Assembly (NCBI GenBank): GCA_029266455.1
Contig: JAQSWV010000027.1
Location: 1 to 55,734 of the forward strand
Source of the DNA: Nocardioidaceae bacterium
GTDB lineage: Bacteria > Actinomycetota > Actinomycetes > Propionibacteriales > Nocardioidaceae
Length of the DNA stretch: 55,734 bases
Reading direction: 5' to 3'
Part shown: positions 1 through 55,734 of the stretch, one piece after another
Position numbering within the stretch: position 1 is the first letter of the stretch
Layout of the letters: every line of letters begins with the position of its first letter
Translations under genes and position numbers: made by a program
Notes under the pieces: model-generated
The model's input: only the letters and a program-made list of their open reading frames with translations
The model's database searches: none
What the model was told of the DNA's origin: nothing

Positions 1-876
1 GGCCCCGAGGGCGCGACCGTGCTGCTGATCAGCGACGGGCACGCCAACGCCGGCATCACCGACGCCGACCAGCTGGCGTCGATCGCCACGACGTACGCGG
101 GCAAGAGGGTGTCGACCTCGGCGCTGGGATACGGGCTCGGCTACGACGAGCGGCTGCTCTCAGTCGTCGCCAAGGCCGGGCGCGGCAACGAGCTGTTCGC
201 CGAGGACCCCGATCAGGCCGGCGCGCTCATCGCCGGCGAGGTGGACGGGCTGCTCAGCCAGACCGTCCAGGCGGCGTCGCTGCTGGTCCGCATGTCGCCG
301 CACGTCAGGGGCGTCGCGCTGGCCAACGACGTGACCGCCACCGGCACCAAGGACGGGCTGCTGGTCGAGCTGGGCGGCTTCTGGGCCGACGAGGAGCGCA
401 AGCTGCTGCTCACCTTCGACGTGCCCGGCATGCCCGCCCTCGGGCTCACCCAGATCGCGACGCTGGAGCTCACGTACGTCGACGTGGCCACGATGCTCGA
501 GCAGACGGTCGCGCTCCCGCTGCACGTCAACGTGGTGCCCGGCGACCAGGCGGCGGGTCGGATCGCCAACCCGCTCGTCGTCACCGAGATGGCGTTCCTG
601 ACCGCGCAGGCCCGGAAGCGGGACGCGTCGCGCCGGCTGTCCGAGGGTGACCACATCGGGGCCGTGGCCGGCCTGTCCGACGCCAGCGACAACCTCCACG
701 CCGCCATGGCCGTGGCCCCGCCCGAGGCGATGCCCGAACTGCAGGAGGAGTCGGACATGATCGAGCAGCTGCGGGCCGAAGCCGAGTACGGCGACCGGAA
801 CCTCACCTCGAAGCGGCTGTCCGCGGATTCATCCCGCAAGTCGCGGACGCGCGGCCGGCGCCCGGAGAGCACCTGA
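1..876 (+). CDS. VWA-domain protein, C-terminal part (5' end outside window)
   Basis: The reading frame is open from the first base, so the gene begins upstream and only 291 residues are visible. The first residues (TVLLISDGHANAG) resemble the strand-and-loop of a von Willebrand factor A domain that follows the metal site; the DxSxS part of that site would lie upstream. The rest, about 200 residues, is acidic with beta-type segments, as in the C-terminal region of VWA proteins of the chloride-channel-like class. The tail is basic and rich in Ser and Arg. The stop overlaps the next start by one base (TGATG), so the two are translationally coupled. Partner and function are unknown. The VWA assignment rests on the short motif and overall character. 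Confidence 0.7.
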   Translation, partial: GPEGATVLLISDGHANAGITDADQLASIATTYAGKRVSTSALGYGLGYDERLLSVVAKAGRGNELFAEDPDQAGALIAGEVDGLLSQTVQAASLLVRMSPHVRGVALANDVTATGTKDGLLVELGGFWADEERKLLLTFDVPGMPALGLTQIATLELTYVDVATMLEQTVALPLHVNVVPGDQAAGRIANPLVVTEMAFLTAQARKRDASRRLSEGDHIGAVAGLSDASDNLHAAMAVAPPEAMPELQEESDMIEQLRAEAEYGDRNLTSKRLSADSSRKSRTRGRRPEST

Positions 877-1541
877 TGACCGCTGCACCGCGCATACTGC
901 TCGTACCCCGCTCGCCCTTGGAGACCGCCATCGACCGTGACACCCAGCCCCGCCTCCGGGTCGCCAACGCCGACTTCGTCACCCCGCGGCTGCTCGTGGG
1001 CGGCGACCTCGACTACCGCGACGAGAAGGCAGTCGCGCAGCTCGCCGAGCTGGTGTCGATCGGCGTCACCCACATCGTCGACGCCCGTATCGAGGCCAGC
1101 GACGAGGACTTCGTCGCCGCCCGCGTCCCCGCGATGGCGTACCTGCACCATGGCGTCGACGACGCCGGACAGCGCATCCCGGCGGCGTGGTTCGACGTGG
1201 GCGTCGACTTCGCTGTGTCCGCACTTGAGGACGATCCCGACGCGATGGTGCTGAGCCACTGCCACATGGGCATCAACCGCGGCCCGTCGCTCGGGTTCGC
1301 GATCCTGCTCGCCCAGGGCTGGAACCCCATGGACGCGCTGAACCGGATCCGGACGGTGCGCCCGATCGCTTTCGTCGCGTACGCCGAGGACGCGCTGCAC
1401 TGGCACCACGGCCGTACGGGCGGCAGCTCCCGCCAGCTTGCCGGCGACCTGCGCAGGCTCGCCGAGTGGCGAGAAGCGAACGAACTGGACATCGAGAACG
1501 TCATCCGCGGCATCCGCCGCCAGGAGGCACGCGGACTGTGA
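876..1541 (+). CDS. Dual-specificity phosphatase-like protein
   Basis: A 221-residue protein with the cysteine-phosphatase loop HCHMGINRGPS (Cys129, Arg135), which fits the HCx5R(S/T)-type P-loop of dual-specificity phosphatases. Upstream sits the core typical of these proteins (residues 36-100), including an Asp-rich HHGVDDAGQ stretch that could hold the general acid. The C-terminal 40 residues are charged and helical. No signal peptide or membrane segment is visible, so it is cytoplasmic. The start overlaps the stop of the VWA gene by one base, and the next gene carries a second HCx5R domain, so phosphatase-type chemistry recurs in this group. The substrate is unknown; it could act on phosphoprotein, phospho-sugar or RNA ends. 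Confidence 0.75.
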   Translation: MTAAPRILLVPRSPLETAIDRDTQPRLRVANADFVTPRLLVGGDLDYRDEKAVAQLAELVSIGVTHIVDARIEASDEDFVAARVPAMAYLHHGVDDAGQRIPAAWFDVGVDFAVSALEDDPDAMVLSHCHMGINRGPSLGFAILLAQGWNPMDALNRIRTVRPIAFVAYAEDALHWHHGRTGGSSRQLAGDLRRLAEWREANELDIENVIRGIRRQEARGL

Positions 1542-1600
1542 CTCTCAACAGCACCGTCACCGACCGCGCCTGTCATCCCCGCGCCCCCAATCGCGCGCCG

Positions 1601-1673
1601 CCCGATCCGCGCCGCCCGATCCGCGCCGCCCGATCCGCGCCGCCGATCCGCGCCGATCCGCGAGTTGTGCAGG
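1601..1673 (+). repeat. 14-bp tandem repeat running into a dispersed 19-bp repeat
   Basis: Three perfect tandem copies of cccgatccgcgccg lie at 1601-1642, followed by a shortened copy and then a full copy of the dispersed repeat gatccgcgagttgtgcagg at 1655-1673. The tandem unit contains the first eight bases of the dispersed repeat, so the array may have grown from it. It sits between the phosphatase gene and the start of the ADP-ribosylglycohydrolase gene. Confidence 0.8.
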
Positions 1674-1753
1674 TCGGGCACCGCAGGCCCACGCTGAGCG
1701 GTCACCTTGGCGCTGTTCGTGCCACTCTGAATACACAACACACGGGGGCAGTC

Positions 1754-3241
1754 ATGGACAGCACCACTTCGGATAGATCCGCTGGCGTTCTGCTGGCGCA
1801 GGCGTGCGGCGACGCGCTTGGCGTCCCCTACGAGTTCCGGGCTCCACCCCTCGGCGAGGACGAGCTCGCCGAGATGAAGGGTGGCGGGCTCGGGCCGTAC
1901 GAGCCCGGCGAGTGGAGCGACGACACCCAGATGGGGCTGTGCATCGCCCGAGTCGCTGCCAGGGGCGCTGACCTGAGCAGCGACGAGGCCCTGGACGAGA
2001 TAGCCGAGGCGTTCCTCGATTGGGGCGCTCACGGTGCGAGTGACATCGGTAATCAGACGCGTGCGGTGCTGTCTGCGGCTCGCCGAAGCGAGGGACCGGT
2101 CGGCAAGCGGCTGCGAGATACGGCCGCGACGCATGCCGCCCGGAACTCGCGGAGCGCCGGCAACGGAGCGCTCATGCGGACGTCGGTCGTCGGCCTGACC
2201 TCACTCGACGACCGGGACGCGACCGCGAGGGCGGCCCGAGCCGTGGCCGAGCTGACCCACGGCGACCCACTGGCGGCCGAGTCGTGCGTGCTGTGGAGCG
2301 AGGCCGTGCGGGTGGCGGTGACCGACGGCCGCTTCGACCTGTTGTCCGGCCTCGACCTTCTTGCCGACGACCGTCGTGAACAGTGGCGCGACTGGATCAA
2401 CCAGGCGACCGGTGCGGATCCGCGTCAGTTCACCCCCAACGGCTTCACGGTCACGGCCCTGCAGGCGGCGTGGGCGGCGATCACTTCGACGCCCGAACCC
2501 GGCCTTGATCCCGCTGCGGGCTCGTACCCCTGCCTGCATCTGCAGCACGCGCTACACAACGCCGTGCGGGTGGGCAACGACACCGACACCGTCGCCGCCA
2601 TCGCGGGCGGCCTGCTCGGAGCGCGTTGGGGCAGCTCGGCCGTGCCGTGGAACTGGCGGCGCGCGGTCCACGGCTGGCCGGGCATGGCCGTGCGTGACCT
2701 GGTATCGCTCGGCATCCTGACCGCCGCACGCGGGGCGTCGGGGCCGAACGGGTGGCCGATGGGCGAGCGCGTGGAGTCGTCGCTGTACGACTACACCCCC
2801 CATGCCGCCGTCCGGCACCCGCACGACGAGGGCGTGTGGCTCGGCACCGTGTCAGCGAGCGGGCACGATGCGGACGCGGTGGTCTCTATGTGCCGACTGG
2901 GAGCGGGCCAGGTCCCAGCGCCGGGTGTGGATCTCCGCGACCACGTCGAGGCGTGGCTTATCGATAGCGAAGACCGTGACAAGAACCCCAACCTGGACTT
3001 CGTGCTCGCCGACATCGCCGCCGCCACGGCCGGGCTCCGCGCCGAGGGCCGCCGAGTGCTCCTGCACTGCGTGCGAGCCGAGCAACGAACGCCGTCGGCC
3101 GGGATCGCGTACGCGCGGACGATGGGCGTGACTGCCGACGAAGCGCAGGACGCGATCCGGGAGGCAACCCCCAACGCACGTGGGTACGGCCGGTTATGGG
3201 ACGCCGCACGGCAGGTTCCCGCAGCCACCCCCGCACACTGA
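1754..3241 (+). CDS. ADP-ribosylglycohydrolase fused to a phosphatase-like C-terminal domain
   Basis: The protein is 495 residues from the ATG at 1754; the frame is open further upstream but that stretch is repeat-derived. Residues 8 to about 310 match the ADP-ribosylglycohydrolase (DraG) fold: GDALGVPYEF near the N-terminus, WSDDTQM (metal ligands), GNGALMR in the middle and NDTDTVAAIAGGLLGA near the end of the domain. Such enzymes remove ADP-ribose from proteins or nucleic acids using two Mg ions. From about residue 360 there is a separate domain with an HCVRAEQRTPS loop (Cys439, Arg445), which fits the Cx5R phosphatase loop. The previous gene encodes a stand-alone protein with the same loop. 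Copies of a dispersed repeat lie on both sides of the gene in the same orientation. The fusion suggests coupled processing of ADP-ribosylated and phosphorylated targets, which is inference. Confidence 0.85.
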   Translation: MDSTTSDRSAGVLLAQACGDALGVPYEFRAPPLGEDELAEMKGGGLGPYEPGEWSDDTQMGLCIARVAARGADLSSDEALDEIAEAFLDWGAHGASDIGNQTRAVLSAARRSEGPVGKRLRDTAATHAARNSRSAGNGALMRTSVVGLTSLDDRDATARAARAVAELTHGDPLAAESCVLWSEAVRVAVTDGRFDLLSGLDLLADDRREQWRDWINQATGADPRQFTPNGFTVTALQAAWAAITSTPEPGLDPAAGSYPCLHLQHALHNAVRVGNDTDTVAAIAGGLLGARWGSSAVPWNWRRAVHGWPGMAVRDLVSLGILTAARGASGPNGWPMGERVESSLYDYTPHAAVRHPHDEGVWLGTVSASGHDADAVVSMCRLGAGQVPAPGVDLRDHVEAWLIDSEDRDKNPNLDFVLADIAAATAGLRAEGRRVLLHCVRAEQRTPSAGIAYARTMGVTADEAQDAIREATPNARGYGRLWDAARQVPAATPAH

Positions 3242-3758
3242 CCATCATCTGCCCATCCGCGAGTTGTGCAGGATCGCCTCGCGCTGACTGTCACATGGCG
3301 GGCGGACTCGGTAGCCGGTCGGGGCGCGTGTATGGACGCGCCGCATTTCCGGTGTGAGGCAAGCGTGGACTTGCTCGGCACTCCGAGTGGGTGCCGGCCG
3401 GCAGAGCGGCACAGGGATTCATCATCTTGCGTGTGGTTCCAATGGGCCCAAGTCAGCCTCGACCGACGCATGTCCTCCCGGGCCCCGAAACCCGATCATG
3501 AGGGTCTCGACCTGCGTGGTGGACTCCTCGATGGTGGCCGGGGGCGGCGTATCCACTGCTGTCGTGCCACGGTCAGTCAGTTCGCAGCTCGAGTGGAAGT
3601 CGCACTTCGGCTGTCAGAAGCGATGCGCTGGTCGGAGGACGCGAGGGCGAACTACAGGCCCGTCCGCTCCGTTGGTTCGTCGGGGTAGCCGAGGGGCTGT
3701 ACCTGTGAGTACTCGCCAAGGTGATGCCTTGCCAGAGTTGAGCTGACCATCCCCTGCC
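3242..3758. other. Intergenic region without a supported gene
   Basis: About 517 bases between the ADP-ribosylglycohydrolase stop and the nrdJ stop, two genes facing each other. Short open frames are present on both strands but none shows a recognisable domain. The region holds one copy of the dispersed 19-bp repeat at 3255-3272. A weak hairpin (caagg/ccttg, 3716-3730) lies just beyond the nrdJ stop on the minus strand and could be its terminator. Base composition is less GC-rich than the neighbours. Confidence 0.6.
3255..3272 (+). repeat. Dispersed repeat copy downstream of the ADP-ribosylglycohydrolase gene
   Basis: The sequence atccgcgagttgtgcagg matches 18 of 19 bases of the copy at 1655-1673 and has the same orientation. 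The two copies thus flank the ADP-ribosylglycohydrolase gene as direct repeats about 1.6 kb apart. Confidence 0.85.
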
Positions 3759-6359
3759 TTAGCTGCAACCGCTGGTACTCCCGCATCCCTCACACACGAA
3801 GCAGCTGCCCGCTGGCCGCATCTTCGTGCCACAGGTGAAGCACAGCGGAGAGTCGACCGCGGAGCCGGTGATCTCCTCCAGCAGCTCGGCGGTGGTGTGC
3901 GCGGTGACCGGCGCTGGCTTGGCGGTCTCCTCGACGACACTCTCGACCGGGGCAGGGGCGGACGTCTTGAGCGACTCAGCTTCCGGCAGCTCCTCGACCA
4001 GCTCGGCAGGGGCCTCGTACGAGCCGGTCTCCAGCTGGCGCTGACGCTCCTCGGCCGAGTAGATGCCCAGGGACGCACGCCGCTCGAACGGCAGGTGGTC
4101 CAGCGCCAGCCGGCGGAAGATGTAGTCCATGATCGACTGGCTCATCCGGATGTCCGGGTCGTCGGTCAGACCGGCTGGCTCGAACTTCATGTTGGTGAAC
4201 TTCTGCACGTAGGTCTCGAGCGGCACCCCGTACTGCAGCGAGATCGAGATCGCCATCGAGAACGCGTCCATCACCCCGGCCAGGGTCGAGCCCTGCTTGC
4301 CCAGCTTGAGGAACACCTCGCCCAGGCCGTCGTCGGGGTACGAGCCCGCCGTCATGTAGCCCTCCGCCCCACCGACGGTGAACGACGTGGTCACCGACGG
4401 GCGCGACTTCGGCAGCCGCTTGCGGATCGGCGCCGCCGGCACCGGCACCTCGACGACCTTCTCGGCCGTGTTGGTCTTCGCGGTTGCCAGCGGCTGGCCG
4501 ACCTTGCAGTTGTCCCGGTACACCGCGAGCGCCTTGAGGCCGAGCTTCCAGCCCTGGAAGTACACGTCGGCGATGTCCTCGACCGTCGCGGACTCGGGCA
4601 GGTTCACGGTCTTCGAGATCGCGCCGGAGATGAAGGGCTGCGCAGCTGCCATCATCCGCACGTGGCCCATCGGCTTGATCGACCGCTCCCCCATCGCGCA
4701 GTCGAACACCTCGTAGTGCTCCGGCTTGAGCCCCGGTGCGTCGATGACGTGCCCGTGCTCGGCGATGTACTCGACGATCGCCTCGATCGTCTCGGTCGCG
4801 TACCCGAGCTTGGTGAGCGCCCGCGGCACGGTCTGGTTGACGATCTGCATCGACCCGCCGCCGACCAGCTTCTTGAACTTGACCAGCGAGAAGTCAGGCT
4901 CGATGCCAGTGGTGTCGCAGTCCATCATGAAGCCGATGGTGTTGTGGCTGACGAACCCGCCGGCAACGTACGTCACGTTATCGGGTACCGACAGGTCGAA
5001 GGTCGGCTGAAGGCCGCCATCCTCGTTGGCCGTGACCGGCTCGAACAGGTAGCCGAGCGCATGGGCCAGCCGGGGGTCCGGCGTCTCGGCCTGGATCATC
5101 CGGGCGGTCTGACGAGACACACCGCCGTGCTTGCCCAGAGCGGAGATGAGCACGCTGCGGTGCGCAGAGCCGCGCGGCACGATCTCGTCCCACACGGCGC
5201 GGGGCAAGTGGATGCGGTCGCGGTTGCCCGACTGCGGCGCCTCGACCTCGGGCAGCAGCGCGTTCTTGCGTCCGCTGATGAAGCCGACGCACTCCTCGAA
5301 CGCCATCGCGTGGTCGAGGTTGCGCAGTCGCACCTGGAAGACGGGGCCACCCCAGCCGCTGACCGTCTCGCGCGTGGTGGTTCCCATGCCCAGCGCCAGG
5401 AGCAGCGTGCGGATCTCGGCGGCAAAGGACTCGGACGAGGTCGAGAGGCTGGGCACCTGCGCGATCACAGTGCCATCGGCCTCGAACACGCCCCGCAGGA
5501 ACGCGGCGTACACCTCGACGTCGTTGGTCTCCAGCACCGCGGAGGGCACTCGCGGGGTCCAGCCCTTGCCGGCGTGGCCGTCACGAGGGGACAACCTGGC
5601 GAAGCCGGCAGCGGTCCACCAGCGGGCCAGCCGCACCGACGACAGGACGACCTCCTGGTAGCCCTGCTGCTGGGTGACAACAGGCTCGAGGTGGAACAGC
5701 TCCTTGCTCAACAGTCGGATCCGCTCGACCACGTCGATGTCGGTGTCGGCAACGGTCAGGCGCACGCCCTTGGCATGCAGGCTGCCGTCGCCCATGAAGT
5801 AGCCGACCAGCTCGGCCAGCTGCGCCGTGACCTGGTCGGGAACGATGACGTTGCGGTCGCCGGCGTAGTAGGCCTGGTCGAGCACAGGCAGCGGCACCCG
5901 ACGGGGCTCACCCACCATCGTGCCGAGCTGGACGGGAACCACGTCGTCTGCGGAGACGTCGGCCATCCGCTTCCACACCCAGTCGCCGGACTGCGGGTCG
6001 ACGACCTTGATGCGGTGGGTCAACGTGCCCTGGATCCGGTAGCCGCCGGCTGTCACGATCCGCCGCGTCGGTTCCTCACCGTTCACGAAGAACTTCGTGG
6101 CCTGCCGCGGCCCCTCGTCGGTCGAGACCTCAACGTCGAGGTCCTGCCAGCGGTCGCCCCACACGTCACCCAGCTCACCGAGGCGCGCCAGTCCACGGTC
6201 GGTGGTCACGAGCGTGTCGGGCGTGAGGCAGCCCGTCGGGGCCAGTACTGAGGCCTGCGCGTTGCGCCAGCCGTTCTTGGCCCCGATCGCCAGGCCGTCG
6301 GCCCACGCCTTGGTGGCCTCGCGATGCACGTTGCGGTCGATCTCGTGCAGCGTGCGCAC
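3759..6359 (-). CDS. nrdJ: Vitamin B12-dependent ribonucleotide reductase NrdJ, C-terminal half with intein (out of frame with N-terminal half)
   Basis: This open frame (866 codons from a GTG at 6359) carries the second half of class II ribonucleotide reductase, which makes deoxyribonucleotides from ribonucleotides with adenosylcobalamin. Recognisable NrdJ sequence begins at [12 protein letters not shown] (from 6371), continues to [11 protein letters not shown], is interrupted by the intein (6230-4941), and resumes with [16 protein letters not shown]. It ends in a Cys-rich tail ([19 protein letters not shown]) typical of NrdJ. The N-terminal half lies upstream in a different frame. Between the halves about 29 residues normally present in NrdJ are missing, leaving one unmatched base at 6372. 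The GTG at 6359 is therefore probably not a natural start but the first start codon in this broken frame. Unless this is a sequence error, the gene is a pseudogene. Confidence 0.85.
4941..6230 (-). mobile_element. Intein with LAGLIDADG homing endonuclease inside nrdJ
   Basis: The insert starts with Cys ([13 protein letters not shown], block A) straight after LAPTG and ends with VSHN before Thr, giving 430 codons. The N-terminal splicing region contains GTLTHRIKV (the TxxH block B). The central part has two LAGLIDADG-type helices, [11 protein letters not shown] and [11 protein letters not shown], each with its acidic residue, so the homing endonuclease looks intact. The C-terminal block GGFVSHN followed by Thr supplies the His-Asn pair and the +1 nucleophile. 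The insertion point is in one of the most conserved stretches of NrdJ, as is usual for inteins. All splicing residues that I can identify are present. Splicing could not restore NrdJ while the upstream frameshift stands. Confidence 0.93.
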
Positions 6360-7725
6360 CTCGTCGTTGGCCGGACTGCTTGTACGCGGTACCGGTCATG
6401 AGGGAGGTGATCGCCGCCGCGAACGCGCGACCGCCCTCGGAGTCGTACGCCAGCCCCGAGGCCATCAGCAGCGCGCCAAGGTTGGCGTACCCGATGCCGA
6501 GCTGGCGGTACGCACGGGTCGTCTCGCCGATCGCCTCGGTCGGGAAGTCGGCGAAGCAGATCGAGATGTCCATCGCGGTGATCACGAACGCGACCGCCCG
6601 CGCGAAGGTCACCGCGTCGAACGAGCCGTCGTCCTTGAGGAACGTCAACAGGTTGAGGCTGGCGAGGTTGCACGACGAGTTGTCGAGGTGCATGTACTCC
6701 GAACACCCCGGGTCGGCGCACTCCCACGCGGCCTGCGCCATCTTGCCCCACAGCTGCCTGGCGTCGACGCTCTCGATGACCTCGCCGGTGAGGCGGCCGG
6801 TCAGCCCGAAGTCGGTGCCATCCTCGACCGCACGCATGAAGGAGTCAGTCACACGTACCGAGTTGTTGGCGTTCTGGTACTGGACGCTGACGATGTCGCG
6901 CCCGCCGAGGTCCATGTCGAAGCCCGCGTCGCGCAGCACGCGGATCTTGTCCTCCTCGCGGGCCTTGGTCTCGACGAACTCCTCGATGTCGGGGTGGTCG
7001 ACGTCCAGCACGACCATCTTCGCCGCGCGCCGGGTGGCGCCGCCGGACTTGATGGTGCCGGCGCTCGCGTCGGCGCCGCGCATGAACGACACCGGGCCGC
7101 TGGCCGTGCCGCCCGAGCTGCGCAGGAGCTCCTTCGACCCGCGGATGCGCGAGATGTTGAGGCCCGATCCCGAGCCCCCCTTGAAGATCAGGCCTTCCTC
7201 GCGGTACCAGTTCAGGATCGAGTCCATGTTGTCGTCGACGGCGAGGATGAAGCACGCGCTCACCTGCTGCGGACTCGACGTGCCCACGTTGAACCACACC
7301 GGCGAGTTGAAGGCGAACACCTGGTGCAGCAGCATCCAGGTCAGCTCGTGCTCGAAGATCTCGGCGTCGTCAGGCGTCGCGAAGTAGCCGTTGTCCTTGC
7401 CGGCCTTGACGTAGGTGAGCACCACCCGATCGATCAGCTGGCGCAGGCTGGACTCGCGCTCGGCGCTCCCGACCGCGCCGCGGAAGTACTTGCTGGTCAC
7501 GATCGTCGAGGCGTTGACGCTCCACGACGCCGGGAACTCGACTCCGCGCTGCTCGAAGACGTTGGCGCCGGTCTTCCAGTTCGTCTGGACGACGTCGCGC
7601 CGCTCCCAGGTCACCTCGTCGTACGGGTGCACGCCGGGGGTGGTGTAGAGGCGCTCGATCGTGAGCCCCTTCGCCTTGCTCGAGGCCTTCTTCTGTGCGG
7701 CCTCGGAGCCGACGGTCTCGGTCAT
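6175..7725 (-). CDS. nrdJ: Vitamin B12-dependent ribonucleotide reductase NrdJ, N-terminal half (frameshifted near 6372)
   Basis: The N-terminal 451 codons (7725 to 6373) are normal class II reductase sequence. They include [50 protein letters not shown] (conserved Gly-rich strand) and the active-site finger loop [11 protein letters not shown] with its Cys. NrdJ similarity stops at [10 protein letters not shown]; the frame then runs on meaninglessly into the intein until a stop at 6175. The continuation lies in another frame from 6371 after loss of about 29 residues. The start ATG at 7725 has a GGAG-like site (gaggagaacc) just upstream. nrdR lies 106 bases upstream on the same strand, the usual nrdR-nrdJ order, with a strong hairpin between them. 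Confidence 0.85.
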
Positions 7726-7787
7726 CTGGTTCTCCTCGATCGAATCGTCTCGTCCGTCAGTGCTGCTGGTCCTGCTGAGAAGTGGTG

Positions 7788-7829
7788 CCGCCGGCGGGGC
7801 GCGCCTTCCCCTGCACGCCCCGCCGGCGG
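7788..7829 (-). terminator. GC-rich hairpin between nrdR and nrdJ
   Basis: A perfect 14-bp inverted repeat (ccgccggcggggcg at 7788-7801 and its complement at 7816-7829) with a 14-base loop follows the nrdR stop by two bases. There is no T-run, so it may be a partial terminator or an mRNA-stability element that lowers or separates nrdJ expression from nrdR. Confidence 0.55.
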
Positions 7830-7831
7830 GT

Positions 7832-8335
7832 CTAGGTACGGCCCGGTGGGGCCGGCGCGTCGACGTCGTCGGTGGGCTGCGGGTCGCCGGCGCGCTCGGC
7901 CATCAGGCCGGCCACCTCGTCGGCGAAGTCGTCGACCGACTCGAACGCCTTGTAGACGCTCGCGAAGCGCAGGTACGCCACGGCGTCGAGCTCGCGCAGC
8001 GGGTCGAGCACCGCCAGGCCGACCTCGTCGGCCGGTACGTAGGCGGCCCCGGCCGCGCGCAGGGCGGTCTCGACCTCCTGGCCGAGCCGGGCCAGGTCGT
8101 CGTCGGTCACCGGGCGGCCCTTGCAGGCCTTGCGGACGCCGTCGATGACCTTGTCGCGGTTGAACGGCTCGGAGGCACCGGAGCGCTTCACCACGGCCAG
8201 CTGGATCTGCTCCACGGTGGTGAACCGCCGGTCGCACGCCTGGCAGGCCCGGCGACGCCGGATCGCGCCGCCGTCGTCGGCCACGCGCGAGTCGAGGACC
8301 CGGGTGTCGGTGTGCTTGCAGAAGGGGCAGTGCAC
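7832..8335 (-). CDS. nrdR: Transcriptional repressor NrdR
   Basis: A 167-residue protein with the full NrdR layout: an N-terminal zinc ribbon with Cys3, Cys6, Cys31 and Cys34 (HCPFC and ACQAC) and an ATP-cone domain over about residues 46-136 ([15 protein letters not shown], then [11 protein letters not shown]). NrdR senses ATP/dATP and represses ribonucleotide reductase genes by binding paired NrdR boxes. The gene precedes nrdJ on the same strand, the standard actinobacterial arrangement. The C-terminal tail (after residue 140) is acidic and Pro-rich and is variable in the family. A candidate NrdR-box pair lies 111-154 bases upstream of the start, so autoregulation is likely. Confidence 0.95.
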
Positions 8336-8768
8336 CGTCCGACTCCTCCCTCGTGCGCGCCTCTCGACCCCGTTCTGGGGACGAATCTGTGGATTCCTGG
8401 GGATGGAGCCCCGTTGGCCTGTGGGTAAGTCTACCTACCCTGTGACACAACCTGTGGGGAAACCACACCGGTGTAACCACCAGATGTTGGGAACCGTACG
8501 CCTGCGCTGCGGGCATGGCAACACTCTCTCGCCCGCCACCGACACTTTCTTTCTGCCGCCGGTATCGGCGCAGGTCAGGGGGTTGTCTGGGTCGCGACTC
8601 GGGCGTGTCGCGGGGCCGCCGTCGAGGCGGGACGAAGCTCTCGAACAGCACACGTCGCGCCGAACCGAGGCGCCATGAGAGGCCCGGCAGAGCCGTCGGG
8701 GCTTCGCCGCGTACGAGGGTCTGCCCGAGGGGCGACGTCAGCGCTGGCGGACGCCGCTGAGGACTCCG
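8336..8768. other. Non-coding region upstream of nrdR
   Basis: A 433-base stretch between the nrdR start and the stop of the GNAT gene. The nrdR-proximal part holds the candidate NrdR boxes and presumably the nrdR promoter. In 8490-8768 I see no gene, no strong hairpin and no cobalamin riboswitch; the short open frames there look like chance frames in GC-rich DNA. Confidence 0.55.
8446..8489 (-). promoter_or_regulatory. Candidate pair of NrdR boxes upstream of nrdR
   Basis: Two imperfect palindromes, cacaacctgtgg (8446-8457) and caccagatgttg (8478-8489), share eight of twelve positions and are spaced 32 bases apart, about three helical turns. Paired NrdR boxes with this spacing are known upstream of reductase operons, with a CACnAnATnTnGTG-like core. 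The match is partial, so this is a candidate only. Confidence 0.4.
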
Positions 8769-9053
8769 TCAGGAGCTCACCACGGTCTGGTACTCGGGGT
8801 GCTTCTCGACCCAGGAGTTGATGAACGAGCACTCCGAGCGCACCGACGTCTCGCGGCCGCGCAGCTGGTCCAGGACGCTCCGCACGAGCTGGGAGCCGAC
8901 GCCCTCCCCTTCGTAGGCGTCGTCCACCTCGGTGTGGGTGAACACGAGCTGCCCGCCGTCGATGCGGTATGCGGCGACACCCGCGAGGCTGCCGTCGTCC
9001 GTGCGCGCCTCGAAGCGGTGGTGGTCGGGCGCGTCCACGACGTCGATGTCCAT
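8769..9053 (-). CDS. GNAT-type N-acetyltransferase (YjdJ-like, small)
   Basis: A 94-residue protein from the ATG at 9053; the frame is open further upstream but that part is Arg-rich and unlike a protein. The sequence fits the short acetyltransferase family related to YjdJ (PF14542): AYRIDGGQLVFTHTEVDDAYEGEGVGSQ runs as strand, turn and the acetyl-CoA pyrophosphate loop (EGEGVGSQLV replaces the usual QGxGxG/A). The family ends with a conserved FINSW-x-KHPEY motif, here SFINSWVEKHPEYQ, which makes the assignment firm. Substrates of this family are unknown. It is divergent from the dienelactone hydrolase remnant, with about 118 bases between them. Confidence 0.88.
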   Translation of the reverse strand: MDIDVVDAPDHHRFEARTDDGSLAGVAAYRIDGGQLVFTHTEVDDAYEGEGVGSQLVRSVLDQLRGRETSVRSECSFINSWVEKHPEYQTVVSS

Positions 9054-9171
9054 GCCCCCAGCCTGCCAGCGGGGTGTCCGAGCGCACGCGCAGCCCCCAT
9101 GGGCACGGGTCTGCGGCCACCGTCGTGGTGCGGCGCGACCAGTGTCGCAGGCACCGGCAACAATCGGTGCC

Positions 9172-9414
9172 ATGACGACGATCGCGCTGTTCCACTCCGT
9201 GCTCGGTGTCCGCCCCGGCGTCCTCGACGCCGCCCACCTGCTGCACGCCGCCGGTCATGACGTGCACGTCGTCGACCAGTACGGCGGGAAGGTGTTCGAC
9301 GACTACGACGAGGCCGGGAAGCTCGCCGACCAGATCGGCGCTCATGGCGTCCGCTGCCGAGGCCGTGCGGGAGCTGCCCGAGCAGCTTCAGCCGAGGTGG
9401 CAGCCGGTTCCTGA
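9172..9414 (+). pseudogene. Dienelactone hydrolase family remnant (frameshifted and truncated)
   Basis: From the ATG at 9172 the first 57 residues (ALFHSVLGVRPGVLDAA, then VFDDYDEAGKLADQIG) match the N-terminus of dienelactone-hydrolase-family proteins. At about 9342 the similarity moves one frame over (ALMASAAEAVRELPEQL), and after about 9391 it stops altogether, just before the nucleophile-elbow region. So the gene has both a frameshift and loss of about two thirds of its 3' end. The frame given here ends at a chance stop. It lies next to further gene remnants, which points to local decay. Confidence 0.75.
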
Positions 9415-9547
9415 GCCGAGGACCGGGATGACCGCACCGGTCATCGACCGGCCGGTCGCTCTGTCTGGCCGGCGGCCCGGGGTCGTCGACCGCAGCAGCA
9501 CGCGATCCGGCGCGGTCGGGCACCGCGCCCCTCCGGAGGAGCACGAA

Positions 9548-10117
9548 GTGACCGCCGCCAATGTGACACCTCGCGCCTACGCGGACGCCGCGACGTCCGT
9601 GCCATCCGGCGTTCAGCCCGGCCCGTACGTCGCCGAGCCCGGAGGCGGGGAGTCCGCAGGCACGGTCCGTGTTCGTCATCGGCATGCGCATCAACCGGCT
9701 GCGCGCGGTGCGCTCGTGGTGGCCTGTCTTCGCCGCGATGCCGCGGATGCTGTCCGAGCTCTCCGCGGATCCCGACTCGGGTCTGCTCGGTGCGCGCAGC
9801 TACTTCTCCGGCCGGGTCGTGATGGTGCTCCAGTACTGGCGGTCCGTGGACGCCCTCGGCGCCTATGCGCGCGACCCCGCGCGCCAACACCAGCCGGCCT
9901 GGATGCTGTTCAACCGGGCACGGCGGGCAGCGGCGACGTCGGCATCTTCCACGAGACGTACGAGGTGGACGCGGCGTCGATCGAGACCGTGTACGCCAAC
10001 ATGCCGCCGTTCGGGCTGGGGCTAGCGACCTCGACCGCTCCTCGAGGCACCCGGCGCGCCAGCCGTACCGCCAACCGGGTCCGTGGCTCGGAACCGGCAG
10101 TGCCCACGGCCCCCTGA
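9548..10117 (+). pseudogene. DUF4188-like (monooxygenase-fold) gene with two frameshifts
   Basis: Three blocks in order match DUF4188-type proteins of about 150 residues, but in alternating frames. The N-terminal block GVQPGPYVAEP is in one frame; the core VFVIGMRINRLRAV to PAWMLFNR (9669 to about 9915) is in a second; and the C-terminal block GDVGIFHETYEV to ANMPPFGLGLAT returns to the first. Two compensating shifts, near 9650-9669 and near 9920, would be needed to read it. It could be a true pseudogene or carry two sequencing indels. The start given (GTG at 9548) is tentative. Confidence 0.7.
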
Positions 10118-10242
10118 CTCGCCTCGGGTGACGGCCTCTGGCGACCGCCCTTTGTGGCGTACGTCACCCTCGGCGATGACGTCAGCACGATGCCGCAGCC
10201 GGTGGGATTGCGCTCCGGTGCGAGCGCACTACGTTCGAGGGT

Positions 10243-10824
10243 ATGGCTACCGAATCCGCCCGCTACGGCGCGTACACGACACCCGGACTGTCGAACGAGA
10301 ACGGCCATGAGGTCGCCAAGCTTCTGCAGGACCGGCTGAACGCACTCAACGACCTCCAGCTCACGCTCAAGCACGTGCACTGGAACGTCGTCGGCCCGCA
10401 CTTCATCGCGGTGCACGAGATGATCGACCCGCACGTCGAAGAGGTGCGCGCGATGGTCGACGAGACCGCAGAGCGCATCGCCACTCTCGGGATGGCCCCG
10501 ATCGGCACCCCCAGCGCCATCGTCGAGCACCGCACCTGGGACGACTACTCGCTCAACCGCGCGACGACGAACGAGCACCTCGGCGCGCTCGACGCCGTCT
10601 ACAACGGCCTCCTCGAGTCGCACCGCAAGGCCCAGGAGACGGTCGGCGAGATCGACGCCGTCAGCGAGGACATGCTGATCGGCCAGATCAAGCAGCTCGA
10701 GCTCTTCCACTGGTTCGTGCGCGCCCACCTGGAGACCGTCGGTGGTGAGCTGTCCACGGGCAGCGAGAGCACCGAGAAGGGCGCCGCCCAGGCTGCTTCG
10801 GACAACGCGGACGTCACCGGCTGA
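10243..10824 (+). CDS. dps: Dps-family DNA-binding ferritin
   Basis: A 193-residue Dps protein: a ferritin-like four-helix subunit that forms dodecamers, oxidises Fe(II) with peroxide and protects DNA in stress. The family ferroxidase motif is clear: HVHWNVVGPHF (His46), then DETAERI (Asp73, Glu77), followed by the second helix pair (LNRATTNEHLGAL, IGQIKQLELFHWFVRAHLE). The C-terminal 25 residues are a polar tail rich in Ser, Ala and Gly. The start ATG at 10243 has a cgaggg site upstream. It is monocistronic: pseudogene upstream, and a structured repeat between it and the convergent methyltransferase gene downstream. Confidence 0.95.
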   Translation: MATESARYGAYTTPGLSNENGHEVAKLLQDRLNALNDLQLTLKHVHWNVVGPHFIAVHEMIDPHVEEVRAMVDETAERIATLGMAPIGTPSAIVEHRTWDDYSLNRATTNEHLGALDAVYNGLLESHRKAQETVGEIDAVSEDMLIGQIKQLELFHWFVRAHLETVGGELSTGSESTEKGAAQAASDNADVTG

Positions 10825-10926
10825 CCGACTCGTCAGCGTCACACCGTCACTGGTAGAGCGAAACCTCCACTCCCCGGGCGCTGCAGCGCTGGGGAGGCGG
10901 AGGTTTCGCAGCCCACCCTGCGAAAC
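10823..10926 (+). repeat. Double-hairpin repeat, copy 1 (between dps and methyltransferase)
   Basis: Two overlapping hairpins. The first pairs gcgaaacctcc (10858-10868) with its complement (10899-10909) around an inner palindrome centred on gcgctgcagcgc. The second pairs tttcgcag (10904-10911) with ctgcgaaa (10918-10925) around the loop cccacc. Both use the same ttTCGC bases, so they exclude each other. The copy lies between convergent genes and may also act as a terminator. A related copy is at 11958-12047. Confidence 0.8.
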
Positions 10927-10957
10927 TTCGGGGCAGGCCGCCGCCACGCGCTGCGGG

Positions 10958-11797
10958 TCAGGACGCCTTGCGGGCGGTGAGCAGGAGGTACTCCCAGTCC
11001 ATCACCGTGTCGCCGTCGTTGCGGATGTAGCGACGGGCGAGGTCGGCCAGGTCGCGGTCGAGCGCCTCCACCTTGGCGGGGTCGTCGGCGATGAACCGAT
11101 AGACCACGATCGTGGGTCCGTAGTTGGCCTTGAAGTAGTCGCGGAACGCTTCCGGCTCACCGAAGTGGTCGACTGGCACACTCTGGCGGGTGCTGGTCAC
11201 ATCGGTCACCCGGTCGCCGAGCAGCCCGCGCACATGGTCCTCGCTCCCCCACAGCGGCGGCGGCTGGGCGCCGGGCGGGGGCGGCGGGGCGTACGGCTTC
11301 ATCGTCGCGAACATCTGCCCGATGAAGCCCTCGGGCGTCCAGCTCAACAGGCCGAGCGTGCCGCCCGGCCGGCACACCCGCACCATCTCGTCGGCGCTCG
11401 CCTGGTGGTGCGGCGCAAACATCGCACCGATGCACGACATCACCGTGTCGAACTCGCCGTCACCGAACGGGAGCGCCTCGGCGTCGGCCTGGCGCCACTC
11501 CAGCTCGGCACCCTGTTCCTCCGCCCGTCGCCGGCCGATCTCGAGCAACTCTGGGGTGAGGTCGCTCGCCACGACGCTGGCGCCCGTCAGCGCCGCGGGG
11601 ATCGCGGCGTTGCCCGTACCCGCCCCGACGTCGAGAACCTTGTCGCCGCGGCCCACGTCACACGCCTCGACCAGCACCGGTCCCAGGGCGCCGACGACTT
11701 CGGCCGCTACCGCGGCATAGTCCCCGGAGGCCCACATGGTCCGGTGCTTGGCCTTCAGGGCGCGGTCGGCCTCGACCTCGTCCATGACGTCGCTCAT
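10958..11797 (-). CDS. Class I SAM-dependent methyltransferase
   Basis: A 279-residue methyltransferase of the Methyltransf_11/25 type. Motif I is VLDVGAGTGNAAIP (residues 54-67), followed by ASDLTPELLEIGRRRAEEQG (acidic loop), WRQADAEALPF (motif II) and the GGTLGLLSWTPEG strand. Such proteins are found with small-molecule, quinone and lipid methylation; nothing here fixes the substrate. A Pro-rich loop (PPPPPGAQPPP, near residue 180) is unusual. The gene is flanked by the two copies of the double-hairpin repeat and by gene remnants. Confidence 0.88.
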   Translation of the reverse strand: MSDVMDEVEADRALKAKHRTMWASGDYAAVAAEVVGALGPVLVEACDVGRGDKVLDVGAGTGNAAIPAALTGASVVASDLTPELLEIGRRRAEEQGAELEWRQADAEALPFGDGEFDTVMSCIGAMFAPHHQASADEMVRVCRPGGTLGLLSWTPEGFIGQMFATMKPYAPPPPPGAQPPPLWGSEDHVRGLLGDRVTDVTSTRQSVPVDHFGEPEAFRDYFKANYGPTIVVYRFIADDPAKVEALDRDLADLARRYIRNDGDTVMDWEYLLLTARKAS

Positions 11798-11957
11798 ATC
11801 GACTCCTCCTGTCTTGGCGCCTCGTTGCGCCTCGAACAGGATGCTCCTGCTGCGGCGTACCCGTCACGAAGTTTTTCTCGGCGCCGGATCGAGGGCCACT
11901 GAATGTCGAGGGCGGCAGGCTGGCCTCGCCGCAGCAGTTTCAGTGCGCCACGACCAG

Positions 11958-12047
11958 ACGCCGACTCGTCACTGCCACAGCGGAACTCTCGCCTCTCGGG
12001 CGCTGCAGCGCCCGAGGAGTGCCGCTTTCGCAGCCCACCCTGCGAAA
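11958..12047 (+). repeat. Double-hairpin repeat, copy 2
   Basis: This resembles the copy at 10823-10926: the same ccgactcgtcac start, a perfect 22-bp palindrome at 11995-12016 centred on the shared gcgctgcagcgc, and an identical second hairpin tttcgcag-cccacc-ctgcgaaa (12026-12047). The outer stems differ in sequence but keep pairing (gcgg at 11980-11983 with ccgc at 12022-12025), which is compensatory change. Just upstream (11897-11945) is another inverted repeat, cactgaa/ttcagtg. Confidence 0.8.
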
Positions 12048-12070
12048 ACAGCAGCGCCACAAGCCGCCCC

Positions 12071-12478
12071 CTACGGCGAGGCGGCCGGAGGGAAGCAGGG
12101 CGCCCCCCGCACCCGTGCGATCCGCCGCTCCGGGTCGACGCGCACGCCGCTCATCGGCGTCAGGTCGATCATCAGGCCCGCCTCGGGGACGGCCTGCCCG
12201 ACGACGCTGTGCCCGCCGCCGCGCACCCCGATCTCCAGGTCGAGCTCGCGGGCGGTGCGCACCGCGGTCACCACGTCGCCGATGCTGGCGCAGCGGACGA
12301 TCAGCGCCGGGCGGCGGTCGATCATCGCGTTCCACACCGAGCGCGCCTGGTCGTAGCCGTCCTCCACGGGGAGCAGGACCTGCCCGTCCAGCCGGTCGCG
12401 GACGACACCCAGCACGGCTGTGCTCACCGACGTCACCATGGCCGGGCACCCTGTCAGTGGCCACCCCCACCAGTCCAC
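12071..12478 (-). pseudogene. FAD-linked oxidoreductase remnant (N-terminal part only)
   Basis: The 135-residue frame matches the start of berberine-bridge-type FAD oxidases (FAD_binding_4): a conserved [20 protein letters not shown] block, then [14 protein letters not shown], the FAD-binding signature, and [16 protein letters not shown]. Intact enzymes are about 450 residues. Here similarity ends at RIARVRGA, followed within ten residues by a stop near double-hairpin repeat copy 2. The gene has therefore lost most of the FAD and substrate domains. The start could be the TTG/ATG region at 12478 or the internal ATG at 12436. Confidence 0.75.
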
Positions 12479-12562
12479 GTCCGACCGCGGACGTCCGATG
12501 AGTTTGGCTGTCGGTGCCAGTCTTTACGGTGGCAAGATCAACCAGCGAGGTGGAGGACTCTG

Positions 12563-13551
<989 letters not shown>

Positions 13552-13555
<4 letters not shown>

Positions 13556-14412
13556 GTGTCACCCCGACCGCCAGTCCGTCGCGGCCCGCTGACCCGACTC
13601 AGGCAGCCGACCTGGAGGCAGTCCGCCGGGCCATCTCCACCACTGCGCGGCCTGCCCCGGCGAGCCCGCTCTCGTCCGTACTGACCTTCAGCTGGCGCGC
13701 CATGCTGAAGATCAAGCACGTGCCCGAGCAGCTGCTCGACGTGACGATCACACCGGTGATGTTCGTCCTGATGTTCACGTATCTGTTCGGGGGCGCAGTT
13801 GCCGGGTCCACGGCCGCCTACCTCGACTACATCCTTCCCGGGATCCTTGTGATGTCCGTGCTGTTCACCACGGTCTACTCCGGGGTCGGGCTCAACACCG
13901 ACCTGACACGAGGAGTCGTCGACCGGTTCCGCTCGTTGCCGATCTGGCGGTCCGCCCCTCTGCTCGGCCCGATGCTCGGCGACAGCGTCCGCTACGTGCT
14001 CGCCGGCGTCGTCATCATCGTGCTGGGCGTCGCCCTCGGCTACCGTCCGGAGGCCGGCATCGGCGGCGTCGTGGCGGCACTGGCTCTGGTGGTCGTCTTC
14101 TCGTTCGGCCTGTCCTGGGTGTTCACGACTCTCGGGCTGCTGATGCGCACGCCCATGGCGGTGATGAACGCCGGCTTCATGGCCCTCTTCCCGCTCACCT
14201 TCCTGTCCAACGTGTTCGTCGACCCAGCCACCCTTCCGGCGCCGCTCGAGGCGTTCGTCGACGTCAACCCGATCTCGATCCTGGCGACCGCTGCGCGTGG
14301 ACTGATGGAGGGCACGGCAGTCGGTGGCGACATCGCCGTCGTGCTGGCGGTGGCGCTGGGGCTGACGCTGGTGTTCCTGCCGATCACCACGCACCTCTAC
14401 CGACGCGGGTGA
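13552..14412 (+). CDS. ABC-2 type transporter permease, DrrB type
   Basis: A 286-residue membrane protein starting with the ATG that overlaps the ATPase stop by four bases. After a 45-residue polar N-terminus come about six hydrophobic helices, beginning [17 protein letters not shown] and including [13 protein letters not shown]-like and [12 protein letters not shown] segments. The ABC-2 signature region [16 protein letters not shown]...[11 protein letters not shown] precedes the last helix. This is the DrrB architecture. Together with the preceding ATPase it forms a complete exporter (likely two of each subunit) at the cytoplasmic membrane. Confidence 0.94.
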
Positions 14413-14453
14413 CCGCCCGTCGTCGCCCAGGTTGAGCCGGCCCGGTCAGACGG

Positions 14454-14478
14454 CTGAGTAGCCGAAGAGGCCACTCAG
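14454..14478. terminator. Hairpin between convergent ABC permease and RNase J genes
   Basis: ctgagtagcc (14454-14463) pairs with ggccactcag (14469-14478), ten positions with one mismatch and the five-base loop gaaga. It lies between two convergent stops and could terminate both. A 10-bp direct repeat, ggcccggtca, occurs on either side (14439-14448 and 14481-14490). Confidence 0.55.
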
Positions 14479-14487
14479 GGGGCCCGG

Positions 14488-16164
14488 TCACGCATCGACG
14501 ACCACGGGAATGACGACCGGGCGCCGGCGGTACTTGCGCAGCGCCCAGTTCTCGGTCTCGCGACGCACCACGTCCTCGACCTCGGTGCGTAGCGGCGGCG
14601 ACGTGGTCAGACGGCCCAGCGCCTGCTGGAGCCGCGGCACGACCTCGCCGAATGCCGTGTGCTCGTGCACGAAGCCGTGGGTGAGGAAGTCGGGTGGCTC
14701 TGACAGGGAGCCGTCGGGCTCGAGCAGCAGCACCACCGTGACCACGCCCTCAGTGCCGAGCTTGCGCCGCTCGGCCAGCGAGTCCTCCGTCGCGCCCCCG
14801 ACGGTCATGCCGTCGACGTAGATGTGGTCGGCGGGCACGTCGCCGACGATGCGCGCCTTCCCGTCCACGAGATCGATCACGTGCCCGTCCTGCGCCAGCA
14901 CAACGCGTTTGCGGTCGACCCCGGTGGCGATCGCCAGGTCGGCGTTGGCCCGCAGGTGCCGCCACTCGCCGTGCACCGGCAGCACGTGCCGCGGACGCAC
15001 CAGGTTGTAGCAGTAGACGAGCTCGCCGGCACTGGCGTGCCCGGAGACGTGCACCTTGGCGATCCCCTTGTGGATCACGTGCGCGCCGAGCTGGGAGAGC
15101 CCGTTGATCACCCGGTAGACCGCGTTCTCGTTGCCGGGGATGAGCGAGCTGGCCAGCAGCACCGTGTCGTCCTCGCCGACCTTGATCATGTGGTCCTGGT
15201 TCGCCATCCGGGCCAGCGCCGCCATCGGCTCGCCCTGCGAACCCGTACAGATCAGGCAGATCTTGTTGGCCGGCATCGACTCGAGCGCCTTGACGTCGAC
15301 GATCACGCCCTGGGGTATGCGCAGGTAGCCGAGATCCTTGGCGATGCCCATGTTGCGCACCATCGACCGGCCCACGAACGCCGCCTTGCGGCCGTGCGCC
15401 TTGGCCGAGTCGAGCACCTGCTGGATCCGGTGCACGTGGCTGGCGAAGCTCGACACGATGACGCGGCGCGGCGCGGTGCGGAAGACCTGGTCGATGGCCG
15501 GGATCAGGTCCTGCTCGGACATGGTGAAGCCGGGGACCTCGGCGTTGGTCGAGTCGACCAGGAAGAGATCCACTCCCTCCTCGCCGAGGCGGGCGAACGA
15601 CCTCAGGTCGGTGATGCGGCGGTCGAGCGGGAACTGGTCCATCTTGAAGTCACCGGTGTGCAGCACCAGCCCGGCCGAGGTGCGGATCGCCACCGCCAGG
15701 CCGTCGGGGATCGAGTGGTTGACTGCCACGAACTCGCAGTCGAACGGCCCGAACGACTGCCGGTCCCCCTCGGCGACCTGCACGTTCGGCGGGCGCAGAC
15801 GGTGCTCGGCCAGCTTGGCCTTGAGAAACCCCAGAGTGAGCCGGGAGCCGACCACCGGGATGTCCTCGCGGAGCCGGAGCAGGTACGGCACACCGCCGAT
15901 GTGGTCCTCGTGGCCGTGCGTGAGCACCACGGCGTCGATGTCGTCGAGGCGGTCCCGCAGCCAGCTGAAGTCCGGCAGGATCACGTCGACGCCCGGTTGG
16001 TGCTCCTCGGGGAACAGGACCCCGCAGTCGACCACCAGCAACCGTCCCCGGTGCTCGAACACGGTCATGTTGCGGCCGATCTCCCCCAGGCCGCCGAGCG
16101 GGACGACGCGCAGGCCGTTGCGTGCCAGCTGGGGCAGGGACCGGGGCGCACGGCGGTGAGTCAC
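14488..16164 (-). CDS. rnj: Ribonuclease J
   Basis: A 558-residue metallo-beta-lactamase/beta-CASP nuclease with both endonuclease and 5'-3' exonuclease activity in this family; it matures rRNA and degrades mRNA. The metal-binding motif HGHEDH is at residues 83-88, with the further ligands in LVLHTGDFKMD and the beta-CASP motifs VSSFASHVHRI and VHVSGHASAGE visible. The C-terminal domain after about residue 450 is present. The start ATG at 16164 lies beyond a 150-base gap with a hairpin. In Streptomyces this gene follows dapA; here its neighbours are ugd and an ABC exporter, so the location is rearranged. Confidence 0.96.
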   Translation of the reverse strand: MTHRRAPRSLPQLARNGLRVVPLGGLGEIGRNMTVFEHRGRLLVVDCGVLFPEEHQPGVDVILPDFSWLRDRLDDIDAVVLTHGHEDHIGGVPYLLRLREDIPVVGSRLTLGFLKAKLAEHRLRPPNVQVAEGDRQSFGPFDCEFVAVNHSIPDGLAVAIRTSAGLVLHTGDFKMDQFPLDRRITDLRSFARLGEEGVDLFLVDSTNAEVPGFTMSEQDLIPAIDQVFRTAPRRVIVSSFASHVHRIQQVLDSAKAHGRKAAFVGRSMVRNMGIAKDLGYLRIPQGVIVDVKALESMPANKICLICTGSQGEPMAALARMANQDHMIKVGEDDTVLLASSLIPGNENAVYRVINGLSQLGAHVIHKGIAKVHVSGHASAGELVYCYNLVRPRHVLPVHGEWRHLRANADLAIATGVDRKRVVLAQDGHVIDLVDGKARIVGDVPADHIYVDGMTVGGATEDSLAERRKLGTEGVVTVVLLLEPDGSLSEPPDFLTHGFVHEHTAFGEVVPRLQQALGRLTTSPPLRTEVEDVVRRETENWALRKYRRRPVVIPVVVDA

Positions 16165-16218
16165 CCCAAGACGCTACTCAACGGGTGCCGACCCGTCGAT
16201 CACCGGCCGCGATAGCGC

Positions 16219-16244
16219 CCGTGGCGGGGCGTTATCCGCCACGG
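16219..16244 (-). terminator. Hairpin between ugd and rnj
   Basis: A perfect 9-bp inverted repeat (ccgtggcgg at 16219-16227, ccgccacgg at 16236-16244) with an eight-base loop, lying between the ugd stop and the rnj start on the same strand. There is no T-run. It could end the ugd transcript or form a structure in the rnj leader. Confidence 0.45.
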
Positions 16245-16313
16245 ATCGCCCCGCACCTTTTCCCAGGTGCCCGACGAACGGCGGACTTACCGAGAAAGGC
16301 ATCATGCCGGGAT

Positions 16314-17633
16314 TCACCGGCGCCCGAGTGCACGATATGTCCAGCCTGCGAGACGCCAGCGCTCCGCATCTAGACAATTGCGACCATCTATGATTATACG
16401 GCCTGATACGCGGCCATTGATGCGGTGCGGGTCGAGGGTCACGAACTCGTTCCAGTCGGTCAGGTGCAACAGCACCTGCGCGCCGGTCACGACGGTCGTC
16501 AAGGAAGCGGCGTACTCCAGCGCGGGGAAGGCGCGTCGCGCGTTGTCCATCGCCGCGGGGTCGTAGACGCACACCCGAGCTCCGGCCAGTCGGAGCCGCT
16601 CCGCGACATCCAGGGCGGGCGAGTCGCGGATGTCGTCGGAGTCCGGTTTGAACGCGGCGCCGAGGACGGCGATGCGCCGGCCGGTCAGGTCACCCCCGCA
16701 CTCTTGCCTGGTCAAATCCACGACGCGGGCACGACGGCGCCCGTTGATGGCGTCGACCTGGCGCAGGAACGACACCGCGTCGCTGACCCCGAGCTCCTCC
16801 GCCCGGGCGATGAAGGCCCGGATGTCCTTGGGCAGGCATCCTCCGCCGAAACCGAGTCCGGCGGAGAGGTACCTGCGGCCGATGCGTGGATCGTGTCCGA
16901 TGGCGTCCGCCAGCGCCGTCACGTCTGCACCGGTGCGCTCGCAGAGCTCGGCCATCGCGTTGATGAATGACAGCTTGGTGGCGAGAAATGAATTCGCGGC
17001 GACCTTGACCAGCTCGGCGGTGGTCAGGTCCATGGGGAGAAAAGGCACTCCACTCTCGATCTGCACGGAGTAGATCTCACGGAGGATCTTCTCCGCCATT
17101 CCTGACCGAACTCCCACCACAATGCGATCGGGTCGCAATGTGTCCTCGACCGCATGACCCTCCCGAAGGAACTCCGGATTCCACGCAAGGTCGATCTGGT
17201 CATGCGGAGCACTCAGGGATTCCAGCTGCGACCACAGCCGCTCCGCGGTTCCCACTGGCACCGTGGACTTCCCGACAACCAGGCTCTGACGCCCGAGATG
17301 GGGTGCGAGTCCGGTGAGCGCGGCCTCGACCTGGCGGAGATCGGCACCGAGACCGCCCGACTGCTGCGGCGTGCCGACGCAGAGGAAGTGCACGTCGCCG
17401 GACGCGCCGGCCTCGGCCAAGGAGGTGGTGAAACGCAGCCGTCCACTGTCGACATGGCGCCGGACGATGTCGCCGAGACCCGGCTCATGGAACGGGATTG
17501 AGCCTGCGGCCAGTGCGGCCACCTTGGTCTCGGAGACGTCCACGCCGACGACGTCGAAGCCTGACTCGGCCATGCATGCCGCATGCGTGACGCCCAGATA
17601 CCCCGTGCCGACCACCGTCACCCGGAAGGACAC
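16314..17633 (-). CDS. ugd: UDP-glucose 6-dehydrogenase
   Basis: The enzyme oxidises UDP-glucose to UDP-glucuronate with two NAD. Starting at the GTG at 17633 (gagggg site seven bases upstream) it has 439 residues; the frame runs 44 codons further upstream but that part is low-complexity. Features: Rossmann loop VVGTGYLGVTHA (residues 7-18), KSTVPVGTAERL, WNPEFLREG, and the catalytic-Cys loop GFGGGCLPKDIRAF (Cys266). The last 30 codons and the region after the stop are markedly AT-richer than the neighbours. It is transcribed away from the epimerase-kinase-exporter operon from a shared intergenic region, which suggests that UDP-glucuronate feeds that pathway. Confidence 0.93.
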   Translation of the reverse strand: MSFRVTVVGTGYLGVTHAACMAESGFDVVGVDVSETKVAALAAGSIPFHEPGLGDIVRRHVDSGRLRFTTSLAEAGASGDVHFLCVGTPQQSGGLGADLRQVEAALTGLAPHLGRQSLVVGKSTVPVGTAERLWSQLESLSAPHDQIDLAWNPEFLREGHAVEDTLRPDRIVVGVRSGMAEKILREIYSVQIESGVPFLPMDLTTAELVKVAANSFLATKLSFINAMAELCERTGADVTALADAIGHDPRIGRRYLSAGLGFGGGCLPKDIRAFIARAEELGVSDAVSFLRQVDAINGRRRARVVDLTRQECGGDLTGRRIAVLGAAFKPDSDDIRDSPALDVAERLRLAGARVCVYDPAAMDNARRAFPALEYAASLTTVVTGAQVLLHLTDWNEFVTLDPHRINGRVSGRIIIDGRNCLDAERWRLAGWTYRALGRR

Positions 17634-17992
17634 GTCGATCCCCTCGTCCTGTCCCTTGCCACCCTCCGCCGACCGTGGCGCGCCACTGACCGGGGATAGG
17701 GACGTCCCCGCCGGGCCAAGGCCTTGTTGGATGGGGAACGTACTCGCCCCCGCGCCACTCGTCATCGATTCAGCGACGAATAATCGGCACGTTCAGCGAT
17801 GAGTGATTGAGGCGCTTCACCGGGTGAGCAAGACTTCCTGCGTCGGTGACCTCTCGTGACGGTGCACATACTTTCAGTCCGCTCGGCCATCTCCGCGCAA
17901 AAGTTCATCCAAAAGTCATTGCCTCTTCCGCGGAAGTTTCCCTACCGTTCGAGTTTCGGGGAGCAATTCGGGATTCTTCATGGAGCAGGGTG
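17634..17992. promoter_or_regulatory. Divergent intergenic region between ugd and the glycan operon
   Basis: About 360 bases separate two divergent starts and must hold promoters for both. The stretch is visibly AT-richer than the genes, with two aaaagt boxes (17899-17920) and a short palindrome tcaccgggtga near 17815-17825 that could be an operator. I cannot assign -10/-35 elements with confidence. Confidence 0.4.
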
Positions 17993-19006
17993 GTGGGTCC
18001 GTTGGGCCATGTCCTGGTGACTGGAGCCGCCGGGTTCATCGGCAGCCAGTTGTGCGCAGCGCTGGTGGCGCGAGGCTGGAGCGTGCGCGGCCTGGACGCG
18101 TTCAACGACTTCTACGATCCGCTGGCCAAGCGACGAAACGTCGAGCACCTGCTCGAGAGCCCGGCGTTCGACCTCCTCCCCGCGGACCTGGCCACCGCCG
18201 CGCTCGACGAGGTGCTCGATGACGTCGACGCGGTGGCGCACCTGGCCGGCGAGCCGGGGGTGTCGACCTCCTGGGGACCGGCCTTTCCCCGGTACGTCGA
18301 CCGCAACGTCCTGGCCACGCAGCGGTTGCTGGAAGCCGTGTGCTCGCGGGGGCTGCGCCGGTTCGTCTTCGCATCCAGCTCGTCGGTGTACGGCGCGGGC
18401 AACGACGTGCTGCGGGCGCGCGGGGAGCCGCGGCCGACCAGCCCGTACGGGGTGACCAAGCTGGCCGGGGAGGCCCTGGTCGGCTCGTACGCCTACTCGT
18501 TCGGACTGCCGGCGGTATCCCTGCGCTACTTCTCCGTCTACGGGCCACGGCAGCGACCGGACATGGCCGCTCACCGGTTCATCGAGGCACTGCTGGACGG
18601 TCGGCCACCCACGGTGTTCGGAGACGGCACCCAGGTGCGCGACTACACCTACGTCGGGGACGTGGTGGACGCCACCATGAGAGCGCTGACCGCCGACCTG
18701 CCACCGGCGGCGGTGCTCGACATCGCCAGTGCGTCGCCCGTCGACGTCCGCACGCTGCTCGCCACTCTGCGGGAGCTGATGTCCGCGGACGATGTGCCCG
18801 TCACCAGCTGCGAGGCGCGGCGTGGGGACGTGCCGCGTACGGCGGGCGACATCTCGATGGCCCAGGAGTGGCTGGGCTGGTCCCCCACCGTGGACCTGCG
18901 CACCGGGCTGGCCCGCCAGATCGAGTGGCACAGGGGCCTGCGGGAGCAGTGGTCTGCACCGCACCACCTCACCGACCGGCCGCTCGCAGCGGCGACCGGG
19001 GACTGA
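17993..19006 (+). CDS. NAD-dependent nucleotide-sugar epimerase/dehydratase
   Basis: An extended short-chain dehydrogenase of 337 residues. The frame is open from 17846, but the Rossmann motif VTGAAGFIGSQL begins only nine residues after the GTG at 17993, which has a GGAG site seven bases upstream, so I chose that start (17990 GTG is an alternative). Catalytic elements are FASSSSVYG and YGVTK (Tyr and Lys). FGDGTQVRDYTYVGDVVDA is the nucleotide-sugar epimerase substrate loop. It resembles UDP-glucuronate or UDP-glucose 4-epimerases. It begins the eight-gene operon; ugd lies divergent next to it, so a UDP-uronate epimerase role is plausible but inferred. Confidence 0.88.
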   Translation: MGPLGHVLVTGAAGFIGSQLCAALVARGWSVRGLDAFNDFYDPLAKRRNVEHLLESPAFDLLPADLATAALDEVLDDVDAVAHLAGEPGVSTSWGPAFPRYVDRNVLATQRLLEAVCSRGLRRFVFASSSSVYGAGNDVLRARGEPRPTSPYGVTKLAGEALVGSYAYSFGLPAVSLRYFSVYGPRQRPDMAAHRFIEALLDGRPPTVFGDGTQVRDYTYVGDVVDATMRALTADLPPAAVLDIASASPVDVRTLLATLRELMSADDVPVTSCEARRGDVPRTAGDISMAQEWLGWSPTVDLRTGLARQIEWHRGLREQWSAPHHLTDRPLAAATGD

Positions 19007-19009
19007 GGC

Positions 19010-20314
19010 ATGGCCCGGCCGACTGCACCGCGACTGCTGATCTACTCGCAGGACGGGCTCGGCCTGGGCCACCTGCGCCGGACCACCCTGCTGGCCTCGG
19101 AGTTCATCGACCACTGGCCGGGCGCCAGTGCCCTCACGATGTCCGACTCGCCGCTCGGCCAGTTCTTCCCGCTCAGCTCCGGGCACGACTATCTGAAGCT
19201 GCCCTCGATCGTCAAGGCCGGCCCCGGCGACTGGCGACCGGTCTCGCTGGCACTGTCGTTCCCCGACGTGCTCGAGATGCGCCGCGAGATCATCCGCGGC
19301 ACCGCGCTGGCGTTCCGACCCGATGTGCTGCTGGTCGATCACATGCCCCACGGCGCGATGGGCGAGCTGCTGCCCACGCTCGAGACGCTGCGGTCCCTGC
19401 CCGTACGGGTGGTGCTCGGCCTGCGGGACATCCTGGACGCCCCCGCCACCGTGCGTCAGCGCTGGCGGCTCGAGGGGGCGTTCGAGGCGGTCGAGCAGCA
19501 CTATGACCAGGTTCTGGTCTACGGCTCGCGGGACGTCTTCGATGTGGCGTCCGAGTACGGGTGGCCGCGGGCGGCGAGCGCAAAGCTGCGCTACTGCGGG
19601 TACGTCTGCTCGCCGCCACCTCCCCCCACCCTGGCCCAGGTGACCCGCGCACGGTACCGGCGGCCGCTGCGTGGTGCGGGTGACCTGATCGTGGCCATGG
19701 CGGGCGGAGGAGCCGACGGCAAGTCGCTGTTCGACACGCTGATGAGCGCCGTGCCCGCACTCGTCGCGCAGCGGCACTGCATGGTCGTGCTCGTCACGGG
19801 ACCCTTCCTCCCCGCAGCCGAGCGGCGTGATCTCCTCCGGCGCGCTCGCGGGCTCCCGGTCCGGGTGATCAAGAGCCTCAGCGACTCGCAGGGGCACCTG
19901 GACGCCGCCGACCTCGTCGTCGCGATGGCCGGATACAACACCACCGCCGAGATCCTGAGCCTCGGCAAGCGGGCGCTGCTGGTGCCGAGGAGCGGGCCCA
20001 GTGCGGAGCAGACGATGCGGTCGAGGCTGTTCGCCGACAGGGGCTGGATCCGCTGGCTGCCGCCCGACCTGCTGTCCGCGCAGACGATGAGCGAGGCCAT
20101 GCTGGATGCGCTGACCGCACCCGGACAACCGGACGGCCCCGCTCCCGACCTCGGTGGCCGGCGCGCGGCAGCCAGCCAGCTGCTGAACGGCACGCCTCCG
20201 CCTGCCCAGGTCGACGCCGACCTGTCGCTGCCGGGGGAGCCGGTGCCGGCGACCGCGTCGGTCGTCGATGCTCCGCCGGTGGGCCACGTGACCGGCGCGC
20301 GGGAAATGGCGTGA
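19010..20314 (+). CDS. Glycosyltransferase, MurG/family-28-like (COG4671 type)
   Basis: A 434-residue two-domain transferase. The N-terminus LLIYSQDGLGLGHLRRTT is the Gly-rich acceptor loop of the MurG-like superfamily and of the uncharacterised COG4671 group. The C-terminal domain holds LIVAMAGGGADGKSL and MAGYNTTAEILSLGKRALLVPR, the nucleotide-sugar donor loop. No signal peptide is visible; it likely works at the inner membrane face. The last 60 residues are a Pro/Ala-rich tail. It starts three bases after the epimerase stop and its own stop overlaps the following kinase start (GTGA). Donor and acceptor are unknown. Confidence 0.87.
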   Translation: MARPTAPRLLIYSQDGLGLGHLRRTTLLASEFIDHWPGASALTMSDSPLGQFFPLSSGHDYLKLPSIVKAGPGDWRPVSLALSFPDVLEMRREIIRGTALAFRPDVLLVDHMPHGAMGELLPTLETLRSLPVRVVLGLRDILDAPATVRQRWRLEGAFEAVEQHYDQVLVYGSRDVFDVASEYGWPRAASAKLRYCGYVCSPPPPPTLAQVTRARYRRPLRGAGDLIVAMAGGGADGKSLFDTLMSAVPALVAQRHCMVVLVTGPFLPAAERRDLLRRARGLPVRVIKSLSDSQGHLDAADLVVAMAGYNTTAEILSLGKRALLVPRSGPSAEQTMRSRLFADRGWIRWLPPDLLSAQTMSEAMLDALTAPGQPDGPAPDLGGRRAAASQLLNGTPPPAQVDADLSLPGEPVPATASVVDAPPVGHVTGAREMA

Positions 20315-21699
20315 CGACCCGGACGCACAGCACTGCCGGTACGGAGGCGCTGGACGGAGCCCTGACCGGTCGACTCGGAGCAGGTGGGGTTCGTCGGGTC
20401 GTCCTGGCTCCGCTGCAGCACGGCCTGGCCGATCTGCTCGGACACTGCCTGCCGTCCGATCCACCGCCTTGGGACGTCGAGCTGGTGCGCACGAAGTTCA
20501 AGCCGGGGCGCAAGCTGACGGCCTACTACCGGGTGACGTTCTCCTCGGTCACCCGGCATGTGGCGCTGAGCTGGTCGGTCCAGCCACTCACCACTGCGGT
20601 CGACGTCAGCAGCGTCGAGGACGAGGCCCGACGCCTCCATGTCCTGGCACCCTTCACCCGTCTGGCGGCCACCTCCGACGATCGGCGCACGACCCTGCTC
20701 GTCGGTCCTGCCGATCCACGTATGCCCCAGCTGGTCGGCCTGAGCCAGCAGGAGCACATGGCCACCGCGATCGCAGAGCTGGCCGGCGCCGGTTCGGCGC
20801 AGGCCGCAGCCGTGGGGATCGCCACCGTGCGTTACCGGCCGGGCCAGCGGCACGTTCTCCGGGTGGGTCAGCCGACCGGCGGCGACGGCACGACCTTCGT
20901 CAAGCTCGACCGGGACGACAGTGGGGTCCGCGCCGTGGCGGTGGCCCGAGCCGTGGGACCGATCCTGGCCGATGGCTGTTCGCACGCGGCGCTGGCCCAG
21001 CCGCTCGGCTACGACCTGGTCGACCACGCCTCGATGTGGCGGCAGGCGCCGGGCGCTCCGCTCCAGAGGTGGCTGACCGGCGGCAGCTCCTGCGGGTCAG
21101 GGCTGGTCGGGCTGCTCGGTGCCGCGCTGCGGGTGCTGCACGACAGGGGTCCGGGGCCGGCGTCCGGCGCGTTCGACGCCGTCGGCGGCCTCTCGGCCCA
21201 CGACGCCGCGGCCGAGCTGGCCGCGACCCTGCGCGCCGGGGAACACCTCGACGTACTGCTCCCCGAGCTGGCCCAGCGCTACCGTGCGCTGGCCAGGCAG
21301 GTGGCGGACCGGCTCGAGCGGCTGCCGGGCGAGGCGCCCACCTTCACTCACGGCGACGTCAAGTGCGACAACATCATCAGCGACGGACGCACGCTGTGCC
21401 TGCTCGACCTGGACCGTTGCGCCTGGGCCGACCCGGCGCTCGACCTGGCGAAGGTGCTGGCCGACCTGCGGTGGTGGGGCGCCAGCGACGGCGCGGACGT
21501 GTCTGTGCTGACCAGCGCGCTGGTCGTCGGCTACGGCGACTGCGACCCGCACCGCTGGGCGCGGGCGCGGACTCTCGCCGTGCTGTTTCAGCTCAAGCTC
21601 GCGGCCCGGCGCGTCACCGTGGACGACGTCGCCTGGGCGCGGCTGGTCAGCGCGCGGGTACGGGACGCAGAGATCGCCTTGCGGGTGGAGCAGCCGTGA
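20311..21699 (+). CDS. APH-family phosphotransferase (kinase 1, canonical catalytic loop)
   Basis: A 462-residue protein with an aminoglycoside-phosphotransferase/choline-kinase fold. The catalytic loop is THGDVKCDN (His347, Asp349, Asn354) and the metal-binding strand is LCLLDLDRC, with WADPALDLAKVL following. This is the only module in the operon with the textbook HGDxxxxN. The N-terminal half has two copies of a short motif, KFKPGRK (near residue 70) and RYRPGQR (near 173), which recurs in the neighbouring kinases. The GTG start overlaps the preceding stop (GTGA), and its own stop overlaps the next start likewise. It should transfer phosphate to a hydroxyl of a sugar or similar small molecule; drug resistance is unlikely given the context. 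Confidence 0.85.
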   Translation: MTTRTHSTAGTEALDGALTGRLGAGGVRRVVLAPLQHGLADLLGHCLPSDPPPWDVELVRTKFKPGRKLTAYYRVTFSSVTRHVALSWSVQPLTTAVDVSSVEDEARRLHVLAPFTRLAATSDDRRTTLLVGPADPRMPQLVGLSQQEHMATAIAELAGAGSAQAAAVGIATVRYRPGQRHVLRVGQPTGGDGTTFVKLDRDDSGVRAVAVARAVGPILADGCSHAALAQPLGYDLVDHASMWRQAPGAPLQRWLTGGSSCGSGLVGLLGAALRVLHDRGPGPASGAFDAVGGLSAHDAAAELAATLRAGEHLDVLLPELAQRYRALARQVADRLERLPGEAPTFTHGDVKCDNIISDGRTLCLLDLDRCAWADPALDLAKVLADLRWWGASDGADVSVLTSALVVGYGDCDPHRWARARTLAVLFQLKLAARRVTVDDVAWARLVSARVRDAEIALRVEQP

Positions 21700-23975
21700 C
21701 CACCATGCTGGCTGCGCCGGTGCGGCTGGACGAGACCGGAGCCGGCTGGCTCGCCGCCCGCGATCCTGCGCTGACGGAGCTGCCCGCGGTGGTGACCGAA
21801 GCCGCTCGCTCCGGTTGGACGCTGCACGACGTGCAGTGGATCCCCTCCCAGCGGTGCCGGCTCGCCTACCGCCGATCCGCCGGAGGCGGCACCGGATCGT
21901 TCGTGGGCGTCGACATCACGCGCTCCGGTCGATCCGCGTACGACTACCGCGACGACGTCGCACTGGCCGGTCTGCCGGCGGTGAGCGATGCCGACGCGGT
22001 CGCGGACCTGCTTGCCCCCGCCCTGGGCGTCCCGGTGCTCGGCTGCCGGGTCGCGCCGGTACGGTACCGGCCCGGAGCCCGGTGCGTGCTGCGCTACGAC
22101 CTGGAGACTGCGAGAGGCTCGACCTCCGTCTACGCCAAGGTCCTCCCGCCCGGCGGCTACGCCGAGGTGTCGTCGGTGCACGCCCTGCTGGCCGGCGAAG
22201 CCCGTCGCTCAGGCCTGGTCGCTCGTACGGTGGTCGAGTGGCCCGCGCTGGGCGTCGTGGTCGGGCAGGCGGTCACCGGCCGGTCGCTGTCGCACGTGCT
22301 CGCAGACCCTGCGCTGCCCGCAGCGGAGCGGATGGGCGTGGCTGCGGCGCTGGGGCGCCGGCTCGCGGAGCTGCACGCGCTCGACCCGGGGCCCGCTCCC
22401 GAGCGGTCGGCCTCGGACCAGCTCACGTCGCTGCGCAGGCTCGTTCCTGCAGCCCGCTGCGCGGATGACGTCCTGGGAGGGCACCTCGCCGAGACCGTCG
22501 ACCGGCTCGAGCCCCGCACCCCTCCCGCTATCGACCGGGTGCTGGCCCACGGCGGCTTCCGCCCCGGCCAGGCGGTCCGCTCGGACTCGGGAGAGGTGAC
22601 GCTGCTCGACCTCGATGGCGCCTGTCGAGGCGAGGCGGCACGCGACCTTGGGACGGCGCTGGCACACCTGACCTGGCAGGGCGTCACACAGCCATCGCTT
22701 CGACCCGCCCTGGAGGCGGCCTCGAGTGCGTTCCTTGCCGGGTACGAAGCAGCAGCCGGTCGCCTCGACCCGGCGGCACTGACGTGGTGGCGGGCAGCAG
22801 CGCTGCTGCAGGTGGCGGCACGCAGGTACCGGCGACTCGATGTCGCCGACTGGCCGCTGTGCCCCGCCCTGATCGGCATGGCTGCTCGCCTGATCGACCA
22901 GCAGCTGCCCGGTGCGCCGCCCGCCGACCGACCGGATTGTCCCGCTCTCAGCACGGTGACGAGCCCGGCCGACAGCGCGGGCATCACTCCGTCCAGCGAT
23001 GACCTGCTGGCTCCGGGGCGGATGACTGCCGCCCTGCGCCCGGCACTCGCGCCGGTCGCGACCCACCCGGAGCGGCTGGCCGTCGTGGCGGCGCACCGGC
23101 TGTCGTCGGCACCCGGCCGCAGGTCGGTGGTGCGGTACCTGGTCACCGGCCTGGACGGCCCCGAGCCGGTGGCGCTTGTCGGCAAGGCGTACGCACAGCA
23201 GGAGCACGCCCGGCAGACGCACCATCAGCTTCAAGCCCTGTCCGACGGGCCCTTCCGCACCGGCCGCATGGCGGTGCCCCGGCCGGTTGCCCTGCTCCCT
23301 GAGCTGTCCCTCGTGCTGTACCGACCGGGCAGGGGCGAGCCTCTGGACCGGATCACCGACCCCACCCGTGCGCTGCGCGGGATGCGGGAGGCGGCGCGCT
23401 GGCTGGCCGCCCTGCACGACTCCGACGTCCGGATGCGCCGCCGGCTCGACCTCGGCCGAGAGACCGCCAGCACCCGGCAGTGGGCGGACGCCGTCGCCGG
23501 TCGGCACCCTGACCTGCGCGAGCCCGCCGGCCGGCTGGCTGCCGACTGGGCGACCGGCCTGCAAGCGACGTCTGCCGGTGTCGAGGTACCGCTGCACAAG
23601 GACTTCCATTCCGGCCATGTCCTGCTCGGCGCCCAGGTGTGCGTCATCGACCTCGACGAGGCCCGCCACGGCGACCGTGCATTCGACGTGGCCCACTTCA
23701 CCACCTACCTCGCCGCCGCCGGCGACAGCGAGGGCACGCTGGCTGCAGCATTCGTCCAGGAGTACGCGGCGCGCACCGGACGAGACGGCCTCGCCCGAGT
23801 GGACCCCGGCAACGGCCCCGACGGAGGCGCCGTGCCGGCGTGGACGGCCTACACCTGGCTCAAGATCGCCAAGCAGCTCACGGTAGGCAGCGGACCCTGG
23901 CCGTCGGACCACCCGGTGCGGGAACGTGGACCGGCCGACGCGGTCGAGAGGGGACTGGCATGCGTGCACCCGTGA
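21696..23975 (+). CDS. Tandem APH-family protein with two divergent kinase modules
   Basis: A 759-residue protein from the GTG at 21696, overlapping the previous stop by four bases. Two APH-like modules lie in tandem. Module 1 (about residues 1-415) has RYRPGARCVLRYD, but the catalytic loop reads AHGGFRPGQ (His285), with Gly in place of the catalytic Asp, while the DLDG metal strand is kept. It is probably a pseudokinase. Module 2 (about 430-759) has LHKDFHSGH (His634, Asp636) and CVIDLDEARHG, so the catalytic Asp is present but Asn is replaced by His. The arrangement suggests one regulatory and one catalytic module. No membrane segment is visible. The next gene starts 16 bases before this stop. 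Confidence 0.82.
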   Translation: MTTMLAAPVRLDETGAGWLAARDPALTELPAVVTEAARSGWTLHDVQWIPSQRCRLAYRRSAGGGTGSFVGVDITRSGRSAYDYRDDVALAGLPAVSDADAVADLLAPALGVPVLGCRVAPVRYRPGARCVLRYDLETARGSTSVYAKVLPPGGYAEVSSVHALLAGEARRSGLVARTVVEWPALGVVVGQAVTGRSLSHVLADPALPAAERMGVAAALGRRLAELHALDPGPAPERSASDQLTSLRRLVPAARCADDVLGGHLAETVDRLEPRTPPAIDRVLAHGGFRPGQAVRSDSGEVTLLDLDGACRGEAARDLGTALAHLTWQGVTQPSLRPALEAASSAFLAGYEAAAGRLDPAALTWWRAAALLQVAARRYRRLDVADWPLCPALIGMAARLIDQQLPGAPPADRPDCPALSTVTSPADSAGITPSSDDLLAPGRMTAALRPALAPVATHPERLAVVAAHRLSSAPGRRSVVRYLVTGLDGPEPVALVGKAYAQQEHARQTHHQLQALSDGPFRTGRMAVPRPVALLPELSLVLYRPGRGEPLDRITDPTRALRGMREAARWLAALHDSDVRMRRRLDLGRETASTRQWADAVAGRHPDLREPAGRLAADWATGLQATSAGVEVPLHKDFHSGHVLLGAQVCVIDLDEARHGDRAFDVAHFTTYLAAAGDSEGTLAAAFVQEYAARTGRDGLARVDPGNGPDGGAVPAWTAYTWLKIAKQLTVGSGPWPSDHPVRERGPADAVERGLACVHP

Positions 23976-25333
23976 TCTACCTCGTCCGCAGCTGGCCGCG
24001 GCTGTCCCAGACGTTCATCGTGAACGAGGTGCTGGCCCTCGAGCGTCGAGGCGTCGACATCAGCCTGTTCAGCATGGTGCGGTCAGGTGAGGAGCTGGTC
24101 CAGCCGCAGGTCGACGACGTTCGCGCCCGGGTCCACTACCTGGACGACCCTCGCAGCCCGGTCCGGGCGCTGATCGACCACCTCAGCGTGCTCCGGTCCT
24201 CGCCGCTCGGCTACCTGCTGGCGGTTGCCTACGCGGTGCGGCACCCCGAGCTGTCCACCGGCTATGCCAACTGCTCCACCCTGGCGTGCTTCGGCTCGGC
24301 GGTGCGCCTCGCCGCGGCGATCGGGCGGCTGCGCAGCGCCGGACATGGACCGGCTCACCTGCACGCGCACTTCGCGCACGACCCGGCATTGGTGGCACTG
24401 ATCGTGCGCCGGCTCACCGGTGTGCCCTACAGCGTCACCGCACACGCTCGTGACCTGGTGCAGATACCGGCGGCGAGTCTGGCCGCCCGCTCTGCCGGCG
24501 CCACCACGCTGGTGACCTGCTGCCAGGCCAATGCCGATTACATCGCCGCAACCCTGTCCGGCACACCGGCCGACCACCAGCCCGCCCACCAGCCCGACAC
24601 CCAGCCAGACCACCAGCCAGACCACCAGCCCGGCCACCAGGCCGGCGGCCGGCGGACCGCGCCGGTACAGGTCATCCACCACGGGGTCGATCTCGACCAC
24701 TTCCGACCACCGACGTCCGACGACATCGGGGAGCCTGGCGGCACCAGCGGAACGGCCACCGTGGTGACGGTCGGCCGCCTGGTGGAGAAGAAGGGCTTCG
24801 GCGACCTGCTGCAGTCGCTCGCCAAGCTCAAGGCCGACGGGCACGCCTTCGGCTGCGAGCTCTACGGCGACGGGCCGCTGCGCGACGACCTGGTCGCCAC
24901 CCGGGACGCGCTCGGCCTGACCGACGAGGTCCGGTTCCGGGGGGAGCAGGACCGCGAGCAGATCATCGCCGCCCTCCGCGCGGCCGAGGTCTTCGTCCTG
25001 ACCCCGGTCGTGACGGACGACGGTGACCGCGACGGCATCCCCAACGTCCTGGTGGAGGCGATGGCGTGCGGCCTTCCTGTCGTGACCACCTCGTCGGGTG
25101 GCATCCCCGAGCTGGTCGAGGACGGGACGAACGGCTACCTGACTGCTCCGGCGGACATCGCTGCCGTCACCGACCGGCTCGGCCGCCTGCTGCAGGACGC
25201 CGGCCTGCGCCGGGACATGGGCGCCGCCGCGCGGCGCACAGTCGAGTCGGACTACGACGTGAACGCGGCCGCGCGCCGGCTCGAGGTCATCTTCCGCACC
25301 GGCCGGCCGGCGGAACGTGAGGAGGTGCCGTGA
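23960..25333 (+). CDS. Glycosyltransferase family 4 (WcaL-like)
   Basis: A 457-residue GT-B transferase from the ATG at 23960 within the end of the preceding gene. The N-terminal domain begins VIYLVRSWPRLSQTFIVNEV, which is the signature start of colanic-acid-type (WcaL) GT4 enzymes, and contains HLHAHFAHDPA. The C-terminal donor domain has TVGRLVEKKGFGDLL, CELYGDGPLRDDL, the EX7E region IPNVLVEAMACGLPVV and SSGGIPELV. Between the two domains is a 24-residue Asp-His-Gln-Pro repeat insert (24572-24643) that the family lacks. It probably adds a sugar from a nucleotide donor to the operon's glycan. The stop overlaps the next start (GTGA). Confidence 0.92.
   Translation: MRAPVIYLVRSWPRLSQTFIVNEVLALERRGVDISLFSMVRSGEELVQPQVDDVRARVHYLDDPRSPVRALIDHLSVLRSSPLGYLLAVAYAVRHPELSTGYANCSTLACFGSAVRLAAAIGRLRSAGHGPAHLHAHFAHDPALVALIVRRLTGVPYSVTAHARDLVQIPAASLAARSAGATTLVTCCQANADYIAATLSGTPADHQPAHQPDTQPDHQPDHQPGHQAGGRRTAPVQVIHHGVDLDHFRPPTSDDIGEPGGTSGTATVVTVGRLVEKKGFGDLLQSLAKLKADGHAFGCELYGDGPLRDDLVATRDALGLTDEVRFRGEQDREQIIAALRAAEVFVLTPVVTDDGDRDGIPNVLVEAMACGLPVVTTSSGGIPELVEDGTNGYLTAPADIAAVTDRLGRLLQDAGLRRDMGAAARRTVESDYDVNAAARRLEVIFRTGRPAEREEVP
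24572..24643 (+). repeat. 12-bp tandem repeat inside the GT4 gene (DHQP units)
   Basis: Six units of 12 bases, consensus gaccaccagccc, encode repeated Asp-His-Gln-Pro in the linker between the two glycosyltransferase domains. Units differ by one to three bases. The period keeps the frame. Confidence 0.9.
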
Positions 25334-26679
25334 CGACGCAGACCGAGCCCGCGGTCTCCCTGCGGACGGCGACACCCGCCTCGGCGCCTCCCGCTGGAGA
25401 CGAGGCGGCGGCCGTCGCCGACGCCCTGCGCCCGCGGGTCATGGGTCCGCGACTGTCGGCCGTGCTCGGCCGGACTGCGCCCTGCCACGTCCTGGATGCC
25501 AAGTACGAGCCGGGACTGCGCGCGATGGTGCTGTACCAGCACGGGGGCACCCTGGTGCGAGGTGACCTGCTGGTTCCGCCGTCGGCGGAGCCGGCAGCAC
25601 GCGGTGTCTTCGTGGCCCCTGGCGTGCGCATCACCCCGTTCCCCCACGACCCCGACCTGCCCTCGCTGCCGGCGCTGGCACACGGACGCGGGATCGCGAC
25701 CTGGCTGGCCGACGCGCTGCCCGGGTCGTCGCCCGCCGGTCGGCGCGCGCTGCGGCTTCGGTGCCGGGTCCAGCTGCTCAGGTACCGGCCCGGCAAGCGC
25801 GCAACCGTCCTGCTGTCCGCACCGGGTGCCGGTCCGTTGATCGCCAAGGCCTACCACGACCCCGCCAAGGCGTCGGCCGTGGTGGCGGAGGCGGCTGTCC
25901 TGGCTGGGCTGCCGACCGCCGAGGGTCTGCTGCGTCTCGCGCCGACGGTGGCCTTCGAGGACAGCCTTGCCGTCGTCGTCCAGGAGGCCGTGCCCGGCAG
26001 CCCTCTCGACCGCTCGCTGGGAGGGCCCAGAGGGCGTGGGGCGTACTGCGCGGACGAGCTGGCCCGGACGGCGCGGGCTCTGGTGGAGTTGCATGAAGGC
26101 GCGCCGTCGGGTCGTGCGGTCACTGCCCGCGAGCGCCCGGTGAGCAAGGAGCTGGACAGGTTCGTCCTGCGCGCGGACCGGATCGCGTCGGTGGACGCAC
26201 ACGTCGGTGAGCGGCTGCTCGGGCTGGCCGCTCGGCTGCTTGCCGTACAGGAGGCACTCCCGGCCGGCCCCGTCGGCCTCGTCCACGGGGACTGCAAACC
26301 CAGCCAGTTCCTCCTGGACGACCGCCACGTGCACCTTCTCGACCTCGACCACTGTGGAACCGGCGACCAGGCGACCGATGCCGGCACCTTTCTGGCCACC
26401 CTGCGCCAGCAGGCTGTCCGGGAGCGTCTGGCCGCCGTCCGCGCCGGTCGCCCGGATCCCACGGAGAGCCTGGCCACGCTGGCCGACGTGTTCCGCCGTG
26501 CGTACCTGGAGGCGCGCGCCCTGGACGGCCTCGCCGCCCGCATCCGATGGCACGAGGCGGTCGCGCTGGAGCGCAAGGCGCTGCGTGCCTTCGCCCGGGC
26601 ACCGCGGTCCGCTCTGCCCACCGCCCTCGTCGACGCGGGACACGGTTGCCTCGACGAGCTGGACCGGGAGCTGTCGTGA
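25330..26679 (+). CDS. APH-family phosphotransferase (kinase 2, HGDxxxxQ)
   Basis: A 449-residue APH/maltokinase-like protein. The catalytic loop is VHGDCKPSQ (His319, Asp321, Gln326) and the metal strand is HLLDLDHCG. Gln in place of the usual Asn is also found in maltokinases, so activity is plausible. The N-terminal half again holds two PGxR motifs, KYEPGLRA (near residue 60) and RYRPGKRA (near 155). The GTG start overlaps the glycosyltransferase stop by four bases and has a ggaggtgcc site; the stop overlaps the exporter start in the same way. It is cytoplasmic. The likely role is phosphorylation of the sugar or glycan made by this operon; this is inferred from context. Confidence 0.84.
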   Translation: MTTQTEPAVSLRTATPASAPPAGDEAAAVADALRPRVMGPRLSAVLGRTAPCHVLDAKYEPGLRAMVLYQHGGTLVRGDLLVPPSAEPAARGVFVAPGVRITPFPHDPDLPSLPALAHGRGIATWLADALPGSSPAGRRALRLRCRVQLLRYRPGKRATVLLSAPGAGPLIAKAYHDPAKASAVVAEAAVLAGLPTAEGLLRLAPTVAFEDSLAVVVQEAVPGSPLDRSLGGPRGRGAYCADELARTARALVELHEGAPSGRAVTARERPVSKELDRFVLRADRIASVDAHVGERLLGLAARLLAVQEALPAGPVGLVHGDCKPSQFLLDDRHVHLLDLDHCGTGDQATDAGTFLATLRQQAVRERLAAVRAGRPDPTESLATLADVFRRAYLEARALDGLAARIRWHEAVALERKALRAFARAPRSALPTALVDAGHGCLDELDRELS

Positions 26680-29600
26680 CCACCAGGGCGACCCCCGCCA
26701 CCACCACGAGCGCCACGGCCAGGCCGCACCAGGTGCCGCGCAGGTTCGCCGACCTGCGCCGCACAGTACGGCTGTTCCGCACGTATCGGGGCAGCCCCAA
26801 GGTCTACATCTGGGGAGTCCTGCTCCTCATCTTCGAGGCCGCGACCGCGGTGATCGAGCCGTACCCGATCGCGTACCTGGTCGACTTCCTGCAGGGCGCC
26901 CGACCCAGCCTCCGGGACCTCGGGTGGCCCACGCTGGTCACCTCCGAGCGCATCGAGACGCTGATCCTGCTCACCGCAGCCATCATCCTGATCGCGGCCA
27001 TCAACAGCGCCGCCGACTCGATGACCGAGGTCTGCATGGCCCGCGGCGGGCGGTCCCTCGGCTACCGCATCCGGGTGGCGATGTACTCGCACCTGCAGCG
27101 GCTGTCCCTGGCGTACCACGACAAGAAGCGCACCGGCGACGTGCTGACCCGGGTGACCGGCGACGTGCTGGTCTTCGAGGAGTTCGTGGTCAAGTCGGTC
27201 AGCAACATCCTCGGCAGCCTGCTGGTGCTGGTCGGCAGCTTCGCCCTCCTGCTGCACCAGTCGTGGTCGATCGCGCTGATCGCGCTCCTGGTGGTGCCCC
27301 TGCTGGGTGCGGTGTCGAACTACTACTCACGGCGGATCAAGGAGGCCTCGAAGGCGCAACGCACGAGTGAGGGCGACCTCGCCTCCACTGCTCAGGAGAT
27401 GCTGACGTCGATCCGCCTGGTGCAGAGCTACGGACGCGGCAAGGTCGACCTCGACCAGTTCGCCGACCACACCCAGAAGAGCATGCACGCGTCGCTGGGT
27501 GCGGCGAACATCCAGGCCACCTTCAGCTTCGTCATCGCGCTGGTCGAGGCGGCCGCCATCTCCGCCGTGGTCTGGCTGGGCGTGTGGCTGGTCGACCGCG
27601 AGGCCATCACCGTCGGCACACTGGTGTTGTTCGTCCTGCTGCTGCAGAACATGTTCAAGCCGGCCCGCAAGATCGTCAGCGAGTGGTACAAGATCGGCAA
27701 GGTCTTCGCGAGCGTGGAGCGCATCGACGACTTGCTGGAGCGCGATGTCGTGGTCCGCGACCTCCCCGGTGCCGTCGACGCCCCGAAGCTGTCCGGACGG
27801 CTTGCCTTCCAGCACGTGAGCTTCACCTACCCGGCCGAGCACGAGGACGGGTCGGCCGCCTCGCAGCGGCCCAAGGTGCTCGACGACATCGACTTCGAGG
27901 CGGCCCCCGGCGAGGTCGTCGCCCTGGTGGGTCCCAGCGGCGCCGGCAAGTCCACCATCGCGCAGCTGGTTCCCCGGCTGTACGACCCGGACGACGGTGC
28001 GATGCTCGTCGACGGGGTCGACGCCCGGTCGTACACGCTCAGCTCGCTGCGGGGCCAGGTCAGCCTGGTGCTGCAGGACACCGTGCTCCTGAGCGGAACC
28101 GTCGCCGAGAACATCGCCTACGGCGTGCCCGACCCCACCCCGGAGCGGATCGAGGCCGCGGCGCGGATGGCCAACGCCCACGACTTCATCGTCGCCATGC
28201 CGGACGGCTACGAGACCCTGCTGGCCGAGCGCGGAGCCACGCTGTCGGGCGGTCAGCGCCAGCGGATCGCGATCGCGCGGGCGTTCATCCGGGAGACGCC
28301 GATCCTGCTCCTGGACGAGCCGACCACCGGGCTCGACGTCGAGTCGACGCAGCTCGTGCTCAGTGCCCTGCGCAGCTTGATGCACGGCCGGACGACCATC
28401 GTGATCTCGCACGACTCCGAGCTGATCCGCTGTGCCGACAGGGTGCTGGTGATGTCCGGGGGGCGCATCGTCGAGTCGGGCCACGACACCCACGACATCG
28501 TCCCCGACGAGCCGGATCCCGACGCGGCGCTGGAACGCCTGCAGGGCGGCGACGGGCTCGTGCCTGCGGGAGGGGGGTCGGGACCGTCGGGGTCATCGGC
28601 GGCGACGGCGACGGCCGCTGCACCCTCCGGATCGTCCGCAAGGACGGGCGCGTCGGCGGCGCCGCCCGCTCCGAGTGCGGTCACGGTCCGCCCACAGGCG
28701 GCTCCGGCCGGGACCGAGCCGACCGGGCTCCGGTCCGACCAGCCCGGAGCGGTGACGCTCGCGGACGGACTCGGCGCACGACTTCCCGGGCTGGGTCTGG
28801 CGCTGGACGAGGACGCCGTCGTCCGTCAGGTGGAGACGTTGCTGGCCGGCGACGCCATCCAGGTGCTGGACGCCCAGGTGGGGTCGATGTGGTGGCGCGA
28901 TGACGGCACCTGCACGGTGCGTTACCGGGTCGACGTCGCCCGCGACGACGGCAGCTCGGCACCACGCACCGTTCTCGGCAGGCTGTGCCAGGACGGCGAC
29001 GCGGCGGCTGGCTACGTCGCTGACGAGGTGCTGCCGATGGCACCGGCCGGAAGGCCGGATGACCCGGCCTGGCGCACCTGGGCCGCGGTGTGGGATGCGG
29101 CCGGGCTGGCCCTGCACCCGTTCCCCGTCGACCCGGTCGTGCCGACGCTTCCGCAGGTCTTCGACCTCGCGCGCATCGGGCGGCTGCTCGAGCCGGAGCG
29201 TGCCCCGGCCGCCGTCGAGGTCGTCCGGCACGCTCGTGACGGGTCGTGCGTGCTGCGGTACACGCCCGAGACGGGCGTACACGGCCGCGGCGACCGCCCG
29301 CCCGGGGTCGGCGACGATGCCGTCAACGACGACGGAACCGTCTACGGCAAGGTCTACGGCGAGATCCAGTCGCGGAGCGGGACGCAGGTACTCCGAACGT
29401 TGCGGGAGCTGCGCGGCGCGCTGGAGCACACCGACGTCCGCACCCCCGAACCGCTGGTCTACGAGCCCGCCATGCGACTACTGCTGACCCGCGCCCTCCG
29501 CGGCCGCCCGCTGCTGCCCTCCGTGCTGGCCCGAGACATCGCCCGCGGGAGCCGGCCCCGCACTGCTCGGGCAGCGGTGCCCGACCTCGTCAGCGCATGC

Positions 29601-30185
29601 GGCCGCATGCTCGCGACACTTCACGCCGCTGAGGCGGCATCTGCTCCGGTGCGCCCGGTGGCTGACGACCTGGACGCGCTGAGACGGCAGGTGGACCTCG
29701 TGGCCGCACAGTGGCCGGCCCCCGCGGAGCGAATCAGCCGGTCCGTGCAGAGACTGGTCGCGGACGCCGCACCCGCGCCGGCACTCGTGCTGTGCCATGG
29801 CGACTTCACCCCGTCACAGCTGCTGGTCGACGGGGCGCGGCTCAGCGGCCTGGTAGACCTGGACACGGTGAGCTGGTCGGACCCGGCACTCGACCTCGGA
29901 CGATTCCTGGCCCATGTCGAGCTCCTGGCCACCAAGACCGCGGGACCGGCGGCCGAGCAGTACCGGATCGAGGTCGCCGGCACCCTGCTCCGGACGTACT
30001 GCCGAGCGTGGTCGGGTCGGGATGTCCTGTCCCGCGGCCTGGTGCGCCGCGTCGCGGTGTTCCGCGGGCTCAGCCTGGCCAGTAGCGCGCTGCGTGCCTG
30101 CCGCCAGCTGAAGGACGACCGGCTGAGGATTGCCCTTTCCCTGCTGGACACCGCCAACGACTGGAACCGGAAGGTTGACCTGTGA
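26676..30185 (+). CDS. ABC exporter (TMD-NBD) fused to an APH-family kinase module
   Basis: A single 1169-residue protein. Residues about 40-340 are a type IV ABC exporter membrane domain (six helices; first GVLLLIFEAATAVI). Residues about 375-610 are the ATPase: Walker A GPSGAGKS (419-426), signature LSGGQRQRIAIARAF (from 523), Walker [14 protein letters not shown] low-complexity Ser/Ala/Gly/Pro linker (about 625-690) leads to a C-terminal APH-like region (about 695-1169) with catalytic loop CHGDFTPSQ (His1041, Asp1043, Gln1048) and LVDLDTVSWSDPALDL. Half-exporters normally end after the NBD at about 600 residues. The GTG start and the stop overlap both neighbours by GTGA. As a homodimer it would carry two kinase modules at the inner membrane face. 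No frameshift is seen, so the fusion is real in this sequence. Confidence 0.93.
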   Translation: MTTRATPATTTSATARPHQVPRRFADLRRTVRLFRTYRGSPKVYIWGVLLLIFEAATAVIEPYPIAYLVDFLQGARPSLRDLGWPTLVTSERIETLILLTAAIILIAAINSAADSMTEVCMARGGRSLGYRIRVAMYSHLQRLSLAYHDKKRTGDVLTRVTGDVLVFEEFVVKSVSNILGSLLVLVGSFALLLHQSWSIALIALLVVPLLGAVSNYYSRRIKEASKAQRTSEGDLASTAQEMLTSIRLVQSYGRGKVDLDQFADHTQKSMHASLGAANIQATFSFVIALVEAAAISAVVWLGVWLVDREAITVGTLVLFVLLLQNMFKPARKIVSEWYKIGKVFASVERIDDLLERDVVVRDLPGAVDAPKLSGRLAFQHVSFTYPAEHEDGSAASQRPKVLDDIDFEAAPGEVVALVGPSGAGKSTIAQLVPRLYDPDDGAMLVDGVDARSYTLSSLRGQVSLVLQDTVLLSGTVAENIAYGVPDPTPERIEAAARMANAHDFIVAMPDGYETLLAERGATLSGGQRQRIAIARAFIRETPILLLDEPTTGLDVESTQLVLSALRSLMHGRTTIVISHDSELIRCADRVLVMSGGRIVESGHDTHDIVPDEPDPDAALERLQGGDGLVPAGGGSGPSGSSAATATAAAPSGSSARTGASAAPPAPSAVTVRPQAAPAGTEPTGLRSDQPGAVTLADGLGARLPGLGLALDEDAVVRQVETLLAGDAIQVLDAQVGSMWWRDDGTCTVRYRVDVARDDGSSAPRTVLGRLCQDGDAAAGYVADEVLPMAPAGRPDDPAWRTWAAVWDAAGLALHPFPVDPVVPTLPQVFDLARIGRLLEPERAPAAVEVVRHARDGSCVLRYTPETGVHGRGDRPPGVGDDAVNDDGTVYGKVYGEIQSRSGTQVLRTLRELRGALEHTDVRTPEPLVYEPAMRLLLTRALRGRPLLPSVLARDIARGSRPRTARAAVPDLVSACGRMLATLHAAEAASAPVRPVADDLDALRRQVDLVAAQWPAPAERISRSVQRLVADAAPAPALVLCHGDFTPSQLLVDGARLSGLVDLDTVSWSDPALDLGRFLAHVELLATKTAGPAAEQYRIEVAGTLLRTYCRAWSGRDVLSRGLVRRVAVFRGLSLASSALRACRQLKDDRLRIALSLLDTANDWNRKVDL

Positions 30186-31642
30186 CGACGACATGGTTCG
30201 ACGAGAGCGAGGTCATTGCGCCGCTCGACACGTTCGGGACGCTACCGGGGTGGCTGGCGGCAGCCATGGATCCACCCCTGGTCACCGCCTCCCTCCGTCG
30301 ACACGTTCCGGAGCTGCGGGACGGACGCTTGCAGCTGGTCTCGTGCGCCCCGGAGCGGCTGCGCGCCAAGGGTGACGAGTGGCTCGCGCGCTACCGCCTC
30401 GGAGTGGTCGCCGCTGACGGCGAGACCCGCGAGGTGGTCGCGGTGGGCAACCTGTGGCCTCCGGCGGCAGGTGACCTCCCGTCGGTCCCGGCGTCGGACT
30501 GCACCGGCCGCTTCGGCCAGGACGGGTGGCGGTGCCTGCTGCCGGACCTGCGGCTGGAGCTGCGGCACGAGGCGCGTGACCCGGCTCTGCCGGCGCTGCA
30601 GCAGATCGTCGATCCCGACGGCGCCGCCCAGCTGCTGCAGGAGGTCCTGCAGGAGGCCGGCTACGACGATGCCGTGATCGAGTCGTGCCGGCCCCGAGTG
30701 GTGCGATACAAGCCGGGCAGCCGCTGCACCGTCGTCGTGGATGTCCGCTACGCCGATCCGGGCAGCCGGACCCCCCCGAACCCCCTGGTGATCAAGACGC
30801 ATCAGGGCGACAAGGGTCAGACGGCGTGGGCCGCCATGACCGCGCTGTGGGACAGCCCCGTCGCCAGGGAGGGCGTGGTGACGCTGGCCGAGCCGCTGGC
30901 GTACCGACCTGAGGAGCGCATCCTCGTACAGGGACCCATCGCGGAGGAGCGCACCCTCAAAGAGCTGGCCCGCGAGTCCATCACCGGGTCCATCACCGGG
31001 TCCATCACCGGTTCCACCGGCACCCTGGACCTGCTGCGCGACGAGCTCGCCAAGACCGGTCGGGCGCTGGCCGCCCTGCACGGCTCCGGGGCCACGTACG
31101 GCGCCACGGCGACGCTCGGCGGCGAGCTGGCCGAGGTCGAGGAGGTCATCGGCCGCCTGAGTGGTTCGGTCCCCGAGCTGGAGAAGGCGGCCGAGCCCCT
31201 GCTCCGGCGGCTGCACGACCTGGACGACGCGATTCCCGCCGAGTCGCCCGTACCGGCCCACCACGACTTCCGGCCCGCACAGGTGCTCCTGCACCAGGGC
31301 AGCGTCGGCTTCATCGACTTCGACGGCGCCTCCATGGCCGAGCCTGCCCTCGACCTGGGCAGATTCCGCGCCAAGCTGCGGGACATCGGGATCAGCGCGC
31401 TCGCGGCCAGCGGGCAGCCGCTGGCGGGGCAGGCGCTCGCCGACAACCTCAGGCTGATGGACGAGCTCTGCGAGCACTTCCTGGACGCCTACCGGGCGGA
31501 GGCCCCGGTCTCGCGCGAACGGGTTCTGCTGTGGGAGACCACCGACCTGGTGACGGCCATGCTGCACGCCTGGACGAAGGTACGACTGGCCCGGCTGCAG
31601 CCGCGGTTGGCCGTACTGCTGTACCAGCTGCGCTCGGTCTGA
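30182..31642 (+). CDS. APH-family phosphotransferase (kinase 3, HHDxxxxQ)
   Basis: A 486-residue protein, last of the operon. The catalytic loop is AHHDFRPAQ (His360, His361, Asp362, Gln367) and the metal strand is VGFIDFDGAS, followed by AEPALDLGRFRAKL, very like the end of the exporter-fused module. One PGxR motif, RYKPGSRCTV, lies near residue 180. An imperfect ITGS repeat (30977-31012) is inserted upstream of the helical region. The GTG start overlaps the preceding stop (GTGA). The gene ends 17 bases from the convergent DUF2231 gene. A phosphotransferase acting with the exporter is the best reading. Confidence 0.84.
   Translation: MTTTWFDESEVIAPLDTFGTLPGWLAAAMDPPLVTASLRRHVPELRDGRLQLVSCAPERLRAKGDEWLARYRLGVVAADGETREVVAVGNLWPPAAGDLPSVPASDCTGRFGQDGWRCLLPDLRLELRHEARDPALPALQQIVDPDGAAQLLQEVLQEAGYDDAVIESCRPRVVRYKPGSRCTVVVDVRYADPGSRTPPNPLVIKTHQGDKGQTAWAAMTALWDSPVAREGVVTLAEPLAYRPEERILVQGPIAEERTLKELARESITGSITGSITGSTGTLDLLRDELAKTGRALAALHGSGATYGATATLGGELAEVEEVIGRLSGSVPELEKAAEPLLRRLHDLDDAIPAESPVPAHHDFRPAQVLLHQGSVGFIDFDGASMAEPALDLGRFRAKLRDIGISALAASGQPLAGQALADNLRLMDELCEHFLDAYRAEAPVSRERVLLWETTDLVTAMLHAWTKVRLARLQPRLAVLLYQLRSV
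30977..31012 (+). repeat. 12-bp tandem repeat inside kinase 3 (SITG units)
   Basis: Three tandem copies of tccatcaccggg (the last with one change) encode Ser-Ile-Thr-Gly three times; a shortened fourth unit follows. The frame is preserved. Confidence 0.9.
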
Positions 31643-31658
31643 GCCGGCGGACGCCCGG

Positions 31659-32252
31659 TCAGACCGTTCCGGGGACGGCGGCGTCCGATGTCTCGTCGAA
31701 GGCCGGGTGCCGACTGGACACCTTGCGAGCCGCCACGAGGTGCGCGCCGAGGAAGCCGCTGAAGCTGAGGATGCCGGTGCCCGCCAGTGCCCATGCGATA
31801 CCGGCGGCACGGCGGTCACGGCGCCTGGCCCGCCACGAGGCGAGGTAGGTCAGCGTGGCCGCGGTGTTGCTGATCGCGTGCACGGCCCCCACCCGCCGGG
31901 AGCCGCGGGCCGTCTCGGACCACTCGGCCAACCCGGTCACCACGGCGGGCGGCGTGGACAGCAGCCCTACCGCGATCAGCCGGTCGGCGGCGGCCCGGCT
32001 CTCGCGCCCACCGGTCAGGTCGAGCAGCGACGCGCACGTGTACGCACCGATCGGCAGGTCGGTCAGCAGGGGGTGGAGTGCGTGGCCGAGCCATTTGCCC
32101 TGGAGCAGGTCGCGACGACCCGGGGAGGCCGTCAGCCAGGCGGCGGCCGGCTCGAGCCGGCGCACGAGCGCGTCGATGCCGGTCGCCTCCTCCATCCCTC
32201 GCACCCAGCGCACCGCTGCCGGTGCGGCGTCAACGGTTGTCCGGTCAGTCAT
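31659..32252 (-). CDS. DUF2231 membrane protein
   Basis: A 197-residue protein from the ATG at 32252. It has the DUF2231 signature GHALHPLLTDLPIGAYTCASLLDL followed by about four membrane helices. The start overlaps the CDGSH gene stop by eight bases, so the pair is translationally coupled. DUF2231 proteins may bind haem through the conserved His and occur with redox partners, but no function is proven. The C-terminal helix ILSFSGFLGAHLVAA matches the family end. Confidence 0.88.
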   Translation of the reverse strand: MTDRTTVDAAPAAVRWVRGMEEATGIDALVRRLEPAAAWLTASPGRRDLLQGKWLGHALHPLLTDLPIGAYTCASLLDLTGGRESRAAADRLIAVGLLSTPPAVVTGLAEWSETARGSRRVGAVHAISNTAATLTYLASWRARRRDRRAAGIAWALAGTGILSFSGFLGAHLVAARKVSSRHPAFDETSDAAVPGTV

Positions 32253-32481
32253 CTGGTCCCTCCTGAAGGGTCGGGGCGGCACGACGTCGGCGCAGCAGCT
32301 TGTGGGTCCCGTCGCACCAGGGTGCCCTGGTCGACTTGCCGCATCGGCACAGCGCCACGACCGGCCGGTCGGCGGCGATGGGCTCTCCCCCCTCACCGAC
32401 CACCTCGATCGCGCCGCGGACGAGCAGCGGGCCGTCCGGGCAGACGACGACCTGGACCGGCGGGTGGCGGTGTTGACTCAT
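32245..32481 (-). CDS. CDGSH iron-sulfur protein
   Basis: A 78-residue protein with the CDGSH-type 2Fe-2S motif CRCGKSTRAPWCDGTH: three Cys and one His bind the cluster, as in mitoNEET-like proteins (PF09360). Such proteins carry electrons or Fe-S clusters. It starts 27 bases after the haem-oxygenase-like gene and overlaps the DUF2231 gene, forming a three-gene redox operon. The Arg/Lys-rich tail is outside the domain. Confidence 0.93.
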   Translation of the reverse strand: MSQHRHPPVQVVVCPDGPLLVRGAIEVVGEGGEPIAADRPVVALCRCGKSTRAPWCDGTHKLLRRRRAAPTLQEGPDD

Positions 32482-32508
32482 GCGGTCTCCTCGGATCCGG
32501 GTGGCCGT

Positions 32509-33549
32509 TCAGCCGACTGCGCCGAGCCGGTCCGGCTGCTCTGCCAGCAGGGAGCTCGATCCGGTCTCCCATGCGTCGAGCACGGCCGTCGCCATGCGCG
32601 CATCGAGCAGCAGGCAGCTCAGGACGCCGAACACCACGTCCTCGAGCAGCGCCGGCTCCTGCTCGACCAGTCCGCCACACAGGTCGCGGACCACGACCTG
32701 CTCATGCACCGCGTCGGCCACGACGTGCTCGTCGAAGTACGCCGCCGCTCGATCGCCGAGACCGAGCCGGCGCACCGCGGCGGCAACGCGCCGGTTGGGC
32801 ATCGACGAGGTGGCCTCGACTCCGGCCAGGTGCCCGGCCGTGGCCCCACGCAGGCGTCGCTGCTGACCGAACATGCGCGCCGTGGTGTGCAGGGCCAGGG
32901 TGGTGGCCGGCACCTGGTCGAGATAGCGGCCGTACTCGGGGTCGAGGCCGGCCGCCAGCAGGGTGTCGGCGTACATGTGCGCGTGCATCCGCTCGAGCCG
33001 TCCGCCGCCGTACTCGTCGCTCTGCACCTCGACCAGTGCTGCCTTGGGTCTGCCGGTGAGCCGCGGAATGAGCCAGGTGTGTCCGTCGGCCTCCCGAAGC
33101 TGGAGGATCGACCGGTGAACCAGGAACTCCTCCAGCTCCCGGCGGGTGGCCAGTCGCTGGAGGTGGCCCGCCAGCGAGGGTCCCTCGGCGTCGTCGGTCA
33201 GCGCGAAGATCGCGGTGGCCGGGTCGCGACGCGCCTCGGCCAGGATCTGCTGCACCGCTGGCGCCACCTCGGCACGCAGCTCCGCCTCGACCGCATCCTC
33301 GAGGACCGCACGAGCGCTCACCACGTCGGGTGAACGCTCCCAGCCGTCGTCCACACCGTCCAGGCCGTCGTGGCTGAGCTCCTGCACGATCAGCAACCCG
33401 AGCTGGACGTCCTCGTCGGCGAGAACGGTCTCCGCCTCGCGTACTGCCGTGGCCGCCACATCGTCGAGAGCGCGGTCGCGACGAACCGGTTCGCGCAGCA
33501 GGGTGACCAGATGGCTGCTCAACGGGCCTCGCGGCCTGGGCAGCCTCAT
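32509..33549 (-). CDS. Iron-containing redox enzyme family protein (haem-oxygenase-like fold)
   Basis: A 346-residue protein from the ATG at 33549; the frame is open 69 codons further upstream but that stretch has no protein character. The helical C-terminal two thirds match the haem-oxygenase-like diiron group (PF14518), with EEFLVHRSILQL, a DEYGGG..RMHAHMYADTL stretch, GVEATSSMPN and YFDEHVVADAVHEQ, which carry the Glu, Asp and His residues expected to bind two irons. Members cleave or oxidise small molecules or lipids using O2. It is the first gene of the operon with the CDGSH and DUF2231 proteins; the CDGSH protein could be its electron donor (inference). Confidence 0.85.
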   Translation of the reverse strand: MRLPRPRGPLSSHLVTLLREPVRRDRALDDVAATAVREAETVLADEDVQLGLLIVQELSHDGLDGVDDGWERSPDVVSARAVLEDAVEAELRAEVAPAVQQILAEARRDPATAIFALTDDAEGPSLAGHLQRLATRRELEEFLVHRSILQLREADGHTWLIPRLTGRPKAALVEVQSDEYGGGRLERMHAHMYADTLLAAGLDPEYGRYLDQVPATTLALHTTARMFGQQRRLRGATAGHLAGVEATSSMPNRRVAAAVRRLGLGDRAAAYFDEHVVADAVHEQVVVRDLCGGLVEQEPALLEDVVFGVLSCLLLDARMATAVLDAWETGSSSLLAEQPDRLGAVG

Positions 33550-33643
33550 CGCGTCCTTCTCAGCACAGCCAGACCGTACCCGTGTCGGGGGAACGAAAAC
33601 CCGCCCTGCGGCGAAGCGGTCATGCTCTGCAGCGCCAGCGCGC

Positions 33644-33988
33644 TCACTCCGGCAGCGGCACCGCCAGGCTCTGGCCGATCTGCAGAGCTCCTGGATCGGA
33701 CAGCGAGTTGAGATCCTGGATCCGGGACACCACGTCGCGTGGGTCACCACCGACACCGCTGTCGGCAGCGATGTCCCAGAGCGTCTGACCGGGTTGCACG
33801 GTCACCGTGCGCACGGGCACCGGCTGCCCCCCGCCGGACGTGGCGACCACGTCAGATCCCCAGGCCACCGCGGCCAGGAGCAAGGCAACGACCAGCACCA
33901 GCGCCAGGACTGCCGACCGCAGCATCCGCCCGCGCCGGGTCAGTCGCAGACGGGACCTGGTGCCGGCCGCGGCGGTCGTGCTGGTCAT
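33644..33988 (-). CDS. LysM-domain membrane protein, SOS-linked (YneA/ChiZ-like)
   Basis: A 114-residue protein from the ATG at 33988 (ggagg site upstream). It has a basic N-terminus, one membrane helix (AVLALVLVVALLLAAVAW) and an extracellular LysM domain (TVQPGQTLWDIAADSG through GALQIGQSLAVPLP). The gene is divergent from lexA, the same position as Mycobacterium ChiZ (Rv2719c) and the division suppressors YneA and DivS. Two SOS boxes lie 105-139 bases upstream, so it is likely induced by DNA damage and delays division. The frame extends further upstream but crosses the SOS boxes, which argues against that start. Confidence 0.88.
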   Translation of the reverse strand: MTSTTAAAGTRSRLRLTRRGRMLRSAVLALVLVVALLLAAVAWGSDVVATSGGGQPVPVRTVTVQPGQTLWDIAADSGVGGDPRDVVSRIQDLNSLSDPGALQIGQSLAVPLPE

Positions 33989-34092
33989 GGGTCCTCCCAG
34001 TGCTGCATCGGGGCTTGACGCGGTGCTCTGTGCTGATCGATTCCTACCGGTCGGCACCGACATCGGGCCGACCCGCTCGCACACAGGTTCGA

Positions 34093-34108
34093 TCGAACAC
34101 ACGTACGA
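34093..34108 (+). promoter_or_regulatory. SOS box (LexA site) 1
   Basis: tcgaacacacgtacga matches the actinobacterial SOS box TCGAACnnnnGTTCGA at all but one position. It is about 105 bases upstream of the LysM gene start. Confidence 0.75.
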
Positions 34109-34111
34109 GCA

Positions 34112-34127
34112 TCGCACATGTGTTCGA
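34112..34127 (+). promoter_or_regulatory. SOS box (LexA site) 2
   Basis: tcgcacatgtgttcga matches TCGAACnnnnGTTCGA with one mismatch (gcac for gaac) and lies 19 bases from box 1, so two LexA dimers could bind next to each other. Confidence 0.72.
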
Positions 34128-34191
34128 CTCCTTCAACCGCGGCGGAACCCCGATCGAGGAGCCCGTGCGCGCCACGGCCGCGACACGCCGT

Positions 34192-34207
34192 TCGAACAGG
34201 TGTTTGA
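34192..34207 (+). promoter_or_regulatory. SOS box (LexA site) 3, lexA promoter
   Basis: tcgaacaggtgtttga fits the SOS box with one mismatch and sits 63 bases upstream of the lexA start, consistent with LexA repressing its own gene. Confidence 0.78.
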
Positions 34208-34270
34208 TCTGCGGTACCGAGGCGGACTAGCGTCGTCGGATCAGCCGGGACCGACGACGAGGTGGCACAG

Positions 34271-34993
34271 ATGGCACGCACGGCAGGACGCCCACCAGGA
34301 CGCAGGAGCGGCGACGGCACGGTGGCAGAGCTTCCCGACGGCCCGCCCGACGCCAGCGGGCTGACCCCACGGCAGCGGCGGGTGCTGGACGTCATCCGGC
34401 AGGCCCTGGACGCCCGCGGCTACCCCCCGAGCGTGCGCGAGATCGGCGAGCGGGTGGGCCTGACCAGCTCGAGCTCGGTCGCCCACCAGCTCAAGGCCCT
34501 CGAGGCCAAGGGCTTCCTGCGGCGCGACCCGCACCGACCGCGTGCCCTGGAGGTGCTGTCCCCGCACTCGCGACCGGAGTCGACCGTCGACGAGACCGGA
34601 CTGGGCGACGAGCGCCCCCAGGCGACGTACGTGCCGGTCGTCGGCCGGATCGCGGCCGGGGGCCCGATCCTCGCGGAGGAGCGGGTGGAGGACGTCTTCG
34701 CGCTGCCACGCCAGCTGGTCGGCGAGGGAACGCTGTTCCTGCTCGAGGTTCGTGGCGACTCGATGCTCGACGCCGCCATCTGCGACGGCGACTACGTCGT
34801 CGTACGACAGCAGGCAGAAGCCGAGAACGGTGAGATCGTCGCCGCCCTGATCGACGACGAGGCGACGGTCAAGACCCTGTCCAAGCAGGGCGACCAGGTC
34901 CTGCTGCTCCCCCAGAACCCCGCCTACGAGCCGATCGACGGAGCCGACGCAAGCATCCTGGGAAAGGTCGTCACGGTGCTCCGTCGCGTGTGA
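34271..34993 (+). CDS. lexA: SOS response repressor LexA
   Basis: A 240-residue LexA. The N-terminal winged helix ([35 protein letters not shown]) binds SOS boxes. The S24 latent protease has the Ala129-Gly130 cleavage site in [10 protein letters not shown], catalytic Ser164 in [10 protein letters not shown] and Lys201 in EATVKTL. RecA filaments trigger self-cleavage. I chose ATG 34271; a GTG three codons upstream (34262) is an alternative. An SOS box lies in its promoter and the LysM division gene is divergent, both normal for this group. Confidence 0.97.
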
Positions 34994-35032
34994 CGCGTGC
35001 GTTGAGGCATGCCGACAGGGCAGTCTGTCCTC

Positions 35033-35461
35033 ATGGCGAAGAAGAAGAAGGACAAGAGCGACAAGAAGTCTGACGCGAAGCGAAAGGGAAAGAAGAGCGA
35101 CAAGAAGCGCGACGTCAAGAGCGCGGTCAAGAGCAAGGACAAGAAGAAGGACAAGAAGAAGGACAAGGCCGGCAAGAAGGCCAAGGCCAGCAGCAAGAAG
35201 GCCGACCCGGGGGCGAGTGTCAAGGACGCCGAGCTGTACGAGACGCTGCGCGCGGACGGCAACAGCCAGAAGAAGTCCGCCCGCATCGCGAACGCGGCGG
35301 CAGCCTCGTCGCGCGAGGATGTCGCTGAGCGAGGCGGATCGGCACCGGCCTACGACGAGTGGACCAGGGCTGCGCTGTACGACCGCGCCAAGGACGTCGG
35401 TCTCCCCGGCAGGTCGACGATGAACAAGCAGGAGCTGGTCGACGCGCTGCGCGACTCCTGA
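35033..35461 (+). CDS. Lys-rich protein with Rho-N/SAP-like C-terminal domain (DUF7218-type)
   Basis: A 142-residue protein from the ATG at 35033. Residues 2-60 are a very basic KKKDK/KKSDK-type stretch, likely nucleic-acid binding. Residues 65 onward match a small actinobacterial family: VKDAELYETLRADGNSQKKS, ARIANAAA, then a helical YDEWTRAALYDRAKDVGLPG and the end STMNKQELVDALRDS, which is the Rho-termination-factor N-terminal-like module. Function is unknown. It follows lexA by 39 bases on the same strand, so it may be read through from lexA. Confidence 0.82.
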   Translation: MAKKKKDKSDKKSDAKRKGKKSDKKRDVKSAVKSKDKKKDKKKDKAGKKAKASSKKADPGASVKDAELYETLRADGNSQKKSARIANAAAASSREDVAERGGSAPAYDEWTRAALYDRAKDVGLPGRSTMNKQELVDALRDS

Positions 35462-35494
35462 CCGTCCGCTCCGGCCGGTGGCGCCCCCCGGGCG

Positions 35495-37663
35495 TCAGGC
35501 GGGCGCGTGCTGCGACTCGTGACCGGTAACGCGCAGTCGGCGCAGCGCGGCCCGGGCCACCTCCCCGTCGATCGTGCGCCACATCGGTGGCAGCGAGGCG
35601 GCGAGGAACGGCCCGTAACGAGCCGTGACGAGCCGAGGGTCGAGCACGGCGACCACGCCTCGGTCGTCGGCCCGGCGAATCAGCCGTCCGCTGCCTTGAG
35701 CCAGCAGCAGGGCCGCGGAGGTGGCGGCCACGCTCATGAAGCCGTTGCCGCCGCGCCGCTCGACCGCGCGCTGCCGGGCGCTCATCAGCGGGTCGTCCGG
35801 GCGCGGGAACGGGATCCGGTCGATGATCACGAGCTGGCAGGTCTCCCCCGGTAGGTCGACGCCCTGCCAGAGAGACAGCGTGCCGAACAGACAGGTGCGC
35901 GGGTCCTCCACGAAGCGGCGCTGCAGCTCGGGCAGCTGCGCATCCCCCTGGCACCACAGGTCGAGGCCGGGCAGTGCGCCGCGGACGTGCTCGGCGGCGG
36001 TCTCGGCCGCACGCCGGGACGAGAACAGCCCGAGAGTACGGCCGTCCACCGCCTCGACCAGGCTGACGATCTCGTCCAGCGTCCGCTCGGCCAACCCGTC
36101 GCGTCCGGGCGCCGGCAACCGACGGGCGACGTAGAGAATGGCCTGCCGCTGATAGTCGAACGGTGAGCCGACATCGAGCCCCCGCCAGCGCACCGGCTCG
36201 TCGGCCGGCTCCGGCTGCTCCTGCTCCGGCCGCTCCGGCTCCGGCTCGATCGTCTCGGCCGGCGCCTCCACGGTCCCCGTTGGCAGCTCGCTGCCCACAC
36301 GTTCCTCGGGCCGCAGGCCCAGTGACGCGGCCACCGGCTCGAAGCCGCCACCCAGCTTGAGCGTCGCGCTGGTCAGCACCACCGGCGCACGGCCGAACAG
36401 CCGCTCGCGCAACGACAGCGAGACGTCGAGGGGAGCGACCCGCAGCTCGTTGCCGGCACCGCCCCCGCCGGGGCGTTCGCGCGCGGTGATCCAGCGCACG
36501 TCGTGCTCGCTGTCGGCAGCAAGCCGCTCGGCCACCTTGCGGATGTCGTCGGCGGCCGCCTTGGCCTGCTGGCGCACGGCATCGCTGTCGCCGTCGACGG
36601 TTGCGTCCGCACGCCCGCCGAGGGCCGAGTAGCAGGCCCTCGCCGCGTCGCGCACCAGGGCGAGTGCGTCGGCCACCGCCGTCGGCAGGCTGTCCAGCCG
36701 CCCACCGGGCAGCCCGTCCAGTGCATCGCGCAACGCCTCGGACGCGTCGGTGAGATCGGAGGCCCGGTCGGCGCCGTCCGGGCCAGCCGCTGCCCGTACC
36801 CGTCTGGAGGCCCGTTCGACTGCCGCCGGAGACAGCTCGTCGGTCGACGCCTGCGTGACCCGGGCGACCAGCTCATGGCCCTCGTCGACGACCACCGCCG
36901 AGTGCTCGGGCAGCATCGGTACGCCGTCGATGGCGTCAATGGCCAGCAGTGCGTGATTGGTGACCACCACCTGGGCGTCCATGGCGGTGTCGCGCGCCCG
37001 CTCGGCGAAGCACTCGCCCGCGTACGGGCAGCGCTGCGCCCCGAGGCACTCGCGGGCGCTGACCGCCACCTGGGCCCAGCCGCGGTCAGTGTGGGTGGGA
37101 GCAGCGTCCCGGTCACCGCGACCGCCCCGCTCGGCCTCCTCCTCCGCCCACGACCGCAGCCGTACGACCTCGCCTCCGAGCGAGCCTTCGGGGACGTCGA
37201 CCAGCACGCCCGTGTCGTCGGGAGTGCCCTCGCGCACCCGGTGCAGGCACGCGTAGTTCGAGCGGCCCTTGAGCACCGCGTAGGGCACCGCGGGAACGCC
37301 ACGCCGGGCGGCACCAGCAGCCCCCGCAGGATCGGCCCCCGCACCATCGCCACCCGTGGCACTGGCCGCGGCTCCCAGCTGCTCGGCCGCGCCGGTGACG
37401 AGCGCAGGAAGATCGCGCTCGACCAGCTGGTGCTGCAGGGCCAGGGTGGCGGTGGCGACCACGACGGGACGCGGGTGCAGAAGGGCCGGGACCAGGTACG
37501 CGAGTGACTTGCCGGTGCCGGTACCGGCCTGGACCAGCAGGTGCTCACCGTTGGACAGCGCCGCTTCCACGGCGTCGGCCATGGCCACCTGTCCCGGCCG
37601 TTCCTGGCCGCCCAGCGCCGCCACCGCCCCGTACAGCACGTCATGCACCGGGCTGCCAGTCAT
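35495..37663 (-). CDS. ATP-dependent DNA helicase, DinG/XPD family
   Basis: A 722-residue superfamily 2 helicase. Walker A is AGTGTGKS (46-53); the DEAH-type box is VVVDEGHELV. Four Cys positioned as for a 4Fe-4S cluster appear in NYACLHRV, ECLGAQRCPYAGECF. Motif VI region is QGSGRLIRR near the C-terminus, and GTLSLWQGVDLPG, VIIDRIPFPRPDDPL are family hallmarks. An acidic Glu/Pro/Gln-rich insert (36180-36270) is unusual. DinG-type helicases unwind D-loops and R-loops. It is convergent with the Lys-rich gene and next to lexA, though I see no SOS box upstream. Confidence 0.94.
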   Translation of the reverse strand: MTGSPVHDVLYGAVAALGGQERPGQVAMADAVEAALSNGEHLLVQAGTGTGKSLAYLVPALLHPRPVVVATATLALQHQLVERDLPALVTGAAEQLGAAASATGGDGAGADPAGAAGAARRGVPAVPYAVLKGRSNYACLHRVREGTPDDTGVLVDVPEGSLGGEVVRLRSWAEEEAERGGRGDRDAAPTHTDRGWAQVAVSARECLGAQRCPYAGECFAERARDTAMDAQVVVTNHALLAIDAIDGVPMLPEHSAVVVDEGHELVARVTQASTDELSPAAVERASRRVRAAAGPDGADRASDLTDASEALRDALDGLPGGRLDSLPTAVADALALVRDAARACYSALGGRADATVDGDSDAVRQQAKAAADDIRKVAERLAADSEHDVRWITARERPGGGGAGNELRVAPLDVSLSLRERLFGRAPVVLTSATLKLGGGFEPVAASLGLRPEERVGSELPTGTVEAPAETIEPEPERPEQEQPEPADEPVRWRGLDVGSPFDYQRQAILYVARRLPAPGRDGLAERTLDEIVSLVEAVDGRTLGLFSSRRAAETAAEHVRGALPGLDLWCQGDAQLPELQRRFVEDPRTCLFGTLSLWQGVDLPGETCQLVIIDRIPFPRPDDPLMSARQRAVERRGGNGFMSVAATSAALLLAQGSGRLIRRADDRGVVAVLDPRLVTARYGPFLAASLPPMWRTIDGEVARAALRRLRVTGHESQHAPA

Positions 37664-37728
37664 CGCGCCACGCTAGTCCCTGCTCCTTGGTGGACGTCGT
37701 CCCCTGTGCACGGGCCTCGAGCTGCCGC

Positions 37729-38637
37729 TCAGTACGACCGGATCAGCGACCGGAGCTTTCGCAGCTGTTCCTCGTCCAGCAGCAGCAGCGACCGCCGGAT
37801 CTCCGTCCGCATCGCCTGCAGTACCGGGTCGGGACCGCCGGCGGAGCTGTTCTCGACCGGGGTCACGTTCACTACCTCGTCGCCGGTGTACCCGCGTACC
37901 CGTGCGAGGACGGCCCGCAGCTGGGACCCGTCGAGGCTCATCACCGCCGGCCGGATGCTTCGCCGCAGCGGCTTCAGGTCCGCCTTGATGCCCAGCTGCC
38001 GGTTGGGGGTGAAGGCCTCGCGGAGGTTGTCGGTGCAGTACACGTGCACCATCTCCGTCGGCGTCGACGGGTCGTGGCTGTGCGCACGCGGGATCGAGCC
38101 CAACGAGGGCAGCGGCCGGCCGACGAACATGACCCCGCCGAGCTCCCCGTCGTAGATCAGCGCCGACCGCGGGTTCGCCGGGTCGAGGCCGCGGGAGTCC
38201 CTGTCGGGGTTGCCGTGGTGCGACGCCCCAGGCGGAGCGGACGGTCCTGGCCGCCAGGTCTCGGCGAGCGTCTCGCCCGAGTGGCGGTCGCAGAACTCGC
38301 TGACCCCGTCGAGCAGCCGCTGCGCCTTGCGCCGGTCCGCGGCCGAGGCCGCGGCGATGTCGGGCACGTACGTGGACTCCGCCGGGCCGGCCATCTCCAC
38401 CTGGTTGCAGGTCGGACCGACGGTGACGGCGTCACCGCCGTGGTCACCGCCGTGGTCACCGCCGTGGTCACCGCCGTGGTCACCGCCGTCGGGTGCGCCG
38501 ACCCGAGCAGGTGACGGGCTCGGCGATCCAGGCTCCGGACAGTCCCGCGGCTCGGGTCCGGACAGCGACGACATGGCGAGCGACCCGACGACCACCGCGG
38601 TGGCCGCACCCCAGCCGACCACCGCCGACAGTCTCAC
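37729..38637 (-). CDS. Secreted protein of unknown function with Gly-Asp-His-Gly repeats
   Basis: A 302-residue protein with an N-terminal hydrophobic helix (VVGWGAATAVVVGSLAMSSL) that looks like a signal peptide or anchor. A Ser/Pro stretch is followed by a (GDHG) repeat, about five units (38431-38490). The body contains SALIYDGELGGVMFVGRPLP and a C-terminal helical region IRRSLLLLDEEQLRKLRSLI. I do not recognise the family. The His/Asp-rich repeat could bind metals. It lies between the DinG-type helicase and hflX on the same strand. Confidence 0.6.
   Translation of the reverse strand: MRLSAVVGWGAATAVVVGSLAMSSLSGPEPRDCPEPGSPSPSPARVGAPDGGDHGGDHGGDHGGDHGGDAVTVGPTCNQVEMAGPAESTYVPDIAAASAADRRKAQRLLDGVSEFCDRHSGETLAETWRPGPSAPPGASHHGNPDRDSRGLDPANPRSALIYDGELGGVMFVGRPLPSLGSIPRAHSHDPSTPTEMVHVYCTDNLREAFTPNRQLGIKADLKPLRRSIRPAVMSLDGSQLRAVLARVRGYTGDEVVNVTPVENSSAGGPDPVLQAMRTEIRRSLLLLDEEQLRKLRSLIRSY
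38431..38490 (-). repeat. 12-bp tandem repeat in the secreted protein gene (GDHG units)
   Basis: Five copies of gtcaccgccgtg (plus strand) give Gly-Asp-His-Gly units on the minus strand. Only the last base of the last copy differs. Confidence 0.92.
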
Positions 38638-38716
38638 GGCCGCGCCCCCACGTCGTCAGCGTACGAGGCCGTCTCGGGGAGCACGGCCGACGAGGTCGGC
38701 CGCCACGCGCAGAGCC

Positions 38717-40219
38717 TCAGGTGGCGGCGGTCGCGTATGCAGCCAGCGCTCCCGCGAGGGTGGCGCCCACCCGAGCGACCACGGCGGTGCCCTCCCCGGT
38801 GTGGGCGAGCTCGAGCACCTCACCGGAGGTGTGGATCTGGTTCAGCAGGTCACCGCGCCGGTACGGGAGCAGCACGCGCACCTCGACCTGGGGGCGCGGG
38901 AGCTCGGCCTCGACTGCGGCGACGACGTCAGCCATGCCGTCGCCGGTGCGCGCCGAGCACACCAGAGCGTGCGGCTCGCGCGCCTGCAACCGGGCAAGCA
39001 CCATCGGGTCGGCGGCGTCGGACTTGTTGATGACCACGATCTCGGGGATCTCCCCCGCACCGATCTCGGCCAGCACCTCTCGGACGGCCGCGACCTGGCC
39101 CTCGGGATCGGGGTGCGACCCGTCGACGACGTGCAGCACGAGGTCGGAGTCGGCGACCTCCTCGAGGGTCGAGCGGAACGCCTCCACCAGCTGGTGGGGC
39201 AGGTGCCGCACGAACCCGACCGTGTCGCTCAGCGTGTAGATGCGCCCGTCGCTGGTCTGGGTGCGCCGGGTGGTGGGATCGAGGGTCGCGAACAGCGCGT
39301 CCTCGACGAGCACGCCGGCTCCGGTGAGCCGGTTGAGCAGCGACGACTTGCCGGCGTTGGTGTACCCGGCGATGGACACGGCCGGTATCTCGTGCCGGCG
39401 GCGGTCCGCCTTCTTGGTGTCGCGCGTGGTCCGCATCCGCTTCAGCTCACGGCGCAGCTTGGCGATCTTGGTGTTGATGCGCCGGCGGTCGGTCTCCAGC
39501 TTGGTCTCACCGGGGCCGCGGCCACCGATGCCGCCTCCCTGCACCCCCACGCGGCCACCGGCCTGGCGGGAGAGGTTCCCGCCCCAGCCGCGCAGCCGCT
39601 GGGTGAGATACCGCAGCTGGGCGAGCTCGACCTGCGCCTTGCCCTCGTGGCTCTTGGCGTGCTGGGCGAAGATGTCGAGGATCAGGGCCGTCCGGTCGAC
39701 GACCTTGACCTTGACCCGGTCCTCCAGGTTGCGCAGCTGGCTGGGCGTCAGCTCTCCGTCGCAGATCACGGTGTCGGCGCCGCTGGCCTGCACGGCCTCG
39801 CGCAGGTCGTCGACCTTGCCGCGGCCGACGTACGTGGCCGGGTCGGGTCGCTGCCGCCGCTGGAGCAGCGCCTCGAGCACCTCGGAGCCGGCGGTCTCGG
39901 CCAGCAGCTTCAGCTCGGCGAGCGAGTTCTCGGCGTCCTCGGTGGTGGAGCCCTGCGTCCAGACGCCGACCAGGACCACGCGCTCGAGCCGCAGCTGGCG
40001 GTACTCGACCTCGCTGACGTCCTCCAGCTCGGTGGACAGGCTCGCCACCCGGCGCAGCGACTGACGGTCCTCGAGGTCCATCGCCCCGGTCTCGGGGTCA
40101 GCCGACGGGTCGAGGTCGGACCCGTCGCCGTCCGGCCCGTCAGGGGTGGTGTCGTCGTCGACGACCAGGGGCAGGTCACTCAGGTCGTCGGGCTCTTCGT
40201 GCACATACTCAGATGTCAT
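38717..40219 (-). CDS. hflX: GTPase HflX
   Basis: A 500-residue GTPase from the ATG at 40219 (the frame runs 36 codons upstream but lacks protein character). Domains: acidic N-terminus; HflX N-terminal domain with VGVWTQGSTTEDAENSLAEL and ATYVGRGKVDDL; Gly-rich GGIGGRGPGETKLETDRR; G domain with G1 GYTNAGKSSL, G3 DTVGFVRHLPHQL and G4 NKSD. HflX splits stalled or hibernating 70S ribosomes. The position between the secreted protein and dapF is typical of actinobacteria. Confidence 0.96.
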   Translation of the reverse strand: MTSEYVHEEPDDLSDLPLVVDDDTTPDGPDGDGSDLDPSADPETGAMDLEDRQSLRRVASLSTELEDVSEVEYRQLRLERVVLVGVWTQGSTTEDAENSLAELKLLAETAGSEVLEALLQRRQRPDPATYVGRGKVDDLREAVQASGADTVICDGELTPSQLRNLEDRVKVKVVDRTALILDIFAQHAKSHEGKAQVELAQLRYLTQRLRGWGGNLSRQAGGRVGVQGGGIGGRGPGETKLETDRRRINTKIAKLRRELKRMRTTRDTKKADRRRHEIPAVSIAGYTNAGKSSLLNRLTGAGVLVEDALFATLDPTTRRTQTSDGRIYTLSDTVGFVRHLPHQLVEAFRSTLEEVADSDLVLHVVDGSHPDPEGQVAAVREVLAEIGAGEIPEIVVINKSDAADPMVLARLQAREPHALVCSARTGDGMADVVAAVEAELPRPQVEVRVLLPYRRGDLLNQIHTSGEVLELAHTGEGTAVVARVGATLAGALAAYATAAT

Positions 40220-40331
40220 ACGTCTCTTCTCAACGTCGCTGCCACGAGGACTGTTCCGGCCGTGCCATCGATGGTCGCACGGCCGCCCGGGGGTCTCATC
40301 CCACTTTCGGTGGCCATGGGCGGCCACCCAC

Positions 40332-41183
40332 TCAGCCGGTCCAGGCCATGTCGCCGCGTGCGACGACCATCGCCGGACCGGTCAGCACGACGTGGTCGTC
40401 GGTGCGCCACGTCACCTGCAGCCCACCTCCGGGAACGTCGACGTGGTACGTCACCGGCCGGGTCGCGCCCGCGCTGGCCGCCTCGGCGACGGCGGCCGCG
40501 CAGACGCCGGTGCCGCACGAGCGGGTCTCCCCCGAGCCGCGCTCGTGCACCCGCATCCGCACCCGCCGCCGATCATCCGCGCGCTGCACGAGCTCGACGT
40601 TGACCCCTTCGGGGTACAGCGCGTGGTCGTAGCCCGGGGGCAGCAGCGGGCCGAGTGCATCGAGGTCGAGGCCGTCGACCAGCGCCACCGCGTGCGGGTT
40701 GCCCATGTCGACGTGCCGGGCCTCGACACGCCGCCCCGCGATCTCCACCCAGGTGGTTCCGAGCAGCTCGGGCACACCCATGTCCACGGTGATGTCCCCG
40801 CCGCGGCCATCCCCCTCGTAGCTGACGACCTTGATCCCACCGCGGGTGCCGACCGCCAGCGGCACGGCCGGGTCGACGACACCCTCCTCGGCGAGCCAGC
40901 GCGCGAAGACGCGGATGCCGTTCCCGCACATCTGCGACAAGGAGCCGTCGCCGTTGCGGTAGTCCATGAACCACTCGGCGCCATCCGGAGCGTCTGCCAC
41001 CGCGCTGCTGCGCACCACCCGCAGCACGCCGTCGGCGCCGATCCCTCGCCGCCGGTGGCAGAGCGCCGCCACGAAGCCCGGGTCGAGCGCCCCGTGGACC
41101 GACCCGTCCGGGTCGGGCAGCAGCACGAAGTCGTTCTCGGTGCCGTGCCCCTTCGCCCATGCGAACCGCGTGCTTGCCGCCAC
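40332..41183 (-). CDS. dapF: Diaminopimelate epimerase
   Basis: A 283-residue DapF that converts LL- to meso-diaminopimelate for lysine and peptidoglycan. The two catalytic cysteines are in QMCGNGIRVF and SCGTGVCAA, each with the expected flanking Gly. KGHGTENDFV at the N-terminus and MGNPHAV in the middle are also family marks. The start is ATG 41183; a 147-base gap separates it from hflX downstream. Confidence 0.97.
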   Translation of the reverse strand: MAASTRFAWAKGHGTENDFVLLPDPDGSVHGALDPGFVAALCHRRRGIGADGVLRVVRSSAVADAPDGAEWFMDYRNGDGSLSQMCGNGIRVFARWLAEEGVVDPAVPLAVGTRGGIKVVSYEGDGRGGDITVDMGVPELLGTTWVEIAGRRVEARHVDMGNPHAVALVDGLDLDALGPLLPPGYDHALYPEGVNVELVQRADDRRRVRMRVHERGSGETRSCGTGVCAAAVAEAASAGATRPVTYHVDVPGGGLQVTWRTDDHVVLTGPAMVVARGDMAWTG

Positions 41184-41251
41184 CGCGCCAGCCTAGGTTG
41201 CGGCAGGTACGTACCCACTGCCGCGCCGCGGGACGCACACCTGCCTGAGGA

Positions 41252-43108
41252 TCACGGGGCCGGTCGCACCACGCCGGCCGCGCCGCCGCCGCGACGCTCG
41301 GGCTCGGCGGCCGCCAACAGTCGGCCGCTGGGCTTGCGCTCGACCGCCGCCACCGCTCCGATCTCCGCCGCGCTGGTGCCGGGGGCACCGGCGGGGACGA
41401 AGGTGTGCCCGTACGCCTCCAGCGCCTTGCCGTAGGTGTCGATGAACGACTGCTCGGCGGTGACGTCGGGCTCGTTGCGCTGGGCAGCCCGTGGAGCCGC
41501 GATCGCCTGCGGCAGCGACATGCCCAGGTCGATGCGGTTGACCAGCGTCTGCAGCACGGTCGTGATGATCGTCGACCCACCGGGTGAGCCGATCGCCAGC
41601 CACGGCTTACCACCCCGCAGCACGATCGTCGGCGACATGGAGCTGCGCGGCCGCTTGCCGCCCTCAATACGGTTGGGGTCGGACTTCACGTACTCGGCCG
41701 AGAAGTCCGTGAGCTCGTTGTTCAGCAGGAATCCTCGACCCGGGACCGTGATGGCCGATCCGCCGGTCTGCTCGATCGTCAGCGTGTACGCCACCATCGA
41801 CCCGTTCCTGTCCACGACGCTCAGGTGCGTTGTGGACCGTCCCTCGCGGTCGGGCGCCGACCCGCTTGCCCTCGGAGCGACCTCGCAGGGCTCGTAGTCA
41901 CCGTCCGGGACACCCGCGGACACGGGCTTGGCCGCTGCCTGGTCCAGGTCGACCTGGCAGGCACGCTCGGACGCGAAGTCCTGCGAGAGCAGCTCACGCA
42001 CAGGCACGTCGACGTAGGCGGGGTCACCGACGTAGGCGGCGCGGTCGGCGAAGGCAAGCGCGCTGGCCTCCAGGAAGCTGTGCAGCGACTGCACCGGGTC
42101 GGCGGGAGAGACGGGCAGTCGCTCGAGGATGTTCAGGGCCTCACCGACGGTGGTGCCGCCCGAGCTCGACGGGGGCATCCCGTACACGTCCAGCCCGCCG
42201 TAGCGCACGTGCGTGGCCCGCATCAGCTTGGTCCGGTAGTGGGCCAGGTCGGTGCGCCGCATGAACCCCGGCGGTACCGGCAGCTCGGCGCTCGCGGTGG
42301 TGGGTGGCTGGCGCACGGTGCGCACGACCTGACCTGCGATGGCTCCGCGGTAGAAGGGGCGCAGTCCGCGCTCGCCCAGTAGCCGGTACGTCGCCGCCAG
42401 GTCCGGGTTGCGGAAGCGGGAGCCGACCTCCGGCGGCGCTCCACCGGGGAGGAACAGGCGTGCCGTCGGGCGCAGCTGGGCGAACCGCTCGGCGTTCTCC
42501 TCGGTCTGCAGCACGAAGGTGGGGTCGACCCTGAAGCCGCGCTCGGCAAGCCGGGCGGCGGGAGCGAGCGCGCGTTGCAGGCTCAGCGAGCCCCAGGTCG
42601 ACAGTGCGTCGGCCCACGTCCGAGGGGTGCCGGGCACACCCACGGCAGCGCCGCTGGTGTACAGCTCGGGGCCGGCCGGGTACGGCTTGCCGGTCTCAGG
42701 GTCGATGAACGCGTTGCGGCGCATGGTCTGCGGCGCTGTCTCGCGACCGTCGATCACCGAGACCGTGCCGGTTCTCGGCCCGTACCGCACGAAGTAGCCT
42801 CCCCCGCCGATGCCGGCGCTGTACGGCTCTGTCACGCCGAGCGCCGCCGCCGTGGCGACGGCTGCGTCGGTCGCGTTGCCCCCGCGTGCGAGCACGCGCA
42901 GCCCGATCCGGGTGGCGTACGGGTCCACCGACGAGACTGCGCCACCTCTGCCGATCGCGACCGCCTGCTTCGGTGGAGCGGCCCGGTCAGCCGCGGCTCT
43001 GAATGCGGCGGTCGGGGCGGCCGGGGCAGCGCCCGCTGGCGTGGTGACAGCGGGGACACCGGCAAGGGCCAGCGCGGTGACCCCGACGACGAGCGGGCGG
43101 ACGGGCAT
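41252..43108 (-). CDS. ggt: Gamma-glutamyltransferase (glutathione hydrolase)
   Basis: A 618-residue Ntn-hydrolase precursor. It has a signal peptide (residues 1-27, ending AGAAPAA) and is secreted. The autocleavage/catalytic Thr is the first of the pair in RSTTHLSVVDRNG (Thr426), giving large and small subunits. Other marks are YGMPPSSSGGTTVGE, SSMSPTIVL and SPGGSTIITTVLQ. It cleaves gamma-glutamyl bonds of glutathione-like peptides; in actinobacteria other substrates are possible. It is transcribed with dapF and hflX on the minus strand. Confidence 0.95.
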   Translation of the reverse strand: MPVRPLVVGVTALALAGVPAVTTPAGAAPAAPTAAFRAAADRAAPPKQAVAIGRGGAVSSVDPYATRIGLRVLARGGNATDAAVATAAALGVTEPYSAGIGGGGYFVRYGPRTGTVSVIDGRETAPQTMRRNAFIDPETGKPYPAGPELYTSGAAVGVPGTPRTWADALSTWGSLSLQRALAPAARLAERGFRVDPTFVLQTEENAERFAQLRPTARLFLPGGAPPEVGSRFRNPDLAATYRLLGERGLRPFYRGAIAGQVVRTVRQPPTTASAELPVPPGFMRRTDLAHYRTKLMRATHVRYGGLDVYGMPPSSSGGTTVGEALNILERLPVSPADPVQSLHSFLEASALAFADRAAYVGDPAYVDVPVRELLSQDFASERACQVDLDQAAAKPVSAGVPDGDYEPCEVAPRASGSAPDREGRSTTHLSVVDRNGSMVAYTLTIEQTGGSAITVPGRGFLLNNELTDFSAEYVKSDPNRIEGGKRPRSSMSPTIVLRGGKPWLAIGSPGGSTIITTVLQTLVNRIDLGMSLPQAIAAPRAAQRNEPDVTAEQSFIDTYGKALEAYGHTFVPAGAPGTSAAEIGAVAAVERKPSGRLLAAAEPERRGGGAAGVVRPAP

Positions 43109-43165
43109 CGCAGCACCTCCGGGACGGACGACGTGTGGTCCCTTAGTAGCGCATCGGCGGCCGGG

Positions 43166-44095
43166 TCACATCTGCGGGAGCAGCGCGAGTGCACGATCCA
43201 CCAGCTCGGGTTCGTCGTGCGGCAGCCAGCGGACGCGGGGGTCCCGTCCGAACCAGGACAGCTGCCGCCGGGCGAACGTGCGGGTTCCGCGTACCGTCGC
43301 GTCGCGCGCCTCCTGCTCGGTGCACTTGCCGGCCAGGTGGGCGAGGACCTGCCGGTAGCCGAGGGCGCGGCTCGCTGTGCGCCCTTCGCGCAGGCCCTGC
43401 CGTTCCAGAGCGGCCACCTCGTCGACCAGACCCGCCGACCACATGGCGTCGATACGGGCATCGATCCGCGCGTCCAGCACATCCCGCGGCACCGTCAGGC
43501 CGACGGCCGTGGTGGGCTCGAAGGCGTACCGGGGCGCCGGCAGCTGTGCGGCGTACGGTCGGCCGGTGATGCGCACGACCTCGAGAGCGCGCACGATCCG
43601 GCGTCCGTTGCTGGGCAGGATCACGGCAGCGGCCTGCGGGTCGGCCTCGGCCAGCCGGGCGTGCAGGCCGGTGGGGCCGAGGACTGCGAGCTCGGCTTCG
43701 AGCTCGGCCCGTACCGCTGGGTCGGTCCCGGGGAAGAGGAACGCGTCGAGCACCGCGCGTACGTACAGCGCCGAGCCGCCCGCGAGCACCGGCACCACCT
43801 CCCGGTCGAGACAGTCCTGGATCGCACGCCGGGCCAATGTCTGGAACTCGGCGACGGTGGACGTCTCGGTGACGTCGAGCACGTCCAGCAGGTGGTGGGG
43901 CACGCCGCGACGCTCGGCGAACGCGAGCTTGGCGGTCCCGATGTCCATGCCGCGGTACAGCTGCATCGAGTCGGCGTTCACCACCTCGCCCCCCAGCCGA
44001 CGGGCGAGTGCCACCGCAAGGTCCGACTTGCCGGCCGCGGTCGGTCCGACGACTGCGACGACGCCGACTCGCTGCCCGGACACGCCTACGATCAT
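43166..44095 (-). CDS. miaA: tRNA dimethylallyltransferase MiaA
   Basis: A 309-residue enzyme adding dimethylallyl to A37 of tRNA. The P-loop is GPTAAGKSD (17-25), followed by NADSMQLYRGMDIGTAK and GGSALYVRAV, the family hallmarks. The C-terminal ARRQLSWFGRDPRVRWL is also diagnostic. miaB, encoded nearby at 45542-46996, methylthiolates the product. Confidence 0.97.
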   Translation of the reverse strand: MIVGVSGQRVGVVAVVGPTAAGKSDLAVALARRLGGEVVNADSMQLYRGMDIGTAKLAFAERRGVPHHLLDVLDVTETSTVAEFQTLARRAIQDCLDREVVPVLAGGSALYVRAVLDAFLFPGTDPAVRAELEAELAVLGPTGLHARLAEADPQAAAVILPSNGRRIVRALEVVRITGRPYAAQLPAPRYAFEPTTAVGLTVPRDVLDARIDARIDAMWSAGLVDEVAALERQGLREGRTASRALGYRQVLAHLAGKCTEQEARDATVRGTRTFARRQLSWFGRDPRVRWLPHDEPELVDRALALLPQM

Positions 44096-44124
44096 GGCAG
44101 CGACACCGATCGAGGAGCGGCACC

Positions 44125-44370
44125 GTGGGGTTTCTGGACGAGCTGAAGCAACAGGCGGCCATGGCCGCCAACAAGCACGGGGACAAGATCGTCGAGGGCA
44201 TCGACAAGGCGGGCGAGGCGGTCAACAAGGCAACCGACAACAAGTACGCGCATCAGGTCAGCAAGGCGCAGGTCGCGGCCAAGGACGGCGTGCGCAAAGC
44301 CGGCGGCTCGAAAGGGCCTGAGGGGCCGCCCGGACCCGCCGGCCCCGGAGAACCGGGCGGGTCCCGCTGA
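44125..44370 (+). CDS. MT0933-type antitoxin family protein (orphan)
   Basis: An 81-residue protein from the GTG at 44125 (gaggag site). GFLDELKQQAAMAANKHGDK and IVEGIDKAGEAVNKATDNKY match the MT0933-like antitoxin family (PF14013; Rv0909 in M. tuberculosis). The tail is a Gly/Pro-rich, collagen-like stretch. The usual polyketide-cyclase-like toxin gene (Rv0910 type) is not next to it; a NUDIX gene follows instead. The family is named for its toxin-antitoxin association, so a different role cannot be excluded. Confidence 0.78.
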   Translation: MGFLDELKQQAAMAANKHGDKIVEGIDKAGEAVNKATDNKYAHQVSKAQVAAKDGVRKAGGSKGPEGPPGPAGPGEPGGSR

Positions 44371-44441
44371 CCAGCCGCGGACCGGGCGAGCCGGAGACGT
44401 ACGACGACGACGTCTCCACCCGGTTCCGGCTGGTACCGGCG

Positions 44442-44885
44442 GTGTACCTGCTGATGCTGCGCGACGTGCCCGGCGGTGGTGCTGGGACCGAGGTCCTGCT
44501 CCACCTGCGGGCGGGCACCGGCTACCGGGACGGTCATTGGGCGGTACTCGCCGGCCATGTCGAGCAGGGGGAGTCGGTGTTCGAGGCGGCGGTGCGCGAA
44601 GCGGCCGAGGAGGCAGGCGTGCACGTGGCCGTCGACGACCTCGAGGCACTGTGCACGGTGCACCGCACACTTCGCGGCGGCGGGCCGATCGAGCAGCGGG
44701 CCGACTTCTTCCTGGCCGCCCGGCACTGGACGGGCACCCCGCGGGTCATGGAGCCGGACAAGGCCGCCGAGATGGCCTTCTACCCGCTGACCGCCCTCCC
44801 TGAGCCAGGCGTGCCGCACGAACGTCTTGTGCTCGACCACCTGGTCACCGGCTCGGTCCCGGCGGTCCTCACTGCCGGCTTCTGA
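44442..44885 (+). CDS. NUDIX hydrolase
   Basis: The NUDIX box is complete: GHVEQGESVFEAAVREAAEEAGV (GX5EX7REUXEEXGU), so it should hydrolyse a nucleoside diphosphate linked to another moiety. From the GTG at 44442 it has 147 residues, but family-like sequence (STRFRLVPAVYLLMLR) extends upstream in frame to about 44367. No standard start is there; a CTG at 44367 overlaps the antitoxin stop (CTGA) and may be the real start. The substrate is unknown. A field of dispersed repeats begins ten bases after the stop. Confidence 0.87.
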   Translation: MYLLMLRDVPGGGAGTEVLLHLRAGTGYRDGHWAVLAGHVEQGESVFEAAVREAAEEAGVHVAVDDLEALCTVHRTLRGGGPIEQRADFFLAARHWTGTPRVMEPDKAAEMAFYPLTALPEPGVPHERLVLDHLVTGSVPAVLTAGF

Positions 44886-44895
44886 CCCGGCAACG

Positions 44896-45030
44896 ATCCG
44901 CGACCTGTGCAGGCCGCACCCCACCCCCCTCCCCCCGCGACGATCCGCGACTTGTGCAGGCCCCCACCCCACCCTCACGCCGATCCGCGACCTGTGCAGA
45001 CCCCACCCCACCCTCACGCCGATCCGCGAC
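44896..45030 (+). repeat. Cluster of dispersed 19-bp repeats, plus orientation
   Basis: Copies of gatccgcgacctgtgcagg or close variants at 44896-44914, 44942-44960 and 44982-45000, plus a partial copy at 45021-45030 that runs straight into the VOC gene remnant. The spacers are Cys/Pro-type GC-rich (ccccacccca) and resemble each other, so this is not a CRISPR. Confidence 0.85.
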
Positions 45031-45354
45031 GCAGCCCTGAAGTTCTGGGAGGAGGTGGCCGGCCGCATCGCCGAGCCGGAGGCCGATGAGCCCTACGCGT
45101 CTCTAGGCCGGTTACCCAGCATGGCGCTGGCTCTGCAGCGGACGGGAGCAGGGACCCCGCCGCGCGTGCACCTCGACGTGGAAACCGACGACGTGCCTGC
45201 CGAAGTCGACCGCCTCGTCGGGCTAGGCGCCACCGTGACGTTGCGGTTTGACGACTACGTCGTTCTCGCCGACCCAGCAGGTCATCCGTTCTGCGTGGTG
45301 CCGGTGCAAACAGGACCTGACTTCGACGCAGCCGCGCATTCGTGGGATTCATGA
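45028..45354 (+). pseudogene. VOC/glyoxalase-like gene, 5' end lost to the repeat cluster
   Basis: The 108 codons match the glyoxalase-6 VOC group: DAALKFWEEVAGRIAEPE, then RVHLDVETDDVPAEVDRLV, VLADPAGHPFCVVPVQTG. The first 15 to 20 residues of the domain, including the first metal ligand strand, are absent; the frame enters from the partial repeat at 45021 and no start codon lies where one is needed. The gene therefore seems truncated by the repeat cluster. An internal ATG at 45121 would yield only a fragment. Confidence 0.78.
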
Positions 45355-45375
45355 GCCCATTAGCTACTGCGCCCG

Positions 45376-45505
45376 CCTGCACAACTCGCGGATCGACGCA
45401 AGGGTTGGGGGCACCCCTCGCCTGCACAACTCGCGGATCGACGCAAACCAGGATGGGACGCCGCGCGCCAGCCCCTGACGCCCCCGCCTGCACAACTCGC
45501 GGATC
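45376..45505 (-). repeat. Cluster of dispersed 19-bp repeats, minus orientation
   Basis: Three identical copies of cctgcacaactcgcggatc, each followed by gacgc, at 45376-45394, 45421-45439 and 45487-45505. They are the reverse complement of the copies at 1655 and 3255 (gatccgcgagttgtgcagg). With the plus-oriented cluster they bracket the VOC remnant as inverted arrays. Confidence 0.9.
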
Positions 45506-45541
45506 GACGCCAAGGGGTGGGGCGGGGCGGCCCCGCGGCCG

Positions 45542-46996
45542 TCAGGCGGAGGTGGGGGCGGGCGCGCCGACAGTGGGCATGCCCAGGCCGACGGTTGCGG
45601 ACGTTGCCGGGGCGCGGGTGCGAGCCTCCCACGCGTCGCCGGAACGGGTCCGCCGCACTGCGAGCACGGGCGCGTCGCTGACCAGGTGATGCGGCGCCGC
45701 GTACGTCACCTCGACCTCGACCACGTCACCCGGCCGCACGACCGTGTTGGCCGGAGGTGCGAAGTGCACGAGCCGGTTATCCGGGGCCCGGCCGCTGAGC
45801 CGCGACGTGGAGCCGTCCTTGCGCCCCTCGCCCTCCGCGACCATCAGCTCGAGCCGCCGCCCCACCTGGGCCCGGCTCTCGGCCCAGCTGATGTCGTCCT
45901 GCAGCTCGACCAGCCGCTCGTAACGCTCCTGCACCACGGCCTTGGGCACCTGCCCGGACATGCCGGCTGCGGGCGTACCGGCCCGTACCGAGTACTGGAA
46001 GGTGAACGCGCTCGCGAACCGCGCCCGCCGCACGACGTCCAGCGTCTGGGTGAAGTCGTCCTCCGTCTCGTCCGGGAAGCCCACGATGATGTCGGTGGTG
46101 ATGGCGGCATCGGGAATCGCGGCGCGCACCCGGTCGATGATGCCGAGGTACCTCTCGCGCCGGTACGACCGGCGCATCCGCCTGAGCACGTCGTCAGAAC
46201 CGGACTGCAGCGGCATGTGGAGGCTGGGCATCACGTTCGGGGTCTCGGCCATCGCGGCTATCACGTCGTCGGTGAAGTCGCGCGGGTGCGGGCTGGTGAA
46301 CCGCACCCGCTCGAGTCCGTCGACCTCACCGCACGCCCGCAGGAGCCTGCCGAAGGCCAGGCGGTCGCCGAACTCGACGCCGTAGGAGTTGACGTTCTGG
46401 CCGAGCAGGGTGATCTCGCTGACCCCCTCCGCGACCAGTGCGCGAACCTCGGCGAGCACATCGCCCGGCCGGCGATCCTTCTCCGTGCCGCGAAGGCTGG
46501 GCACGATGCAGAACGTGCAGGTGTTGTTGCAGCCCACACTGATCGACACCCACGCCGCGTATGCCGACTCCCGACGGGTGGGCAGCGTCGAGGGGAAGAC
46601 GCTGAGCGACTCCTCGATCTCGACCTGCGCCTGCTCCTGCACCCGCGCCCGGTCGAGCAGCGCGGGCAGTGAGCCGATGTTGTGGGTACCGAACACGACG
46701 TCGACCCACGGCGCGCGTCGGGTGATCTCGCCGCGGTCCTTCTGTGCCAGGCAGCCGCCGACCGCGATCTGCATGCCGGGACGCTTCGCCTTGACCGGCG
46801 CCAGGTGGCCGAGGTTGCCGTACAGCCGGTTGTCGGCGTTCTCGCGCACGGCGCAGGTGTTGAACACGACGACATCGGGCTCCTCGCCCCGGCCGGCGCG
46901 CGCGTAGCCCGCCTCCTCCAGCAGCCCGGACAGGCGCTCGGAGTCGTGGACGTTCATCTGGCACCCGTAGGTGCGGACCTCGTACGTGCGGCTCAT
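45542..46996 (-). CDS. miaB: tRNA-2-methylthio-N6-dimethylallyladenosine synthase MiaB
   Basis: A 484-residue radical-SAM methylthiotransferase from the ATG at 46996. The N-terminal domain has three Cys for the second cluster ([31 protein letters not shown]), and the radical-SAM motif is [13 protein letters not shown]-terminal TRAM domain follows ([15 protein letters not shown] region). It modifies i6A37 to ms2i6A37, after MiaA. A Pro/Ala-rich tail ends near the repeat cluster. Confidence 0.96.
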
Positions 46997-47094
46997 GACG
47001 GCACCAGAGTACGCAGCGGCTGATTCTCGGACGTTATCGTCCCGATACCTCGACATGCCCAGACGGGCCCCGAGTCTCGGTAGTGTCCGAGTGC

Positions 47095-47838
47095 ATGACG
47101 GGGCAGCCCACCGTGGAGATGCGCGGGGTCAACAAGTACTTCGGTGACCTCCACGTGCTGCGCGACATCGACCTCACCGTCGGCACAGGTGAGGTCGTGG
47201 TGGTCATCGGCCCCTCAGGGTCCGGCAAGTCCACACTCTGCCGGGCGATCAACCGCCTCGAGCCGATCGACTCGGGTGAGATCCTCATCCGCGGTGAGCC
47301 GCTGCCGGCCGAGGGCAAGGCGCTCGCCAGGCTGCGCGCCGATGTCGGGATGGTCTTCCAGGCGTTCAACCTGTTCGCCCACAAGTCAGTGCTGGAGAAC
47401 GTGACCCTGGGCCCGGTCAAGGTCCGGGGCAAGAAGTCCTCCGACGCCGACAAGCGCGGACGCGAGCTGCTGGACCGTGTCGGGGTCGGCGACCAGGCCG
47501 CGAAGTACCCTGCGCAGCTCTCGGGCGGCCAGCAGCAGCGGGTCGCCATCGCACGCGCGCTGGCCATGGAGCCCACCGTGATGCTCTTCGACGAGCCGAC
47601 GTCCGCACTGGACCCCGAGATGATCAAGGAGGTGCTGGACGTCATGGTCGACCTGGCGGGCAGTGGCATGACGATGGTCGTCGTCACCCATGAGATGGGG
47701 TTTGCCCGCAAGGCGGCCGAACGGGTCGTGTTCATGTCGGACGGTGCCATCGCGGAAGAGGCAACCCCGGATGACTTCTTCGACCACCCGCAATCCGACC
47801 GTGCCAGAGACTTTCTCAGCAAGGTTCTCGAACACTGA
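47095..47838 (+). CDS. gluA: Glutamate/polar amino acid ABC importer, ATP-binding protein
   Basis: A 247-residue ATPase of the polar amino acid group: Walker [11 protein letters not shown]-loop [17 protein letters not shown], signature LSGGQQQR, Walker [15 protein letters not shown] and H-loop THEMGF. I chose the ATG at 47095; a GTG at 47083 is in frame. It is the first gene of a four-gene glu operon with binding protein and two permeases. Confidence 0.94.
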
Positions 47839-47860
47839 CTTCTCTGCGAGGGGATTCACC

Positions 47861-48748
47861 ATGAGACTTTCCCGAACGACACGCCTTGCCGCAGCCTTCC
47901 TGCTGGCCGGCACACTCGCGTCCTGCGGCGACGCCGGCAGCGACGAGACCGAGGGAGCCGATGTCGAGGTCGCCGAAGACACCGACTTCCCCCAGGGCTC
48001 CACCATGGCTGAGCTGTCCAATGCCGGCGAGATCACGATCGGGGTCAAGTACGACCAGCCCGGCATCGGCTTCAAGAGCGCGGCGTCCGACGTGCCCGAG
48101 GGCTTCGACATCGAGATGGCGAAGTATGTCGCCGGGGCGCTGGGCATCCCGGAGGACGGCATCACCTGGGAGGAGACCATCACCGACAACCGTGAGCCGT
48201 ACCTGATGCAGGGCGTGGTCGATCTCGTCGCGGCCTCGTACTCGATCACCCCCGAGCGACAGAAGGTAGTCGGCCAGGCCGGCCCGTACTTCGTGACCGG
48301 CCAGCAACTGCTCGTCAGGAAGGACAACGACACCATCGAGGGGCCCGAAGACGTGCAGGGCAAGGAGATCTGCTCGGTCACCGGTTCCACATCGATCGAC
48401 ACCATCGAGAAGGAGTACGGAGCCAAGGCCCGCGGCTTCTCGACGTACTCCGAGTGCGTCGAGCAGGTGCTGAACGGGTCGTTCGACGCCATGACGACCG
48501 ACGGGACGATCCTGCTGGGCTACGCCGCCGAGAACCCGGACGAGCTGGAGGTCGTGGGGCCCGAGTTCTCCGAGGAGAACATCGGCTTCGGCTACCCGGA
48601 CCCCGATGACACCGAGATGTGCGAGTTCCTCAGCGACACCATTCAGGAGTCTTACGCCGACGGCAGCTGGGAGAAGGCCTTCAACGCCACCCTCGGTCAG
48701 GCAGGCGTGGAGGCGCCGGAGCCACCCAAGGTCCAGCCCTGCAAGTGA
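47861..48748 (+). CDS. gluB: Glutamate-type ABC importer, substrate-binding lipoprotein
   Basis: A 295-residue lipoprotein with a Sec signal peptide and lipobox LASC (Cys22). The solute-binding domain (SBP_bac_3) begins SNAGEITIGVKYDQPG and includes GFDIEMAKYVAGAL and CSVTGSTSIDTI. It likely binds glutamate or a related acidic amino acid. The gene lies between the ATPase and the first permease. Confidence 0.94.
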   Translation: MRLSRTTRLAAAFLLAGTLASCGDAGSDETEGADVEVAEDTDFPQGSTMAELSNAGEITIGVKYDQPGIGFKSAASDVPEGFDIEMAKYVAGALGIPEDGITWEETITDNREPYLMQGVVDLVAASYSITPERQKVVGQAGPYFVTGQQLLVRKDNDTIEGPEDVQGKEICSVTGSTSIDTIEKEYGAKARGFSTYSECVEQVLNGSFDAMTTDGTILLGYAAENPDELEVVGPEFSEENIGFGYPDPDDTEMCEFLSDTIQESYADGSWEKAFNATLGQAGVEAPEPPKVQPCK

Positions 48749-48847
48749 CGGCCCAGCTGGACCACTGAGCGCACCGGTCGGGCGTTGGTGACCTCGGGGC
48801 CACCATGAGTCCGACGGTGCTCGGCCCGAACGGAGCGGCCCGACCCG

Positions 48848-49495
48848 ATGGACGTGCTGTGGGACAACCGCCAGCTGCTGCTCGAGGCGTTCGGGCTGAC
48901 CTTGAGTCTGCTGGTCATGTCCGGCGCGATCTCCCTCGTGGCCGGAACCGTGCTCGGATCGTTCAGGGTCTCGGCCGTTCCGGCGCTGCGCGCCGTGGGC
49001 ACCGCCTACGTCACCGTCTTCCGCAACACGCCGTTGCTCGTCGTGTTCTTGCTGGTCTACTACGGACTACCCGAGCTCGACGTGCATCTGCCGGTGTTCT
49101 GGCGCGCGACGACGGCACTGTCGCTGTACACCTCCGCGTTCATCTGTGAGGCGGTACGTTCCGGGGTCAACGCGGTGGACCCGGGACAGGCAGAGGCCGC
49201 TCGCTCCATCGGGATGGGGTTCGCGCAGGCCCTCCGGATCGTGGTGCTACCGCAGGCCTTTCGGGCGGTCATCCCCCCGGTCGCCAGTGTGCTGATCGCG
49301 CTGACCAAGAACACGTCGCTCGTCGCCGGGTTCGGCATCGCCGACGCCACCTTCCGCATGCGGGGGCTGATCAACAACAACACCAGTGACGCCTACTACA
49401 TCTTCGGCGGGATCGCCCTCGGCTACGTGCTCATCGTGGCCGTGATCTCGTTGGCGGCCCAGGGCCTGGAGCGCTCGGTGGCGGCGGCGCGATGA
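48848..49495 (+). CDS. gluC: Glutamate-type ABC importer, permease 1
   Basis: A 215-residue His/Glu/Gln/Arg-family permease with about five helices. It has the EAA loop EAARSIGMGFAQALRIVVLPQA, which docks the ATPase. The stop overlaps the next start by four bases (ATGA). There is a 99-base gap after gluB with no obvious structure. Confidence 0.93.
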   Translation: MDVLWDNRQLLLEAFGLTLSLLVMSGAISLVAGTVLGSFRVSAVPALRAVGTAYVTVFRNTPLLVVFLLVYYGLPELDVHLPVFWRATTALSLYTSAFICEAVRSGVNAVDPGQAEAARSIGMGFAQALRIVVLPQAFRAVIPPVASVLIALTKNTSLVAGFGIADATFRMRGLINNNTSDAYYIFGGIALGYVLIVAVISLAAQGLERSVAAAR

Positions 49496-50322
49496 GCAGC
49501 GTCCTGTTCGACGTCCCTGGCCCGAGGGCGCGGCGGCGACAGCGCAACGCCAGTGCGCTCACGGTGCTCGTGTTGCTCATGATGGCGGCCGGGGTCGCGT
49601 GGAAGCTGCAGGTGGAGGGTCAGTTCGCGGCGGAGAAGTGGGAGGTGTTCGTCACGCCCGCGTACGTGCAGGCCCTGATGGAAGGGGCCCTGGCCACGAT
49701 CCGTACCGCCGCGGTGGCCATCGTGTTGTCGATCATCTTCGGCGCAGTCTTCGCGGTTGGCCGGCTGTCTCCCCGGTTCTGGCTGCGCTGGCCCAGCACG
49801 CTCGTCGTCGAGTTCTTCCGGGCCGTGCCGCTGTTGATGCTGATCCTTGCCATCTACCTGGTCTACAACGAGGCGCTCGGGAAGTTCTGGTCCCTGGTAC
49901 TGGGCCTGGTGCTCTACAACGGCTCCGTGCTCGCCGAGGTCTTCCGCGCCGGCATGCTCGCCGTCCCCAGCGGCCAGAGCGAGGCGGCGTACGGGATCGG
50001 CCTGCGGCGCGGTCAGGTCATGCGCATCGTGCTGCTGCCACAGGCGGTACGGATCATGCTGCCGGCGATCATCAGTCAGAGCGTGGTGGCGCTGAAGGAC
50101 ACGTCGCTGGGTTACGTGATCCCCTACGCGGAGCTGACCGTCACGGGTCGTCAGATCTCCATCGAGTTCCACAACAGCCTGGCTGTTGCTCTGGTGCTGG
50201 CGGCCATGTTCATCGTGGTGAACTACGGCCTGTCCCGGCTGGCGGTGTGGTTGGAGGGGCGGATGAGCCGCAACACCACGGGCGCGCCCACCGCCGACGC
50301 CGCGGACACAAGCGGCGCCTGA
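49492..50322 (+). CDS. gluD: Glutamate-type ABC importer, permease 2
   Basis: A 276-residue permease that pairs with gluC. EAA loop: EAAYGIGLRRGQVMRIVLLPQA. A basic N-terminus precedes the first helix, and the last 20 residues are a polar tail. The stop lies inside a hairpin shared with the convergent rny gene. Confidence 0.93.
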   Translation: MSSVLFDVPGPRARRRQRNASALTVLVLLMMAAGVAWKLQVEGQFAAEKWEVFVTPAYVQALMEGALATIRTAAVAIVLSIIFGAVFAVGRLSPRFWLRWPSTLVVEFFRAVPLLMLILAIYLVYNEALGKFWSLVLGLVLYNGSVLAEVFRAGMLAVPSGQSEAAYGIGLRRGQVMRIVLLPQAVRIMLPAIISQSVVALKDTSLGYVIPYAELTVTGRQISIEFHNSLAVALVLAAMFIVVNYGLSRLAVWLEGRMSRNTTGAPTADAADTSGA

Positions 50323-50343
50323 CCGCACGCGCCCCGTGCGGTC
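50321..50343. terminator. Bidirectional hairpin between gluD and rny
   Basis: A perfect 9-bp stem (gaccgcacg at 50321-50329 with cgtgcggtc at 50335-50343), loop of five bases, overlapping the gluD stop and facing the convergent rny stop at 50380. It likely terminates the glu operon and possibly rny. Confidence 0.6.
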
Positions 50344-50379
50344 CCCCGAGTACGAGCCGGCGCCGGCGAGACAGGACCG

Positions 50380-51897
50380 CTACCGCGCGACCTCGGTGGT
50401 GCGCGACTCACGGATGACCGTGACCTTGATCTGGCCGGGATAGGTGAGCTCCTGCTCCACCTGCTTGGCGATGTCGCGGGCCAGGACCTGCGCCTGGATG
50501 TCGTCCACCTCGTGCGGCAGCACCATCACCCGCACCTCGCGACCGGCCTGCATGGCGAAGACCCGGTGCACCCCCGGCCGGGAGCGGGCGATGCCCTCCA
50601 GCGACTCCAGCCGCTGCACGTACGCCTCCAGCGACTCGCGCCGGGCACCCGGACGGCTGCCGCTGATGGCGTCGGCGGCCTGTACGAGCACCGCCTCCAC
50701 CGTGCGTGGCTCGATCTCGTTGTGATGCGCCTCGATGGCGTGCACGACGTCGTCTGCCTCACCGTGACGGCGGGCCAGCTCGGCCCCGACCAGCGCGTGG
50801 CTCTGCGAGGACTGATGGGTCAGCGCCTTGCCGATGTCGTGGAGCAGACCGGCCCGGGCACAGACCGTCGGGTCGAGGCCGATCTCGGCGGCCATCAATG
50901 CGGCCAGGGAGGCCGACTCCTTGAGATGGGCGAGGACGTTCTGCCCGTAGGAGGTGCGGTACCGCAGCTGGCCGAGCACGGAGATCAGCTCGGGGTCGAG
51001 ATCGGTGATGCCCAGCTGGGTGACGGCGTCCTGTCCGGCCCGAATGCACAGCCGCTCGACCTCGGCGACGTTGCGCTCATGCACCTCCTCGATCCGGCTG
51101 GGGTGGATCCGCCCGTCGGCCACCAGCTCCTTCAGGGCGAGTCGGGCCACCTCGCGGCGCACCGGGTCGAAGCAGGAGAGCAGGACCGTCTCGGGAGTGT
51201 CGTCGATGATGAGGTTGACCCCGGTCACCTGCTCGAAGGCCCGGACGTTGCGCCCCTCGCGGCCGATGATGCGGCCCTTCATCTCGTCGCTCGGCAGGCT
51301 CAGCGCGGTGACCGTCGCGTCGGCGGTCTGCGCTGCCGCCAGCCGCTGGATGGCCGTCGTCAGGATCTCGCGAGCCCTGGCCTCGGCCTCCTCCTTGGCG
51401 GTCCGCTCGATCTCGCGGACGGTACGCGCCGCAGACAGCTTCGCCTCGTGCTCGAGCCGGGCCAGCAGCTGTTCGCGCGCCTCGTCGGCGGACAGCCCGG
51501 CGATGCGCGCCAGCGTGGTACGCCGCTCGGCGTCGAGGTGGGCCAGGTCCGAACGGCGGCGATCGAGCTCCTCGTCGTGCTCCGACAGCTCGGCGGCACG
51601 CTCCTCGAGCTGCCGGGTCTCGGAGTCGAGGCGGGACTCCCGCTGGGCAAGCCGGAGCTCGCGCCGCTCAAGCTCGTCACCGAGTCGGACCAGCTCGGCC
51701 TCCTTGCGCTCGAGGACCTGCAGCTCCGCCGTCCCGGGCGGCTGCTGCCCGCTCTCGGGCGGCTGGCCGGTCGACACAGTGGGCGGCGCCACCGGTCGGT
51801 CGAGCCGGCGCAGCACCAGCAGCACCGCCGCGACCGCGGCCAGCACGGTGAGCACGGCGAGTGCGCTCAGAACCAGCGCGAGGACCTCCGCATCCAT
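50380..51897 (-). CDS. rny: Ribonuclease Y
   Basis: A 505-residue membrane-anchored endoribonuclease. One N-terminal helix (ALVLSALAVLTVLAAVAAVLL) is followed by a long coiled coil, a KH domain (GRIIGREGRNVRAFEQVTG) and an HD domain with the metal motif LLHDIGKALTHQ. The ATG at 51897 has an aggagg site about eight bases upstream; a TTG two codons earlier is possible. RNase Y initiates mRNA decay. It is downstream of recX, as in other actinobacteria. Confidence 0.96.
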   Translation of the reverse strand: MDAEVLALVLSALAVLTVLAAVAAVLLVLRRLDRPVAPPTVSTGQPPESGQQPPGTAELQVLERKEAELVRLGDELERRELRLAQRESRLDSETRQLEERAAELSEHDEELDRRRSDLAHLDAERRTTLARIAGLSADEAREQLLARLEHEAKLSAARTVREIERTAKEEAEARAREILTTAIQRLAAAQTADATVTALSLPSDEMKGRIIGREGRNVRAFEQVTGVNLIIDDTPETVLLSCFDPVRREVARLALKELVADGRIHPSRIEEVHERNVAEVERLCIRAGQDAVTQLGITDLDPELISVLGQLRYRTSYGQNVLAHLKESASLAALMAAEIGLDPTVCARAGLLHDIGKALTHQSSQSHALVGAELARRHGEADDVVHAIEAHHNEIEPRTVEAVLVQAADAISGSRPGARRESLEAYVQRLESLEGIARSRPGVHRVFAMQAGREVRVMVLPHEVDDIQAQVLARDIAKQVEQELTYPGQIKVTVIRESRTTEVAR

Positions 51898-52068
51898 CGG
51901 CAACCTCCTCGCATCACCGCAGGTCAGCGGCTGGTCCTGAGCGGCACGCTAGGTCGGCCGCCGGGGCGGGTCAAGGAAGGCTGGGCTTCCCCTCCTCCGT
52001 GTCGTTGCGCGTACGGGGGCGGCGACGGGGTCGACGACCGACTCCGGTGGCCGCCGGGGCGCTGGACC

Positions 52069-52674
52069 TCACGGCGTCCCCAGCGGCGCCTCGGCAGGGT
52101 CTTCGGCAGGGTCTTCGGCAGGGTCATCGGCAGGGTCCCCGACGCCGTCCCGGGCACGGCCGTCTGCCGCGCCGTCGACGGACCGGAGCTCGTCGCGCAC
52201 GACGGCGACGGCAAGGCCCGGGGCATAGCCCCTGCGGGCGAGCAGACCCACCAGGCGTCGCTGCGCGACCGCACGCTGCTGCCGCGCCAGGGAGGGCAGC
52301 TTGCGTCGCACCAGCCGGCGCGCAGCCTCGGCCTCGTCGTCGGAGTCGATCGTCTCGAGTGCCTGGCCGGCGGTCTCACGGTCGATCCCCTTGCGGTGCA
52401 GCTCCGCGGCGAGGGCGCGCCGCGCCAGCCCTCGACCACGCTGCCGCGATGCCACCCACGCCTTGGCGAAGGCGGCATCGTCGATGAGCCCCACCTCGGT
52501 GAACCGGTCGAGCACCCGGGCGGCGACGTCGCCAGGAACGTGCCGCTTCGCCAACGCCTGCGCGAGCTCGGCACGGCTGCGGGGCTGGTCGGTGAGACGA
52601 CGCAGCAGGATCTGCCGCGCCACCTCGTCAGGGTTCTCCGGGGCGTCCGCGGGATCGGGCGGCTCGTGGGACAT
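52069..52674 (-). CDS. recX: Recombination regulator RecX
   Basis: A 201-residue RecX from the ATG at 52674, which lies seven bases beyond the recA stop. It has the helical repeats typical of RecX (RSRAELAQALAKRHVPGDV, VGLIDDAAFAKAWVASR, RLVGLLARRGYAPGLAVAVV). The C-terminus is a four-unit Asp-Pro-Ala-Glu repeat (52091-52138) not part of the family. RecX inhibits RecA filament extension. Confidence 0.94.
   Translation of the reverse strand: MSHEPPDPADAPENPDEVARQILLRRLTDQPRSRAELAQALAKRHVPGDVAARVLDRFTEVGLIDDAAFAKAWVASRQRGRGLARRALAAELHRKGIDRETAGQALETIDSDDEAEAARRLVRRKLPSLARQQRAVAQRRLVGLLARRGYAPGLAVAVVRDELRSVDGAADGRARDGVGDPADDPAEDPAEDPAEAPLGTP
52091..52138 (-). repeat. 12-bp tandem repeat at the end of recX (DPAE units)
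   Basis: Four copies of tcggcagggtct (plus strand; the third and fourth differ by one base) encode Asp-Pro-Ala-Asp/Glu units close to the RecX C-terminus. Confidence 0.9.
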
Positions 52675-52681
52675 TGCTGCG

Positions 52682-53725
<1,044 letters not shown>

Positions 53726-53878
53726 CTGCTCCACCTTGTCGCTCGGGTGACCCACGGGGGTGTCCTGTCGTCGTCTCATCTCGTCCCTGACCCTAGGAGC
53801 CGCGACCGACAGTGTCGGCCCGCCACAGGAGCGGCGGTGGATGACGGCCGGGAAGCCAGGCACCTGCCCACAGGTTAG

Positions 53879-53894
53879 GCGAACACGTGTTCGA
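53879..53894 (-). promoter_or_regulatory. SOS box upstream of recA
   Basis: gcgaacacgtgttcga matches the SOS box core GAACnnnnGTTC exactly (first base differs from TCGAAC). It lies 154 bases upstream of recA and directly beside the stop of the membrane protein gene. Confidence 0.82.
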
Positions 53895-53895
53895 C

Positions 53896-54303
53896 CTAGG
53901 CGGCGACACGCCGAGCGCGAACCAGACCGGCGGCGACGACCGCGAGCGCCACGATCGCTGTCCCCACTGCCCAGCTGGCGAGGTACGGGCGGTCGAGCAG
54001 AGTGGGGTTGTCGGGCAGCGCACCGAAGCGGCCGAGGACCGGCACCGCCATCAGGGTCAGCCCGCCCCAGACGACCAGCCCGACCACCATCGGGGCCCGC
54101 CAGGCGGTCGGCACGACCCGGGCCGCCAGCACACCGATGCCGACGACCAGCGGAGCGAGCACGAAGTCGTGCAGCACCACGCCGCCTGCCAGGAAGGCCA
54201 GCAGCGAGGGCCAGTCGGCCCACTCGACCCCACGCAGCGACCAGGCGCCGTACAGGCCAGCGGCCACACCGAGCGCCCCCAGCGTCAGCCGGAGCGCTCT
54301 CAC
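53896..54303 (-). CDS. Small membrane protein coupled to the molybdopterin oxidoreductase
   Basis: A 135-residue protein with about four hydrophobic helices ([83 protein letters not shown]). The GTG start at 54303 overlaps the oxidoreductase stop (GTGA), so the two are coupled and it may be a partner or anchor. I do not recognise a named family. It is the last gene before recA's SOS box. Confidence 0.75.
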
Positions 54304-55610
54304 GCGCTGACCTCCATGCGGGTGACCCACTTGGTCTGCAGCACGCCAGGCCGGTTCGGAGCGATGAGCCGCGCCGGATACCCGTGGTCGAGGGACAGCG
54401 TCTCGCCGTTGATCTCCAGCGCCAGCAGGGTCTTGTGATCGGCCGCGAAGTTGGACTGCAGCACACTCGTCCCGAAGGCGTAGCGCTGCTGCAGCGACGT
54501 CACGGTCACGGCCGCCCCGTCGCCAGGGTCGGCACCCACCAGGGCGAGCAGGTCGCGTACCCGTACGCCCGTCCAGGTCGCGCCCGCGCTCCAGCCCTCG
54601 ACGCAGGCGATCGGCAGCGACTCCACGTGCTGTGGCATCGCCGCCAGGTCGGACCGGGTCAGCGTCGCTGTCCGCGACCCGTTGACAAGCTCGAGCCGCC
54701 AGCCGGCACCGACCATGTCGGGGCTGACACCGGCCATGGACGCCGTGCGGTTGATAGGCACCCCCTGCGGCCCGGACCCGGTGCGAACCGCGAACACCGA
54801 GACGTCGCGCAGCAGCGGCACGGATGCTCCGGCCGTGGTCAGCGCGGCCAGGCCGGCGGCGAGCCAAGTGCTGCGCAGCAGCGCCCGCCGGGACAGCGGC
54901 GGGCTCCCCGCCGGGCTCCCCGATGGGCTCCCCGCCGGGCTCCCCGCCGGGCTCCCCGCCGGGCTCCCCGCCGAGCTCCCCGCCGGACTCCCCGCCGGAC
55001 TCCCCGCCGGACTCCGCGGCGGAGGATCCGGCCGATCGTCCCGGTCCTCGCCAGCGTCGACCGGTTCGGCGAACGCCCCCCGGATCACCGGCAGCTTCAC
55101 CGCGATGTGCACCAGCAACGCACCGATGGCGACCCACGCGACCGCAAAGTGCACGCTGCGGAAGCTGAACGCCCAGGGGTACCACTGCGCCGAGTTCATC
55201 AGGCCGGTCACCAGCTGGAAGATGCCGGCCGCCACCAGCACGAGGATCGAGATCCGTTCCAGCGCCTGCAGCACGGTGGCACGCGAGGGTCGCAGCAGCA
55301 CCGGGAGGAACAGCCGCGGGTAGACCGACCACAGCTTGACCAGGAGCAGGGGCACGGCGACCGATCCGGCCACGATGTGCAGGCCCTGGGTGACCCGGTA
55401 CAGGTTCACCGGTCTGGTCGGCATCGTGAGCCATGCCGGCGTCGACTGGGCGTAGTGGCTCCATACGCCGGTGACGAACGCGACGCCGAAGCACACGCCC
55501 AGCCAGAGACCGACCCGCGCCGTCACCTGGGGCCCGCGCAGCCGCGACGTGAAGTCGGTGCTCTTCACCGGCAGGGGCAGCTCTGAGGGCAGCTTCCGGG
55601 CGGGCCGCAT
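54300..55610 (-). CDS. Membrane haem-b/molybdopterin fusion oxidoreductase
   Basis: A 436-residue protein. Residues 25-185 form about four helices with His residues in place for b-type haem ([33 protein letters not shown]). A Gly-Ser-Pro-Ala repeat linker (54901-55008) and an [15 protein letters not shown] helix (Tat-like RR) lead to an extracytoplasmic sulfite-oxidase-type Mo domain with the Mo-binding Cys in IACVEGWS. This resembles MsrQ (haem) and MsrP (Mo enzyme) joined in one chain. It likely reduces an S- or N-oxide outside the membrane; the substrate is unknown. Confidence 0.85.
54901..55008 (-). repeat. 12-bp tandem repeat in the Mo oxidoreductase gene (GSPA units)
   Basis: Nine units of gggctccccgcc (plus strand; third and later units vary by one or two bases) encode Gly-Ser-Pro-Ala units, plus a degenerate tenth. 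They form the linker between the haem-b and Mo domains. Confidence 0.92.
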
Positions 55611-55620
55611 ATCGCCCCGC

Positions 55621-55734
55621 CTACTTCTTGCGCGCCAGTACGGCGACGTGCCGGTCGGCGGCGGAGTCGACGTGCAGCAGCCGCAGACCCGCCTCGGCAG
55701 CGACGTCGGCGATCGCGTCCATGCCGACCGTGGC
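55621..55734 (-). CDS. 3' end of a gene, possibly a methyltransferase (5' end outside window)
   Basis: The last 37 codons of a minus-strand gene are visible, ending LLHVDSAADRHVAVLARKK and stop. The strand pattern and the end VAVLARKK look like the last beta strands of a class I methyltransferase, but too little is visible to be sure. The stop is 10 bases from the start of the Mo oxidoreductase gene, so they may be co-transcribed. Confidence 0.4.
   Translation of the reverse strand, partial: ATVGMDAIADVAAEAGLRLLHVDSAADRHVAVLARKK

Follow-up and report, generated by a model that had tools for sequence, protein, structure and literature searches.

Class II ribonucleotide reductases (NrdJ) depend on adenosylcobalamin and make DNA building blocks. 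The actinobacterial form (NF005122 / PRK06556) is encoded in a single continuous frame, inteins apart, and carries the active-site loop NPCSE (Asn-x-Cys-x-Glu). Split class II reductases are also known: as described in the available part of a report on Pseudomonas (PMC4520616), the enzyme consists of NrdJa and NrdJb, and both the active site and the cofactor site are located in NrdJa. Metagenome assemblies, for their part, are known to contain local errors that corrupt protein genes. The available part of one study (PMC7111523) gives 13 of them in one 1.13-Mb genome and defines such an error by a junction sequence that lacks read support. Here we describe an nrdJ gene that lacks two segments, found in a 55,734-nucleotide stretch of DNA from a Nocardioidaceae bacterium (hereafter the window).

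Layout of the nrdJ locus

The nrdJ locus contains the following features, from the whole gene through its parts to the adjoining nrdR.

7725-3759, minus strand: nrdJ, whole gene, class II (adenosylcobalamin/B12-dependent) ribonucleotide reductase
6706..7725, minus strand: nrdJ 5′ part, codons 1-340, intact, last residues ...ECADPG
6705..6706, minus strand: deletion A, 72 bp (24 codons) absent, in frame, position ambiguous by one base
6373..6705, minus strand: nrdJ middle part, CSEYMHLDN...GTAYKQS, in the same frame as the 5′ part
6369..6382, minus strand: deletion B, net 86 bp gone with a frameshift, GTAY-KQS abutting ANDEVR
6175..6372, minus strand: out-of-frame tail of the first reading frame, ending with a stop
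6231..6371, minus strand: extein from deletion B to the intein, ANDEVRT...VLAPTG
4941..6230, minus strand: intein of 430 aa, open frame, CLTPDT...SHN, with a LAGLIDADG endonuclease domain, inserted between APTG and T
3759..4940, minus strand: nrdJ 3′ part, ending ...GCGSTSGCS, open frame, with the TSCPD domain and the Cys-rich tail
7832..8335, minus strand: nrdR, intact, adjoining nrdJ

Profile matches show homology to NrdJ across the N-terminal, barrel and C-terminal domains, and the cysteine-rich tail (CFTCG and the residues that follow) can be read directly. The gene is not in one frame. The N-terminal frame runs from the ATG at 7725 to a Ser codon at 6375-6373 and is then out of frame up to the stop at 6175, and NrdJ picks up again in another frame at Ala-Asn-Asp (6371), continuing through the intein down to 3759. 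These reading frames confirm an earlier note on this DNA, which had placed the end of the N-terminal frame at GTAYKQS (6373) and the restart at 6371. The same note had called nrdR intact, in agreement with a TIGR00244 match that covers model positions 1-146 of 147. The nrdJ sequence of the window is found unchanged in its own genome (G000:C99), and locus L001 is identical to it.

Two segments are absent from nrdJ

Deletion A takes 24 residues between ADPG and CSEY, including the Asn-Pro of NPCSE, so that the active-site loop reads PGCSE and both the Asn and the 22 residues before it are absent. The Asn of this loop has a catalytic role. In close relatives, the absent residues are IQYDxTINDWHTxPExGRITASNP. 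The deletion is exactly codon-phased, lies ~330 bp upstream of the break at deletion B, and is seen both by DNA comparison with a congener (G001) and with G016 and by protein comparison with further relatives. Among the 109 related loci that were fetched (29 from one search, plus the 80 best matches from another that gave at least 590; some may belong to the same species), all 109 contain this segment at the same length, 108 by pattern and one with a variant flank (L095) by eye. This conservation argues that the loss in the window is not a matter of chance. A more distant, structurally solved class II enzyme (7b9q) is identical at 14 of the 24 residues by our own count, and its segment ends in SNP before CSE. 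An NrdJ protein with deletion A would very probably be inactive even without the frameshift.

Deletion B was measured from the Tyr of TGxxY to the Asn-Asp, a distance of 13 bp in the window versus 99 bp in relatives, and the break is located ~140 bp before the intein. The distance from the active-site Cys to APTG is 182-187 residues in 105 of the 109 fetched loci; the spacing at deletion B is kept in all 105 measurable ones, a count that leaves out L003, L005 and L095 (open frame stops before the motif) and L087 (a run of N, then a frame change). The reading frames and these spacings bear out the main claim of the earlier note, a deletion with a frameshift in nrdJ just before the intein block, together with its count of about 29 absent residues and one base over, as 86 bp is 29 codons less one base. 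Its figure of ~88 bp for the missing stretch was slightly too high. Its description of one break was right for that break and understated the damage, as the in-frame deletion at 6705/6706 had been overlooked.

Inteins and variants are found in the NrdJ proteins of several relatives. The G033 protein (L116) contains two short inteins, one between SA and CF and the other within the active-site loop between NPC and S, and the spacing of matches points to an insert at the SA-CF site of G012 too. Locus L089, from a related actinomycete bin, reads APTGCLTG and has an apparent intein at the APTG site used in the window. An alignment with the congener G001 (L002 3145-3180) shows TISFMLDSDTTG versus a differing 12-residue stretch in the window, with a Cys-to-Ser difference in a conserved motif.

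Selection on the rest of nrdJ

We compared the codons of nrdJ, excluding the intein and the junction bases, with those of 11 hand-chosen relatives (nine of the 109 loci and longer stretches of G001 and G021). Of 490 columns that are otherwise invariant, 2 are changed in the window gene, and the 11 intact relatives themselves are changed at 1-11. Its dN/dS values are 0.17, 0.25 and 0.26 against G001, G016 and G021, respectively, and G001 gives 0.25 and 0.28 against G016 and G021. The extein pieces and the 430-residue intein are free of internal stops. Together, the two changed columns, the normal dN/dS and the absence of stops point to selection on nrdJ until very recently, or still now. An old pseudogene is ruled out by this comparison: dN/dS is no higher than that of the congener, and the remaining codons show no relaxed selection.

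Other reductases and deoxynucleotide supply

The genome to which the window belongs (3.43 Mb, 128 contigs, 97.15% complete, 0.16% contamination) was searched for other reductases; from its contig number and completeness figures, we infer that the record is a metagenome bin. Profile searches of this genome gave no match to PF00268 (class I small subunit) or PF13597 (class III, NrdD). The barrel domain PF02867 was matched in three pieces, all from the window nrdJ, and in no other gene. TIGR02505 gave a weak, sub-threshold match to the window nrdJ only, and a search with a congener protein that spans both gaps found nothing beyond the window nrdJ locus. The earlier note had reasoned that a dead nrdJ implies another reductase elsewhere in the genome, and no such gene was found in these searches. 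It had offered an assembly or sequencing error as the other option, and this is the one that the empty searches leave favoured.

Four same-family genomes that consist of a single contig (G013, G029, G032 and G036) each match PF02867 once and PF00268 not at all; in Nocardioidaceae, it is therefore common to have NrdJ but no class I small subunit. Strong PF00268 matches are present in 8 of 36 same-family genomes (G008, G011, G018-G021, G023 and G030). The congener G001 contains one nrdJ in one frame, and its PF00268 match is weak (43 bits). Since thymidylate synthase is present in the genome of the window and no PF01712 deoxynucleoside kinase was found there, de novo supply of deoxynucleotides is expected. 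A search for ThyX gave no match in any of four genomes, which says little either way.

Assembly quality around and beyond nrdJ

The assembly was checked with 108 conserved genes (42,326 residues), compared with 1.16 Mb of the genome of the window. The relative G021 supplied 906 gene models (1.24 Mb), of which these 108 matched with at least 50% identity and at least 50% coverage, a cut-off that could miss badly broken genes. Fourteen of the 108 genes were flagged, nrdJ included, and nrdJ is the only one with what we judge to be a real split of the frame in which conserved residues are lost. By our own reading, gene models that are antisense or too long seem to account for a split in L119 and stops in L202, and the pyrophosphatase-like protein L145 has a shorter loop that looks natural. 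The other ten flags are five in-frame length differences of 15-29 residues (one of them a 16-residue loss at 50% identity) and five single stops. Four of these stops come near the end of a model and the fifth midway through a model of 109 residues; a window gene holds one of the five (residue 289 of 310). A generally poor assembly is rejected as far as sampled, as no comparable break was judged real in the other 107 genes, though the single-stop flags remain.

Ten window proteins were also scanned. The conserved proteins RNase J, HflX, DapF, MiaA, MiaB and RNase Y match their families over nearly the whole model, RNase Y lacking some 70 of the 514 positions at the start; a permease has a nearly full match, a DinG-like helicase is matched in pieces, and two others have weak matches only. 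Collapse between repeats was rejected as a cause, as the longest repeated words at the two junctions are 13 and 15 bases, within the 10-18 bases of 40 controls in the sampled genome. In a test for a chimera, the synonymous differences to the congener are 0.27-0.54 for the four nrdJ pieces, for the most part overlapping with the 0.35-0.49 of six other genes, the highest value coming from a 46-codon piece only and the lowest from the 3′ part.

Several features are found on the nrdR side of the locus. A gene for a PF13826 (monooxygenase af470-like) protein at 9669-10114 on the plus strand is in two frames, which match model positions 4-88 and then 86-118; this is a simple frameshift near 9920-9930 in which no model residues are lost. 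It lies 2-3 kb from nrdJ, so this part of the contig has a broken frame besides that of nrdJ. Two apparent gene remnants are an open reading frame at 9172-9411 (plus strand), which gives no Pfam match and presumably resembles the start of a dienelactone hydrolase, and a FAD-binding oxidase at 12074-12478 (minus strand) that is cut after model position 70 of 139. The matches on the nrdR side and at dps are separated by ~270 bp in G001 versus ~1.7 kb in the window. Short segments at 10858-10925 and 11971-12057 match several G001 contigs and are perhaps a small dispersed repeat.

Discussion

We believe that both gaps in nrdJ are probably local assembly errors in a single-copy essential gene, as it is hard to see how what is apparently the sole essential reductase, with an otherwise normal evolution, could lose both active site and frame. 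The living organism would have an ordinary single-copy, intein-containing class II NrdJ, from which the intein would be removed by splicing after translation. The raw reads would contain an intact nrdJ, and both missing stretches would have arisen in assembly. Our confidence is no higher mainly because the clean background in the sampled genes argues against a careless reading of the gaps as assembly noise. With only nrdJ broken among the 108 sampled genes, we would not expect two independent errors to fall in the same gene without some local cause. The exact codon phasing of deletion A and the lack of unusual repeats at the junctions also speak against assembly errors.

This same background fits the main rival, a genuine and very recent break in nrdJ, with another reductase (of class I, or an additional intact nrdJ) encoded in sequence that was left unassembled or unbinned. 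A gene no longer under selection would be expected to collect two lesions, eight family genomes do have a strong class I match, and a frameshifted gene and truncated remnants lie close by at 9.2-12.5 kb. We nevertheless consider this rival unlikely, given that nrdJ shows no decay beyond the two deletions and keeps its intein frame open, that the genome is nearly complete, and that its congener has one whole nrdJ with only a weak small-subunit match. Another, improbable reading is a mixed population in which some cells or strains carry the deleted allele, whose path was followed or merged in by the assembler. Tangled paths are favoured by a conserved nrdJ that shares long stretches between related genomes, but the low estimated contamination speaks against a mixture, and a strain with the deleted allele alone would still need another reductase. 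It is very improbable that the deletions are real and fixed in a free-living 3.4-Mb actinobacterium that has no working reductase, is fed by deoxynucleosides or DNA from its neighbours and keeps an open intein in a gene that has just died.

The two long frames, of which the second could start from a GTG at 6359, might also suggest an enzyme that works as two polypeptides, as in Pseudomonas. We find this hardly credible, since 29 residues of the relatives are lost at the cut, deletion A removes the Asn-Pro of the active-site loop, and 105 of the 109 fetched relatives have a single frame from the Cys to APTG (the other four being unmeasurable). Even less credible is an origin of deletion A as a badly mended intein homing break at the neighbouring site between NPC and S. 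The G033 mini-intein does occupy that site, which deletion A approaches to within 3 bp. However, its ~145 residues, by our own reading, look too few for an endonuclease, the window intein is at a site ~480 bp of coding sequence away, and deletion B would be left unexplained.

If the gaps are assembly errors, as we prefer, they are a warning that an essential gene can seem dead in a draft genome scored as 97% complete, and that claims of gene loss for essential single-copy genes need reads. Were they real, we would have an actinobacterium with no working reductase, which would be a great surprise. Nothing in the broken nrdJ record demonstrates new biology.

Comparison with known systems

Like the local assembly errors described in the available part of PMC7111523, the nrdJ gaps are short corrupted stretches that break a protein gene in a draft genome; unlike them, they are seen in the assembled sequence, whereas those errors are defined by a lack of read support. 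Like NrdJa and NrdJb as presented in the available part of PMC4520616, the window nrdJ is readable as two frames. Unlike that pair, in which the first polypeptide contains the catalytic and cofactor sites, it is cut inside the barrel domain, with residues missing there and the active-site loop damaged. The window gene differs from actinobacterial class II NrdJ in the absence of the 24 residues before the Cys, in the net loss of 86 bp with its frameshift, and in its intein between APTG and T. It shares with this group the N-terminal, barrel and TSCPD domains, the Cys-rich tail and an upstream nrdR, and over residues 1-342 the NrdJ of the congener is 89% identical to it at the protein level.
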